Source of the DNA: Elephas maximus indicus | Taxonomy: Eukaryota > Chordata > Mammalia > Proboscidea > Elephantidae | Direction: 5' to 3' | DNA length: 64,000 nucleotides | Assembly: GCF_024166365.1 (NCBI RefSeq) | Contig: NC_064831.1 | Coordinates: forward strand, 54,251,768 to 54,315,767 | Shown here: positions 1 through 64,000 of the stretch, piece after piece | How positions within the stretch are numbered: position 1 is the first letter of the stretch | Layout of the letters: every line of letters starts with the position of its first letter | Translations under genes and position numbers: made by a program | Notes under the pieces: model-generated | Database searches by the model: none | Told to the model about the DNA's origin: nothing | Seen by the model: only the letters and a program-made list of their open reading frames with translations

Positions 1-186
1 GGCTAAGCGCTCGGCTGTTAAATGAAAGATTGGCTGTTCGAACCCACCAGCTGCTCCGTTGGAGAAAGATGTGGCAGCCTGCTTCCGTAAAGATTATAGC
101 CTTGGAAACCTAGGGGGCAGCTCTGCTCTGCTCTATAAGGATCGCTACAAGTCGGAATCGACTCGACAGCAACAGGTTTTTGGTTT
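1..186 (+). repeat. AfroSINE, sense, cut by window edge
   Basis: The tRNA-like promoter is partly present (B box GTTCGAACCC near 37-46). It is followed by the family body and the tail TCGGAATCGACTCGACAGCAACAGG, ending in a T-rich GGTTTTTGGTTTA stretch. It lies in a DAPK2 intron, antisense to the gene. Confidence 0.9.
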
Positions 187-993
187 ACACCTATTTGGTG
201 CCCAACACACAGTGGGTAAATGGAAATAGTTCTTGTTGACTGTGATAATGACCCAGAGAGAGCACAGATGTGCACATACTTATGAGCTTTTGCACACATG
301 CACACACAGTCATGCACCCACCAACATTCTGGGAACCACTGGCTTGGCTGGGGCACAGCTGTGGCCCCGAGGCTGCTCTGCTCTAACACCAGCCTTGTCT
401 GTGCCAGGCCCAGGAAGCTCTCAAGCCCACACCAGAGTGACATGAGGCCATGTGTTGTGCGGCTGTTTTGCATCCACCTGGCTCACCTCTGGAAGCCCCC
501 CACCCACCTCCCTCATTTGTTCCACAGGCCAGAGGCTCTGAGGGGCTCAGAGCCATCAGATGCCCCCTCCGTCTGAAGTCTGCTGTGGTGTTGACGGGAC
601 TGGTTTTGATGCAAATGCCATTTCTTGGCTCCTCGAGGTTGAGCGGGCTGCCATTGGCACCCCTCACCCGCGTCTCCTGTTTCTGGCCACTCTCCCGCCC
701 TACACTGGGCCACAGTCCTGTGACTGGAAGAAGGAATCTCACCAATGGAATTTTGTGGCCTGGGTGGTCCCCTCTGCTGCTCTGTGCACAGATGTTGGGA
801 ATCTGTCTTTTCCTCTTTCTTCTCCTTCAGGCCCCTCTTACTGATAAAACCCTCTGACCCAGGGCAAGTCCCTAAGCCACCACTACCCACTAACTAGTAC
901 ACCCTGGGGCTGTACTAGAATAGATGACCTCTGAAGAATCTCCCAGATTCATTTTGATTAAATTATTGAATTAGGATAGGGTTTTTTTTTACT
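187..993. other. DAPK2 intronic sequence, no feature recognised
   Basis: Non-repetitive or anciently decayed sequence. Overlapping ORFs of up to 135 codons on both strands contradict each other and show no domain or splice logic. Confidence 0.6.
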
Positions 994-1005
994 AGAAAGA
1001 GGTTA

Positions 1006-1172
1006 AACCAAAAAAAAAAAAAAAAACTGTTGCCATCAAGTCGATTCCAACTCATAGTGACCCTGTAGGACAGAGAACTGCCCCACAGTTTCCAGGAGCA
1101 CCTGGTGGATTCGAACTGCCGACCTTTCGGTTAGCAGCCATAGCACTTAACCACTACACCACCAGGGTTTCC
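1006..1172 (-). repeat. AfroSINE with 12 bp TSD
   Basis: A complete antisense copy with a poly(A) run at its left end. Target-site duplication AGAAAGAGGTTA at 994-1005 and 1173-1184. Confidence 0.95.
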
Positions 1173-1234
1173 AGAAAGAGGTTACTGGTTTATTAATACA
1201 AAGAGCAAGAGCTCTTTGACCTAGTATAAAATCC

Positions 1235-1345
1235 TAATGGTCCTTTTTCAGACTGTGTGACTGAATATGCTATTTAACTCCTCTGAGCCTCAGTTTCCTC
1301 ATCTGTGAAATGGGAATGTGATCCAGCTCATATAGTTCTACAAAA
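1235..1345 (+). repeat. MIR fragment
   Basis: Contains the MIR core motif CTCAGTTTCCTCATCTGTGAAATGGG. Confidence 0.8.
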
Positions 1346-1429
1346 ATGGGAAAGGGGAATCGATTCTTAACATATGTCAGTTACTTTCACTTTCCCATCA
1401 GCATGAAGTACAAGCATGTGTGTGATCAC

Positions 1430-1629
1430 CAAAAAACTCAAAAAAACCAAGCTCATTGCCATCAAGTCCGTTCTGACTCGTAGCAACCCTATAGCATTCT
1501 GACTCGTAGAGACCCTATAGGACAGAGTAGAACTGCCCCATAGGGTTCCAAGGAGTGCCTGGTAGATTCAAACTGCTGACCTTTTGGTTAGCAGACATAG
1601 CACTTAACCACTGTGCCACTGGGGTTTCT
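1430..1629 (-). repeat. AfroSINE with internal duplication and 12 bp TSD
   Basis: Target duplication GTGTGTGATCAC at 1418-1429 and 1630-1641. The body holds a near-tandem repeat of the TTCTGACTCGTAG...ACCCTATAG segment at about 1470-1520, making it about 30 bp longer than its relatives. Confidence 0.93.
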
Positions 1630-1754
1630 GTGTGTGATCACAGAGGCATAAAAATCCCAACCCAAGATGGCAGACAGGGCTCTCTGCCCAGAGAAGCTTC
1701 TGGCTTTTATTTCTAACTTATTCTGAGATTCACTGTGTCACATAGAGTAGAATT

Positions 1755-1885
1755 TCCCACTTGGCTTCCCCTTGATAAGGCAGGTCTATATTTCTTGAGC
1801 CAGCTACGTAACATCTTGGAGACTGGGTTTCTTCATCTGCAAACTGGGAATAACAACTACTTCACAGGTAAAAGAATTAAATACA
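1755..1885 (+). repeat. MIR fragment
   Basis: Diverged MIR: TTGAGCCAGCTACGTAACAT, then GGTTTCTTCATCTGCAAACTGGGAATAA and the downstream region. Confidence 0.6.
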
Positions 1886-1892
1886 GTAATAT

Positions 1893-1949
1893 GAGTACAG
1901 TACAAAGTCCAGTAAATAATACGAGTTCAGTACAAAGTCCAGTAAATGG
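1893..1949 (+). repeat. Two-copy 30 bp tandem repeat
   Basis: GAGTACAGTACAAAGTCCAG is repeated as GAGTTCAGTACAAAGTCCAG at a 30 bp period. It directly follows a MIR. Confidence 0.85.
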
Positions 1950-3570
1950 TAGTCATTTTTGTGTTGCATTTCCCAATTCTGCGTTTGAGGAATCCTGGAC
2001 ATTCATGGATTCCAGGACCTCCAGGAACTGGGGGCTTGTCTGGGTTTTCTACCTCGATTTAACTCAAGGCAGATTCCAGGCACCTCTGCAGTTAACTTGC
2101 TGGGTGTCTATGGGTGTATATCTTTGTGTTCAGCACCTACCAAATCTAAAACACCGGGGCTGGAGACCATAGCGGGGGACGGATAAATAAGAAAGTACAC
2201 AGGAGCCTGGCCTGGAGGAACCTTCTGTGCAGCAGGGAAGACCACCAGGTAAGCCTTTTTGGGTGACATAAGGTATGATAACATAAGCACGAGAGAGAGA
2301 GCTCCAAAATAAGGAGTAATTAAATCTGACTGAAGGGGGTGCTTTGTCAGGGAGACAGCATGTGAAAGAAAAGTAAAAAATTTTTGAAGGTGAGGAAACA
2401 GCAAGAGCAAAGACAAGTCAAAGAAGCTCTTGGGACCTCTGACCTCTGCCTCGGTGCTTCAGTGACACTCAAAATGGGAGAACAAAGGTGGGCCTGGCTT
2501 CAAAGTCTTGACAGCCCAGTACAAAGTAAGACAGGCTTATGTCTCACAGGGCTGTCCCAGGGCTGTCAGCACTGCTCCAGCTCCCCTTGGCCTCCCCAGC
2601 TGCCCCACTAGCTTAGCACTGTGGTTACGTCCACTCCGGATGGGTGTTAACTCAGTACATATGTGCGTAACCTCAAGTTGACACAGAGACAGGGGATGTG
2701 TGGGTGTGAGAAATAGCCTCAGAAGGATTAGAAGGGAAGACTCAGAAATAAAACCAGCCAATGCGTTAAGGCTGCTGATCTTTTATTGGCTTACACAGTT
2801 TTCTTAAATTTTTTATTTAAAGCCACTTTCAGCCAAAATACGCCTCATGAATCTGCCTGCACAGCTGTAAAAAGACATCCAACATGTTTCATTAAGTGAA
2901 AAAAATCAAGTTGTGGCTGTGTGATCCCACCTGGGTCCACATACTCACTGGCTTTACATAGAAAATTTCTGAACAACGACAGAAGAAAATGATCATCGAA
3001 GCTTAACTGTGGGCATGAGGCTGGACGGAGGGCAGGATTGGGGGAGATTTTCACTTCTGCTTTACACACGTCCATAATTTTATGACATTTAACATGCATT
3101 ACTTCCACAGTAAATTTTTTTTTTATTTAAAAAAGATATAATAAAATCCCCTTTGCCTCAGAGTTCATCTTGGAAGCTCTTGACCCAAGGACTGAGAAGG
3201 GTAAATCTGAGCGCCTCTTTTTTGTTGTTTTCAATAGTGCTTGTTGGCTGGACTGGCCATGGAACCCACCCTGAGCAAATCTGAACTCCAAGCATTTCCT
3301 GTAGGGTTTTGTTTCTGTCCCTGAAGAGGCTGCCCTGGCTAAGCCGCGTGTGCAGTGGGTGATCTTAACCACAGATGATCCCACTGAGAGATTGAAGCCT
3401 GGGAGACAGCCCTACCAATGCACATCTCACCCCCAAGGAATTCCTCAGCTCTTTTTAAGAGGGACAAAGCTTGAGTACAGGGGCTCCTTTCCTGACCCCA
3501 AGGTTCCTGTGCCTGAAAAAGATGATTCTGCAGGTTTAGTTCCTAGCAGGTGCCTTGTGCACATAAGCCT
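1950..3570. other. DAPK2 intronic sequence, no gene seen
   Basis: Mostly unique sequence. A weak ancient-repeat feel at 2110-2290 could not be assigned. ORFs of 60-100 codons overlap on both strands and look random. Confidence 0.5.
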
Positions 3571-3573
3571 CCT

Positions 3574-3874
3574 GTAACTAGAATTCTCATCTTCCATCCG
3601 GGAGACCTGGGTTTAATTCCCAGCCAATGCTCCCCATGCTCAGCCACCACCCATCTGTGAGTGGAGGCTTAAGTGCTGATATGATGCTGAATAGTTTTCA
3701 GCGGAACTTCCAGACTAAGATGAACGAGGAAGAAGGCCTGGTATTCTACTTCCAAAAATCAGCCAATGAAAACCCTATGAATCACAATGGGTCTGAAATC
3801 CAAAACCATTCATGGGGATGGCATGGAGTCGCCAGGACCCTGAGGGTGACTCAACGGCAGCTAACAACAACAAG
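3574..3874 (+). repeat. Long tRNA-headed SINE with RTE-like body and tail
   Basis: The head CGGGAGACCTGGGTTTAATTCC is a tRNA-like B-box region different from AfroSINE. The body (TTTTCAGCGGAACTTCCAGACTAAGA...) matches the 5' region of the RTE pieces at 28.4-28.7 kb, and the 3' end (GACTCAACGGCAGCTAACAACAACAA) is RTE-like. It looks like a SINE built from RTE sequence; subfamily not named. Confidence 0.75.
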
Positions 3875-4019
3875 TAGTAGCTACCACGGTTGCTGTCTTC
3901 ACCAGGGCAGAAGGGGCGATGGGATGTGTGGGGTGATTGTGAGGAAGGCCCATTAGGATGGTGGGGCTGTGAATAAAGGTGTGACTATAGATAAAGATAA
4001 GTTTATCTATTTGTTTTAA

Positions 4020-4190
4020 CCAGCACAGTGTAGTTGAAAAAGTTCTGCCTTCAAGTTCCGCCTCCTACATTACACACTCTGTGACCTTGGGCAAATAAAT
4101 CACCTCCACTCTGGGCCTCATTTTCTACATCTGTAAAATGAGGGTTTAGACTAAATTCTTGATGAGCTCCAGTCCCACACTGATAGGTTA
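4020..4190 (+). repeat. MIR fragment
   Basis: Near full-length MIR with TGTGACCTTGGGCAAATAAAT and CATCTGTAAAATGAGGG. Confidence 0.85.
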
Positions 4191-4241
4191 CAATTTTATG
4201 TTAACATAATAATCCAAATAAAGGAAGGTGATCTAAGAATA

Positions 4242-4270
4242 CCACAACCCAGTGCCATCAAGTCGATTCC
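4242..4270 (-). repeat. Ultra-short AfroSINE/RTE tail insertion with 12 bp TSD
   Basis: Only 29 bases of the 3' tail are present. Target duplication GATCTAAGAATA at 4230-4241 and 4271-4282 shows this is a genuine retroposition and not a decayed remnant. Confidence 0.88.
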
Positions 4271-4433
4271 GATCTAAGAATAGGAAAGAAGAAATCACTG
4301 GTCATTATATTCTGTTTCTATTAAATTACCTTATACCCTTGGACATGCAGTATTTGTCTGTGTCTCATTGGGCACATCTACGAGTGTATTCACCCTAGGA
4401 AGCATGACTCCTTCTCCAGTGTTCACCCTTACT

Positions 4434-4475
4434 GACACTGACCCTGACCCTGACCCTGACCCTACCCTCAAGGTC
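4434..4475 (+). repeat. (TGACCC)n array
   Basis: Five or so units of TGACCC, ending ...CCCTACCCTCAAGG. It resembles a variant telomeric hexamer but is short and interstitial. Confidence 0.85.
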
Positions 4476-4554
4476 AAACAGAAAAGACTACCCTACCCTA
4501 TATTCTACCCTACTCCCAGAAGCCCACAAATTAAACGATAAAAGAATTTTGTGA

Positions 4555-4745
4555 TTTGTGGGACCTGATGGTGTGGTGGTCAAAGCCCTAGATGAGGAGT
4601 CAGATTCCAAGGTCCCTAGCCTGGTTCAATGGCCGGCTCACTGCGTGGCCTTGGATAAGCCACTTCTCCTCTCTGGCCTTAGCCTCATCTGTAAAATGAG
4701 GGGTGGGATGAGCTTCTCTTACAGAGCCCTGCCAGTTCTAGTGTT
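4555..4745 (+). repeat. MIR
   Basis: Full-length-like MIR: GGTGTGGTGGTCAAAGCCCT, GCGTGGCCTTGGATAAGCCA, then CTCATCTGTAAAATGAGGGG. Confidence 0.85.
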
Positions 4746-5340
4746 CCCTGCTCTGCCCCACTGGTGGCTCCCAAGGCTGGGAGAGGCCAAAATCTGCAGG
4801 CCAGTATTTCTCCAAACACTGCGCAGTGGCAGCAGACGGCCTCCAGCATCCCCAATGGGCTGGTGCCAAAAGTATGAGTACAGCCAAGTGTCAACACGTA
4901 GCGCTGGGAGCCAGATCTCAGGTGAGATAAGCAGGGCCAGGCAGAGTCCCAAACAAGCCGGAACTCTGCAGCCAGGGCATGCGGTTCTGGGGCAAAGCCA
5001 CATTCTGCAGCTTCTCTCACAGATGTTTCCTTACTTGGGGGATAAAGACAGACAAGGCCCCCAAAGGAATCAGGAACACACGCTTCAGGGACCAGGCCAG
5101 CGGGTGGAGTTAAGGTTCTTTGTTTGTTTGTTAACGCATGATTTTAGTTAAGGTATAGAAATTCAGGGTAAACGTCCCTAAACTAGGGAAGACTCTAGTC
5201 CCAGTTTGTCTACTGCAATGAAAACTATTAGAGACTGCTTTTGCCATGTTGTAAACTCTCATGTCCTACCAAGCCTCATGTAAGTAGGACTTCAAATCAC
5301 CTTAATAGCAACATCTACAGGTTTTTACCCCACTCATCCT
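4746..5340. other. DAPK2 intronic sequence, no feature recognised
   Basis: No repeat consensus or exon recognised. ORFs on both strands at 4.69-5.15 kb overlap and are not supported. Confidence 0.5.
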
Positions 5341-5346
5341 AGCAAA

Positions 5347-5526
5347 GAAGCCCTGGTGGTATAGTGGTTAAAGCAATCAGCTGCTAACTGAAAAGGTCGG
5401 CAGTTCAAAACCACCAGTGGCTCTGTGAGGGAAAGATGTGGCAGTCTGCTGCCATAAAGATTAATAGCCTTGGAAACCCTATGGGGTCGCTATGAATCAA
5501 AACTGACTCGAGACAGCAGTGGGCTT
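5347..5526 (+). repeat. AfroSINE, sense
   Basis: Complete copy from GAAGCCCTGGTGG to ACTCGAGACAGCAGTGGGCTT. It forms an inverted pair with the next copy, about 10 bp away. Confidence 0.93.
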
Positions 5527-5535
5527 GTAGAATAA

Positions 5536-5743
5536 CCAGTTAACCAGTTGTCATAGAGTGGATTCTGGCTCATGGCAACTCCGTGTGTGTCAGAGTAGAA
5601 CTGTGCTTCATAGGGTTTTTAATGGCTGATTTTTTAGAAGTAGATCACCAGGCCTTTCTTCTAAGGTACCTCTGGGTGAACTCAAACCTCCAACCTTTCA
5701 GCAGTAGCTGAGTGCACTAACCATTTGCACCACTCAGGGATCC
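5536..5743 (-). repeat. AfroSINE, older subfamily
   Basis: Antisense copy of a diverged subfamily marked by GTGTGTCAGAGTAGAACTGTG and TTTTTAATGGCTGATTTTTTAG in the body, ending TTGCACCACTCAGGGATCC. Confidence 0.88.
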
Positions 5744-5744
5744 C

Positions 5745-6090
5745 CAGGTATAGCATAGAAAACGTAAAGGAAAATGCACATATCATACATGCACAGCTTG
5801 ATATCTTTTCATGAAATAAACACATCGGTGAAATAAGCACCCAGACCAAGAGAGAATGGCACTTGAACCCCAAAAATCCCTCCCAGTCTCTAGTGCTCCA
5901 AGGATGACCACTATTCTTGCTCCTGGGACCATTGATTCATTTTGCCTGTTTTGAACTCTCATAAATGAAATTATACAGTATGTGCTCTTTTGACTCTGGC
6001 TTCCTTCTGGTCAACATTATGTTTGTGAGCTTCATCTGTCCTTACATGTGGCAGACTGTCATTCATTTTGATTTTTGCAGAGTAAGGACT
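5745..6090 (-). repeat. Old L1 (L1M-type) fragment
   Basis: Antisense L1 3' region recognised by CATAAATGAAATTATACAGTATGTGCTCTTTTGACTCTGGC and the following TTCTGGTCAACATTATG. Confidence 0.7.
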
Positions 6091-6299
6091 GAATGGAGGG
6101 CTAAAATCAGCAGGCAGCTCATAGTCTAGGCTAGGGTGCTCACTGGTGCCCTGTGTTCAAACAGAGTGATCGCAGTGAGTCTCTGCTCTTGTTCCAAAAG
6201 TCCACGCCTCCCTCCCAGGGGGATTCCAGAGGTGGGATGTGGGCCCTTGATCCCCCAAACTTACTTCAAAGGCCCAGTCTATCATCTGGTAAAGGCCAG

Positions 6300-6485
6300 A
6301 AGCTCTTGTTTATTGAACACTTACCCTGTGCCCGGCTCTGTGAGGGACCCCTTAGACTTAGCATCTCATTTAATCCTCACAACCATAAAGTAGATACTGT
6401 CACTATTCCTATTTTACAGGTAAGAAAATTGAGGCTTAGAGAGGTTGAGTGCCCTAAGGTTGCACAGCTGGAAGCAAACTTGTCC
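6300..6485 (-). repeat. MIR
   Basis: Antisense MIR: CATCTCATTTAATCCTCACA, then ATTTTACAGGTAAGAAAATTGAGGC and GGTTGCACAGCTGG. Confidence 0.85.
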
Positions 6486-6574
6486 ATCACCCTGTGCTGG
6501 CAGGGAGCTGGCCGGCCAGATCTAGCACCACTTGTCCCCAGCTCACTTTCTGAGGCCACGCTGGCCTCTTGCCA

Positions 6575-6915
6575 GCCCCTCTGGCCCCTGGCTCTTCCCT
6601 GCCTCGGGGCCTGTGTTCACGCTGTTGCTTTTGCCTACACTTACCCATTGGTTCTCAAGTTAACTTCTTCAAAATAGCTTCCCTGACCTCCCAGCCTAAA
6701 GCACATCCCTCCTTATTCTTTCTCAGGGCATCATGTTCTCTCCTTTCCTACCCCTTAACACATTAGAATGGTGCATCCTTTTGTATTACTTGTTGAGTGT
6801 CTTTCTCCACCAACAATAAATAAACTGCAAGAGGGTAGGAATCTGTCTGTTCTATTTACCATGACCTTGAAGAACACCCGGCACACAGCAGGTCTTCAGC
6901 ACTGCTGTGAAGCGA
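6575..6915 (+). repeat. L2 fragment
   Basis: L2 3' end: CCTGGCTCTTCCCTGCC, CTTCCCTGACCTCCCAG, TAAACTGCAAGAGGGTAGGA and a closing CGGCACACAGCAGGTCTTCA. Confidence 0.8.
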
Positions 6916-6979
6916 AAAAAGGCGGGGAGGGACGGATGGGACTGTCCCTTCAGAAGCCAAGCCCTCACTGAAGGCAGCT

Positions 6980-7110
6980 CTACTTTCAGCCTGTTCTATG
7001 GGCCCAGGCAAGACTCTTCCCCTCTCTGAGCCTCAGTTTTCTCAACAGTCAAATGAGGACCTGGAAGAGAGACCTCTAAAGCCCTTCTAGCTCAGCTGAC
7101 CTTGAGACCA
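6980..7110 (+). repeat. MIR fragment
   Basis: CAAGACTCTTCCCCTCTCTG followed by AGCCTCAGTTTTCTCAACAG marks the MIR core. Confidence 0.75.
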
Positions 7111-8184
7111 CAAGTCCTAGGCTATCCAGTCACTTCAAAGGTTCCAGGGCTCCAGACCTCTGCTGCCTCTTGCCCCCTCATGCCTAGTTAGCAACTCAGA
7201 AAGGGGGGATACATCCCAAGGCTCCCCAGGCCTTCAGGTAAATGGGGCCTTCACACCCTATACTCGAAGGAGAACCCAAAAGCGTGAGGCTTCTTCCAGC
7301 TCTGATAGCTCATGTGCCTGATTCCCCAGGGAACTGCTTCTACTTCCTTCTTCAGAGCCCCTGCATCCCTGCCCCCAAGTATTGGGTTCTCGGCACACTG
7401 GGGACTCCAGTTCCATCCAACTCCACCCTTGTTGTCAGGCACATGGCTGCCCACCCCCCAGGCTGGAGCTCTAGGAGGGTGAGGCCGTCTATGCTTTGCT
7501 CACCTTTATGCCCATGGCACTCGGCACAGATCTCGACACACAGGACGAGACCAAGGTAAGGCCACCAAATCAAGTGCCAGTGGCAAGGCCTGCCAGGATC
7601 TTCTGCCGAGAATGCCACTTTTCCCCTGGTGCCCGCAAGGTCAGGAGAAGTACCTGAGGTGGAAAGAACCTGGCTGACCACACCCGGGCCTGGCACGCCC
7701 TGACCTCTTCCCACCCTGTTCACCAGGCCCCGGCTGGCCAGTGACAGCTGGTCTTAGAAGCCAGAGGAGTCATCGCCCTCCGGGGCTCTGCATTCACTCA
7801 CTCCTCCACCCAGTCAGCTAGCTGACAACCAGCCAGCCTGGACAGACACTCCCTAAGCTTGAAGCAACTGCTGCCTCCCATGCTTCTCAGAATCAGGCTC
7901 CCTTGCCTTTGATGCTCTTTCTGTTTTGTCTTTAAAATCAAAGAAAGCGAGATAATTAGTCCTGGCCCAAGAGTTCCCTAAAGGGAAAAGGTCTTCTATT
8001 TTACCCCCTTGGACACAGTGGAGTTTTTTACCCAAGTTTGCACTCTGCTGGGTATGTGAAGGGATGAGGCTGGGTGTATAAGTAAGCAGGTGGGTGTGCA
8101 AATGCTGTGCACACAGGAGAGAGTAGGATCAGGCCAGCAGGTGCAACTGGGCTGGTCAGAACCCTGGCGATGTCACCTGGGACT
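7111..8184. other. DAPK2 intronic sequence, GC-rich, no gene seen
   Basis: Moderately GC-rich unique sequence. Mutually overlapping ORFs (for example 7242-7559 + and 7352-7723 -) lack domains and splice sites in a consistent arrangement. Confidence 0.5.
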
Positions 8185-8310
8185 GTGCAACTTTGGACAA
8201 CCTGCTTAAACTCTCTGAACCTCAGTTTCCTCGTCTGAAAAATGAGAGTAAAAATAATTCCTCTTTCATGCACTGTTCTGAGGACCAAACTTTACGACAG
8301 GTACTTTGTC
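8185..8310 (+). repeat. MIR fragment
   Basis: GTGCAACTTTGGACAACCTG then CTCAGTTTCCTCGTCTGAAAAATGAG. Confidence 0.85.
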
Positions 8311-8320
8311 ATCACTCAGC

Positions 8321-8506
8321 CAAAAAGCCAGCTGCCATCAAGTCAGCTCTGACTCATGGCGACCCCCCCCCCCCCGTGTCAGAGTAGAACTGTGCTCTGT
8401 AGGGTTTTCGGTGGCTCATTTTCGGCAGTAGATCGCCAGGCCTTTCTTCTGAGCTGTCTCTGGGGGTACTCAAACCACCAACCTCTAGGTTAGTCAGTGA
8501 AACACC
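8321..8506 (-). repeat. AfroSINE, older subfamily, with C13 tract
   Basis: Antisense copy of the same older subfamily as the 5536-5743 element (GTGTCAGAGTAGAACTGTGCTC, AGTAGATCGCCAGGCCTTTC). A 13-C homopolymer at 8363-8375 lies inside the tail. Confidence 0.87.
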
Positions 8507-8893
8507 ATCTGAATATTAGAAAATGGAAGGTGAGAAGATAACCTCAGAAAATGTTCATTTCTCTCCAAATAGTAATGATTTTCAGATCTCAGAGTCTAGC
8601 CCTGGCTGCATTAGAGATTTAGCAAACCTGAAAATGCATCAAATAACTCAGACCCTAGAAACCTTTAGGACTAGGCTCATGTAGTTGCTTACTCAAAACA
8701 AATCCATTTTCAGTAGGATTACTTCATCTACAATTCAGGCTCTTTGCTTAAAAAAAAAAAAAAAAATTTCCCAGGAACCATGGAGAATCCTAAGTGGGAC
8801 CCAGAGAAGGAAACCAATGGCTTAGTGAGAAAAGTGTCAATAAAATAAGAATCATTTCATTTTGCCATAACTGTCAGCCAGTTTCTACCAATG

Positions 8894-9069
8894 AAAAAAA
8901 AAAAAAAAACCCCAAACCTGTTGCCATCGAGTCAATTCCAACTCATAGCAACCCTATACGACAGAGTAGAACTGCCCCACAGGGTTTCCAAGGAGTGGCT
9001 AGCAGATTCAAACTGCTGACCTTTTGGTTAGCAGTCAAAAGCTTAACCACTGTGCCACCAAGGCTCCCC
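8894..9069 (-). repeat. AfroSINE
   Basis: Complete antisense copy with a 15-17 A tract at its left end, ending GTGCCACCAAGGCTCCC. It lies about 240 bp inside the intron following the DAPK2 first coding exon. Confidence 0.94.
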
Positions 9070-9306
9070 TGAAGACACAGAACTCAACAACTGTAGCTCC
9101 TTTTGATGGCCGGTCTTTATTTTCAGAGAAATGACTATTTGTACAGTTATCCATGAAAACGAATAAACCTCAGGCTTGTTTTTAAAGCTTCCCACTAGTC
9201 CTGTGACAAGCCTGTGCCATAACTTTGTGCAACTGACAGTTGTACAAAGAGAAGCATGACCTTGGCTCCGACTCACAGCCCCTCCACCTCACACACAGTC
9301 TCTTAC

Positions 9307-9368
9307 CTCCCCAGCTCCTCCCCGATGTCATAAAAGTCCTCCACCTTCTGCTGCTTGAACGTCTCCAT
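9307..9368 (-). CDS. DAPK2: DAPK2 first coding exon (N-terminus only)
   Basis: The minus strand reads M-E-T-F-K-Q-Q-K-V-E-D-F-Y-D-I-G-E-E-L-G followed by a split AG codon. This is the start of death-associated protein kinase 2 (DRP-1), a cytosolic Ca2+/calmodulin-regulated Ser/Thr kinase of about 370 residues acting in apoptosis, autophagy and granulocyte biology. Only the segment leading into the glycine-rich P-loop is here; the catalytic domain and calmodulin-binding helix lie off the left edge. The exon spans 9307-9403, with a CAG acceptor ending at 9404 and a GTAAGA donor beginning at 9306. I chose the ATG at 9368 because the equivalent of the human first Met reads AGG, and the intermediate ATG at 9382 is out of frame by one base. 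The identification rests on near identity to the DAPK2 N-terminus as I remember it; M-E-T-F agrees with mouse. Confidence 0.93.
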
Positions 9369-9403
9369 GTTGGGCTCCTCATCGAGGCCTGGAGCCTACT
9401 GAC
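9369..9403 (-). other. DAPK2: DAPK2 exon 2, 5' untranslated part
   Basis: This is the 35 bases between the splice acceptor and the ATG at 9368. They still read Q-A-S-M-R-S-P in another frame, which is the remnant of the N-terminal extension used in human (recalled as MFQASMRSPN). A one-base loss between the ATGs at 9382 and 9368 separates that frame from the kinase frame. A second AG five bases into the exon could serve as an alternative acceptor. Confidence 0.8.
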
Positions 9404-9554
9404 CTGAAAGGGGGTGAAACACCAGGTTAGGGCGGCCATGCAAATTAGCACAAGCCTAAGGGTCTGGGGTCTAAAGTAATTGGCTACAGGAGAACTAATT
9501 TTTTTTTTAGCTAATTGAATTTTTATCGTATTCACCTGTTGATTCGTTCAACAA

Positions 9555-10020
9555 ATTATTTTTCTTGTGGTAAAAAATACATAACAAAACATTCGCCATT
9601 TCAACCTTTTTCAGGTGTATAATTCAATGACATTAATTACCTTCACCATGTTGTATAACCATTGCCACTAGCCGTTTCCAAATTTTTTCATCACCCTTAA
9701 CAGAGACTCAGCGTCCCTTAAGCAATAACTCATTTTCCCTCCCATCCTCTGCTGGCAACCACTGTAAACTTTGGTCTCTATGCATTTGCCTACTCTAGAT
9801 AGTTCATGTACGTGGAATCATACAGGAGTTGTCCTTTCGTGTCTTGGCTTATTTCACAGCATAATGTTTTCAAGGTTTACCCATGTTGCAGCATATATCG
9901 GAAGTCCATTTCTCTTTATGACTGAGATAATATGCCACTGTATAGAAATACCACATTTTGTTTATGCATCATCTGTTGATGGACATTTAGGTTGTTTCCA
10001 CCATTTGGCTATTGTGAGAG
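9555..10020 (-). repeat. Old L1 (L1M-type) fragment
   Basis: Antisense L1: AAAAATACATAACAAAACATTCGCC through CATCTGTTGATGGACATTTAGGTTGTTTCC. It lies in DAPK2 intron 1. Confidence 0.85.
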
Positions 10021-10239
10021 AAGCTAGTAATTTTATCATAACCCACAGTCCCAGCTCTTTGAGGGCTATCCTGCTCAAGCCTCTCACCTGTCACTGACCG
10101 TAGATAGTTCTTACTTGATTTATATTCATTTAAATCTGTTAAGGAGAGAGAAAAAGAGGCCTCCTCACTTTTTCAGGTCTGTTCCAAAAAGATTCAGAGA
10201 AATAGACCCATGGCGAACTTGGGCAATTGGTTGTCATTA

Positions 10240-10450
10240 AATTCAGGTCTCCTGAGAAGAGGCAGCTAGGATGCAGTAGAAAGAGCACTAGTTTTTGAGT
10301 CAGAAGTATTGGGTTTGAGTTCCAGGTCTGCTTGGGCAAGTCACATAAGCTTCCAGAGCCTCAGCTTCTTCATCTATAAAACAAGGCTAATACTGTAAAG
10401 ATCAACCTCAATTTATAAAATTATTTTGCAAACTATAAAATGCTTAGAAG
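10240..10450 (+). repeat. MIR
   Basis: MIR from GCAGTAGAAAGAGCACTAG through GCCTCAGCTTCTTCATCTAT to ATAAAATGCTTAGAAGC. Confidence 0.8.
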
Positions 10451-10574
10451 CTAAGGGATTATCATGACCTCAGTTCTCTCAGGGCCTGTGCCACCCCACT
10501 GCAAGTCTGAACCAATTTGTAAACTCTCTCAGTCATCGCCCAAGGGAAATATGGGTGGGAGCGGTGTGGCAAAT

Positions 10575-10720
10575 TAAAACAGGCACCAGGAGTCAGAAGC
10601 CTGAGGTCCTAGTTCCAGTTTTGCCCGCAACTAGCTCTGTGACCTCATCTCTTATCAGAAGAGCCTCAGTTTCCTCATCTGTAAAATGGAGCTCACTCTG
10701 GCTGCCCAAGCACCTTAATG
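10575..10720 (+). repeat. MIR fragment
   Basis: CTAGCTCTGTGACCTCATCTC and CTCAGTTTCCTCATCTGTAA. Confidence 0.85.
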
Positions 10721-11568
10721 AGAACCTCACGACAGCTCTGAGCCCATGGAGGGTGCTCCCCATGTCACCAGGAGAAGCTGTTTGCATCCTCTGCGGGATC
10801 CCCACCCCAAGGAGCTCACCCATGCCCAGGAGAGCCAGATGCCACCCTAGCCAGCACCCCGAGGGCAGGACACAGGGCACAGCCTGCAAAACACAAAGCT
10901 AAAACCAGCTGCCTGTGGATGCGTCTTTCAAGAGTCATCAGCCAAGTTTTCTCGGAAACCATTTCAGCTGGTGTTGGCAGCTTTGCTTTTGCCTGCCATT
11001 CAGATACCAACCACACCCAGACCCCATGAACCCCGAAAGGCTGCTTTTCCCGGGCACCATTATGTAAGGGCACATCTCATTATCCATCACCAAGTGGCTG
11101 GAGCTATTCTAACTCAAAGTGTGTACACACTTCACCTTCTTTCCTCCACCTCTGCCCCCTGCAAACCAGAGCTCTATTACCAGGATGCCACTTACCTGCC
11201 TCCCTTCATTCCACTGAGGCACACAGGTCTCTGGAGACCCCCAGGCATAGCTGGCCTGGCTCCTAGCCTTGCTCTCAGGGTCACCCACCAACCTGATGCC
11301 TGTAAGCACCCATGGCTCATCTCACATCTTTCTCTCTATTCAGTCTTCACTCTGTGTTCAGCCAGGGCCCAGGCAAGCATGGAACCCTGAAAAGCGTAGG
11401 CTCCAGGAGCCCAGGTCTAGACTAGCCTGAGTGTGTGCGGCAGCACGACCCCCAGCAGGTTAGCACTCTCTCTGGGTGCTGTACACAGGGGTGATAACAT
11501 CTGTGAGGGCCCACTGTGATAAGGGTGTTGAAAACACTTTAAAAACCAAGAATGCTATGCAAATAAGA
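10721..11568. other. DAPK2 intron 1, no feature recognised
   Basis: Unique, moderately GC-rich sequence. ORFs of up to 139 codons overlap on both strands without support. Confidence 0.5.
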
Positions 11569-11604
11569 CCAAACCAAACCCAGTGCCATCGAGTCGATTC
11601 CGAC
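11569..11604 (-). repeat. Ultra-short AfroSINE/RTE tail insertion
   Basis: About 36 bases of antisense tail (CCAAACCCAGTGCCATCGAG and so on) embedded in unrelated sequence. A possible short duplication (TAAGA) flanks it. Confidence 0.7.
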
Positions 11605-12120
11605 TAAGAAGGATTATTATTATTACTATTATTATTTGACTCATCCAAGGCCAGTGTCTCTGTTTCTGCCTCCCACAGTCATTGAGACATCAGTTTGGTT
11701 CCTTTCTGAGGAAAAGGATTTTAGGTCTCCAAGTTTGGCTTGACCAGAATCAGAAGCCGAACCCACCCCCACCCCACTGTCCTGGCAAATTCCCGAGACT
11801 AGCCTGGGGGGGGAGGGGCGGCGGAATTTCCATCTACCATCTTCTTTTTGCTGAAAAAAATCCTTCCAAATAAACCATTTTTGTCAAGCCTTGGGGAGCA
11901 GGGTTACTAATTTCACATAGTTAGATGGAAGTAGAAACTCCAAAAAATTCTGTTGGCAGACACCCCAAGAGTGGTCACAGGAACAGTTAAGATCCTCTAC
12001 TTGGTGAGAGGCCAGCTTCGACTGCTATCAGGAGCTGAGCTGATTGGGAGCAGCGCCACGCAGTTCCCCTGCCTCAGGTTCCACTTCTGGGAGGCTGGGG
12101 GTGGGGGACAGGGGAGCCTA
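11605..12120. other. DAPK2 intron 1, no gene seen
   Basis: Starts with an AT-rich (ATT)n tract at 11,612-11,638; otherwise unassigned. Confidence 0.5.
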
Positions 12121-12129
12121 CCAGTTTGG

Positions 12130-12345
12130 CCCCAACTTGCCTTTCCAGGCTTAGCACCGCACATATTCTATATTACAACCAAAGTAGACCTTTCCTGTTC
12201 CCCGGAAACTTTCACTCCTGCCATATCCAGCTCAAGCTGGGAGGCTCTCCTGGAAAAACTGTTCCCTCCTGCAAGGCCCAGCTCAAATACCACCATCTCT
12301 ATGAGGCTCCATGACTCTTTCTCCCCCAAAACCAAACGCAAACTC
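12130..12345 (+). repeat. L2 fragment
   Basis: Reads like the L2 3' region: GCAAGGCCCAGCTCAAATAC and CACCATCTCTATGAGGCTCC. Confidence 0.65.
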
Positions 12346-12393
12346 TCCCCCTGCCACTTTATATTCCCAGAGAGTGCTGTGAATAGATTTTTA

Positions 12394-12560
12394 GGGAGCC
12401 CTGGTGGCACAGTGGTTAGCAGCCCAGCTGCTAACCAAAAAGGTCAGCACTTCCAGTCCACCAGCCAATCCTTGGAAACCCCATAGGGCAGTTCTACTCT
12501 ACCCTATAGGGTCACTATGAGTCAGAATCAACTCGACAGCAACGGGTTTGGTTTTGGTTA
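12394..12560 (+). repeat. AfroSINE, sense
   Basis: GGGAGCCCTGGTGGCACAGT to ACGGGTTTGGTTTTGGTTA, with a slightly damaged B box. Confidence 0.94.
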
Positions 12561-12589
12561 TCACATTCTGGTTCGAATCACAATCTATG

Positions 12590-12740
12590 TCCATGTTTGA
12601 ACCAGAGAGAGAGCACAGACTCTGGTCACACAGGCCTGGGTTCAAATCCCAGCCCCAGCACTGTCTAGCATTTGCCAAGCACAGGGAAACTTCTCTGGGC
12701 TTCAAACTACTGACATGGAAAGTGAGGTTAGACAGTGGCC
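12590..12740 (+). repeat. MIR
   Basis: CTGGTCACACAGGCCTGGGT then TCAAATCCCAGCCCCAGCAC. Confidence 0.8.
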
Positions 12741-12917
12741 AGTGTTGCTAAGGATGTAGAGAACTAGAACACTCAAACACTACTAGGGGAATGTACGCTG
12801 GGGCAAGCACTTTGGAGAACTGTCGGGCAGCTTCATAGACATACCCACTCCTAGCTACATACCCCAGAGATGTGCGTGCAGATATTTTCCAAAATAGTCT
12901 ATGCTAGAATGTTTACA

Positions 12918-13124
12918 AGGAGCCCTGGTGGCACAATTAAGCACTCAGCTGCTAACTGAAAGGTTGGCAGTTCAAACCCACCCAGCGGTTCTACATGAGA
13001 AGGAACTGGTGATCTCCTTCCATAAAGATTACACCCAAGAAAACCCTATGGGGCCGTTCTACCCTGGCACATAGGTGACTATAAGTCATAATTGCCTTGA
13101 CACCACCTAACCACAACCACCACA
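12918..13124 (+). repeat. AfroSINE, sense, in L1
   Basis: Target duplication GAATGTTTACA (12907-12917) against GATTGTTCACA (13125-13135), two mismatches. Its tail ends ACACCACCTAACCACAACCAC, the longer RTE-like ending. Confidence 0.9.
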
Positions 13125-13308
13125 GATTGTTCACAGGAGCACTATTAGTAAGAAATAAAAGTTGGAAACAACCAAATGTCCATCAATAGAAGCACATATA
13201 AATAGAGGGATGTGCATACAATGGAACTGTTACACGACAATGAGAATGACCAAACTACTGCCACCTGCAACAATGTGGATGAATCTTAAACATAACACTG
13301 AATGAAAG

Positions 13309-13475
13309 GAAGAAAAGCAAACCAAACCCATGCCGTCGAGTCGATTCCGACTCACAGTGACCCTATAGGACAGAGTAGAACTGCCCCATAGGGTTTCCGA
13401 AGAGCAGCTGGTGGATTCGAACTGCCAATGTTTTGGTTAGAAGCCGAGCTCTTAACCACTGCACCACCATGGCTC
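13309..13475 (-). repeat. AfroSINE in L1, opposite orientation
   Basis: Target duplication CTGAATGAAAG at 13298-13308 and 13476-13486. A low-divergence copy. Confidence 0.95.
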
Positions 13476-13764
13476 CTGAATGAAAGAAGCCAGACATCAA
13501 AGACGACATAACGTGTGATCCATTTACATTAAAGACAAAAATAAGTAAAAATAATCCATGGTTTTGGAAGTCAGAATAGTGGTTAGGGGTGGGGGGTTGT
13601 GACTAGATGGGGGCGTCAGGAAGCTTCTGGGTGCTGGCAATGTTGCTTCTTGATCTAGGTGGAGGTTGCATGGATATATGACAGGTGCACTTATTATGTA
13701 CATAATAATAAGAAATTTACATAATAGAAAATGAGGCTAATACCTCCTTTATGGGACAAATGAG

Positions 13765-13945
13765 ATAACACATGGAAACTGTTTTGAATGGTCCCTGGAC
13801 ATGCCCAACAAATGTGAGTGCCTGCCCTCCTGCCGATGGCCTTAAGAGACCCAAGAGGGCAGGGGGTATGATGTTGTCCCCTCTGTCCCTCTGAAGTAGC
13901 TGGTATACAGCAGGCAGTCCATAAATGTTGACTGATTTGAATTTA
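13765..13945 (+). repeat. L2 3' end
   Basis: AGTAGCTGGTATACAGCAGG then CAGTCCATAAATGTTGACTG, the usual L2 terminus. Confidence 0.6.
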
Positions 13946-14570
13946 GTGTATGAGCCTCCTTTCTGGCTTCTCCAGGCAGCTGCTCAGATACCTCATCAGG
14001 CAAAAACAGCTGATAACCACTTAAAGCCCTTTCTTCACACCTCCCCTCAAGATAGATTTACATTTTACCAGCTCAGAAACGTGAAACAGAAGCAGAGAAA
14101 CTCTGAGATGGAATTATAGATACCAACTTGGAGCTAGAAAAGGACCCGGGAGGTTTAGACACCTTTCTGGCCCTGTGAAAAGCCAAAATCACACGGCAGA
14201 GGGAAAGGACACACTTTCGGCCTAAAGCACTCAGGCCTTAGGCTCCAGACATTCCACGAATAAGGTCCACCATGATGCCTGCATTTCTCTTACTGGAGTT
14301 GCTGGAATTCATGTCCCTGCCCCCAAACCTTTAGGGGCTTAAAACAGATTTCCTAGAACTTCACAGAAAGAGACCTCACAAGTCATCTGTTTGAGGATTT
14401 TTTAACTCTGCTTCAGGGTCCACCAGGGTGAGGGAGAGGAGCCAGATGGTCTCCCCCCAACTTTGCCCAGAACAGTTCCACTTTTTCCATACCGTACGCT
14501 AGGGTTCTGTATAAGAGTTCATCAGGAAAAAAAAAAAAAGTTTGAAAACCACTGCTGTCTGGTAACTCAC
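13946..14570. other. DAPK2 intron 1, no gene seen
   Basis: Unique sequence. TTTGAAAACCACTG near 14,540 looks like a hAT (MER5-type) end, but the rest could not be matched. Confidence 0.45.
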
Positions 14571-14574
14571 TTGT

Positions 14575-14645
14575 TTTACAAAAGAAGGAAACCGAAGTTC
14601 AGAGAGGGGAAGGGACTTGCTAAAAGTCACACAGCTAGCCTACTC
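14575..14645 (-). repeat. MIR fragment
   Basis: GGAAACCGAAGTTCAGAGAG then AAAAGTCACACAGCTAGCC, antisense MIR. Confidence 0.85.
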
Positions 14646-15829
14646 CAGCTGTTCTTCCCAGGGTTCTGCGTCCAATGGTCGCATCAGGGGTTGGAGAAGT
14701 CAGTGGCTTCCTGAGAGATAGCCAAGAAGGGGGTTTCCAGGGCCAGTAGCATCACCCCATAGTGAACTCTCAACTCTCGTGAAGCCCTTTTTCTCACCAG
14801 CCCCAGCTCACCCTGCAAAGTGAACTCACCAAGTTCCTCATCCCACCTCACTGAGTGTGTGAAACAGAACAATGCCAAGTGGGCAGACACCAGTTTGGAC
14901 CAAACACACATGAGTGTCACCTTATATTTCCCACCCCCAATGGGGAATCATTACACTCAGGCTCTAGGGCGGGTGCCAGCAGAAGGCAGGGGGCTCTAAA
15001 ATTTACAAAGCCCCTCTGTGCATTCAAGGCTTTGACTCATTTCATCTCTACCCACATTCTTTGATAAGGAAGCTGGGGCTCAGGGAAGGTCAGCCACCTG
15101 CCTGAGGAGACATGAGAAACTGTCTTTTGGGAAGGCCTAGCTCCACACCTAGCAAATAGGGAGACCTTGGGGAAGTGGAGGGCTGCGGTGGTCAGGGTCA
15201 GTTCAGGTCTCCTCGTCCTGCCTGCGGGAAATTTGCCCCCCACCAGCAGAAGCCCACCCACACCCACAAACCCTGTCCTCCCTGCCCAAGTCTCTGAATC
15301 ACGAGTGGGGCCACTTTAGGTGCTAAAAACCCATCTTGAGTGATGGGTGGTTTGGGAGGAACAGGGCTCTGAAGCGAAACTATCTGTGAAGAGGCCAAAT
15401 CCTCAGAGCCCCTCAGTCACCAGGATGGTCCCGGGAATACTTTACAAAGAGGCAATTGGGGGCGACCGGGTCAAGAACCATAGCAGCAGGCCCCAGCTGC
15501 CCTCTCCACAGGCTACTAGAGTACAAGAGTGTCAGGAGCTGTGCTCCCTCCATCTGCACCCTGGGACCTTCCCACCTCACCTCTGAGGCAGCCAGCTGTG
15601 TCATCGCTCCAGGGGTGGGCCTCTCAAACATACCACTACCTACTTGGCCCCAAAGAAGCTCACCTCTCTGGGCTTCATCTTCTCCTTTATGAGGTAGGAA
15701 TACTAATTTCCACCTTGCAGAGCTATAGCAAGGGTTAGCCAAACCCATACGTGCCGCCAGGCGTCCACAATACCTAGTACTGAGTCTGGGTCAACTGTGG
15801 GAGGCCCTTCTATGCCCTTCTACCGCAGT
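14646..15829. other. DAPK2 intron 1, proximal to the CpG island
   Basis: Increasingly GC-rich unique sequence, no recognised repeat. It may hold intronic regulatory DNA, but nothing specific is readable. Confidence 0.45.
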
Positions 15830-16640
15830 CTGCAGCTGACCTGCTGTCTGCCCCCCACGCCCACCCTAGCCCTGTCCCGGGCCGGGGCTCCTGACGGCGG
15901 GGACCACAGACTCATTTGGTCACACAGGAGGCCGACTGTGAATGCAGCACTCCTCCCTGCGACCCCCCCTTACCTCTTTGCGCCTGGGCGGGGAGCAGGG
16001 GATGTGAGAGGCGGCGGATGCTGAGAAGACCCAGCACCTCTCCTCCCGGGACTAAGGGGCGCTCTCCCCCCTCAAAGGGGCCTGACATGATAGCAGTCTG
16101 TCCCCCATCCTCCCTGGGTGCCAGGCCCCTGTCCGCCGCCCACCCCAGACGTCCTTCAGGTGCTAGGCTTCAGAGCACGCCTTAGAGGTTCAGCCTCCAG
16201 GGCTCAGCTCTCAGGCTCGGGCCACAGCCCCAAGGCCACGGCCGGCCATACCCAGGGCGACAGAGCCGGGACACGAGAGCGCCCCGGAGCTCGTGGTCCC
16301 CGCCAGCCCCGGCCCCGGCGCCCGCAGCAGTGGGCCGCCCGCCCCGTCCCGCGCGTCGAGCCCGCACCCGGCGCTACTCACGGCGGGAGGCTGCGCTGCG
16401 CCGCGCGCTGGGGCGCGGTGGCACGGCGCGGCCGCGTCGCTCGGCTCAGCTGTCCCGTCTGCGCGCCTGGTGCCCGCCGCCGAGCCACTGAGGAGCCGAG
16501 GGGCGGAGCGGCCGGCCCTGTCCCAGCGCCGCTCGAGGCGCGCCCAGAGGCCCGGGACGGGGACAGGGGCGCCCCCTGCTGGGGTGCCCCTCCGGACAGC
16601 CCGGGCAGGCGGGCACCTCCAGGGCTCTGAGGCTCGCGAG
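15830..16640 (-). promoter_or_regulatory. DAPK2: CpG-island promoter of DAPK2
   Basis: CpG density and G+C content jump here, most strongly at 16,200-16,560, against a CpG-poor background. GC boxes are visible (GGGCGGGG near 15,987 and GGGGCGGAG near 16,500) and I see no TATA box. The island covers the predicted first exon and proximal promoter, typical of a housekeeping-style dispersed promoter. A MIR copy abuts its upstream edge at about 16,670. ORFs crossing the island come from GC-rich sequence and are not genes. Confidence 0.8.
16382..16490 (-). other. DAPK2: DAPK2 non-coding exon 1 (right boundary approximate)
   Basis: On the minus strand a strong donor, CCGCC|GTGAGTAG, has its intron G at 16381. 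It lies in a CpG island about 7 kb upstream of the first coding exon, which is where a 5' UTR exon of DAPK2 is expected. The transcription start is not visible. A GC box near 16,498-16,507 suggests it lies between about 16,440 and 16,490. No in-frame start codon is needed here because translation begins in the next exon. Confidence 0.6.
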
Positions 16641-16669
16641 AGCAAGACCCTCCGGGCGCCCTTCCCGAC

Positions 16670-16790
16670 TCTGCCGCTCGCTTGCTGTGTGGCCTTGGAC
16701 AATCACGTAACCTCCCTGAGCCTCGCTACCCTCATCTGGAATTGATTTCAATGAGCTGATACGTGTGACACAGCCTGCACAATCGCACAG
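16670..16790 (+). repeat. MIR fragment at the edge of the CpG island
   Basis: CTTGCTGTGTGGCCTTGGAC, CACGTAACCTCCCTGAGCCT and CTACCCTCATCTGGAATTG. Confidence 0.85.
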
Positions 16791-17107
16791 AAAATGGTAC
16801 TTCCTTGCTCTCACCGACTACCATCACTGCGAGAGAAAAGTCCCACTAAGAACTAGGCTGCTTCCTCCCTCGCAGCCAGCATGCTCACTGACACACATCG
16901 ATCCTTCTGGAAACCTCACCACCCATGCCTGGAAACAGGGTCTGGGCTGTGATAGGGAGGGCCTCTCCCCCCACCCCTGTAGCTTGTGGAGTAGCTGGGC
17001 CTCTCGACTACCCTTTGTGCCCCTAGCCCTGGCAAGGTTAGTGAATGAAGCCCCCACATCACCTTCAAGCCTTGGTTAATAAAGGACCTGGAAGACGATT
17101 ACTCCTC
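16791..17107. other. Upstream of DAPK2, no feature recognised
   Basis: Unique sequence between the promoter-flanking MIR and a solo LTR. Confidence 0.5.
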
Positions 17108-17112
17108 TCTTC

Positions 17113-17604
17113 TGTCATGGATCGAATTGTGTCCCTCCATAAATCTGTGTATCAACTTGGTGAGGCCATGCGTGGTTGTCCTCCATTTTGTGATTGTAAT
17201 TTTATGTTGAGAGGATTAGGGTGGGATTGTAACACCACCCTTACTTAGGTCACCTCCCTGATCCAAGGTAAAGGGAGTTTCCCTGGGTTGTGGCCTGCAC
17301 CACCTTTTATCTCTGAAGAGAAAAGGAAAGGGAAGCAAGCAGAGAGTTGGGGACCTCGTACCACCAAGAAAGCAGCACCAGGAGCAGAGCACATCCTTTG
17401 GACCTGGGGTCCCTGCACCTGAGAAGCTCTTCAACCAGGGGAAGATCGAGGACAAGGACCTTCCTTCAGAGCCAACAGAGAGAGAAAGCCTTCCCCTGGA
17501 GGTGATGCCTTGAATTTGGACTTTACTGTGAGGAAATAAATTTCTCTTTGTTAAAGCCATCCACTTGTGGTATTTCGTTAAAGCAGCCCTAGATAACTAA
17601 GACA
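17113..17604 (+). mobile_element. Solo LTR, MaLR-like, with 5 bp TSD
   Basis: Begins TGTCATGGATCGAATTGTG and ends CCCTAGATAACTAAGACA, with a TG...CA structure and a poly(A) signal region (AGGAAATAAATTTC). Target duplication TCTTC at 17108-17112 and 17605-17609. ERVL-MaLR elements make 5 bp duplications. Confidence 0.88.
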
Positions 17605-17804
17605 TCTTCCTTTTACCAAAAAAAAAAATCCTGGGAGGAAAAAGGAATGAGAGGAGAAGGATGATGGGAGGAAGGAAGCTGAAACAGCTTAGGCCAAGTT
17701 CAGTGGCTCTATGTCAAGACCAGAAGCTGCTTAGTGGAAGGAAGAAAAGGCCACCTTGCAGAACTTCTATCCCTAAGTCATCCACCTGGCTCCTGAAGTA
17801 AGTC

Positions 17805-17947
17805 ATAGAGGAAAGAGTGCTAGGTTCAGAATGCTACTGCCTGGTCCAAAGCCCTGCTCTGCCATTTGGGATGTGTGCTCTTGGGCAAGCCACCTGAACT
17901 TTTTCCTCATCTGTGCAGTGGGAAAAATTATTCCTATAGCTCCTAAA
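17805..17947 (+). repeat. MIR
   Basis: GAAAGAGTGCTAGGTTCAGA through CTCTTGGGCAAGCCACCTGA to TTTTTCCTCATCTGTGCAGT. Confidence 0.8.
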
Positions 17948-17948
17948 A

Positions 17949-18100
17949 AGGAGCCCAGTGGCACAGTGGTTAAGAGTTCAGCTGCTAACAGGACAAAAGA
18001 ACTGGCAATCAGCTGTTGTAAAGATTATGGCCTAGGAAAACCTATGCGGCAGTTTTACTCTGTCCTATCGGAATCAACTTGTTGGCACATGGCAACAACA
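17949..18100 (+). repeat. AfroSINE, decayed
   Basis: GGAGCCCAGTGGCACAGTGG start with an internal deletion around the B box and a degenerate tail. Confidence 0.85.
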
Positions 18101-18107
18101 TTTCTTT

Positions 18108-18430
18108 ACAACAAACTACCCCAAACTTGTTGGCATAAAACAATAATTTCATTATGTTCCTGGACCTTTAGGCTCAGGAATTCAGATAGGCCACAGCAAG
18201 AATGGCTTGTCTCTAATATCTGGGGCTTCAACTGGGAAGGCTAGGGGTGACTTGAATGACTGAAGACTGGAATCGTCTGGAGGCTTCTTCATTCACAAGT
18301 CCAGGCTCAGTGCCTGGGCTGGGATGAATCCAAGGCTGGGCTCAAGGGACACTGCTGGAGCAACTACATGTAGCCTCTCCATCTCTTCCTCTCCAAGCCT
18401 CCTGCTTAATTTCTAACTTTCAGTAGCAGC
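18108..18430 (-). repeat. LTR-like fragment (MaLR-type 3' end, antisense)
   Basis: CAACAAACTACCCCAAACTTGTTGGCATAAAACAA resembles the reverse complement of a MaLR-type LTR terminus. The rest is diverged and the family is uncertain. Confidence 0.5.
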
Positions 18431-18499
18431 ATCCTCTTGCATGAGCCAAAATAAACGTTCCTGGATTTGGCACTTGAAAATTAGTCAGAGAACATCACT

Positions 18500-18672
18500 G
18501 CTTAAAGGGTCAATCAACTCATCCAGCTTGGTCATTTTCCAGATGAGGACATTGGGGCTCAGAGAGGGAAAGTAACTTGCCCAAAGTCACACAGCTGGTA
18601 GGAGGCAGGGCTAGGATTACAACCGGGCCTTCTGACTCTAAGTTGGGTGTTTTTTTACGAAATGCAGCTGCC
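18500..18672 (-). repeat. MIR
   Basis: TTTCCAGATGAGGACATTGG then CCCAAAGTCACACAGCTGGT. Its distal end (TGCAGCTGCC) was the target of the next L1. Confidence 0.85.
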
Positions 18673-19289
18673 TATCAGTTGATCTTTGACAAGGATGCTA
18701 AGTCCATTCGATGAGGAAAGAAGAGTCTCTTCAATAAATGTACTGGCAAAATTGGGTCTCCATGCACAGAAAAGTGAAACAGGATCCATGCCTCACGCCG
18801 TACAGAAAAACAAATTCAAAATGGATTACAAACTTAATTGTGCAAACTAAAACCATAAAATTCTTAGAAGAAAAAGCAGGAGCAACGCTGTCAGGCCTAG
18901 CTTTCAACAATGGATTATCTAATATAATAACAAAAACACAAGCAGCAAAAAACAAAATAAATAAATAGGACTCATAAAAATTAAAACTTTTGTTCATCAA
19001 AAGACTTTACCAAAAAAATGAAAAGACAAGCTACTGACTGGGAGAATATCTTTGGAAACCATATATCCAACAAGAATCTAATAACCAATATATATATAAA
19101 ACTTCAAAAACTTAACAACAAAAAGACAAATAACCCAATCATGATATGGGCAGAAGACTTGAATAGACATTTCACCAAAGAGGACATTCAAATGGCCACC
19201 AAACACATGAAAAGATGCTCAGCATCATTAGCCATCACAGAGATGCAAATCAATACCACAATAATGAGATCCGTTTCACTCCCACTAGG

Positions 19290-19346
19290 GTTGCTATGAG
19301 TTGGAATCCATTAGACAGAAACCGTTTTTTTGTTTTTTGTTTTTTT
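19290..19346 (+). repeat. Ultra-short AfroSINE/RTE tail insertion in L1
   Basis: Holds only GTTGCTATGAGTTGGAATCC and a T-rich end. It splits the L1 string CCCACTAGG|ATGGCTAAG, with a four-base TAGG flank. Confidence 0.8.
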
Positions 19347-19358
19347 AGGATGGCTAAG

Positions 19359-19558
19359 CGGGAGCCCTGGTAGTACCATGGTTAAGCGCTTGGTTGCTCA
19401 CTGAAAGGTCAGCAGTCAGAACCCCCCAACTGCTCTGAGGGAGAAAGGTGTGTGGCAGCCTGCTTCCGTAAAGTTTTACAGCCTTAGAAACCTGGTGGGG
19501 CAGTTCTACTCTGTCCTACAGGGTCTCTATGAGTCAGAATCAACTCAATGGCAGTGGT
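19359..19558 (+). repeat. AfroSINE, sense, in L1, 12 bp TSD
   Basis: Target duplication AGGATGGCTAAG at 19347-19358 and 19559-19570. It landed 12 bases from the previous short insertion. Confidence 0.95.
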
Positions 19559-20755
19559 AGGATGGCTAAGATTAAACAAACAAAACAAATGTTGCCATGA
19601 GTTATGGGGAAATTGGAACACTTACCCATTGCTAGTGGGAATGCAAAACTTACAGCCTTTGTGGGAAACAGTGTGGTGGTTCCTCAAAAAACTGAAAATA
19701 GGATTACCACATGACCCAGTAATTTCACTCCTAGGTATACACCCAGAAGACTTGAAAGCAGAGACGCAAACAAAGACTTGTACACCAATGTTCATTGCAG
19801 CACTATTCACAATAGCCAAAAGGTGAAAACAACCTAAATGCCCATCAACAGATGAATAAACAAAATGTGGTAGATACATATAACGGAGTGATGATAGATA
19901 TATTTACAACAACAACAACAACAAAAAAGAGTAGCTTACAACCAAACAACTAAATACCTCATGGGATTCAGCTCCTTGGTTTGGAGGTTTAAGGTCATGA
20001 TTTCATGGAACATCCCAGTTAACTGGCCTAATAGTGTGTCTAGCCCTTCTGTTCTACCTCCTAGTTCACTGGATAGTGCCTAGAGTCTTAAAAGCTTGCA
20101 AGTGGCCATCCAAGGCACAACTGGTCTCTACTCACCTGGAGCAACAGAGGAGGAAGGAGAGTCAGGAATAGGAAGATACTATGGAATGTGTGGCTAATTG
20201 CTCTGTGAACAACTGCCTCCTTTGCCATGCATGAGCCCGAAGAACTAAATGGTGCCCGGCTACCAGTACTGAACATTTTGATGCAAGATTCTATAGAAGA
20301 ATCCTGATCAAAAGGGGGAAAATTTAGAACAGAATTTCAAATTCTCATGGACTCCAGGCTTTCTGGAGCCATGGAGGATGGATGAATCCCTAAAATTATT
20401 GCCCTGAGACAATCTTTAGACCTTTAACTAAAAATATCCCCTGAAGTCTTCTAAAATTAAACAATAGTTTAGCTTAACTAGTAAAAAAGGTTTGCTTTGA
20501 GCATTATGCTTTTTTTTAAGAACTATTTATATGGGGATCAAATCAACAACAGCAACTTGAAAGATAGCAACCTCAGGGGGCAGTGAGTTGATGTTAATGA
20601 GGGAGGAACAACTCAGAAAAGGAGGGTGAGAATGGTTGCACAATTCGAAGAATGTAATCAACGTCACTAAATTGTACATGTAGAAATGGTTGAATTGGTT
20701 TATGTTTTGCTGTGTATGTTCTCAACAAAATTAAAAAAAAAAAATTGCAGCTGCC

Positions 20756-21105
20756 CAGGGAGGTACCATGTGGAGAGGCATTTTATGCCTGAGGTTGAGT
20801 GAGTTCATCAGACCCTCACCCAAGAGCAGCAGCAGGCAGGGCACTGAGCATTAAAGAGGAGACCAAAGGGGCAGTAGGTAGAGAAAGGGAGCTGAGGGCA
20901 GTAGCGACAAGGCCACCTGCTCCAAAATAAAGCCAGGAGGAGGTCCAGTTATCAAAAGCTGAGAATGATACAACTTAGCCCCAGCCCCTGCATGGTTCTC
21001 ACCACTGATCAAATCCCTCACCCAGAAGTTTAAGGCTCCAACTTGCATTTTCCACCTTGTCTCTTCTTGCATATGCGTGCACATCAAGCCCTTTTGTTGA
21101 ATTAT
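20756..21105. other. Intergenic, no feature recognised
   Basis: Sequence between an L1 and an L2; nothing coding. Confidence 0.5.
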
Positions 21106-21109
21106 TGGC

Positions 21110-21555
21110 TGTTTCTGCCGCCATGTTTTTGCCTAAGCCATTCCCACCACCACTCTCCCTCATCCCATCCTACAAATCTTAACCACCCTTCAAGGGCCCT
21201 CTCAAGTGTCATTTCTTCCATGGAAACTCCCCTGATCTACCCAACTGGATGGCTCTCTCCTCTGAATCCCACCACATTTGGTTTATATCTTTTTGGTCTT
21301 TTCCTTTCCTGTATTTGAGTTTTCATTATTGCTCATTTCTCTTTTCCTCAAGGGCAAGGACAATGTCTTGTTCATCTTTGTATGCATACAGTGCCTGATA
21401 TCCCAAGCCTTTAAAATCTTATTAAATTGAGCTACTAGAATATAAATGCCACAAGAAAAGGGGTCATAACTGTCTTGTTGTTTATTGTCTCTCAAGGGCA
21501 TTCAAGTGCCTGGCACTTAGTAAGTGGTCAATAATCATATGTGGATGGATAAATG
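21110..21555 (+). repeat. L2
   Basis: CACCCTTCAAGGGCCCTCTC, AAGGGCAAGGACAATGTCTTG, CAAGTGCCTGGCACTTAGTA and GTGGTCAATAATCATATG mark an L2 3' end. Confidence 0.75.
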
Positions 21556-21629
21556 GAAAATTCATTTCAATAGTTGCCATGTATTGCATTGTTTCCAGCA
21601 TGTGCCATGCCAGTACCAGGTACTTCACT

Positions 21630-21780
21630 TCAAGGTGGATGTTATTATTCCATTTTACAGGAGATAACTGAGGCTTGGGAAAGTTGACTTGCCTAAGCTT
21701 ATCCAACTTGGAAGTAGTCGAGCTGTGATGTGAATCTTATCTGCCCATCTCCAAAGCCCAAGCTCTTTCTGCTCCCCCGA
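21630..21780 (-). repeat. MIR
   Basis: TTATTCCATTTTACAGGAGA, then TAACTGAGGCTTGGGAAAG. Confidence 0.8.
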
Positions 21781-21824
21781 CCACTGCTTGCCCCAGAAGA
21801 AATCTCCAAGACTTCTAAAATGGT

Positions 21825-22010
21825 GTCCGTGCAGGGATTCTCAGCCCTGGCTACACATCAGAATTGCTGGAGAGTGCTTAAAATCCCCCATGTCCAGGCT
21901 GCACCCTGCACCAATTACATCAGCATCTCTGAGAGTGTGGTCTGGGCTGCAGTATTTTTTAAAACTCCTCAGGGAATTCTAATGAACAGTCCAGGTTAAG
22001 AGCAACTTTG
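21825..22010 (+). mobile_element. hAT-type non-autonomous DNA element (MER5 group)
   Basis: CTGGCTACACATCAGAATTGC, ACATCAGCATCTCTGAGAGT and GGGAATTCTAATGAACAGTC are typical of MER5-like Charlie-derived elements. Confidence 0.65.
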
Positions 22011-22344
22011 TTGATGTCACAGAGACCTGGGAAAATGAAAGCATCCTCCGTCAGCCTGCCAAACTGCAGACACATCTGAGCACCTGCTTTGTGCAAGACA
22101 CTCTGAGGAACTGTGAGCCACTGGAGCTTGGAGCTCTGTAGGAAGAGAAGACAAGCCCATGGGGAAAGATGTGACTGCGGCAGGAAGCAAAGGGCAGTGA
22201 AAGGAGTGACATCCAGAAGCACGCTTTGGTGCCTGGTGACTTTCCAGAGCCTACCAACCCACTGAGGAGGCAGACAGGGACTGCGATCTGTCTATGTCAC
22301 CCATGGCACACATCAAAGAGCGCTGAGCTCGACACAGAAGACAT

Positions 22345-22565
22345 GTGAAGGTTAAATTCATGGACTTTGAAGCCAGACTGCCTGTGTGTGGATCCCAACA
22401 CTGCAAGAGGTTTACTGTGCGGCCTAGGGCAAGTTACTTGGTCTCTCTGTGCCTCTATCCCCATCTGTCAAATGAAGCTAATAATAGCATTGATCTCATA
22501 GGTTGTTGTGAACATTCAATTAGTTATCGATATGAGTGAAGCACTTAGACCAGTGCCTGGCACAT
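22345..22565 (+). repeat. MIR, nearly complete
   Basis: CATGGACTTTGAAGCCAGAC, AGGGCAAGTTACTTGGTCTC, AGGTTGTTGTGAACATTCAA and CAGTGCCTGGCACATGATAA. Confidence 0.92.
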
Positions 22566-23570
22566 GATAAAGTGTTCTTGTGTATTAACTATTTTTATTA
22601 TTTCTTAAATATCTGGTGTGAGCTCCCCAAGGGAAGAAAATGAGTCTTAATCATTTTTGCACCCTATCCCACACCCAGCCTGGCCCAGAGCAGATTCTTA
22701 GCAAGCGTCCAATGTGCTTACGCCCTTCCTGGGCCACCATCTCAGGCCAGAAGAGGACACAGATGGTTCCTCCCAGGGGTTTGCTCCACCAGTGGGAGGC
22801 AGGCCAGAAGCCTCCTCCTCACAAGGGGAGGGGACTTACCTTTCTCAGCCCCACCCAGCTCTGCCCACCCTGGCCTGTGCCCTCTGCTCTCCCACGCTCA
22901 GTGTGTAGAACAGGCCTGGCAGCCCTTCCTGCATCCTCCCTCAGAAGACCTGCTTCTTTGTCCTCTAGCTTTGTTGAACTCAGCAAGGCCTTGACCTCAC
23001 CACAGTGACAGGATGGGGAAGGGGAAGAGAGAAGAGAGAAGGGCTCAGGGGATGGGAGGCCTTGCCTTTCCCCCAAGGCCCTGGAAGGTGGGGATTTCCC
23101 AGACATGTATGCACACTCATTCACTCTACAAACACTCATCAGCCTAACTCCTGGGGCCAGGTGCTGGTGTGTGGGGGACAGGAGCCTGATGTTGGGAAGG
23201 GTCAGGTCTACTCCAGCAGGCATTATGAGGGGCCTTGAGGGGAAGATAAGGCTTGATTTGGACTTGAAAGAGTAATGCTTGCCAGAGGACTGGCAGAGTG
23301 TGGGGGGGTGGGGTAAAGTGGGGGGGCATGCTAGGTGGGAGCAGCTGGGTGTGCAAAGTGCTGGTCGTGTGAAATCATCTGTCATTTACTGCTACACGGA
23401 TGCCCACCTGAGCCAGAACAGGGGTCACACTGGCATCATGACCCGAGCACATGCCATCGCCCACTGTTTGGAGCAGAGGCTGGTGACACTGGGGCAGTGA
23501 GTGCTGGACCAGGGTACCCAAACTATGCCCACTTTTAGGGCTACAGACTCCACCCACCAATTTCCCTTGG
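22566..23570. other. Intergenic, no gene seen
   Basis: Unique, moderately GC-rich. A 188-codon minus-strand ORF at 22,819-23,385 overlaps several plus-strand ORFs and shows no domain. Confidence 0.5.
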
Positions 23571-23574
23571 CTCA

Positions 23575-23700
23575 GGAATCAGACAGGCCTGTTTGTATTC
23601 CTGCTCAGCCACTTTCTGGACAAGTCACTTTCCTTTTCTGAGTCTCAGTTGCCTCATCTATAAAATGGGAATAATTACACCTTTCTCTCAGGGCAAATGT
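23575..23700 (+). repeat. MIR
   Basis: TTTCTGGACAAGTCACTTTC then CTCAGTTGCCTCATCTATAAAATGGG. Confidence 0.85.
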
Positions 23701-24710
23701 GAAGACCAAGCAAGACATTTGAGAAAGTAGCAGCTCAGATCTCAGCTCCTCTCCCCAGGCAGATGCTTTTCTCCCTCAAGTCAGCCTGTCACTTGTGTCA
23801 TATCTCTCTACCCTTGCTGTCCCTGCCTCTGTCTCCAAAATTCTTTCTTCCTTTACCTTTCACCTCTCCAAGCTCAGCCCATTCGTTCTTCAAACATTTC
23901 CTGGTGCTCATCCTGAAGCAGACCTTGGGCTGGGCTCTGGGAAAACAGAGGCACTGGCCCTGCCCTTCAGGAGCTCACAGCTGAGCAGAGATGATATCCT
24001 GGGAACAAATATCTGGAATCACATGTTCTGGGGCCAGGTCAGTGGCGAAGCAGAGTCTCAAGGGAGGCCGGAGATGGGAGGGATGGTCCCTGAGTGTCTG
24101 GGGGGTGAGGGAGGAGTTCCTGAGGAAAGGAATTCTTCCTAGACCCCCTCTGTCAGCTCTTCAGAACTCACAATCATATCTGCTGAGCTAAAGGTATCAT
24201 TTCCCCTTCCCGCATTTACTAACAGGTCCTTTGGGTGATTCCTGTCACCTTTCTCTACACTCTGCCAGTAACAGAGACTCTGGTGGATCCACAAGGGAAG
24301 GAAGGATGGGTAGGCCCGTGTTTCCTCCCCCACTCCCCCTGAAGAGAAACTGCCACGCTAGACTTAGCTACGCTGAGAGCAGCACCTTCCACACCCTTGA
24401 CTGAGCCCTGGCCTCAGAACTCTGTGGACACTGGCCCTCCCTTCGGTGCCCTGCTCTGTACTCCCTGGTCTGCAAGGTGACTCCTCTCGGCGAAGCTCCA
24501 AGTCCTGCCCAGTTAGGAGCAGCTGCATCCCGGAGGACCAAGGCACAGGAGGCCAAGCCCAGCCTTCTATGACAGGACAGGGCCCTACTCCTTCCTCTCA
24601 GACCAGCTCTCAAGGCAAAGAGTCCCCAGGCTCCCTCTGCCTTTTCTTTTCATGAGATTTTTCTGATTCCATTACTTCATCCACATAGAATATTTTTTTC
24701 GTTCTACCCA
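23701..24710. other. Intergenic, no gene seen
   Basis: Unique sequence. The stretch near 23,890-24,020 has the feel of an ancient LINE but was not assigned. Confidence 0.45.
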
Positions 24711-24714
24711 TATT

Positions 24715-24890
24715 AAACCAACATTTATGGACAATCTCTTATGGCCAGGCACTGTGCCAAGTGTTGCCGATTATCTCATTTAATCTGAGAGTTGAATACC
24801 TTTTCAGGCAAGTGTTATTATTATCCTTATTTTATAGATGGGGAAACTGAGACCCAAAGAGTATAGTGGGCATTTGCATTGATTTTGGCT
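24715..24890 (-). repeat. MIR
   Basis: GGCCAGGCACTGTGCCAAGTG, ATTATCTCATTTAATCTGAG and GATGGGGAAACTGAGACCCA. Confidence 0.85.
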
Positions 24891-24950
24891 CTCCTATTTC
24901 CAAACCCCCTTCCTATTTGGGAGGAAACACCTATGGTGGCTGTATTGAGT

Positions 24951-25167
24951 TTTGTTGTTGTTGTTGTTGTTGTTAGGAGCTACTGAGTCGATTTCAACTC
25001 AAAGCCATCCCATATGACAAAGCAGAACTGCCTGTAATGTTTTCTAGGCTGTAATCTTTATGGAAGCAGATCGCCAAATCTTTCTCCCACAGAGCTGCTG
25101 GGTGTATTTGAACCACCAACCTTTCAGTTACCAGCTGACTGCTTAACTGTTGCACCACCATGGTTCC
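24951..25167 (-). repeat. AfroSINE with (GTT)n tail
   Basis: Antisense copy with a long (TTG)n tract at its left end, ending TTGCACCACCATGGTTCC. The long form with the TAATCTTTATGGAAGCAGAT segment. Confidence 0.92.
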
Positions 25168-25182
25168 TCATATTGGGTATAA

Positions 25183-25331
25183 ACCAAACCTGTTGCCATC
25201 AAGTCGCTTCCGACTCACAGTGATCCTATAGAACTGCCCCACAGGGTTTCCAAGGAGCAACTAGTGGGTTTGAACTGCTGGTCTTTAGGTTAGCAGCCGT
25301 AGCTCTTAACCACTATACCACCAGCATTTCC
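25183..25331 (-). repeat. AfroSINE with 14 bp TSD
   Basis: Target duplication CATATTGGGTATAA at 25169-25182 and 25332-25345. It sits immediately beside another antisense copy. Confidence 0.95.
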
Positions 25332-25500
25332 CATATTGGGTATAAGTGGATGTAATATACCATATTCCATCACCAGTTCTGAAGAGGGAAGATCTTCACT
25401 CCCTGCAGTGCAGTGAATTACTTAAAATGACCCTTCTAGCAATAGTCTTTGAGACTCACAATGATTGAGTGGGACTATGCAAATAAATACATGGAATCTG

Positions 25501-26115
25501 TGATGGTTGGGGTTATTTGTCAACTTAAGTAGGCCATGATCCCCAGTATTGCATGGCTGTTCTCCATTTTGTGATCTAATGTAATTATCCTCCATTTTAT
25601 GGTGTGTTGTAACTCCTAGCCTCTACATCTGTGGTTGTGTTAATGAGGCAGGATTAGGGATATATCTTGAATCACCACTTTCCTGGAGGGTGTGGCTCAA
25701 GTCACCACCCTTACCTCAGTCACTATCCTTACTAAAGGGCATGACTCAAGTTACTGCCTTCTCAAGTAGGGGGAGTTTCTTTGAGAGTGTAGTCTGTATT
25801 AATGTATGTGAATGCTCTGGGGAAGTTCTCTCTCTCACTCTGAATCCTGCATCCGGTTGGTGATCATCTGATCTCTGGTTCTTGGAGCTTGAGCCAGCAA
25901 CCTGTCATCTGACCTGCCAGTTCTGGGTTTCTCCAGCTTGGTTGCCCCTTGAGCCAGCAGCCTGTAGTCTGACCTGCTCATCAGCCCCTGCAGCCACACT
26001 GGTCAGGAGAAGCCACCAGCCTGATGCCTGACTCACAGATTTGGGACTTGCTAGCCTCCACAACCACATGAGCCACTTCCTTGAGATACAGTTTGTGAGT
26101 TCTGTGAGACATTGC
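25501..26115 (+). mobile_element. MaLR-like LTR, second family
   Basis: Starts TGATGGTTGGGGTTATTTG and shares GGCCATGATCCCCAGTATTG and CTCCATTTTGTGAT with the LTRs at 17.1, 35.9 and 43.9 kb, but the rest differs. The 3' boundary is unclear. Confidence 0.6.
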
Positions 26116-26940
26116 AGCAAATTATGGAAACCAAAGACGGAGGGAGAGTACTTAGTGGAGAAGGAGTAGTTGGTGTTAGAGATGATGAAGTGGGACAGCC
26201 GTTTAGAAAACTTGGATGTTTGGGACATCTTTAACCTCTGCCTCATAGGAACCAGTTTTGTTCTGACCCTTGTAAAAGAAATTATTCAAGAAATCATTCG
26301 TTCACTCCCCATCTCCAGCATCCATGAAACTAAAGCTTGTCCAATCAGATGCTTCTGCCCAGCACTTTAAATCTCCAATAAGTAATACCAAGATGTTCAC
26401 AGTGAGATCCAGCAGGGGTCCAGCATCAGTGGAGTCATCCTCGATGGATTATTCCTCCTGCCCGGCCTCTGGATCCTCTCTGGTTCCTGCTGCTCCAACC
26501 CCCCACTGACTCAGTTCCTCCAGTTTTCCAGTAAATCCCTTTGTGCAGAGTTGGCAAGAACCTGATGGATACTGGAAAAGACAGGAATTTGCTCAATGGC
26601 TGAAGGACCCAGAATCAAACAAGGACATCTTTCACACCTAGGATTTTTCCATCTTATCACAGAGGTTCCACACTAAGAGAGGTGCAGGGGATTTCCAGGA
26701 CCATCGTGAAGAGAAGTCCGAGGATGACAGCATATGTAGCAGGCTAGAGGGCAGCCAGTCCAGATTGGAGCAGGGAACAAGATGGCTCCAGGGGGGATGT
26801 CTCCAAGGAAGCAGTGAAACTCATACCTCAGGCACTCTGTTTCAACCTACCAAATGGTGCTTTACTCCTTGAGAGGAAAGTTTGGGGATGAATTTACTAA
26901 TGTACACAGAAAAATTAAATAAATAACAAAGCAATTATTA
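26116..26940 (+). other. Unclassified block with pseudogene-like texture
   Basis: Two overlapping plus-strand frames (26170-26370 and 26324-26509) switch around 26,330-26,370. A third frame is open from about 26,540 to a TAG at 26639. The block ends in an A-rich string near 26,910-26,960. This could be a frameshifted retrocopy or retroviral internal sequence. I do not recognise a family and claim no function. Confidence 0.25.
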
Positions 26941-27440
26941 ACTCCTGAAAAAACAAAAAGGTGTATAAGTGAGGAAATGTCATCACAATAGGCTATGGCT
27001 TGGCTGTGAGCTGTGGGTAATGTTTACATAGTACTAATAATGTAAACGGTACATTTTTATCTAATCTCAATAGAAAACAGGATGGGGGATGGGGAAATAC
27101 ATAAGCATTAAAAGCTCATCTTTCATAGTAGGAAGTCAATAGATACATAAAACTGAAAGTCATAAAATAACATTGTAATAATGCTTTTTTGAAATACGGT
27201 GGTAAATAAAAGAAAACAGTTTCAAGAGCTAAGAATGGTGGCTTCTGGGGAACGAGGTTCAGGTGTGGGGCATTATGGGACAGGATATTGTGGTTTATAG
27301 CTATAAGACTAGTAAACTACTTTCCCTTGAAAACTATGTACAGATGTTGCTTGGATAAAAGTTGAAAGAAAATAGGTGGGATCAAATTGTTACAAAAAAA
27401 AAAAAAGCAGAGAAAATCACAGCTACAGATAAGAGTTAAT
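26941..27440. other. Intergenic AT-rich sequence, no gene
   Basis: Contains an A12 run near 27,395; probably an old LINE remnant, not assigned. Confidence 0.4.
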
Positions 27441-27460
27441 AGTCATCATAGTGCCTAATA

Positions 27461-27658
27461 GTGCCTGGTGGTGCAATGGTTAAAACACGTGGCTGCTAGC
27501 CAAAAGGTCGATGGTTCAAACCCACCAGCCTCTTCAAGGGAGTAAGATGTGATAGTCTGCTTCTGTAAAGATTTACAGCCTTGGGAACATTTTGGGGCAG
27601 TTCCACTCTGTCCTACAGGGTTGCTATGAGTCCAACTCAATGGCAGTGGGTTTGGTTT
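27461..27658 (+). repeat. AfroSINE, sense, with TSD
   Basis: Target duplication ATAGTGCCTAATA (27448-27460) against ATGGCACCTAATA (27659-27671). Confidence 0.9.
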
Positions 27659-27751
27659 ATGGCACCTAATAACTGAGCACTTACTGTACACCAATCACTG
27701 CATTATTATTATTATCCACATTTTACAGACGAGACTTAGTAAGATTCACAT

Positions 27752-27902
27752 GTTGTTGTCTGCCATTGAGTTGATTCTGACTCATAGGGACCCTATAGGA
27801 TAGAGTAGAATTGCCCCATAGGGTTTCCTAGAAGCAGCTGGTGGATTCAAACTGCCAACATTTTGGTTAGTAGCTGAGCTTAACCACTGCACCAGGGCTC
27901 CC
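27752..27902 (-). repeat. AfroSINE
   Basis: Antisense copy, GTTGTTGTCTGCCATTGAG to CACTGCACCAGGGCTCC. Inverted relative to the copy about 90 bp to its left. Confidence 0.92.
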
Positions 27903-28304
27903 TATAGTTAACATGTATTAGAGACAGGATTTAAACCCAGGCAGTCTGACTCTCCAGAGCCCTAATTACACCATATCTTGTAAAAGCTCCAAGCTCTCCA
28001 TTAACCATTAGGAAGAGCAGAAGGAGACTGGTATGGGGTGGGTAGTTGATCGTCAGGATAATTCATTAGGTACAGCAGGACCAGTGGGCTCCTCCCCTTC
28101 TTCTTCTGCCTAATAGAGTGGCCAGAGGATGCGGCTTTGGACTTAGGATAAAGCCTGAGTGAGGACAGCTCCCTGAAGAAGAGACTATCCTGCCTTGGGA
28201 GGGCTCTTAACGAGGATGGTGGGGAGAAGACTAGGGAGAACCAGAGCAGAGGGTGAGGGTGAGGGAACAGCTCTACTTAGAAGTGAAATACACCATGGTG
28301 CACC

Positions 28305-28400
28305 ATGCTCATGTTGTTGGGTGCCATCAAGCCCATTTTTAACTCATAGCAACCCCGTGCTCAGAGTAAAGCTCTACTTTTCCGGCAATTGGTCCTGAAC
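28305..28400 (-). repeat. AfroSINE/RTE 3' tail fragment
   Basis: ATGTTGTTGGGTGCCATCAA then AACTCATAGCAACCCCGTG. A partial antisense tail, ambiguous between SINE and LINE. Confidence 0.7.
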
Positions 28401-28439
28401 ATGCCTGCTCCCCACCTAGTCCCCAGCAGAAAAGCTAGT

Positions 28440-28742
28440 CTAACAACACACCCTATCCAGTTGCAGAATTCCCCCACGTGTCTGTCAGTTCGTTGTACTG
28501 TGGGGACTTGAGTGTTGCTGTGATGCTGGAAGCTATGCCACCGGCATTCAGATACCAGCAGGGTCAACCATGGAGGACAGGTTTCAGCTGAGCTTCCAGA
28601 CTAAGACAGACTAGGAAGAAGGACCCAGCAGTCTACTTCTGAAAAGCATCAACCAGTGAAAACCTTATGAATAGCAGCGGAACATACTCTGATATAGTGC
28701 CAGAAGATAAGCCCCCCAGGTGAGAAGGCACTCAAAAGGCGA
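28440..28742 (+). mobile_element. RTE-clade LINE, 5' UTR segment
   Basis: GATGCTGGAAGCTATGCCAC, CTGAGCTTCCAGACTAAGAC and GAAGGCACTCAAAAGGCGAC match the 5' leader of the afrotherian RTE as I recall it. It breaks at GGGCTGCCTC and is joined to an inverted RT segment. Confidence 0.7.
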
Positions 28743-29848
28743 CTGGGGAAGGGCTGCCTCATTTGATTTCTTAACCAATGCTTCCATGGGCATTGATTGT
28801 GGCTCCAGATAAAATGAAATCCTTGACAACTTCAATATTTTCTCCATTTATCATGATGTTGCTTATTGGTTCAGTTGTGAGGATTTTTGTTTTCTTTATG
28901 TTAAGGGGTAACCCAAAATGAAGGCTGTGGTCTTTGATCTTCATTAGCGAGTACTTCAAGTCCTCTTTGCTTTCAGCAAAGAAGGTTGTGTCATCTGCAT
29001 ACTGCAGACTGTTAATAAGTCTTCTTCTAATCCTGATGCTGCACTCTTCTTCATATCGTCCAGCTTCTCGGATTATTTGCTCAGCATACAGATTGAATGG
29101 GTATGGTGAAAGAATACATCCTGGACATACACCTTTTCTGATTTTAAACTGTGCAGTATCCCCTTGTTCTGTTTGAACAACTGCCTCTTAATCTATGTAC
29201 AGGTTCCTCATAAGCACAATTAAGAGTTTTGGAATTCCCATTCTTCCCAACGTTATCCATAATTTATTGTGATCCGCAAAGTCAAATGCTTTGCATAGTC
29301 AGTAAAACACAGGTAAACATCTTTCCAGTTATTCTCTGCTTTCAGCCAAGATCCATCTGACATCAGCAGTGATATCCCTCGTTCCATGTCCTCCTCTGAA
29401 TTAGGCTTGAATTTCTGGCAGTTCCTTGTCGATGTACTGCTGCAACTGTTTTTTAATATTTTCAGTAAAATTTTACTCATGTGATGTTAATGATATTGTT
29501 CAATAATTTCCTCATTCTGTTGGATCATCTTTCTTTGGAATGGGCACAAATATGGATCTCTGCCAGCCAGCTGGCCAGGTAGCTATCTACCAAATTTCTT
29601 GGTATAGACTAGTGAGCGCTTCTAGCATTGTATCCATTTGTTGAAACATCTCAATTGATATTCCGTCAGTTCCTGAAGCCTCGTTTTTCACCAATGCCTT
29701 CAGTGCAACTTGGACTTCTTCCTTCAGTACCATGGGTTCTTGATCATATGCTACCTCCTGAAGTGGCTGAATTTCAACTAGTTCTTTTTGGTACAGTGAC
29801 TCTGTGAATCCCTTCCATCTTCTTTTGATGCTTCCTGCATTGTTATTA
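28743..29848 (-). mobile_element. RTE-clade LINE, reverse transcriptase segment (inverted)
   Basis: Minus-strand frames carry BovB/RTE reverse transcriptase motifs. K-N-E-A-S-G-T-D-G-I lies near 29,680. Q-Y-A-D-D-T-T-F-F-A lies near 28,975-29,005 and holds the catalytic Y-A-D-D. L-N-I-K-K-T-K-I follows near 28,870-28,900. Stops and frameshifts show it is dead. The thumb and 3' end are missing. Confidence 0.9.
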
Positions 29849-30460
29849 AAAAGCTCAATATCATCACTCAGAACAAGGCCAGTGGCTGACTGCAGGACAG
29901 ACCACAATTACTCATATGCAAGTTCAAGGTGAAGCTGAAGAAAATTAAAGCAAGTCCACAAGAGCCAATGAGTACATCCCATCTGAATTCAGAGGCCACC
30001 TCAAAAACAAATTTGATGCACTGAACACTAATGACCGAAGACCAGATGAGCTGTGGAATGACATCTAGGACATCATGCATGAAGAAAGCAAGAGAGCATT
30101 AAAAAGACAGAAAAGATAAAAAAGACCAGAATGGATATCAGAAGAGACTCTGAAAGTTGCTCTTGAACGTCAAGTAGCTAAAGTAAAATGAAGAAATGAT
30201 CAAGGAAAAGAGCTGAACAGAAGATTTCAAAGGGTGGCTCAAGAAGACAAAGTATTTAATGAAATGTGCAAAGACCTGGAATTACAAAACCAAAAGGGAA
30301 GAGCATGCTTGGCATTTCTCAACCTGAAAGAACTGAATATTCAAGCCCTGGGTTGCAATATTGAAGGATTCTACGGGCAAAAAATTTAACGAGGCAGAAA
30401 ACATCAAAAGAAGATGGGAAGAACACAGAGTCATCCTGCAAATGCTAATGTATTTCCGGA
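29848..30460 (+). mobile_element. RTE-clade LINE, endonuclease-RT linker segment
   Basis: Plus-strand sequence reading F-D-A-L-N-T-N-D-R-R-P-D-E-L-W-N-D and P-E-W-I-S-E-E-T-L, the region between endonuclease and RT. Its right end repeats about 40 bases that also begin the inverted RT segment (CATCAAAAGAAGATGG...CACAGAGTCA). Dead: stops occur throughout. Confidence 0.85.
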
Positions 30461-30484
30461 ATGAAAGGGTGGTGGCTCAGACTT

Positions 30485-30508
30485 ATTTGCATACCCACAA
30501 TGCACTGC
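30485..30508 (+). promoter_or_regulatory. U5 distal sequence element (octamer plus ZNF143/STAF-like site)
   Basis: An exact octamer ATTTGCAT lies at 30485-30492 (-213 to -206 from the U5 start). It is followed directly by ACCCACAATGCACTGC, which resembles the SPH/STAF site bound by ZNF143. Vertebrate snRNA genes carry this Oct-1/ZNF143 pair at about -200 to -220, so type and spacing both fit. Confidence 0.8.
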
Positions 30509-30635
30509 ACATAGTACCAGTTTAAAGTGCCAGAAATTTTAATTCTATTTAACTCATACTTTCAAAAATTGTAGTTTTTTATTTACAAAATTCTGTGAAA
30601 TTTTTTCTTCAGGCACTGGGTTTTGGCGATAAATA

Positions 30636-30655
30636 GCCACCATCAGTGTACTAGG
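30636..30655 (+). promoter_or_regulatory. U5 proximal sequence element (candidate)
   Basis: GCCACCATCAGTGTACTAGG lies at about -62 to -43, where SNAPc binds snRNA promoters, and has the CACC-AT core of the PSE. The match in its second half is moderate. No TATA box follows at -30, which fits a Pol II (U1/U2/U4/U5-type) rather than a U6-type promoter. Confidence 0.6.
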
Positions 30656-30697
30656 AGTTTCTGTTACCCGAGGTGTAAGTTACACAGACAGTAAGAT

Positions 30698-30813
30698 ACA
30701 CTCTGGTTTCTTTTCATATCGTATAAATCTTTCGCCTTTTACTAAAGATTTCCGTGGAGAGGAACAAGTCTGAGTCTTAACTCAATTTTTTGAGGCCTTG
30801 TGTAAGCAAGGCT
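30698..30813 (+). ncRNA. U5 spliceosomal snRNA gene
   Basis: This is a 116-base match to U5 snRNA, the RNA of the U4/U6.U5 tri-snRNP that aligns the two exons during splicing. Numbering by position, loop 1 (GCCUUUUACU, 37-46) is intact at 30734-30743. The Sm site (AAUUUUUUG) is intact at 30784-30792. The 3' hairpin stem GCCUUG/CAAGGC is intact around a changed loop. Compared with human U5A as I remember it, I count about eight differences: 2 U>C, 15 C>U, 20 G>U, 71 C>G, 85 C>U and 105, 107, 108 in the 3' terminal loop. None falls in loop 1 or the Sm site. Upstream and downstream snRNA control elements are present, unlike most U5 pseudogenes. No poly(A) tail follows, so it is not a retrocopy of the RNA. 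Identity is near certain; expression is inferred. Confidence 0.92.
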
Positions 30814-30823
30814 GGTTTATGTT

Positions 30824-30836
30824 GTTAAACGAAAGA
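30824..30836 (+). terminator. U5 3' box
   Basis: GTTAAACGAAAGA starts 11 bases after the RNA 3' end. It fits the Pol II snRNA 3' box pattern GTTT-N-AAA-NN-AGA that directs Integrator-dependent 3' end formation. Confidence 0.75.
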
Positions 30837-30889
30837 TCTCCTGTAATTCGCTTAGTTTTTACGTGTTAGTTTTACAGTTAAGGCTGAAA

Positions 30890-31055
30890 TGCTGTGGGTA
30901 CACCAGTGAAGACGTTGACTGCTAACAAAGCATAACTGTTAAGAGTTCAAATTTATCAGCTTTTTTTTGGTAACTTTGTGGTATAGGTTTACTCTGTCTT
31001 GTAAGGTAGTAATGAGTGAGAATTGACTCAACAGCAATGGTTTAGTTTGGTTTTT
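30890..31055 (+). repeat. AfroSINE, strongly decayed
   Basis: Degenerate head, but a recognisable tail GAGAATTGACTCAACAGCAATGG then TTTGGTTTTT. Lies about 55 bp beyond the U5 3' box. Confidence 0.75.
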
Positions 31056-31122
31056 ATAATATGATTTTTAAAAATGGCGCCTGGGTCTGTAACACCTAAT
31101 GTCAGAGGTTTGAGTTGACCAA

Positions 31123-31365
31123 TTTTTTTTTTAAGTTTTTTTGTGTTTTAGGTGAAAGTTTCCAGCACAAATTAGTTTCTCATTCAAAGATTTACACACA
31201 AATTGTTTTGATTCTGACTCATAGCAACCCCATAGGACAGAGTGGAACTGCCCCTTAGGGTTTCCCAGGAGCACCTGGTGGATTGGAACTGCCAACCTTT
31301 TGGTTAGCCACTGTAGCACTTAACCACTATGCCACCAGGGTTTCCATTATGACAGTGGTTGCCCA
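31123..31365 (-). mobile_element. L1 3' UTR end, split by an AfroSINE
   Basis: TTTTTGTGTTTTAGGTGAAAGTTT is the reverse of the young L1 3' end (compare 55,140). The L1 resumes after the SINE as TCCATTATGACAGTGG. Confidence 0.75.
31209..31345 (-). repeat. AfroSINE, tail-truncated, in L1
   Basis: Starts TTGATTCTGACTCATAGC, lacking the outer tail, and ends TATGCCACCAGGGTTTCC. Confidence 0.9.
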
Positions 31366-31408
31366 GTTCTTTTTGGTACAGTGGCTCTGTGTATTCCTTC
31401 CATCTTTT
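31366..31408 (-). repeat. RTE fragment
   Basis: AGTTCTTTTTGGTACAGTGG plus CTCTGTGTATTCCTTCCATC equals the start of the RT segment at 29,780-29,825. Confidence 0.7.
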
Positions 31409-32110
31409 TTTTTCCCCCTAAATTTTATTTTGTTGTTGTCGTTGACAATATACACAGCAAAACATACACCAATTCAACAGCTCCTGCATGAACAACTTAG
31501 TGACACTGATTACATTCTTCCGGTTGCGCAACAATCCTCGCCTTCATTTTTTGAGTTGTTCCTCATTACATCAACTCACTGCCCCCTAAAGTTCCTATCT
31601 AATCTTTTGAATTGCTGTTGTCAATTTGATCCCACATAGATACCTCTTAAAAGAGCATAATGTTCAAGGCAGGCTTTTTTTTTTTTTTTTTTTTAACTAG
31701 TTAAGCTATTGTTTGGTTTTAAGATGACTTTAGGGGATATTTTTGGTTTAAGGTCTAAAGATTATCTTGGGGTAATAGTTTCTTGGGTTCATCCACTCTC
31801 CATGGTTCCGGAAAGTCTGGAGTCCATGGGAATTTAAAATTCCGTTCTGCATTTTCCCTCTTTTGATCAGGATTCTTCTGTGAAATCTTTGAAAACGTTC
31901 AGTAATGAATGGTAGCTGGGCACCATTCAGTTCTTCTGGTCTCATGGCAAAGGAAACAGCTGTTCATGGAGGCAATTAACTACACATTCCATATTCTCTA
32001 CTTATTCCTGACTCTCCTTCCTCTGTTGCTCCAGACGAATAGAGACCAATTGTTGTGCCCTGGATGACCTCTTGCAGGCTTTTAATACCCCACATACTCC
32101 ACGAAGAACC
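31409..32110 (-). mobile_element. L1 3' UTR (same family as 19.9-20.7 kb)
   Basis: Inverted counterpart of the 3' UTR of the L1 at 18673-20745: ATATACACAGCAAAACATAC, CCATTCAGTTCTTCTGGTCT, TGTTGCTCCAGACGAATAGAG. It contains a second T-rich tract at about 31,675-31,695. Confidence 0.85.
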
Positions 32111-32114
32111 TTGT

Positions 32115-32307
32115 CGCTGTTGTTAGGTGTGGTTGAGTTGATTCTGACTCACAGTGACCCCATGTGACAGACCAGAGCTGCCTCTTAGGTTTTCTTGGCT
32201 GTAATCTTTACGGGAGCAGATTGCCAGGTCTTTCTCCCATGGAGCCACTGGTTGGGTCCAAGCTGGCAACCTTTCACTTAGCAGTTGAGTACTTAACAGT
32301 TTCCCTT
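32115..32307 (-). repeat. AfroSINE
   Basis: GCTGTTGTTAGGTGTGGTTG through GTAATCTTTACGGGAGCAGATT; degenerate 5' (right) end. Confidence 0.88.
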
Positions 32308-32370
32308 AGGTGATTCAAATCTACACAAATTCGAGGCCCAATGCATATTTCTTTCTACAGAGAATTATAT

Positions 32371-32475
32371 AATCCACCAGCTGCTCCTTGGAAATCCCAC
32401 AGGGCAAGTCTACTGTGTCCTATAGGGTCACTACAAAAGTCAGAATCAACTGAAATGCAGCGGGTTTGGTTTTTC
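32371..32475 (+). repeat. AfroSINE, 5'-truncated
   Basis: Begins at AATCCACCAGCTGCTCCTTGG, lacking the tRNA-like head, and ends GCGGGTTTGGTTTTTC. Confidence 0.9.
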
Positions 32476-32838
32476 AGGATATATATGTATAGGCACATAC
32501 ACACACACAGTCATAAAGTAAATGTCATTGATTGGTTCCTAATTTTTAGAATAAATGCATAAGCAAAAAATGGACTTGTTTATAGGTAAAGATCAAAATG
32601 TTATGTTATAAATCTTGACAGTGTAACTAACAAATTTTGGAAGTGGAAAAGGGAGAAGTGGAAGAAAGGGAATGTGCTCTAGTTTATATTATTTTAAAGT
32701 ATAATGGCAGGACCCTAAGAGACATGCCTGATACCATGGCTGGGCAGGGAGAGTACAAGGTGAACCTAGAACATCTCATACCAGAAAGTAAAGAAGTGCT
32801 CGAAAATGGATGAGAATACATCGAGAGGGCAAGGAAGG
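32476..32838. other. Intergenic, no feature recognised
   Basis: AT-rich sequence with a short (CA)n near 32,498; no gene. Confidence 0.5.
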
Positions 32839-34905
32839 GTGGGGCCAAGATGGTGGAATAGCCCGATGCTTCCAGCAATCCCTCTTACAACAAAGACCTG
32901 AAAAAACAAGTGAAACAATTACATTTATGACAAACTGGGAGCCCTGAACATCATAGGCAAAGTTAGAAAACAGGATGAGTGGCAGGGGAAGGGAGAGATG
33001 GTTCAGAAGAGGAGAAGAGCTGCCGGACCCGAATTGCCAGGAGCCCTCAGGCACCATTCCCGGGAGTGGCTGCGGCCATAGCGTTCAGTCACGGTTTCCT
33101 CAGGGAGAAGCAGCCAGCCCCACAGCCTACTCACACCTCCAGAACCAGAGAAAAACGGCGCTCTCGGCAAAAGCTAAGGCCTTGCGTACATTTTACCACA
33201 CCCCCTGCCCCCAAGCCAGATTCAGTGCCTGCTGATTTCCCTGGGCTTGAGATAGGCCCTGTTGAGCACCTAGAGCCATCCTCCGGGCCTTGGAGAAGGA
33301 ATAAATTTGCAGTTGTGGGAAAAGATAATTTGCCAGCTCCACTAACTGGGGGAGCTCAGGACAGACGCGGCTCCTGTCCAGGCATAAATGGTCCATGGAC
33401 TTTGAGTACCTTTCCCCGCGGCATGGACCTGTGTGGCCCTTGTAGGCAGACTACAACTGTTTCAGCCGTGCAGTAGAGAGGTGGGTGTTTGATGTTTGAC
33501 ACTGCTTTGCCTATTAAACAGGGTCCTCACCTACCCACATCAGGGGCCTAAGGACTGGTGGCTCCACTCAGGTCACCCGGCCACCCACGACAGGGGTCCA
33601 AGGATAACTGGTACCTCCTAGTCCTTACAACCAAAAGCATTGGGTGCCCATTGCCCATCTGCAGAACTCACCCACCTGTACGCTCTAGGGAAGAGGGACA
33701 TGCTTTCCTCAGAGTCACTTGGGGGATGATTCTCAGTCCCCTGCCTTGTTCAGAGTGTGACCCCCTGTTGCAATCAGATACTGGTACCTACACCAATCAC
33801 CCCTGCCCCTATAAGACTGGAGGACAGAGCCTGTACCACACACTTGATGAGCAGCTACCTGGACACCTGAGCTGGATTCATACAAGAAAAGTGAATGGAC
33901 TCCTAGACTGATATACCTGATAACAGATCTAACCATGTGGTGACAGGTCGTCAGAGCTTCAAAGGTGAAAATAATCATGCTAGCTCACTCAAGCAATCCA
34001 TTTGGGAAACGAAGCAAGAAGCTATGATACAGTAAACAAACATAAAATAAACTAATACAATAACTTATAGATGGCTCAGAGACAACAGTCAATATCAAGT
34101 CACATAAAGAAACAGACCATGATCGGCTCAACAAGCCCTCGAAACAAAGAATCAAGGGATCTTCTAGATGAAAATGCTTTCCTGGAATTATCAGATGCAG
34201 AATACAAAAGATTAATATACAGAACCCTTTGAGACATCATGAAGGAAATCAGGCAATACGCAGAACAAGCCAAGGAACACACAGATAAAATAGTTGAAGA
34301 AATTAAAAAGGTTATTCAAGAACATAATGAAAAATTTAATAAGCTGCAAGACTCCATAGAGAGACAGCAATCAGAAATTCAGAAGATTAACAATAAAATT
34401 AGAGAAGTAGACAACTCAATAGAAAGTCAGAGGAGCAGAATTAAGCAAGTGGAAGGCAGAATTTCTGAACTTGAAGATAAATCACTTGGCACCAATATAT
34501 TTGAAGAAAAATCAGATAAAAGAATTTAAAAAAACGAAGAAACCTTAAGAATCATGTGGGACTCTATCAAGAGAAATAACCTATGAGTGATTGGAGTACC
34601 AGAACAGGGAGGGATAACAGAAAATACAGAGAGAATTGTTGAAGATTTGTTGGCAGAAAACTTCCCTGATATAGTGAAAGATAAGAACATATCTATCCAA
34701 GATGCTCATTGAACTCCACATAAGGCAGATTTTAAAAGAAAGTCACCAAGACATATTATAATCAAACTTGCCAAACCCAAAGATAAAGAGTGGATTTTAA
34801 GAGGACAAGGAGACAACTTGAAGGGCCTTGCACTGGCCAGACTTGGAATGAGTTGAGCATCAAAATAATGACAGGAGTGGATTATAACTTTGAATTATAA
34901 GAGAG
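32839..34905 (+). mobile_element. L1 5' UTR and ORF1
   Basis: Opens GTGGGGCCAAGATGGTGGAA, the usual L1 5' start. The GC-rich 5' UTR runs to about 34,060. ORF1 follows near 34,120: E-L-S-D-A-E-Y-K-R-L, then a heptad-rich coiled coil (34,239-34,529) and an RRM-like N-N-L...V-I-G-V-P-E-Q segment. Stops and frameshifts disable it. ORF2 is absent, so the element is truncated on the 3' side. Confidence 0.85.
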
Positions 34906-34921
34906 AGTTCATATGTTCCAA

Positions 34922-35550
34922 CTTTTTTGAATATTTTATTGTGTTTTAGGTGAAATTACATTCCTATTCAACAATTCATATACAAATTGTTCCATGACAT
35001 TGGTTACAATCCTCACAATGTGTCATCATTCTCCCCATTTCCACCCAGTCTGCCCCATTTCTGTCCATCCAGTTTCCCTGCCCCTCAATGCGTTCTTATT
35101 TTTGCTTTTGGGTAAATGTTGACTGTTTGGTCTTGTATAGTTGATTGTTTAAAGGACACATCCCTCACAGGTGTTATTGTTTATTTTATAGGCCAGTCTA
35201 TTACTTGGCTGAAAGGTGACCTCCAGGAATGGCTTCAGTTCCACATTATTTTAGGGCAATAGTCTTGGGGGTTCCTCAAGTCTCTATCAGTCCAGTAAGT
35301 CTGGTCTTTTTTTAAATGAATTTGAATTTTGTTCTACATTTTTTTCCCATTCTAACTGGAACCTTCTCTTGTGTCCCTGGTTAGAACCAGTCAGTGGCAG
35401 TAGCCGTGCACCATCTAGTTCATCTGATCTCAGGCTAGAAGAGGCTGTGGTTCACGAAGGCCATTAGTCCTGTGGACTAATTTCTTCCTTAAGTCTTTGG
35501 TTTCCTTCACTCTCCTTTGCTCCAGGCAGGGAGAGACCAATAGTTGTATC
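34922..35550 (-). mobile_element. L1 3' UTR insertion with 14 bp TSD
   Basis: Target duplication TTCATATGTTCCAA flanks it (about 34,908-34,921 and 35,551-35,564). It holds ATATTTTATTGTGTTTTAGG at its left end and the rest of the young L1 3' UTR. It lies beside the L1 5' block in opposite orientation as a separate event. Confidence 0.85.
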
Positions 35551-35870
35551 TTCATATGTTCCAATTTGATATTTAAAAATTAAAATTCAAAAAGGAGAGA
35601 AGGAAAAAGGAAAGTAAAAGTTTTAAGAAAAACATGAATTAATAAACATAGAAGAAATGACAGAAGTAGAAAAATCACTTTATCACCACATAGTAATAAG
35701 TGATTCAGGCAAGAGTCATCACTGGATACTAAAACCATCAAGTGAAAGGTTGTTGGAGAACAGGATACTCGTGTGGTCTTTAAGTATCACCCCACAGATT
35801 ACTCACTGAGGACAAGGGGCAAAGATACGTTTATAATGGAGGAACCTGGCAGATACCACCTGCCATGGAT

Positions 35871-36363
35871 TGAATTGTATCCCGCCAAAATGTGTCAACT
35901 TGGTTGGGCCATGATTCCCAGTATTATGTGGTTGTCCTCCATTTTGCGATTGTAATTTTGTGCTAAAGAGGATTACGGTGATATTATAACACTCTTAATC
36001 ATATCCCTGATCTAAGGTAAAGGGAGTTTCCCTGGAGTGTGGCCTGCACCAGCCTTTATCTTACAAGAAAGAAAAGGAAAGGGAAGAAAGCAGAGAGTGG
36101 GGACTTTATACCACCAAGATAGCAGTGCCAGGAGCAGAGTATACCCTTTGGACCCAGGGTTCCCGAGAAGAGAAGCTCCTATTCCAGGGGAAAATCAATG
36201 AGAAGGACCTTCCTCCAGAGCTGACAGAGAGCAAGCGTTCTCCTGGAGCTGACGCCCCGAATTTGGACTAGTAGCCTACTAGACTGTGAGAGAATAACCT
36301 TCTCTTTGTTGAAGCCATACACTTGCAGTATTTCTGTTATACCAGCACTAGATAACTAAGACA
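35871..36363 (+). mobile_element. Solo LTR, MaLR-like, with 5 bp TSD
   Basis: Starts TGCCATGGATTGAATTGTAT and ends CACTAGATAACTAAGACA. Target duplication CCACC at 35866-35870 and 36364-36368. Same family as 17113-17604. Confidence 0.9.
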
Positions 36364-36379
36364 CCACCTTAATAAAATG

Positions 36380-36995
36380 ACCAAATGTAGCATCACCAAT
36401 AATGAGACAAGCTGACATCAGGTGCCTCCTGATGTGTTGTGCTGAGAGAGACATGACACCACCCGTGTAGTACTCCTGCAAAAATGGAGAACCTGCATCT
36501 AATCATGAGACAAATCCAGACTGAGGGATGTACTCAAAAAATACCAATGTCATGAAAGAAAAACGTGACCATTCTAGATCAAAGGAGACTGAAGAGACAT
36601 GACAATTCAGTGCAATGCGTGACGAATGATTGGATCCTGGGCTGGAAAAAAAAAAAAAGTTAAAATGGACATTATTGGAAAATTGTAAAAATTTGAATGT
36701 GGACTTATTAAATAATCCTATCAATGCTACATTTTTCTGAATGTGAGAATTATACCGTGGTTATGTAGGAGAGTGTTCTTACTCTGAGGTATTTGGGGGA
36801 GAAATAGCATTATATATACAACTGTCCCTCCAACAGTTCCACAAAAAGAATATGTATGTATGTAGTGAGTGTGAGAGAAATCTAAATGTAGTAAACAGTT
36901 AACAGTTGATAAATCTAGCAGCATTCTTCTTGCAAATTTTCCAGAGAAGTTTTTCAAAATCAAAAATTGGGGGAAAAAACATAAAATATATTCTA
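36380..36995 (+). repeat. Ancient L1-type 3' UTR
   Basis: GATCAAAGGAGACTGAAGAG then ACATGACAATTCAGTGCAATG and the CTTGCAAATTTTCCAGAGAAG stretch resemble old L1M/HAL1-type 3' ends. Confidence 0.55.
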
Positions 36996-36998
36996 GTA

Positions 36999-39533
36999 CA
37001 GGCATACCTCAGAAACCCCGGTGGCGTAGTGGTTAAGTGCTACAACTGCTAACCAAAGGATTGGCAGTTCGAATCCACCAGGCACTCCTTGGAAACCCTA
37101 TGGGGCAGTTCTACTCTGTCCTATGGGGTCACTATGAGTCAGAATTGACTCGACAGCACTGGGTTTGGTTTCTGGGTTTAGGCCTACCTCGCTTTACTGC
37201 ACTTCACTTTATTGCACTTCACAGATACTGCGTTTTCACAAAATTGGAGGTTTGTGACAACCCTGTGTCGAGCAAGTCTATCAGCGCCATTTTTCCAACA
37301 GCATGTGCTCACTTCACGTCTCTATATCACACTTTAGTAATTCTCAGAGTATTTCAAATTTTTCATTATAATTTTATCTGTTATGGTGATCTGTGATCAG
37401 TGACCTTTGATGTTACTGTTGTAATTGTTTTGGGGTGCCACGAACCACGCCCATATAAGATGGCAAACTTAATAAATGTTGTGTGTGTCCTGGGCGCTCC
37501 ACTGACCAGCCGTTCCTCATCTCTTTCCTCTTCTTGGCCCTCCCTGTTCCTGAGACACAACAATATTGAAATTAGGCCAATTAATAACCTACAAGTGTTC
37601 AAGTAAAAGGAAGAGTCTTACTCTCTCACTTTAAATCAAAAGGTAGAAATGGTTAAGCTTAGCAAGGAAGGCATATCAAAAGCCAAGACAGGCTGAAAGC
37701 TAGGCCTCTCGCACCAAACAGTTAGCCAAGTTGTGAAGGCAAAGGAAAAGATCTTGAAGAAAATTAAAGTTCTACTCCAGTGAACACACAAATGATAAAG
37801 CGAAACACACTTATTACTGATATGGAGAAAGTTTTAGTGCTCTGGAGGGAAGACCTAATCAGCCACAACATTCCTTTAAGCCAAAGCCTAATCCAGAGCA
37901 AGGCCCTAACTCTCTTCAATTCTATGAAGGCTGAGAGAGGTGAGGAAGCTGCAGAAGACAAGTTTGAAGCTAGCAGAGGTTAGTTCATGAGGTTTAAGGA
38001 AAGAAGCCTTCTCCATAACATAGATCTGCAAGCTGAAGTGGCAAGTGCTGATGTAGAAGCTGCAGTAAGTTATCCAGAAGATCCAGCTGAGATCATTGAT
38101 GAAGGCGACTGCCCTAAACAGCCAATTTTCAGTGTAGATGAAACAGCCTTATATTGGAAGATGCCGTCTAGGACTTCCCTGGCTGGAGAGAAGTCAATGT
38201 CTGGCTTCAAAGCTCCAAAGGACAGGCTGACTCTCTTGGTAGGGGCTAATGCAGCTGGTGACTTTAAGTTGAAGCCAATGCTCATTTACCATTCCAAAAA
38301 TCCTAGGGCCCTTAAGAGTAATGTTAAATCTACTCGGCCTTGCTCTATAAATGGAACAACAAAGCCTAGATGACAGCACATTTGTTTAAAACATGGTTTA
38401 CTGAGTAGTTTAAGCCCACTGTTGAGACCTACTGCTCAGAAAAAAAATATTCTTTTCAAAATATTAATGCTCATTGACAATGCACCTGATCACCCAAGAG
38501 CTCTGATGGAGATGTACAAGGAGATTAACGTTGTTTCCATGTCTGCTAACACAATATCCATTCTACAGCCCATGGATCAAGGAGTAATTTCGACTTTCAA
38601 GTCTTATTAAGAAATACATTTTGTAAGGCTATAGCTGCCATAGATAGTGATTCCTCTGATGGATCTGGGCAAGTAAATTGAAAACCTCCTGGAAAGGATT
38701 CACCACTCTACATGCCATTAAGAACATTTTTGATTCACGGGAGGTCAAAATATCAACATTAACAGGCGTTTGAAAGAAATTGATTCCAACCTTCATGGGC
38801 TCAAGACTTCAATGGAAGAAGTAATTGTGGTGGAAATAGCAAGAGAACTAGAATTAGAAGTGGAGCCTGAAGATGTGACTGAATTGCTGCAATCTCATGA
38901 TAAAACTTCAACGGATGAAGAGTTGCTTCTTATGGATGGGCAAAGAAAGTGGTTTATTGAGATAAAATCTATTCCTAGTGAAGATGCTGTGAACATTGTT
39001 GAAATGACAACAAAGGATTTAGAATATTACATAAACCTAGTCGATAAGCAGTGGCACGGTTTGAGTGGATTGACTCCAATTTTGAAAGAAGTTCTGTGGG
39101 TAAAATGCTATCAAACTGCATTGCATGCTACAGGGAAATCTTTTGTGAAAGGAAGAGTCAACTGATGCAGCAAATTACATTGTCTGATTTTAAGAAATTG
39201 CCACGGCCATCCCAACCTTCAGCAACTACTACCCCAAGCAGTCAGCAGCCATCAACATCAAGGCAAGACCCTCTACCCAGCAAAAGATTACCATCAGCTG
39301 AAGGCTCAGATGATGGCTAGTACTTTTTAGCAATAAAGTATTTTTTAATTAAGGTATGTACTTTTTTTTTTTAGACATAATGCTATCCCAGACTTAACAG
39401 ATTACAATTTAGTGAAAGCATAACTTTTCTATGCACTGGAAAACCAAAAAATCCATAGGACTCACTTTATTGCAATATCTACTTTATTACAGTGGCCTGG
39501 AAGGGAGCCCACAATATCTCCGAGGCATACCTG
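36999..39533 (+). mobile_element. Tigger1 DNA transposon, near full length
   Basis: Left end CAGGCATACCTC and right end GAGGCATACCTG are inverted repeats. A TA dinucleotide precedes the left end; the right flank reads TG. Inside are broken frames of a pogo-type DDE transposase. They include [19 protein letters not shown] (first Asp, near 38,130), [18 protein letters not shown] (second Asp, near 38,470) and Q-P-M-D-Q-G-V. At least four stops or frameshifts disable it. Removing the AfroSINE leaves about 2.35 kb, close to Tigger1's usual 2.4 kb. Confidence 0.94.
37011..37179 (+). repeat. AfroSINE inside the Tigger1 left inverted repeat, 11 bp TSD
   Basis: Target duplication AGGCATACCTC (37000-37010) against AGGCCTACCTC (37180-37190). 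A complete sense copy. Confidence 0.95.
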
Positions 39534-39985
39534 TGATTAGCAGAAAAACTAAAAGTAAAAATGGTTGAAAGTGGTTGTCTTTGGGGAGGAAGGAGGAACG
39601 CTGGGATAGGAGGAAAAGGAAACTTCTAGTTTGCATTTTATACTTTTTAAACTTTTTTCTTTGGTTATGCTTCTATATTACTTCTGTGACCAAAAAGAAA
39701 ACTAGTTTAACTAATAAAGCAAAATATCTACAACAGAGGCTGCTCTGAGAGTAATAAGCCTCTTCGTTCTAGAAAAAAATTACTAAAGGTCATGTTTAAT
39801 GCCCATTAATGTTCATTAAGCTTTTAGCCCTGTAGTGAGTGCTGAGGTTCTTGGGTTCAGTCCAGCTTCCCCAGCCTCATTTCTGTCCAACAGCAGCACT
39901 TATTAAAGGGCATTGCATTCTTTTGCTAAATCTGGCTAAGAGGAAAAAAATTGCTAAGAACTTTAAACATCACTAATGTGAAGAC
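39534..39985. other. Intergenic, no feature recognised
   Basis: AT-rich; possibly old LINE sequence at 39,540-39,720. No gene. Confidence 0.45.
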
Positions 39986-39986
39986 A

Positions 39987-40182
39987 GGAGCCCTGGTGGA
40001 GCTCAGCAGCTAACTGAAACGTTGGCAGTTCTAACCTACCAGCTGCTCCATGGGAGAAAGATGTGGCAGTCTGCTTCCATGATGATTGCGCCCTTGGAAA
40101 CCCAATGGGATGGTTCTGCTCTGTCCCACAGGGTTGCTGTGTCGGAATTGACTCGATGGCAACGGGTTTGGTTTTTGGTTTT
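39987..40182 (+). repeat. AfroSINE, sense, 12 bp TSD
   Basis: Target duplication AATGTGAAGACA (39975-39986) against AACGTGAAGATA (40183-40194). Confidence 0.93.
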
Positions 40183-40350
40183 AACGTGAAGATACGTTAA
40201 GCTGTGAATATCCTTGAGAAATTGAAGAACCACATCTTGATTTTTATGTCTTATTATGTCCTATTTTTTTTCACCCAGAAGCTCTTGGTCTGTCAACCTA
40301 CTTAGCCCCTGTTTTCAGTCTACAGAATGACTAAGGGACTTAGAAAGTTT

Positions 40351-40556
40351 TGGATTCCCTGAGTGGTACAAATGGCTAACGTGCTTGGTGGCTAATCAAA
40401 AAGTTAGCAGTTCAAGTCTACACTAAGCCACCTCGGAAGAAAAGCCTGACAATCTACTTCCCAAAAATCAGCCACTGAAAACCCGATGGAGCGTAGTTCT
40501 GCTCTGACACACGTGAGGTGACCATGAGTCAGGGTCAACTTGACAGCAGCTGGTTT
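40351..40556 (+). repeat. AfroSINE-related old SINE, 10 bp TSD
   Basis: Target duplication TAGAAAGTTT at 40341-40350 and 40557-40566. Head GGATTCCCTGAGTGGTACAA and a body with CTACTTCCCAAAAATCAGCC, intermediate between AfroSINE and the long SINE at 3.6 kb. Confidence 0.85.
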
Positions 40557-40589
40557 TAGAAAGTTTCAGATTTTATTCTTTTAAATCAC

Positions 40590-40800
40590 TTTAATCAGTG
40601 AGGGAGACATGACTTGCCCAAATCACAGAGCTGGTTATTGGCAAATGCTCACCTAGAAACCAGGCCTCTTCCTATATATCCTAACCCCATAGTCTCGGTC
40701 CTGATTCTTCCATGGCTGTGTGAGTGTGAGCAATTCACTCAGCATCTCCTTGCCTCATTTTCTTACCTGCAAAATGAAGTAGTAGGATTAAATTAACACA
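40590..40800 (+). repeat. MIR-like fragments
   Basis: GAGCAATTCACTCAGCATCT then TTTTCTTACCTGCAAAATGA; diverged. Confidence 0.6.
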
Positions 40801-41325
40801 AAATCAGCCCCCAAATTCCCTAATGGTAGCCATGTGTTTCGGTTGGAAAAACAAAGTCCAGCAAGGCTCTGCAACTTGGTAAGTGTCACCTTGCAAGGCA
40901 ACCTTGAGTTTCGCTCACATACTCATTTTATATTCTGACTCATCTGAACAGTTCTCACCTGAACGTAGCCAAGGAACACTGGTATGAAAGGCTCAGGAGC
41001 CTGGCAACAGGGAAACTCAGCTGATATGACCCAGTTTAGCTTTATTAGCTTAATCAGAACAACAACAACAATCTTAAGAACCATAACATTCCTTAAAAAA
41101 AAAAAAAAGGAACAATTAATTAAACTAATAAGCTTTGGGAAAGGGTTATAATCATTTTTAATTCTGCACGAATCAGCAGATTAACAACCTCAGGCCAAGC
41201 TCAATATTAATCACTCCTGTGATTGTTAACGATGCCAATGAGCCCTTGAAATCCCCAGAAAGCCAAAATCCACTGTGGCTTCTAGTAGGTAGACTTCTAA
41301 AACCTGGAGGAGCCTTTGAGATCAT
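40801..41325. other. Intergenic, no feature recognised
   Basis: Unique sequence with an A15 run near 41,095-41,109. Confidence 0.5.
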
Positions 41326-41329
41326 CTAA

Positions 41330-41445
41330 CACCTTTCTAGAAGAAAGAGTGAGGACCAGAGAGGGGAAGTGACTCACCCACAAATTCACACTCATCTGGG
41401 GCAGAGCCAGGGTTAAAGGTCAGGCTCCTAACCCCTAGCCCAGTG
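41330..41445 (-). repeat. MIR
   Basis: GAGGACCAGAGAGGGGAAGT then GGCAGAGCCAGGGTTAAAGG. Confidence 0.75.
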
Positions 41446-41804
41446 TACAGTCCTCCTATGAAATGCCAATAGCTGAAGCCTTGGGTAGAGCCACATCCAC
41501 TCACTATGAGCAAGGTAAGCCTGAAATAATCTCAACAAGAAATTTTGGAGAGCCTGATATATACAGGAGGCATCTCTGTATGTTGGTTATTCCAAAGAAC
41601 CAAGGATGTCAGTGGCATACCACAGCACCAGACCCCAGGAGTCTGGATAATCGAAGGAGATGTCCCCAAGAGGATAAATACATTTTATTTCTCTCCCACA
41701 CTTTAAAGATATTTTTTAAGTGGTTTTACAAAACATACATATACCGTAAGAATTTATTTCCTTTCTTGTTTTAAATAACATTAACTAGGGGCTTTCCAGT
41801 TTTT
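41446..41804. other. Intergenic, no feature recognised
   Basis: Unique sequence; a 103-codon ORF at 41,463-41,774 has no recognisable domain. Confidence 0.5.
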
Positions 41805-41968
41805 GAAGCCTTAATGGTGCAGTGGTTAAGAGCTACAGCTGCTAACCAAAAGATCAGCAGTTCAAATCCACCAGCTGCTCCTTGGAAGCCCTATGGGGCA
41901 GTTCTACTCTGTCTTATAGGGTCGCCATGAGTCGGAATTGACTCGATGACAACGGCTTTGATTTTTGA
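41805..41968 (+). repeat. AfroSINE, sense
   Basis: TGAAGCCTTAATGGTGCAGT to CGATGACAACGGCTTTGATTTTT; low divergence in the body. Confidence 0.94.
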
Positions 41969-42009
41969 GTTCTAATTATTAGAGGGAAACATATTCATTG
42001 CCAAAAAAA

Positions 42010-42280
42010 AATTAAAGCAGAGATAACTACTCTTAAAATTTTGATACATTTCCTTCTAGATATTTTTATATGTAAATACATTAATTGTGGTCACTTGGCA
42101 TATTGTTTTATAATTTGCTTTTCTTTCAACAGCTACATCATGAGAATTCTTCCATATAATTAGAGAGCCTTTGAAAACACTAAGAATTCTATTAAATGAA
42201 CATAGTATAAACTAACTCTTTACCTATTATTGGCCATTGAGGTGTACATTTTTTACTATAAAATATAACACTGTACTCCT
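42010..42280 (-). repeat. Old L1 fragment
   Basis: TTGTTTTATAATTTGCTTTTC then CATGAGAATTCTTCCATATAA, antisense L1M-type sequence. Confidence 0.65.
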
Positions 42281-42289
42281 CCAGTTCAT

Positions 42290-43855
42290 AGAGTTGGGTT
42301 TGAAAATAATGGTCATGGATAAACTATTCAACAAGTGGGGTTAAGACAGTAATTAGCCATTTGGATAAAAACGGAGTGGGGTCCACTCCTCATGCTGTAC
42401 ACCAGTACAAATTCCACATGGCTCAAAGATTGAAATGTAACAAATGAAATCATAAAAACATTAAAAGAAAACATAGAAGAAATGTTTCATAACCTTGAAA
42501 TGGGGATTTTTTTTCTAATTATGATCCATAAAATAAGAGATTAATAAATTCAACCATATAAAAAGTTTTTTTAATCTTCATGGCAATAAGGAAAGAAAAA
42601 AGAAAAGTCAAAAACAAATGACAAACTAGAAGAAAAAAAAAACTTGCAACACAAAACAAAGGGCTACTCTCCCTAATATATAAAAAACTCCTACAAACCA
42701 TGAAGGCAAACACTAACTAGAAAAGTGGACAAATGATACAAAGATGGGTCATTGTAGTTGTTGTTAGGTACCATCAAGTCAGTTCCAACTCATAAGGACC
42801 CTACGTAGAACAGAAGGAAACACTGCCCAGTCCTCGCCATCCTCACGATCATTGTTATGCTTGAGTCCATTGTTGCAGCCACTGTGTCAATCTATCTCAT
42901 TGACGGTCTCCCTTTTTTTCACTGATCCTCTACTTTACCAAGCATGATGTCCTTCTCCAGGGACTGGTCCCTCCTGATAACATGTCCAAAATATGTGAGA
43001 TGAAGTCTCACCTTCTAAGAAGCATTCTAGCTGTGCTTCTTCCAAGACAGATTTAGACAGGTCATAGAAAAGGAAATATAAATGTCTCTAACTCATATAA
43101 AAAGAAGTCCACTGAGGCATGATTTTTCACCTATTAGTTTGACAAAGCTCTATAATCTGATAATACCCTGTCCGGTAAGGCTGAACAGAAAGAGGCACTT
43201 TCATACATTGATGATGGGAGTGTCAACTGACACAATCCCCCCGGAGGGTGGTTTGCAGGATCTATCTAAATTATAAATGCACAGGTCTTTTATTCAGCAA
43301 TTCCTTCTCCAGGAATTGACCCTAGAATCCACTTGTATACGTATGACATGACGTACATATACAAGGTTGTTCACTGTGGCATCGTGTGTAACAGCCAAAT
43401 AATGGAAATAACCTAAATGTACATCAATAGGAGGTTTGTTAAAGAAATGATACATACAATAGGACATTATGATACTGTAAAACATAATGAGGAAGCTCTT
43501 TGTAAACTGATGGGAATATCTCAAAGATACATTGTTAAGTTAAAAAAATAAAGCAATATGTAAGACTGTGTGGTCTGGCACAATGCATGCTAACATTTGA
43601 GCAAAAAAAAAAGAGGTGATATATATTTGTATTGGTTTTTACAGAGATAAAAGTTATCTGGAGCCATAAATAACTAAAAGGTTATTCACCATGAAACCCG
43701 GTGGGGAATGGTGAGAGTTGGGTGGCTAGGAAACAGGGTTGGGAAGGGTCTTTTTACTGTATACCTTTCTATGCTATTTGATGTTTGAAACACATGAAGG
43801 TATTATTTATTCAAAATCCTAAATAAGTAAAAACTGGGAAACATATTTGCAATGT
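42290..43855 (+). repeat. Old L1 3' end, split by an RTE tail
   Basis: AACTATTCAACAAGTGGGG, TATAAAAAACTCCTACAAACC, GTTGTTCACTGTGGCATCG and AATGTACATCAATAGGAGG follow the ORF2 end and 3' UTR of an L1M element. Confidence 0.8.
42749..43065 (-). mobile_element. RTE-clade LINE, 3' end, inserted in L1
   Basis: Left end GTAGTTGTTGTTAGGTACCATC is the tail. The body reads GCCATCCTCACGATCATTGTT and GGACTGGTCCCTCCTGATAAC, the 3' part of the RTE. A short flank GGTCAT occurs on both sides. It gives an independent view of the tail shared with AfroSINE. Confidence 0.88.
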
Positions 43856-43876
43856 ATATAACAAAGTGTTAATACC

Positions 43877-44368
43877 TGTCTTAGTCATCTAGTACCGCTA
43901 TAACAGAAATACCACAAGTGGACGGCTTCAAAAAAGAGAAGTTTATTCTCTCACAGCCCAGTAGTCTAGGAGTTCAAATTCAAGTGTCAACTCCAGGGGA
44001 AGCCTTTCTCTCTCTGTCTGCTCTGGAGGAAGGTCCTCGTCATCAGTCTTCCCTGGGTCTGGGGGCATCTCAGCGCAGGAACCTCAGGTCCAAAGGACGC
44101 ACTCTGCTCCCAGCCCTGCTTTCTTGGTGGTATGAGGTCCCCAAGTCTCTCTGCTTGCTTCTCTCTTTTATATCTTGAAAGAGATTGGCTTAATCTTGTA
44201 GAGCTCATCAATATAACTGCCGCTAATCCATCTCATTACATCACAGTGATAGGATTTACAACACAGGGAAATCACATCAGATGACAAAATGGTAGACAAT
44301 CATACAAGGGACCATGACCTGGCCAAGCTGACAGATATTTTGGGGGGACACAATTCAATCCATTAACA
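43877..44368 (-). mobile_element. LTR, MaLR-like, inverted
   Basis: Reverse-orientation copy of the family at 17.1 and 35.9 kb: starts TGTCTTAGTCATCTAGTACC and ends TCAATCCATTAACA. No clear 5 bp duplication is left. Confidence 0.88.
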
Positions 44369-44374
44369 TCCCAA

Positions 44375-44760
44375 TAGAAAAATGGGCAAAGGATATAAAA
44401 ACATTTGATTTTTAAAAAAAAATCCCAATGGGAATATTTTTTAAATGCTTAACCTTACCAAACAAATGGAAATTTAAAAAAGGATATCATTTCTCATCCT
44501 CTATTTTGGGAAAGATTTTGAAAAATAATACCCAATATTAGTGTGAGACAGGGACACAAACCCCACATTCTTGGTGGGGTATCAACTGGTACAACTTCGT
44601 CAGAGGGCAACTCCACAGTGTGTATCAAAAGCCTCAAAATTATTCATAACCTGTGGCAAAGTAATTCCACCCCTAAGAAAATCTTCAGGGGTATCACCCC
44701 AGTATCAACAAAGGCACAGACTGCAACGCACCCAGTGTGCTCTGGACCGATAGTGCAGCC
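44375..44760 (+). repeat. Old L1 fragment
   Basis: AATAGAAAAATGGGCAAAGG, then CCAAACAAATGGAAATTTAA and AGTAATTCCACCCCTAAGAA, degenerate L1M ORF2 end. Confidence 0.75.
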
Positions 44761-44989
44761 TGGATGGAGGGGTGGTGAGTGTACCCTTGGGAGTGGTTGG
44801 CAGCACTCAGGGCAGCTGACACTGAGCAATCACTGCTCCCCTGGTGTTTGCGGAGCAGGACTGACTGGAGACCTGAAAACCTGAACTGAGTTGTGTTTTG
44901 CTGCCATCTAGTGCCTCCCCAGGGAACTGCACCCAGTCAGGGAGAGCGATTGGCCTCCACCAAGCAGCTTACATCCAGGGGCCCCTCCT

Positions 44990-45190
44990 CTTTTTATTTA
45001 ATACGGATAAATTGTTCCAGGCATTGTGCTCAGTACTTCACAAGCATCTGCTCTTTTAATTCTACAACAGACCTATGAATTAGGTACTTTCAGAATAACC
45101 ATTTTACAGGTGAAGAAACTAAGGTACAGAGATGTTAGGTAACTTAACCCAAGGTCACACAGCTAAGTAGCTGAGCCCACGACTGGAACA
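44990..45190 (-). repeat. MIR, nearly complete
   Basis: AGGCATTGTGCTCAGTACTT, CATTTTACAGGTGAAGAAAC and AAGGTCACACAGCTAAGTAG. Confidence 0.9.
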
Positions 45191-45524
45191 GGGTGGCAGT
45201 TTGGCACAGGGTCCCTGCCCTTAATCACCTCCTCTTTGAGGGCCAAGGGTCTGTGACACTAACAGCACTTAGAGAGAACTTCACAGCCCACACGGCAATG
45301 CCCTCTCCCCCAGCACACCTGCCCCAAATAACTTGCATAGGGACACAGTTCACTCCTGCCCCACAGTCTAACCTGAATCAAGGATGACCAACCAGCCCAG
45401 GCCAGATCCAGTGGGTTGGTTTTTTGTTTTAAATCTGTATTTGTAAAATATTTCATACACACAAAAAGGGATAAGGAATGGTACTCAGTACCTATCAGCA
45501 GCTTTAAAAATAGAGCATTTCCTT

Positions 45525-46495
45525 ACAGCCATTTTGGAAAACAATATGATCCTTCCTTAAAAAGCTAGAAATAGAAATACCATATGATCCAGGAATCCCA
45601 CTCCTAGGAATATATCCTAGAGAAATAAGAGCTGTCACACAAATAGACATATGCACACCCATGTTCATTGCAGCATTGTTCACAATAGCAAAAAGACGGA
45701 AACAACCTAGGTGCCCATCAACAGACAGATGGATAAACAATCTATGGTACATAAACACAATGGAATATTATGCAATGATAAAGAAAAATGATGAATCTTT
45801 GAAGCATCTCATAACATGGATGAATCTGGAGGACATTATGCTGAGTGAAATAAGTCAATCATGAAAGGACAAATATTGTATGAGACAGCTACTATAAAAA
45901 CTCCTGAAAAGGTTTACACACAAAAAGAAACAATCTTTGATGATTACGTGGGAGGGGAGGGGCAAAAGGGAAAAACACTAAATAGACAATAGATAAGTGG
46001 CAATTTTGGTGAAGGGTCAGACAGTACACAATACTGGGGAAATCAGCACAACTTGTCCAAAGCAAGGTCATGGAAGCTCCATAGACACATCCAAACTCCC
46101 TGAAGGGTAGAACTACTGGGCTGAGGGCTATGGGGACCATGGTCTCAGGGAACACCTAGCAGAGACTGCAGACACCCCAAGAGTATAGCCCCCAGAAACC
46201 CTTTTAGCTCAGTAATGAAATCACTCCTGAGGTTCACTGTTCATCCAAAGATTAGACATGCCCATAAAACAAAACAAGACTAAATGGGCACACCAGCCCA
46301 GGGGCAAGGACGAGAAGGCAGGAGGAGACATGAAAACTGGTAATGGGGAATCCAAGCTTGAGAAAAGGAGAGTGTTGACATGTTGTGGGGCTGGCAACCA
46401 ATGTCACAAAACAATACATATATTATTTAATTAGAAACTAGTTTGCTCTGCAAACCTTCATCTAAAGTACAATAAAAATTTTTTTAAAAGAAAAT
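45525..46495 (+). mobile_element. 5'-truncated L1, afrotherian-type 3' UTR
   Basis: ORF2 end: CATTGCAGCATTGTTCACAAT, TGGATGAATCTGGAGGACATT. The 3' UTR ends ACCTTCATCTAAAGTACAATAAAAATTTTT, the same terminus as the L1 at 53-55 kb. Confidence 0.88.
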
Positions 46496-46499
46496 TAAC

Positions 46500-47140
46500 C
46501 TGAAAAATAAAAATAGAGCACTTCCAATGGTAAGTTTCAACTCTCAGGGTTCACTGACTTGTTTTCTGCCAACCTATTAACACATGAAGAACACCAATTG
46601 GGCTATGATTGAAGCTTCTATAGCAATCTTTCCCCTTCCTAATAACCACTGCTCCCTAATCATGGCTCACTGTATCCTGCTGGAGACATCTGCAGTTTAG
46701 GTAACAGTTACTCCACAGTGGAGCTAAGAAAGCTTCTCAATTACTTGTTATGGTCAAGGAAAGTAGTGGCTCCCAATCAAGGCTACGGACTGCAAAGGCC
46801 CTGAGGAGTTACTGCCAAGAGTGGAAAGTCCAAACGCTCAGCCAACATTGCCTGTAGACAGCAGTTGTTAACCTGGGTTCTATCAATCCCTTAAACAACT
46901 CCACAAACATCCTGAAGTTCTAAGTTTTGTGTATAAGTGCTCTTTTCTCCCTAGGGAGAGGTCCATTCCATATCTTTTATCAGGTTCTTAAAGTGGCCTG
47001 AGACCTTTCAAAAAGGTTAAGAATCAGCCTGCTTTTGTACAGCCCACAAGCTAAGCATGGCTTTTATATTTTTAAATCGCTGGCAAAAATCAAAAGAACA
47101 ATATTTCATGACACATGAAAATTATCTGAAATTCAAATCT
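46500..47140. other. Intergenic, no feature recognised
   Basis: Unique sequence, nothing coding. Confidence 0.5.
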
Positions 47141-47144
47141 GTGC

Positions 47145-47505
47145 CCATATTTTTAAAAATATTTTATTGTGTTTTAGGTGAAAGTTTACGGAGCAAATTA
47201 GTTTCCCATTCAACAAACTGTACACCAAGTGTTCCATGACACTGGTCGCAGTCCCCACCCTTTGTCAGCACTCTCCCCATTTCCACCCTGGGTTCCCTGT
47301 TTCCTTTTGCCTGATTTTCCTACGCCTTCTTGCATTCACATCTTTACTTTTGAACAAATGTTGCCCTTTTGATCTTGCATAATTGTTTTTCTTCATAGCA
47401 CATTCTTTTCGGGTGTCATTGTTTCTATTGCTTGGCTAGAAGGTGGCTCCCAAGAATGACGCAGTGTCAAGTCAGAGGGTTGACTTAGGGCCACAGTCTC
47501 CATCA
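47145..47505 (-). mobile_element. L1 3' UTR fragment
   Basis: ATATTTTATTGTGTTTTAGGTG then ACACTGGTCGCAGTCCCCACC; antisense young L1 3' end. Confidence 0.85.
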
Positions 47506-47509
47506 GCAT

Positions 47510-47670
47510 AAAGTTTTATTGGAACACATACTCATTCAGTTACATTTTGTAATGGTTGTTTTTGCACTACAGTGATAGTTGTTACAACAGAGACCATATG
47601 GTTCCCAAAGCCTAAAGTATTTACTGTCTATCCTTTTCCAAAAAAGTCTGCTGACCCTGCTAGAGATGAA
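47510..47670 (-). mobile_element. hAT-type DNA element fragment
   Basis: ATAAAGTTTTATTGGAACACA and ACAGAGACCATATGGTTCCC followed by AAAGTCTGCTGACCC resemble an old hAT non-autonomous element. Confidence 0.55.
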
Positions 47671-48340
47671 CTAGATAATATACCTTGGGAATATATATAC
47701 CTCTATTTCCATGTGCTTGTAGATGCTGTTATGATTGATAAAGTATAAATGTATTTAAAATTATTATTAAATGTAGTGGACAGTGTCATCTGGCCTTTCT
47801 TACTCTATATGGGGAATTCCCACTACATGAGTCTTGCTGAGAGACAGAGTCCCCTCCCCAATCAGACGGCCCGGGTCTCCTTCCTACCGCCTCCCTGGCA
47901 GCCAGGGTATGGACACGCGAGGTGGGCTCAGCCAGTGGAGACCCCACCTAGGCTTTTGGAGAAGTGAGTCCCACAAAAGAGCAGGGATAGAGGGAAGGTC
48001 ATTCTGGCAGCAGCAGAGACCAGAGCAGTTACGTCCACCTTCCAGGAGCAGCAAGGCCAGCAGTGATGGGGTGCCTCAGCAGTGACCCAATCCTGGTTAC
48101 ACCTCAGTGGGCTCCTCACCAGACAGTCCCTAAAGCATGGTTTTGTCTTTGGTCCTGGCTGCCTAGCCTCCATGTCTACCTAGCCAGGACTAGCTCAGGC
48201 ACCTGGAGACGGAGCCTGTATCATTCACTGCCTGGAGCAGAGAGGGGCTGAAGGCCAAGACCAGTATACGAAGTCAGGTCAGAAACAGTGGCTGGCCCAT
48301 CTTGGTATCTTCAGCATCTAAGATCGTGCCTGGCACTTAA
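47671..48340. other. Intergenic, GC-rich patch, no gene seen
   Basis: 47,840-48,250 is more GC-rich than its surroundings; short ORFs overlap on both strands. Confidence 0.45.
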
Positions 48341-48490
48341 TCAAACCCATTGCCGTCAAGTCAATTCCAACTCATAGTGACCCTATAGGACAAACTATTC
48401 CATAGGGTTTCCAAGGAATGGTTGGTAGATTCAAACTGCCTGCTTTTTGGTTAGCAGCCAAGCTCTTAATCACTGTGCTACCAGGGCTCC
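48341..48490 (-). repeat. AfroSINE with short TSD
   Basis: Target duplication GCACTTAA flanks it. GTGCTACCAGGGCTCC at its right end. Confidence 0.92.
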
Positions 48491-49315
48491 AGCACTTAAA
48501 AAGTGCTCACTAAACAGCTGTTGATGGGAGAGCCAATAAGTGCGTTAGTTGGTGAGAGAATGACCAGGGATCTCTGACTTCAACAGACTCAAGCTGACTG
48601 AAATTGTCAATGGGAGTTTCACGGATCAGGGACCCAGGAGAAGGGGATGTACAGAGAGCCCTATATATGGCCTCCTAGGTTTCCAGGACATCAAACCTCC
48701 CATGAGAAATGATCAGAATTTGGAAATTAATGTGAATTTGACCCTGGATTGTGTGCCCGTCCCAGATCTCCCTCGGATGATGCCTGTCACCTTTAGAAGC
48801 AGACAGCTGTCAGTTTGTGTCTATGCACGTGTGTGCTGAATGGGAGGACGTGGAACAGAGCATGTATCAGACACATGTGTATGCTCCTACGTGGCACTGG
48901 ATCGCAGACTGCTGTGAAGCATGAAACTTCGTGTTGATCTTGAGGACCTTCTCCTGGTGGATTTGTAATTTAGAAAGACGTGATTACAGCGGTATTTAAA
49001 AATCAGGAAGCCTCCATTACTTCTGGGTCTGTTTATGTATCTGAGTGACAGGTTTTTAAAGATCTGGAAGAAAGAGAGGAGCCAGTGAGAACTTTCATAG
49101 CAAAAGATCAGGAATTGATAGCAGCGTTTCCACAAAGTCATTGCCCCAATGCCAGGCAGTTGTTCCCCTGACAGCAGCATTTTTAATAATCTCAAGACAA
49201 AGAGCCACACAAGGACAGAGCTGTGCCCTGAGACATTCCCACAGTGCACAGCCTTAGCAGGGCAAGGCAAGATGATTTTAAAGGAACTTCTGTAACCAGT
49301 GTGGTGTTTAAGAAA
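48491..49315. other. Intergenic, no feature recognised
   Basis: A 127-codon minus-strand ORF at 48,887-49,270 is rich in Ser, Arg and Leu, shows no domain and has no supporting splice or promoter context. Confidence 0.45.
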
Positions 49316-49319
49316 TAGT

Positions 49320-49800
49320 TTTATACACCAATGTTCACTGCAGCATTATTCACAAAAGCCAAAAGGGGAAACCACCCAAGTGTCCATCAAGAGATGGATG
49401 GATAAAAATAGCGGTACAGGCAGATGAGGGAATGTTATTCCGTCAGAAAGAGAAACGAAGTTCTGATACCTGCTATGACATAGGATACCCGTGAAAAAAT
49501 TATGCTGAGTGAAATAAGTCAGACAAAAGGACAAATGTTGCATGATCCCACTTACAAGAAAGAGCTAGAACAGCCAAATGCATGGAGACAGAAGTGGCTT
49601 AGTGGTCACCGAAGGCTGCGGGAAGGAGGGAACGCAACGTACTGCTGAAGGACTACTGAGTTTCTGTTGCCGTGATGAAAAACTTCTGGGAATGGATAGT
49701 GCAACATGGTGCAATTAATGTCACTGATTTGTACACTTAAAAAGGGTTAAAATGGCAATTTTTTTGTTATATATATTTTATCACACACAAAAAAACTATT
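49320..49800 (+). repeat. Old L1 3' end
   Basis: TTCACTGCAGCATTATTCACA, TATGCTGAGTGAAATAAGTC and CACTGATTTGTACACTTAAAAAGG. Confidence 0.88.
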
Positions 49801-50875
49801 TTTTTTTTTTGTCTCCCACCATCCTCTTAAACTTTGTTGAGGGGGCATGATCTTCCTCTCTCCATGGGCAAAGATTTGGGCAGAGACCCGACTTCTGACA
49901 GGGAAGTCCTCCTGTCACTTTTAATCATACCATCCCCTTTCATTAATGTATTCAGTCACATCTCACAGTCAAAACTACAAAATCGGCATTAAATCTTTTG
50001 CTAACTTGAGCTGGCTTCAGGCTTGAAACCTATAACGGAGAAATGGGGTGGAATCCTTTGCTCTCTTTTCCCCTCCAACTTCCCCACCTGCCATTTACAC
50101 CACTGCTGCCTCAGAAGCTCGAGGAGAGCTAAAGAGATAGGGCAGTTCTTACTTAGCTGGTTGGCTCTGTGTTCTCTGGGCCTGCCTGGTGACCAGAGCT
50201 GGCTCTTTCCTTAGGATGGCACCCTCTTGGGCGTAGGAGGTTTTTGCTCTGCCCTTGACCCTGGCAGGTACATCTCCGCCCTCACTGCCTGCTTGCTGTC
50301 CTCTCCTCAGTCCCTGGGCACCAGGTGGGATATGTCCAGACCCCTTCTGCTGAGATCTCCTTGGCCCGGTTGATGGCCTCTTGGACAGTGTCAAATATGA
50401 CCTCACAGCAGGGTCCATGAGAAACTTTCATATACCCCTTGTCATGAGGGCTCAGCCATGAACACAATCAACCCAGCCTTTGTTTTGTACTCTAGATTTC
50501 CTAGCCAGAAGTCAGACTATAGTCTTCAGTCCACTTCTGCTTTCTTTCGCAGGCCTGATCCAGGCATCAGTGTTCTGGGCTTCCCAACTGCAGAAGACAT
50601 ATTTCCAAACTGTCCAAGTTGTCCCCTTGAAGTTCCCCTTAGCAGGTAATGGTAGAAGGCATTGCATCTCCAACCTTCTGCCAAAATGGAGATAAGGACT
50701 CAGCACAACAACAGCTTCATGAGTCTTCTCACCAAACTCTCTGTTCTCTCAAAACCTATCCCTGAAGTAGACAAAGAGGTTCAAAAACCATAGAGCAGAT
50801 TCTCCCGTTTCCCCCCTTAGCATCCTCAATTAAATCTGAGGCAGGAAGAGTTCCATTCTAACAGCTTGCATGTTC
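49801..50875. other. Intergenic, no gene established
   Basis: A minus-strand stretch at 50,282-50,467 reads C-E-V-I-F-D-T-V-Q-E-A-I-N-R-A-K-E-I-S and looks protein-like; it overlaps another frame at 50,149-50,418. I cannot name a family. Confidence 0.35.
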
Positions 50876-50877
50876 AT

Positions 50878-51418
50878 TACTGACTTCTGCGTAACAAATT
50901 ACCCCAAAACTTAGTGGCATCAAGTAACAACAAACATTCATTACTTCTCACAGCTTCTGTGGGTAAGGAATTTGGGAGTAGCTTAGCTGGGCAGTTCTGG
51001 CCCAGGAGCTTCATGAGGTTCCAGTCAAGATGTTGACTAGGGCTGTGGCTATCTGAAGGCCTGACTGAGGCTGGAGGATCACTTCCCAAGTGGGTCGTCA
51101 CATGGTCGACAAGTTGGTGCTGGTCATTGCTGGGAGGCCTTAGTTCCATTCCACGCGGGATCCTCCAAAGGGCCGTCTGAGTGTCCTCAAGACATGGTAG
51201 CTGGCTTCCCGGAGAAGGAGTAATACAAGAGACCAAGGTGGAAACAGCATCACCTTTTATGATGTAGCCCCAGAAGTCATGCACTGTCACCTCTGCCATA
51301 CTTTATTGATCACACTGACCAGCTCTGATTAAATACGGAAAGAAACTATACAAAGGCATGTGTACCAGGAGGCGAGGATCACTGGGGGCCATCTTGGAAG
51401 CTGCTTACCAAACCTTCT
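50878..51418 (-). mobile_element. MLT1-type LTR (ERVL-MaLR)
   Basis: Its antisense 3' end reads CAAATTACCCCAAAACTTAG and its 5' end GGGGGCCATCTTGGAAGCTG. A diverged solo LTR about 370 bp beyond the CIAO2A polyadenylation site. Confidence 0.7.
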
Positions 51419-51784
51419 TATGCCTCCAACCACACCTTTTTGCAATTAAATGGCCACTATCCCCTAAAGCAAACTGAACAAACTACAAATAAAGAAGAAA
51501 CCATAAATTTAGATTGGTTTAACCTAACGCTTCTTGAGGGAACTTCCTGATCTTCAAAACTGGATGTGCCATCTGACCTCTTCACATCTGTTCTCATATA
51601 TAACCAGGTCCAGGACCACCCTTGGAGGAAGGGCAGGTCCTAGGCTTGACGATCTCTTAGAGGTTCTCAAATCTCTGATTCTACACAATCAGCAAAAATA
51701 AATCTCTGGAAACATCTTTAAGGAAATGACATTACATTTACACAAAAATCTATTACTGAATAAAAACATTCTAAAATGAATCAC

Positions 51785-52154
51785 TACAAGAATCATCTCG
51801 GTTTATTCATATTTTACAGAATAATGATTTCAACTGAACACATCTGGGCACAGTAGACATTTGACATGAAAAGTAGTTGTATAGAACAAGCATCAGAAAA
51901 ATAGTAACTCATCTTAAACATAATAACTAGAAAATATTTCTGTCTGATCACTTAAGTGTTACAAATCCTGAGAAGGTTATCCCTGAACAAACTAGGTACT
52001 ATCTTACAATTAAATCTTGCTTGGAAATAATTCTTTAAAAAAAATCTTCTGAGGTACAAATCACCTACGTATTAAACATGAGTCTTTTACATTTTACAAA
52101 GAGTTTAAACAAATATATCAAATAATTACAGTTCAATGTCTCTTAAAACAGCTA
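51785..52154 (-). other. CIAO2A: CIAO2A 3' UTR and polyadenylation region
   Basis: AT-rich sequence follows the stop codon and reaches an AATAAA signal (minus strand) at 51802-51807. Cleavage would fall about 15-25 bases further, near 51,785. No repeat insertion is recognised inside it. The exact 3' end is inferred from the signal only. Confidence 0.7.
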
Positions 52155-52252
52155 TTAATCAGGTTCAAGGACGCACTGTTCCACGATTTCCCGGAGGTTG
52201 GGGTTCTCCATTGCAGCTGCCACTCGCTCTTTATCGTTTATCTGCTTGTTTA
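52155..52252 (-). CDS. CIAO2A: CIAO2A last coding exon (C-terminus)
   Basis: The minus strand encodes [20 protein letters not shown] and then [11 protein letters not shown] and a TAA stop at 52155-52157. This is the C-terminus of CIAO2A (FAM96A), a MIP18/DUF59-family protein of about 160 residues. It works with CIAO1 in cytosolic iron-sulfur protein assembly and is best known for maturation of iron regulatory protein 1. The CAG acceptor ends at 52253. The first two bases (TA) complete the Ile codon split by the preceding intron (phase 1), so the reading frame joins exactly to the exon at 56422-56467. No disabling change is seen. Confidence 0.97.
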
Positions 52253-52449
52253 CTGCAAAACACATAGACAACAGTTAGCAGAACTGTGTCAACAGGAAAG
52301 GACAGATAGTATTTTTATTAGCTGGGTAAAATGTTTACCCTGCTATTTAACTCTTTGAGAACTTAAATGAAGCTATTGTTGGCTACTTACTCATAATGCC
52401 ATTTCCAAGTACTAAAAGGCAAACTTAAGAGAGAGAGAAAAAAAAACCA

Positions 52450-52800
52450 TAATCCTACCACACTGCCACGTCTATTTTAACTTCTTTCTGTTCAGTCTTT
52501 GTCCATATATTCTCGCATAGTTATATTCTGAGTAAATACAATTTTGAAAATTGCTCTATTTCCCCTTAAGTGCATTTTCAAAACTACAGGGTTATGTAAC
52601 ACAGCAAAAATTACAAGAGTTCTAAATTAATTATGAAGACTGTACAACAATCAGCACCTTTAAACACACAGCCTTCTTTTTGGAAAAATTCATGAAAGTG
52701 GGATTATTAGATCAAAAGTATGAGTATTTTTATGGTTTGATTCGTATCACTGAATTACTTCCCCAAATTATTTACCGATTTACATCATCAACAGCAATAC
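52450..52800 (-). repeat. Old L1 fragment in CIAO2A intron
   Basis: AGTGGGATTATTAGATCAAAAG and ATTTACATCATCAACAGCAA, antisense L1M-type sequence. Confidence 0.65.
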
Positions 52801-52899
52801 ACGAGTATTATCAGTTTTGCCACCAATACCTGGTATAATTATTAAACACACACACGGGAAAAGTGACCCCGTATTATTGTTGTAATTTGCTTTTCCTGC

Positions 52900-52939
52900 G
52901 TTATGAGTTGGAATCCACTCAAGAGCAAGGGGTTTTGGA
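52900..52939 (+). repeat. Ultra-short AfroSINE/RTE tail insertion
   Basis: About 40 bases: GTTATGAGTTGGAATCCACT then GGTTTTGG. No SINE head nearby. Confidence 0.75.
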
Positions 52940-53339
52940 TTAAGAGATAGAACATTTTCCACGTTTATTTATTAGTTCTTCTTGTGTGAATTTTCTGTTC
53001 ACGTCTCTTCCTCTTAATCTATTGGATTTTTTTTTTTTTTTAATTCAGTCTGCATGAAACTTCACATTATCTGCTGTCTATAATTTGCTAATTGCACTCT
53101 TGGATAGAAAAGTTGAAAAGAGAAACGTCTATATTCTTAACACTGACTTTTCTGGGATGTTGCTGAAATGTCTTATGAAGAAAACATATTACTCTATCTA
53201 GACAATTTCAATTTATTCAGTTTCTTCCTGCTACCACACAGGCTCCACAAGGACAAGGATACACTTCAAAGGCTGCACTGTACCTACACACAAGAGGCAC
53301 TCAATAACTACTTACTAAATAAAAATTTTTTTAAAAATC

Positions 53340-55178
53340 ATAAAACTTAATACTGTTCAAACACCTATGCTCGTCCAAAGACTTCACCAAAAGAGTAAAA
53401 AGATTACCTACAGATTGGGAAAAAGTTTTTAGCTCTGACACTTCCAATCAGCGTGTGATCTCTAAAATCACATGATACTGCAAAAACTCTACAACAAAAA
53501 GACAAATAATCCAATTAAAAAACCGGCAAAGGATATGAACAGGTACTTCGCTAAAGAAGACATTCAGGTAGCTAACAGACACCGGGGGAAATGCTCACGA
53601 TCACTGGCCATTAGAGATGTGCAAATCAAAACTGCAATGAGATTCCATCTCACTCCAACAAGGCTGGCATTAATCCAAAAAACAAAATAAAAAATGTTGG
53701 AGAGGTTGTGGAGAGACTGGAACACTTATACACCGCTGGTGGGAATGTCAAATGGTACAATCGCTTTGGAAATCGATTTGGCACTTTCTTAAAAAACTAG
53801 AATTAGAACTACCATACAATCCAGCAATCCCACTCCTTGGAACATATCCTAGAGAATTAAGAGCCTTTACATGAACAGATATACAGCACTGTTTACAATA
53901 GCAAAAAGATGGAAGCAACCAAGGTGCCCATCAACGGATGAATGGATAAATAAATTATGGTATATTCACACAATGGAATACTACACATCGATAAAGAACA
54001 ATGATGAATCCGTGAAACATTTCATAATATGGAGGAATCTGGAAGGCATTATGCTGAGTGAAATCAGTCAGTTGCAAAAGGACAAAAATTGTATATATAA
54101 AAAAAAGAAACCCAGTGCCCTTGAGTCGATTCTAAGACCACTATTATAAGAACTCGAGAAATAGTTTAAACAGAGAAGAAAATATTCTTTGATGGTTACA
54201 AGAGGGGGGAGGGAGGGAGGAAGGGAGATGGGTTTTCACTAATTGGATAAAAAAAAATTGGATAGTAGATAGGAATTATTTTGCATGAAGGGAAAGACAA
54301 CACACAATACAGAAGAGGTCAGCACAACTGGACTAAACTAAAAGCAAAGAAGTTTCCTGAATAAACTGAACACTTCGAAGGCCAGCGTAAGCAGGGGCGG
54401 GGGTTTGGGGACCATGGTTTCAGGGGACATCTAGGTTAATTGGCATAATAAAATCTATTAAAAAACATCCTGCATCCCACTTTGGAGAGCGGCTTCTGGG
54501 GTAATAAATGCTAGCAAGTGGCCATCTAAGATGCATCAATTGGTCTCAACCCACCTGGTGCAAAAGAGAATGAAGAACACCAAAGACACAAGGTAATTAT
54601 GAGCCCAAGAGACAGAAAGGATCACATAAACCAGAGACTACATCAGCCTGAGACCAGAAGAACTAGATGGTGTCCGGCTACAACGGATGACTGCCCTGAC
54701 AGGGAACACAACAGAGAACCCCTGAGGAAACAGGAGGGCAGTGGGATGCAGACACCAAATTCTCGTAAACAGACCAGACTTAATGGTCTGAATGAGACTA
54801 GAAGGACCCTGGAGGTCATGGTCCCAAGACCTTCTGTTAGCCCAAGACAAGGAACCATTCCCAAAGCCAACTCTTCAGACAGGGATTGGACTGGACTATG
54901 GGATAGAAAATGATACTGGTGAAGAACGAGCTTCTTGGATCAGGTAGACACATGAGACTATGTGGGCAGCACCTGTCTGGAAGAGAGATGAGAGAGCAGA
55001 GGGAGTCAGAAGCTGGCCGAATGGACACAAAAAGAGAGAGTGGAGGGAGGTGGTGTGCTGTCTCATTACAGGGAGAGCAATTAGGCGGATATAGCAAGGT
55101 ATATATAAGCTTTTGTATGAGAGACTGACTTGGTTTGTAAACTTTCACTTAAAGCACAATAAAAAATTTTAAAAAATA
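53340..55178 (+). mobile_element. 5'-truncated L1, afrotherian-type, in CIAO2A intron
   Basis: Runs from the ORF2 C-terminal region (ATGAACAGGTACTTCGCTAA, CAAGGTGCCCATCAACGGAT) into a long 3' UTR ending GTAAACTTTCACTTAAAGCAC and an AATAAAA signal. Antisense to CIAO2A. ORF2 is disrupted. Confidence 0.9.
54097..54134 (-). repeat. Ultra-short AfroSINE/RTE tail insertion in L1
   Basis: AAACCCAGTGCCCTTGAGTC between L1 segments that are continuous in the 45.5 kb copy (TTGTATGAGA... there). Confidence 0.75.
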
Positions 55179-55240
55179 TACTGTTATTCTCATCAGATTC
55201 TATAATTAAGAGGTGTTTCAAAAGAACAACTTGGGTGGAT

Positions 55241-55402
55241 AAAAAAAAAAAAACATTGGCATTGAGTCGATTCTGTGTCATACCAACCCCATAGGGCAGA
55301 GTAGAATTGCCCCACACGGTTTCTAAGGAGCAGCTGGTGGACTCAAACTGCCAATCTTTTGATTAGCAGCTGAGCTCTCAACCACTGTGCCACCCATGCT
55401 CC
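55241..55402 (-). repeat. AfroSINE with 7 bp TSD
   Basis: Target duplication GGTGGAT at 55234-55240 and 55405-55411; A13 tract at its left end. Confidence 0.93.
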
Positions 55403-55411
55403 AAGGTGGAT

Positions 55412-56414
55412 TTAGGCATATCTAAACTCTTTTATTCTTTGAATTAAGAAGTACAAGTTGTCAGCTTACAGGGTTTGAATAAATGTAGCCCATGAGGATT
55501 AAATAATCCACGTTTGGAACTGTAAAAACAGATCACGGTTTTAAGAGTTTCCATGGCAATACCTTGATGGCTGCTCCTCTGAAAGCAGTGGGCTTCCCTC
55601 TGTACCTCTTCTGTGTCTGTTTCTGTGCATCTCTCCCTGTCCCTGGGGTGCCTTTCTGAGTTACTGTCTTACTCTCCGTATCTATCTTACTGCTGCTCTT
55701 ATGCTCTGCCTATGTCTTTCTTCCCCTGCTCTGCTGTCGTTCTTCCAACTTCTCAATTACCTAGCGATGAAAGTGAGGCACAACATGCAATTTAAATGTA
55801 TGTCTCATTATTTGCTCTTTATCATTTGCAGATAAATTTTTTTGTTTTTAAGGTAACCAGTAGGTCATGTACAATATTCTGTCTTTTGCTTTTCCCAGAC
55901 CCTGCCTCTGCTATTTTTAAGTAGCTACTGGTTGATTCCTGTCTGTAGACCAGAGGTCTGCTATATAAAAAAAGTTCCCTACACTCATTTGATACATTAA
56001 CCCAGAGAGAGAACACCTACCCAAGGTTCTCTAAAGCGTTATTGCTAGACCTTCTAAGACCCATCAAATTCACTGACTTTCAAGGACACACCTGTCTATC
56101 CTTCCACTAAAGATAAAGAATCAAGCCCTCTTTAGAGCTCAAGTCAAAGTCCCTAGAGCTAGATATTCTTTACAGATGTGCAACCACTGGCCTAAACCAG
56201 TCAACACCCACAGGGCCTGGCTCTATTTCACCCACAATCCCACTACGTAACCCTGGAAAAAAATTACTTCCTTGAAATGCCTGGGTTTCTCCGTCTGTGA
56301 AAGAAGTGCTAAGAACTCATTTTGCACTTTTTTGCAAATATCACTTGGCTGGCAGAAGGACCTCGTATCCAGCATAAAGTATTATCTGAAGTTGTTCTTT
56401 ATTACGTCAGGATT
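55412..56414. other. CIAO2A intron, no feature recognised
   Basis: Unique intronic sequence leading to the 56.4 kb exon. Confidence 0.5.
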
Positions 56415-56421
56415 CACTTAC

Positions 56422-56467
56422 TGTCTTCTTCCGTTGAGTGGGTTCCTTCCGAAATGTAGATTTCCAA
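56422..56467 (-). CDS. CIAO2A: CIAO2A internal exon (46 nt)
   Basis: The minus strand reads L-E-I-Y-I-S-E-G-T-H-S-T-E-E-D plus one base, matching the segment before N-K-Q-I-N-D in CIAO2A. The acceptor is TTTCCAG (AG at 56469-56468) and the donor GTAAGTG begins at 56421. The exon starts in phase 0 and ends in phase 1, consistent with the 52155-52252 exon. This part belongs to the C-terminal half of the MIP18 fold. The exon is intact. Confidence 0.96.
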
Positions 56468-56715
56468 CTGGAAAGAACATATATTGAAAGCAGACATTAA
56501 AGCATTTGAAGATGAAAGTGAGGTGAGATGCACAGTGGACTTAAGAGTCTAGGAACGTGAGCCCAAATCTGTCTCCGATATCCAAGACTTAGGGACGACG
56601 CTCTCATGTTCTTCTCTAAAACGAGGATGGAAATTAGCAAGATTTTTTATTTTGCTCATCTAGGGAAGGGTTGTGTGGGGCATTCCCACTAATTTTTTAT
56701 ATATACACACAAGTA

Positions 56716-56898
56716 AGGAGCCCCGGTAGCACAACAGTTAAGCACTATGCTGCTAACCGAGAGGCTGGTGGTTCAAACCCGCCTAGCAGCTCCACAGGAG
56801 AAAGACCTGGCAATCTGCTCCCATAAAGATTACAGCCAAGAAAACCCTATGGGGTCACTGTGAGTTGGAATCAACTCGGTGGCACCTAACAACAACAA
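56716..56898 (+). repeat. AfroSINE, sense, long tail, 9 bp TSD
   Basis: Ends GGTGGCACCTAACAACAACAA. Target duplication ACACAAGTA (56707-56715) against GCACAAATA. Confidence 0.93.
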
Positions 56899-57089
56899 TG
56901 CACAAATACCATTTTATACAAACGAGATGTCATACCTGTTATTTTACTGGTGGATATATCGCTCCCCCAGGTTCTACCTCTTCCTTCCAAATCAGTATCT
57001 AACTTCCTCCTGCCCCACCCTCCAGGAAAGCCAAGTTACCAATCTAATGTAATTTCTTCTGTATTTTTCCCTATACTCATAATCTTACA

Positions 57090-57510
57090 CAGATTATACA
57101 TACATACGGGCAAACACGCATCTCATGTACACACAAATATCACACACGCATACATGTGTACATATCACACAGATATACATCTATACACAAATATCACACA
57201 CATATACATGCGTACATACATATACATACAAATGGGCAAACACATTTCACGTACACACAAATATCACACATATACATGCCTACATACACATCGCACACAT
57301 ACATGCATACACGAATATCACACACATATTCATGCCTACATGCATATCACACACATATATGTGCATACACAAATATCACATACACATGCATACATACATA
57401 TGACACACACACATACATCCGTACATACATATCACACTCATATAGGGTCGCTATGAGTCGGTCGACTCGACGGCACTGGGTTGGGTTTGGTTTATACATA
57501 TCACATACAC
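57090..57510. repeat. CA-rich ACATACAC-type minisatellite
   Basis: About 400 bases of imperfect CATACA/CACACA/AATATCACAC units with a roughly 50 bp higher-order rhythm. Reading frames here yield Thr-His-Ile-Tyr repeats that are not genes. A short SINE tail interrupts it. Confidence 0.92.
57443..57494 (+). repeat. Ultra-short AfroSINE/RTE tail insertion in the minisatellite
   Basis: TAGGGTCGCTATGAGTCGGT to GGGTTTGGTTT only; flanked on both sides by ATACATATCACA. Confidence 0.85.
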
Positions 57511-57767
57511 ACCAAGGTTGGAGGTTTCTTTTCATTTTGCTTGTTTTACAAAAACGGGGTCACAATATATACAGTTTTCAGCGCCCTCCTTTTCTCACTC
57601 ACTGTTATCTTCCTGAATTTATCCTCAAGTATCCTACTGGTTAAGCTATTCCTTCTGGTCTGCTGTACCTCTTCAAATTAGCTAACCGCCACAAACCAGA
57701 GCTTTTGGGACAAACACGTGAAATTATTGCTAATCCCTTGGCAGATAGGGCATGCTAATATATAAAT

Positions 57768-57972
57768 GAGCCCCGGTGGAACAATGGTTAAGTGCTCAGC
57801 TGCTAACCAAAAGGTAGGCAGTTCAAACCCACCAGTCACTCTACAGGAGAAAGATGTGGCGGTCTGCTTCTGTAAAGATTACAGCCTTGGAAACCCCACA
57901 GGGCAATTCTACTCTCTGTCATATGGGGTCACTATGAGTCGGAATCGACTCATTGGCAACGGGTGGTGGTGG
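57768..57972 (+). repeat. AfroSINE, sense
   Basis: GAGCCCCGGTGGAACAATGG to GGAATCGACTCATTGGCAAC. Confidence 0.94.
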
Positions 57973-58109
57973 AGTGATGATGACATGTCTACTCTCCAGA
58001 AAACACTGGACCATATGAACTAGTTCTTATTTACTGCTGAGATAAATGCTTCCCATGAGTGAAAATAATCAGCCTATTAGAGAGTGAAAAGACCTTAGAG
58101 ACCATCTAG

Positions 58110-58815
58110 TTCACTCTTTCTTTAAAAGACACAGCTCATAGACATTCCCTTAGTGGCATAACGCTAACCCATTCTAGAAATGATCATCAATGGCTGTTAA
58201 AAGTCTAAAACGACAAGCTGAAAGGGAACTTTATAACAGATGGATAGATCAGGCTGACAACACCTGAGCCCACTGATCAATTTTAACATCACAAAAAGAC
58301 AATCAGCTATTCCGTCTCCTAATGTGAGACAACAGGAAGCACACAATACCACCTATGAAATGAGCTTGCTAAGAAAAAAGTAAAACAAAAAAAATACTAT
58401 GAATCTGATCAAGTATCTGGATCTAACTAGGATTTATAGGAAATACAAGAGGCAAAAGAATGTGTACAATGACATGGGGACAAAAATCAACAGAATCCGG
58501 GCTGTAGGAAATGGTTGAATTCCAGGCTTTGGGTACTACAAACAACCCACTTTGTTCAGGTAATAATTGCAAGAAGAAAAAAAGAGAGAGATTAGTTGTT
58601 GACTAGGGCTTGGTATTAGGGGAGGGGGAAGAGGGGAAGAACAGGAAGTTGCCGCTAATGGGCACAAGGTCTCTTTCGGGGTGATGAAAATGTTCCAAAA
58701 TTAATAGTGGTGACAGTTGTACAACTGTGAATACAATGAAAACGACTGAATTGTACAGTTTAAATGAGTGGAGTATGTGGTATGTGAATTATATCTCAAT
58801 GAAACTATTATTAAA
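58110..58815 (+). repeat. Old L1 3' UTR in CIAO2A intron
   Basis: CGGGGTGATGAAAATGTTCC, CTGAATTGTACAGTTTAAAT and GTGAATTATATCTCAATGAA are the usual L1M 3' end. It stops about 25 bp from the 58.8 kb exon donor. Confidence 0.8.
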
Positions 58816-58841
58816 AACAACAAAAAGTCAATCTTCCTTAC

Positions 58842-58891
58842 CTTATGTTTAAATGGTAAACATCGCTGAAGTTTTACTCTTAAGCACAGCC
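58842..58891 (-). CDS. CIAO2A: CIAO2A internal exon (50 nt)
   Basis: After two bases completing a Gly codon, the minus strand reads L-C-L-R-V-K-L-Q-R-C-L-P-F-K-H-K. This is the helix following the conserved T-L-I-G of the MIP18/DUF59 domain. The acceptor is CTCTACAG (AG at 58893-58892) and the donor GTAAGG begins at 58841. It ends in phase 0, matching the next exon. An L1 3' UTR ends about 25 bp beyond the donor, inside the intron. The exon encoding the T-P-T-V-P-H-C-S-L-A-T-L-I region was searched for up to 64,000 and not found, so it lies outside the window. Confidence 0.96.
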
Positions 58892-59128
58892 CTGTAGAGC
58901 GGAAAACAAAAAAAAGTTCCAGTTATTTCTTTTGGTTGGTTTTTGAAAGAGCATACAGCAGCGTCTAGGTGCCTCCATACAATTCAGGGGCTGAAAACAG
59001 CTCTGGCTCACTCCGGTGGTATAAATGACTGTTCTGTCTCTCACCATCGTGCATGGAGAGTCAGGATACCCCCTGTAGACTTAAAGGATAGCTCCTGGGC
59101 TGCTGGCACTGCTAGTGACGCCAAAGGA

Positions 59129-59343
59129 ACAACAACAACAAAAAACCCACCCCTTCGAGTCAATTCTGACTTATAGCAACCCTGTAGAACAGAGTGGAAC
59201 TGCCCCATATTGTTTCCAAGGCTGTAAATCTTTACGTAAGCAGACTGCCATATCTTCCTCACACGGAGCGGCAGGTGGGTTCAAGCCACCAACCTTTCGA
59301 TTAGCAGTCAAGTGCTTTAATTACTGCACCACCGGGGCTCCCT
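59129..59343 (-). repeat. AfroSINE with 8-9 bp TSD
   Basis: Target duplication CCAAAGGA against CCAAAAGGA. Long form with CTGTAAATCTTTACGTAAGC. Confidence 0.93.
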
Positions 59344-59364
59344 CCAAAAGGAGAGACAAGAATT

Positions 59365-59600
59365 AACATCTATTGAGGGTCTCCTCTGAGTCCTGCACCA
59401 TGCTAGCCACTTAGTCTTACTTATTCCTTATGATCCTCCAGTGAGAGCGGTATTACCAGCCCCATTTTACAAATTATGAGACCGAGGTCACAAAGTAACT
59501 TGCCCAAGGACAACGATATAATAAAGTGGCAGACCTGCAGCTGAAACCCAAGACCACTGAAAAACGCAGGCCCTTTATACTACATCAATCTGTCTCCAAG
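59365..59600 (-). repeat. MIR
   Basis: CCCCATTTTACAAATTATGAG, AAGTAACTTGCCCAAGGACA and GTGGCAGACCTGCAGCTGAA. Confidence 0.88.
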
Positions 59601-60610
59601 CACAGGTCAGTTCATTCTCCAGACTTTACTGAAATGTTCACAACAGGCCAGGCCACGCAAGATGTAAAACTAAGTAAGAGCCACTTAAAAAGGGCCATAA
59701 GAAACCTCTCAATTTTGGAATCCTCTATGTCTGCAAGATACAAATAGAACTCCTTCCCTAAAACAAGCACCTCTGAAGTTCAGTTTATCACCCCACTGCT
59801 AAATTCAATACTTTTTCCAGTTGAGACTTGAAGGAGAAATCAAAACTGGGCTTGATCTTAGTGGCAATGTTCCACTTCTCCCCCACCTCAAAATAAGGAA
59901 TGAATTTATAACTAAATCCATACTTCTAGACAGAAGATAAATCAAACTGCTCTTATTATGAAAAGAGTGTTTCAGTAATGAGCTTTGAAGAAGCAGAGTC
60001 AGAATGCTTTTACTCAGAGAAGTTTATTTTCTCTCCCCCAAAAAACATAAGGGCTTGTTATCCTATCGAGAACATTTTCTTAGTATTTTGGTTTGATCAA
60101 AAATAAACAATAATAATAAAAACCCAAACTGTCCCAACTCTGTAAAATATAATTGCTAGACTACCTGTCTTTTTGGGAGGTATGAAATTAATTTGCTTTT
60201 GGTCTTCTTCACACCTTTAGGTTATCTAACAGAATCATTTGAAAAGCCCTAGAATAGGAAAAAGAATTAGGCGAGACTGGAGCAAGACTGGGCCTAGCTC
60301 AGAGTATGGAGCATAGCAGTTTCATAACAAATATTAAAAATTAGTGGACTCTAAAAAGACTCAATCATTTCCTTAAGGGGGTCTCATTTTAGAGGATCTG
60401 CTTTAAAGCACATCTGGGGGAGTTCTCCTCCCCCACCTCCATGCTATCTCCTTAATTTGTTATTTGTGTACCATCTGAGCATCCATATGGTTAAAATCAC
60501 TGTTGGCAGATGCTTCACCCACCAAGTAAATAACAGCTGCTTCATAATTCACAAAGCACTCTCCTGAGCACCATTATCCTCAAGGGAGCCAGTATTAACT
60601 GAGAGAGATG
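59601..60610. other. CIAO2A intron, no exon found
   Basis: Searched on the minus strand for the next upstream CIAO2A exon without success; no repeat recognised. Confidence 0.5.
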
Positions 60611-60614
60611 CCTG

Positions 60615-60770
60615 ACATTCAAAATTGGCTTTTCTGCATACTAGCTGTGTGATCCTGGGCAAGTTACTTAACCTCTCTGCATTTCAGCTTTCTTATCCGC
60701 AAAACAGGTAAATAAATTGCTATGTAATGTGCTTAGAACAGTGCCTGGCACATAGTAAGTGCCCAATATT
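60615..60770 (+). repeat. MIR
   Basis: TAGCTGTGTGATCCTGGGCA, GCTTAGAACAGTGCCTGGCA and CATAGTAAGTGCCCAATA. Confidence 0.9.
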
Positions 60771-60938
60771 CTGGAAACCCTGGTGGCATAGTGGTTAAGT
60801 GCTATGGCTGCCAACCAAAGGGTCAGCAATTCGAATCCGCCAGGTGCTCCTTGGAAACCCTATGGGGCAGTTCTACTCTGTCCTATAGGGTCACTATGAG
60901 TCAGAATCGACTCGACGGCACTGGGTTTGGTTTTTGGT
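60771..60938 (+). repeat. AfroSINE, sense, between two MIRs
   Basis: GGAAACCCTGGTGGCATAGT to CACTGGGTTTGGTTTTTGG; low divergence. Confidence 0.95.
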
Positions 60939-60944
60939 ATTACT

Positions 60945-61085
60945 ATTTTATCACTTTGATTTTACAGCCAAGAAGCCAAGATTCGCTCAACAACACACAG
61001 CCAACAAGCAGCAAAGCTGGGAACTGAACCTAGACCTTCTGACTCCAAATGCTATGCCCTCCCCATTGTACCACAGCTGCCTTCA
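60945..61085 (-). repeat. MIR
   Basis: Antisense MIR 5' region: CAACAAGCAGCAAAGCTGGG then CTAGACCTTCTGACTCC. Confidence 0.75.
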
Positions 61086-61479
61086 GCCATTCATCTCTGG
61101 GCTAACCCAACACAAATGCGTATCAACTGGCTTCCCTGCCTTACTCACCTGTCCCCTTTGAGTCTTCCTTGTCTTTGGAATTCCTCACAGAGTAACTCAG
61201 TAGGTGACAACCTAAGCAACCAAGGTAAGTTCCTCAAGCACCTTTCCCTGCTAGAACTACCTGCTTATCAGAAATGCCCTCAGCACATCAGCCAAAAAGA
61301 GGGTTTCACTGAATTTCCCAATCGCATACCCTGAATACATTTACTGCGGTACACAACTGTATCACTCTTTAAAAGCCAAAGGTCTTAACTGAAACCTATA
61401 ACAGGCCAGAAAAAACAACAAAACTTTGCTCAAGAAGTGCACATATCTGAAATATAAACCATACCCTAATCTTACCACC
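61086..61479. other. CIAO2A intron, no feature recognised
   Basis: Unique sequence; no splice-flanked coding segment matching CIAO2A. Confidence 0.5.
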
Positions 61480-62040
61480 CTTACATAACAATTATTTTCA
61501 TTTCATATTCTCTGTGCATTTTTGTCCACATAAACACAGCTTTTTTGATAACTGTAATCAGAATGCAAATTCAGTTTAACGTTCAAGTTCTTTCAAACAT
61601 TTCCCACAGAGATACTTTGATTCTTTGGTTCTATTTATTATTTTCAACAGCAACATGAAATTCCATCATATTGGCTCCATTTCCCTATTCATGGATATGA
61701 TAGTTTTGTCCAGGTTTCATTATTATAAATTTACTACAAAAGTTTGTACATGCTACTGTTTTTCTCCTATGAAATGATTTCCTTAATTCCTGGGTCAAAG
61801 ACTATAAACTTTTCAATGATTCTTTGCACATACTGCTAAAGTATTTTCCAAAAGGATTTGCCAATATGTACTAAGAGGCTTAAAAACATTTACACCACCT
61901 GATCCAATAATTCTACTGACAGGAAATTCATCGTGAGGATAACTAGAGATGTATAAAAAGTTTAATGTATAAAGTTGTCCGTTGCAATATTACGTACAAC
62001 TACGAAAGTCTAAAGAGTTAAAAAGAATTATGATATATTT
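61480..62040 (-). repeat. Old L1 fragments
   Basis: GAAATTCCATCATATTGGCTCC and AATTCCTGGGTCAAAGACTA are antisense L1M-type; the last 150 bases look like sense-oriented L1. Confidence 0.6.
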
Positions 62041-62044
62041 ATAT

Positions 62045-62200
62045 GGAGCCCTGGTGGTGTACTGGTTAAGAGCTTGTCTTCTAACCAAAAGGCTGGCAGT
62101 TCAAATCCACCAGCTGCTCCTTGGAAACCGTAGGGACAGTTCTACTCCATCCTATAGAGTCGCTATGAGTCAGGAATGACTCAATGGCAACAGATTTGGT
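62045..62200 (+). repeat. AfroSINE, sense
   Basis: GGAGCCCTGGTGGTGTACTG to TGACTCAATGGCAACAGATTTGG. Confidence 0.95.
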
Positions 62201-62479
62201 ATACGATTAGTATGTAACCTATATGACTATGTAATTAAAGGATAATATTTAATGAGAAATAAAAACCATTCTTCATATATTTCATTCATTCTAGTAATTA
62301 ATCCTTACAACAGAAATCACAGCAATAGTGGGAACAATAGTAAAACACTGACCTGAGCTGTAGCAGATGCATAGACCACTCAACTATTTCACATGCCTGA
62401 GAACTGGCCCTTAAAATAACTCTAATTTAGACCGCTAGTTTGGGGACAATTTCTGTTTCACACTTTTTTTTGGTGGGGG

Positions 62480-64000
62480 GGGCGCAATTTCAGACTTAGA
62501 GAAAAGTTGCCGGTAAAAAAAAAAATTCCCAAAGATTCTTCAAAGGTTAACATTTTATTACATTTGCTTTATTTGTCTTTCTCTATATACAGTCATTTCT
62601 TTTTTCTGAACCATTTAAGAGTTTACCCCTAAATACTTCAGTGTACTCCTAAAACCAAAAAATTCTCTTACATAACCACAGTATTAACAAAATCAAAAAA
62701 ATTAATATCAATAATACTACTACATCTTCCAATAATGTCTTTTTAGAGCAAAAGAAAATCCAAGATCATATGCTACATTTAGTGGTCATCTTTCTTTGTT
62801 GTTTGTTATCCAGTTGATTCCAACGCATAATGGCCATACAGGACAGAGCAGAACTGCCCCATAGGGTTTCCTAGGCTGTAATCTTTACAGGAGCAGATTG
62901 CCAGGTCTTTTCTCCCACAAAGCCCATGGTTCAAACCACTGATCTTTCGATTAGCTGCCGAGCGCTTAACCATTGTGCCACCAGGGCCTTGTCAATGTTT
63001 TTTTAGTCTCCTTTAATCTGGAAAAGTTTCTGAATCTTTCTTACTATGTCATACCACTAATATTTTTACGAGTAGAGACCAGTGGTTTTCTTGACTATCC
63101 TCCAACTTGGGTTTACCTGATACTGCCTCATAATTAGGTTCAGATTATACGTTTTTTATCAGAATGCCAAGAAGTGATGCTGAGTTCTTCTGAAGGCATC
63201 ACATCAGAATGTAGAATGTTGTCAATTCACCTCATTGGTGGCACTTGTTAACTCTGATCATTCAGTTACGGTGGTGTCTGGCAGGTTTCTCCACTTTAAA
63301 GTTACTATTTTACCCTTAGGAGTCAGTAAGTATCTCGTGGTGAGAAACTCTGAGGCTATGTAAATACTGTCACTGCACCTCCACCCACTGTGACGGGCTG
63401 CCAAATGGTGCTTTTCCAATTCCATCATTCCTTCTGCATTTATTAGCTGGACTTCAGCTAAGAGAGCTTTCCAACAGCATTTATCTATTCATTTATATTA
63501 ACGTGGGCTCAGGGACTCTCTATTCAGTAACTGTGACTTTTGATACCTCCCCATCATTCTTTGGCCACTTACTATTTGCACAAGATGTTCCAGAATCATT
63601 GATATTTTATAAAACAATAAAATACATACGTATGCATACACCCACACATATGTATCATAAATACACATATAACCACCACATACATGTCTATTTCTGTTCC
63701 TATCCTACGTCTTCTTCTATGTCTAGATGTCTACATATATTAACCCCATGAGTTCACACTGGTATCTTCACTTCCAATCCAGCACCACTGGGTTCATTTG
63801 ATCCTCCCCTTTTCCATATTTGTAACTCCATTCTCTAACAGGAGAAACCTGGCTCCCACCAATTGTAATATATTTATTTATTTGCTCAATCCTAGAATGT
63901 ACAGAAAGTAGTTTGGGATTGCTGACCTCTGTGAAATAGAAACCGATTAATTATAGTTCCGTATTTGCTTAGAGGTTTTGTTTTTTGTCTTTAGCCTGAG
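62480..64000 (-). repeat. Old L1 (L1M-type), split by an AfroSINE
   Basis: TTTCAGACTTAGAGAAAAGTTGC, CATTTAGTGGTCATCTTTCT, then after the SINE GTGTCTGGCAGGTTTCTCCAC and TTTAAAGTTACTATTTTACCC. The far end is uncertain. Confidence 0.65.
62797..62990 (-). repeat. AfroSINE
   Basis: Antisense long-form copy ending AACCATTGTGCCACCAGGGCC. Confidence 0.94.

Follow-up and report, generated by a model that had tools for sequence, protein, structure and literature searches.

Human RNU5 genes carry peaks of POU2F1 and ZNF143, and no GABPA peak appears for them in the excerpt of PMC3499247. One of these genes, RNU5B-1, lies at chr15:65304718 (PMC13400782, in extract), and variants of it have been linked to neurodevelopmental disorders (PMC12165836). 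Those human U1 variants that have been tested are unstable and are targets of the exosome (PMC7328512). Maturation by TOE1 depends on Sm assembly (PMC10801842). In the open-licence literature on elephant or Loxodonta U5, nothing was found on the locus described here.

This locus lies in a window of 64,000 nucleotides, the whole stretch of DNA that was analysed, at C17:54251768-54315767 of a 3.40 Gb assembly. In our judgement it is probably an intact U5 gene, transcribed by Pol II from its own promoter, duplicated as DNA from an RNU5B-1-type unit (or from a parent common to both) and kept by purifying selection. Scanned against Rfam over its whole length, the window yields the U5 snRNA (RF00020) at full length at 30698-30813 on the plus strand (108.4 bits against a threshold of 40, E 1.7e-18), exactly where a sequence-only reading of this DNA had placed it. 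The match covers model positions 1-117 of 117 and is the sole match in the window above an Rfam gathering score. All 30 of the 30 model pairs are standard pairs. That reading had also held that loop I, the Sm site and a paired 3' hairpin are kept, and they are: loop I (GCCUUUUAC, 30734-30742, plus strand) is intact in sequence and falls inside the aligned Rfam loop, the Sm site (AAUUUUUUG, 30784-30792, plus strand) is intact and has the canonical motif, and every model pair of the 3' stem is standard in the terminal hairpin (30793-30813, plus strand).

The window's U5 has company in the genome. Scoring with RF00020 gives at least eight U5 loci in the assembly, a lower bound, as scoring covered 46 of 225,200 first-look candidates and would pass over weak old pseudogenes; the window's locus (L002) is second by score among the matches listed. 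Six of these eight listed loci have their octamer between -212 and -228, and four of the eight (L001 to L004) have a strong proximal sequence element (PSE) at -60 to -62 by a matrix that three of them trained, while L007 and L008 have neither octamer nor PSE. The assumption that U5 copies are mostly retro-pseudogenes is not upheld among the listed Rfam matches. L003 is on C15 and L004 on C37, and a search beside them for NPPA/NPPB, a guess at the RNU5E-1 region, gave no convincing match. L001 is on C3 near KIF2C: the first residues of the KIF2C protein find a match 11 kb from L001 and 17 kb from L005, in what we take to be the neighbourhood of human RNU5D-1/RNU5F-1. In the same KIF2C-side cluster on C3, L006 (about 99 kb from L001) and L005 are diverged U5 copies with an octamer, at 74.6 and 75 bits. 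Their PSE matrix scores are low (7.2 for L006, 1.7 for L005), and from their sequence they are probably decaying or variant genes.

The distal sequence element (DSE) of the window's unit is exact. Its octamer, a POU2F1 site (ATTTGCAT, 30485-30492, plus strand), matches the consensus and shares one base with a STAF/ZNF143 site (30492-30509, plus strand) that matches the 18-letter consensus without exception; the composite is exact at 30485-30508 and starts at -213, in agreement with the octamer and ZNF143-like site proposed at about -210. With consensus letters taken from a figure legend of PMC5493778, a single copy of the composite is found in the window, and none of 100 shuffles contains it. 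By itself the octamer is nothing unusual, with 8 copies in the window against a mean of 3.9 in shuffles, and one other 18-letter STAF site in the window has 1 mismatch. By a matrix made from other U5 genes, the DSE ranks first in the window. Upstream of it stands an ETS-like word (TTTCCGGAA, 30453-30461, strand unassigned) common to L001 and to L027, a unit treated below. The human pattern of POU2F1 and ZNF143 without GABPA, as far as the excerpt of PMC3499247 reports it, fits this DSE and offers no factor for the conserved TTTCCGGAA; GABP is a conceivable third activator here.

The PSE, a predicted SNAPc site at 30637-30654 on the plus strand (-61 to -44), is the best of 127,966 window positions by a matrix trained on the PSEs of L001, L003 and L004, with the window's own left out. 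The PSE-like element suggested at about -60 is thereby confirmed in place; its rank, a measure taken on sequence, is one of homology to other U5 PSEs and of good preservation, and is no independent test of binding. Of the 12 letters that the published consensus specifies, 10 are present in the PSE, a score that 51 of the 127,966 positions reach, and the same consensus gives 10/12 for L003 and for L004, 8 for L001 and, by eye, 12/12 for L027. This consensus discriminates poorly, for the promoter-less L007 has a 9/12 site in the corresponding stretch and L001 only 8. No TATA box was seen by eye at -35 to -20, as had been claimed. Transcription by Pol III, which terminates at T runs, was judged unlikely on the sequence, given the missing TATA box and the T6 run that the RNA contains. 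A short kept stretch downstream of the PSE, GTTACC (30663-30668, plus strand, by eye), deserves mention: GTTAC lies about 26 bases past the PSE start in six of the eight promoter-bearing units (L001, the window's, L003, L004, L025 and L027) and by eye is not present after the PSE in L005 and L006. It is possibly a second, U5-specific core element near -35. The 3' box-like word (GTTAAACGAAAGA, 30824-30836, plus strand, at +10) is indeed the best match downstream of the RNA, with 9 of 12 letters, but its score is equalled by 976 of 3000 random 45-base stretches and so alone is not above chance. It is compatible with an snRNA gene and is no evidence taken singly.

PARP16 is the neighbour of human RNU5B-1, and the human order is RNU5A-1, RNU5B-1. 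In this assembly a PARP16-type exon (PF18084) is found at C17:55438601-55438774, and in the adjoining 40 kb a BLAST search with the window's unit picks out two U5 units; the idea that this genome is without U5 at the RNU5A/B position was rejected on that account. L027 (C17, about 55461.5 kb) has its octamer at L027:1505, its RNA 3' end is visible and 84 of its RNA bases read N; because its RNA is mostly N, it was not reported by the Rfam scan. The other unit, L025:9511-9797 (C17, about 55449.5-55449.8 kb, octamer at L025:9520), is degenerate: the octamer, STAF-like and PSE-like sites and GTTACC are recognisable, and its RNA gives no Rfam match to U5. The order fits RNU5A-1 for L025 and RNU5B-1 for L027; L025 being at about the position of RNU5A-1, that gene may be defunct in this genome.

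Among the relatives found, the window's unit is closest to L027, from which it is 1.18 Mb away on one contig. The two share the octamer, STAF site, PSE, GTTACC, Sm site and 3' hairpin, and differ at 4 of 22 PSE positions and in the 3' apical loop; with 84 bases reading N, the L027 RNA is mostly uncomparable with the window's. Their promoters are 79% identical over 248 bases, spacer included (window 30426-30671), whereas the window's spacer compared with that of L001 is at chance identity (49% versus 47% for shuffles). Since the homology to L027 covers the promoter including the spacer, the window's unit was, by all that its sequence tells, copied at the DNA level from the L027 gene or from a parent of both. 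With the spacers diverged by 0.31, the duplication would seem to be old, dating back tens of millions of years. The other matches listed between the window and the PARP16-side neighbourhoods look like dispersed repeats, judged by their multiplicity.

The setting agrees with what had been described. Using human protein queries, tblastn finds a DAPK2 exon at 9374-9309 and, between 58892 and 52158, exons of CIAO2A, all of these on the minus strand, which supports a location in the gap between DAPK2 and CIAO2A. The gene had been called hidden; this is true for protein-based annotation, but a plain Rfam scan finds it at once. Repeats do lie on both sides, with LINE-like matches stopping at 30434 and SINE-like matches starting at 30915; the nearest dispersed repeats are some 20-100 bases from the unit. 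A LINE reverse-transcriptase fragment (RVT_1) lies at 28774-29187 on the minus strand, and an inverted repeat pairs 29802-29845 with 30387-30430. The region 30192-30430 (plus strand) and the RVT_1 fragment may together be a 5'-inverted LINE end adjoining the U5 unit. That this LINE carried the unit along by 3' transduction was judged unlikely, since RVT_1 is on the minus strand and the 3' end of the LINE would face away from the unit. Further along the window, sub-threshold matches to mir-1261 (37816-37900, 67.7 bits, cut-off 91) and mir-1255 (38928-38993, 28.5 bits, cut-off 63) are perhaps transposon remnants.

The comparison with L027 also bears on constraint. Of 102 aligned sites in the upstream 45 bases, the DSE and the visible RNA, 11 differ, compared with 73 of 245 in the spacers and 3' flank (Fisher p 1.0e-4, or 1.5e-4 with the PSE on the element side), where the upstream 45 block was chosen after the alignment was viewed. 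K2P distances are 0.078 for the DSE, 0.127 for the upstream 45, 0.137 for the visible RNA and 0.215 for the PSE, against 0.312 for the spacer, 0.394 from the PSE to the start and 0.496 for the 3' flank; the PSE, with its 4 of 22 differences, is not clearly slower than the spacer. The slower divergence of the DSE region and the visible RNA suggests, at the level of sequence, purifying selection. From L001 the RNA differs at 13 positions, one of them in a paired column, a C to U change that keeps a G-U pair (binomial P 0.0012 for 1 of 13). Private RNA positions among the four genes number 6 in the window's, 5 in L001, 7 in L003 and 13 in L004, a count that underestimates changes and in which the status of 84-85 hinges on the alignment. 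Without selection, 18.0 private changes would be expected at half the spacer divergence (P 0.001) against the 6 observed; at a branch of 0.10, 11.6 would be expected (P 0.057), which is not striking. The window's bases unlike all of L001, L003 and L004 are 15, 71, 84, 85, 105 and 108. Of the bases that had been named as diagnostic, 20 is not so, being common to L003 and L004; bases 15, 20 and 71 are outside the comparison with L027, as they fall in its 84 N.

We infer transcription, processing, Sm assembly and function of the window's U5 from these features. POU2F1 and ZNF143 would bind the DSE and SNAPc the PSE, from which, without a TATA box, Pol II would start at 30698. Integrator would cleave downstream of the RNA, at the weak 3' box; AAUUUUUUG would be bound by Sm proteins and TOE1 would trim the RNA end. 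The RNA, a minor variant in sequence whose loop I is unchanged, would then enter U5 snRNPs. The weak point of this proposed working is the Sm region, where a 5-bp hairpin, CUCAAUUUUUUGAG, is possible in the predicted fold.

How far such a working gene can be trusted depends on the rivals, of which the insertion of a U5 RNA by LINE machinery, giving a retro-pseudogene, is by far the weakest. A LINE-derived repeat does lie just upstream of the unit, and two of the eight listed U5 matches, L007 and L008, are without an octamer; yet promoter and spacer are homologous to L027, which an RNA copy cannot carry with it, and no A-rich tail follows the RNA. A retrocopy origin was rejected given the 79% identity upstream, leaving it hardly any probability, and the claim of a promoter-bearing U5 gene stands on the RNA match, the DSE, the PSE and the promoter homology to L027. 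A different proposal accepts the gene and makes it a specialised one: in this lineage the unit at about the RNU5A-1 position (L025) would have lost its RNA while the duplicate persisted, and the bases peculiar to the duplicate that precede the Sm site or lie in the 3' apical loop would give the snRNP a stability or tissue use of its own, under selection. We regard this as quite improbable.

Two rivals concern present activity, and each is unlikely to about the same degree, somewhat less so than specialisation. The unit may be a former gene, functional for most of its history and silenced fairly recently, with little or no transcription now. Its PSE scores 10/12 where L027 has 12/12 by eye, its 3' box is weak, dispersed repeats come within about 20-100 bases and other units are dead or decaying (L025, L005, L006); but the DSE is exact, all RNA pairs are kept, and the PSEs of L003 and L004 likewise score 10/12. 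Alongside recent silencing, an RNA that is transcribed and soon lost has to be taken seriously, because TOE1 maturation needs Sm assembly (PMC10801842): the RNA would be made by Pol II, poorly loaded with Sm proteins and degraded by the nuclear exosome instead of matured by TOE1, in the manner of the human U1 variants (PMC7328512, likewise in extract). The CUCAAUUUUUUGAG hairpin, at -4.7 kcal/mol against -0.1 in L001 and 0.0 in L003, and the mean unpaired probability of the Sm region, 0.51 against 0.67 and 0.73, speak for this. On the other side, the Sm motif is canonical, L004 is similar to the window's U5 (-3.5 kcal/mol, 0.48), and the selection on the visible RNA suggests that the product is used. 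The intact, Pol II-transcribed gene stays the reading that we prefer.

The case is useful for annotation and is otherwise ordinary biology, of modest consequence beyond it. It offers a small worked example of snRNA gene turnover, in which one unit was copied as DNA with its promoter and apparently kept and the unit at about the RNU5A-1 position decayed. Telling working snRNA copies apart matters for disease genetics, as RNU5B-1 illustrates in the part of PMC12165836 available.

The window's U5 is one of several promoter-bearing U5 genes and belongs to a known family. L001, L003 and L004 resemble it in their RNA (91, 89 and 83% identical), in their octamers (at -220, -212 and -212) and in their PSEs (at -60, -62 and -60), and differ from it in their promoter spacers, which are 49, 55 and 56% identical against 47-48% for shuffles. 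Outside U5, the human U1 variant genes are comparable as variant snRNA copies with a recognisable DSE, PSE and 3' box, in the excerpt of PMC5493778; those are genes for U1, and the variants put to the test are unstable (PMC7328512), whereas the window's copy is a U5 with a canonical Sm motif.
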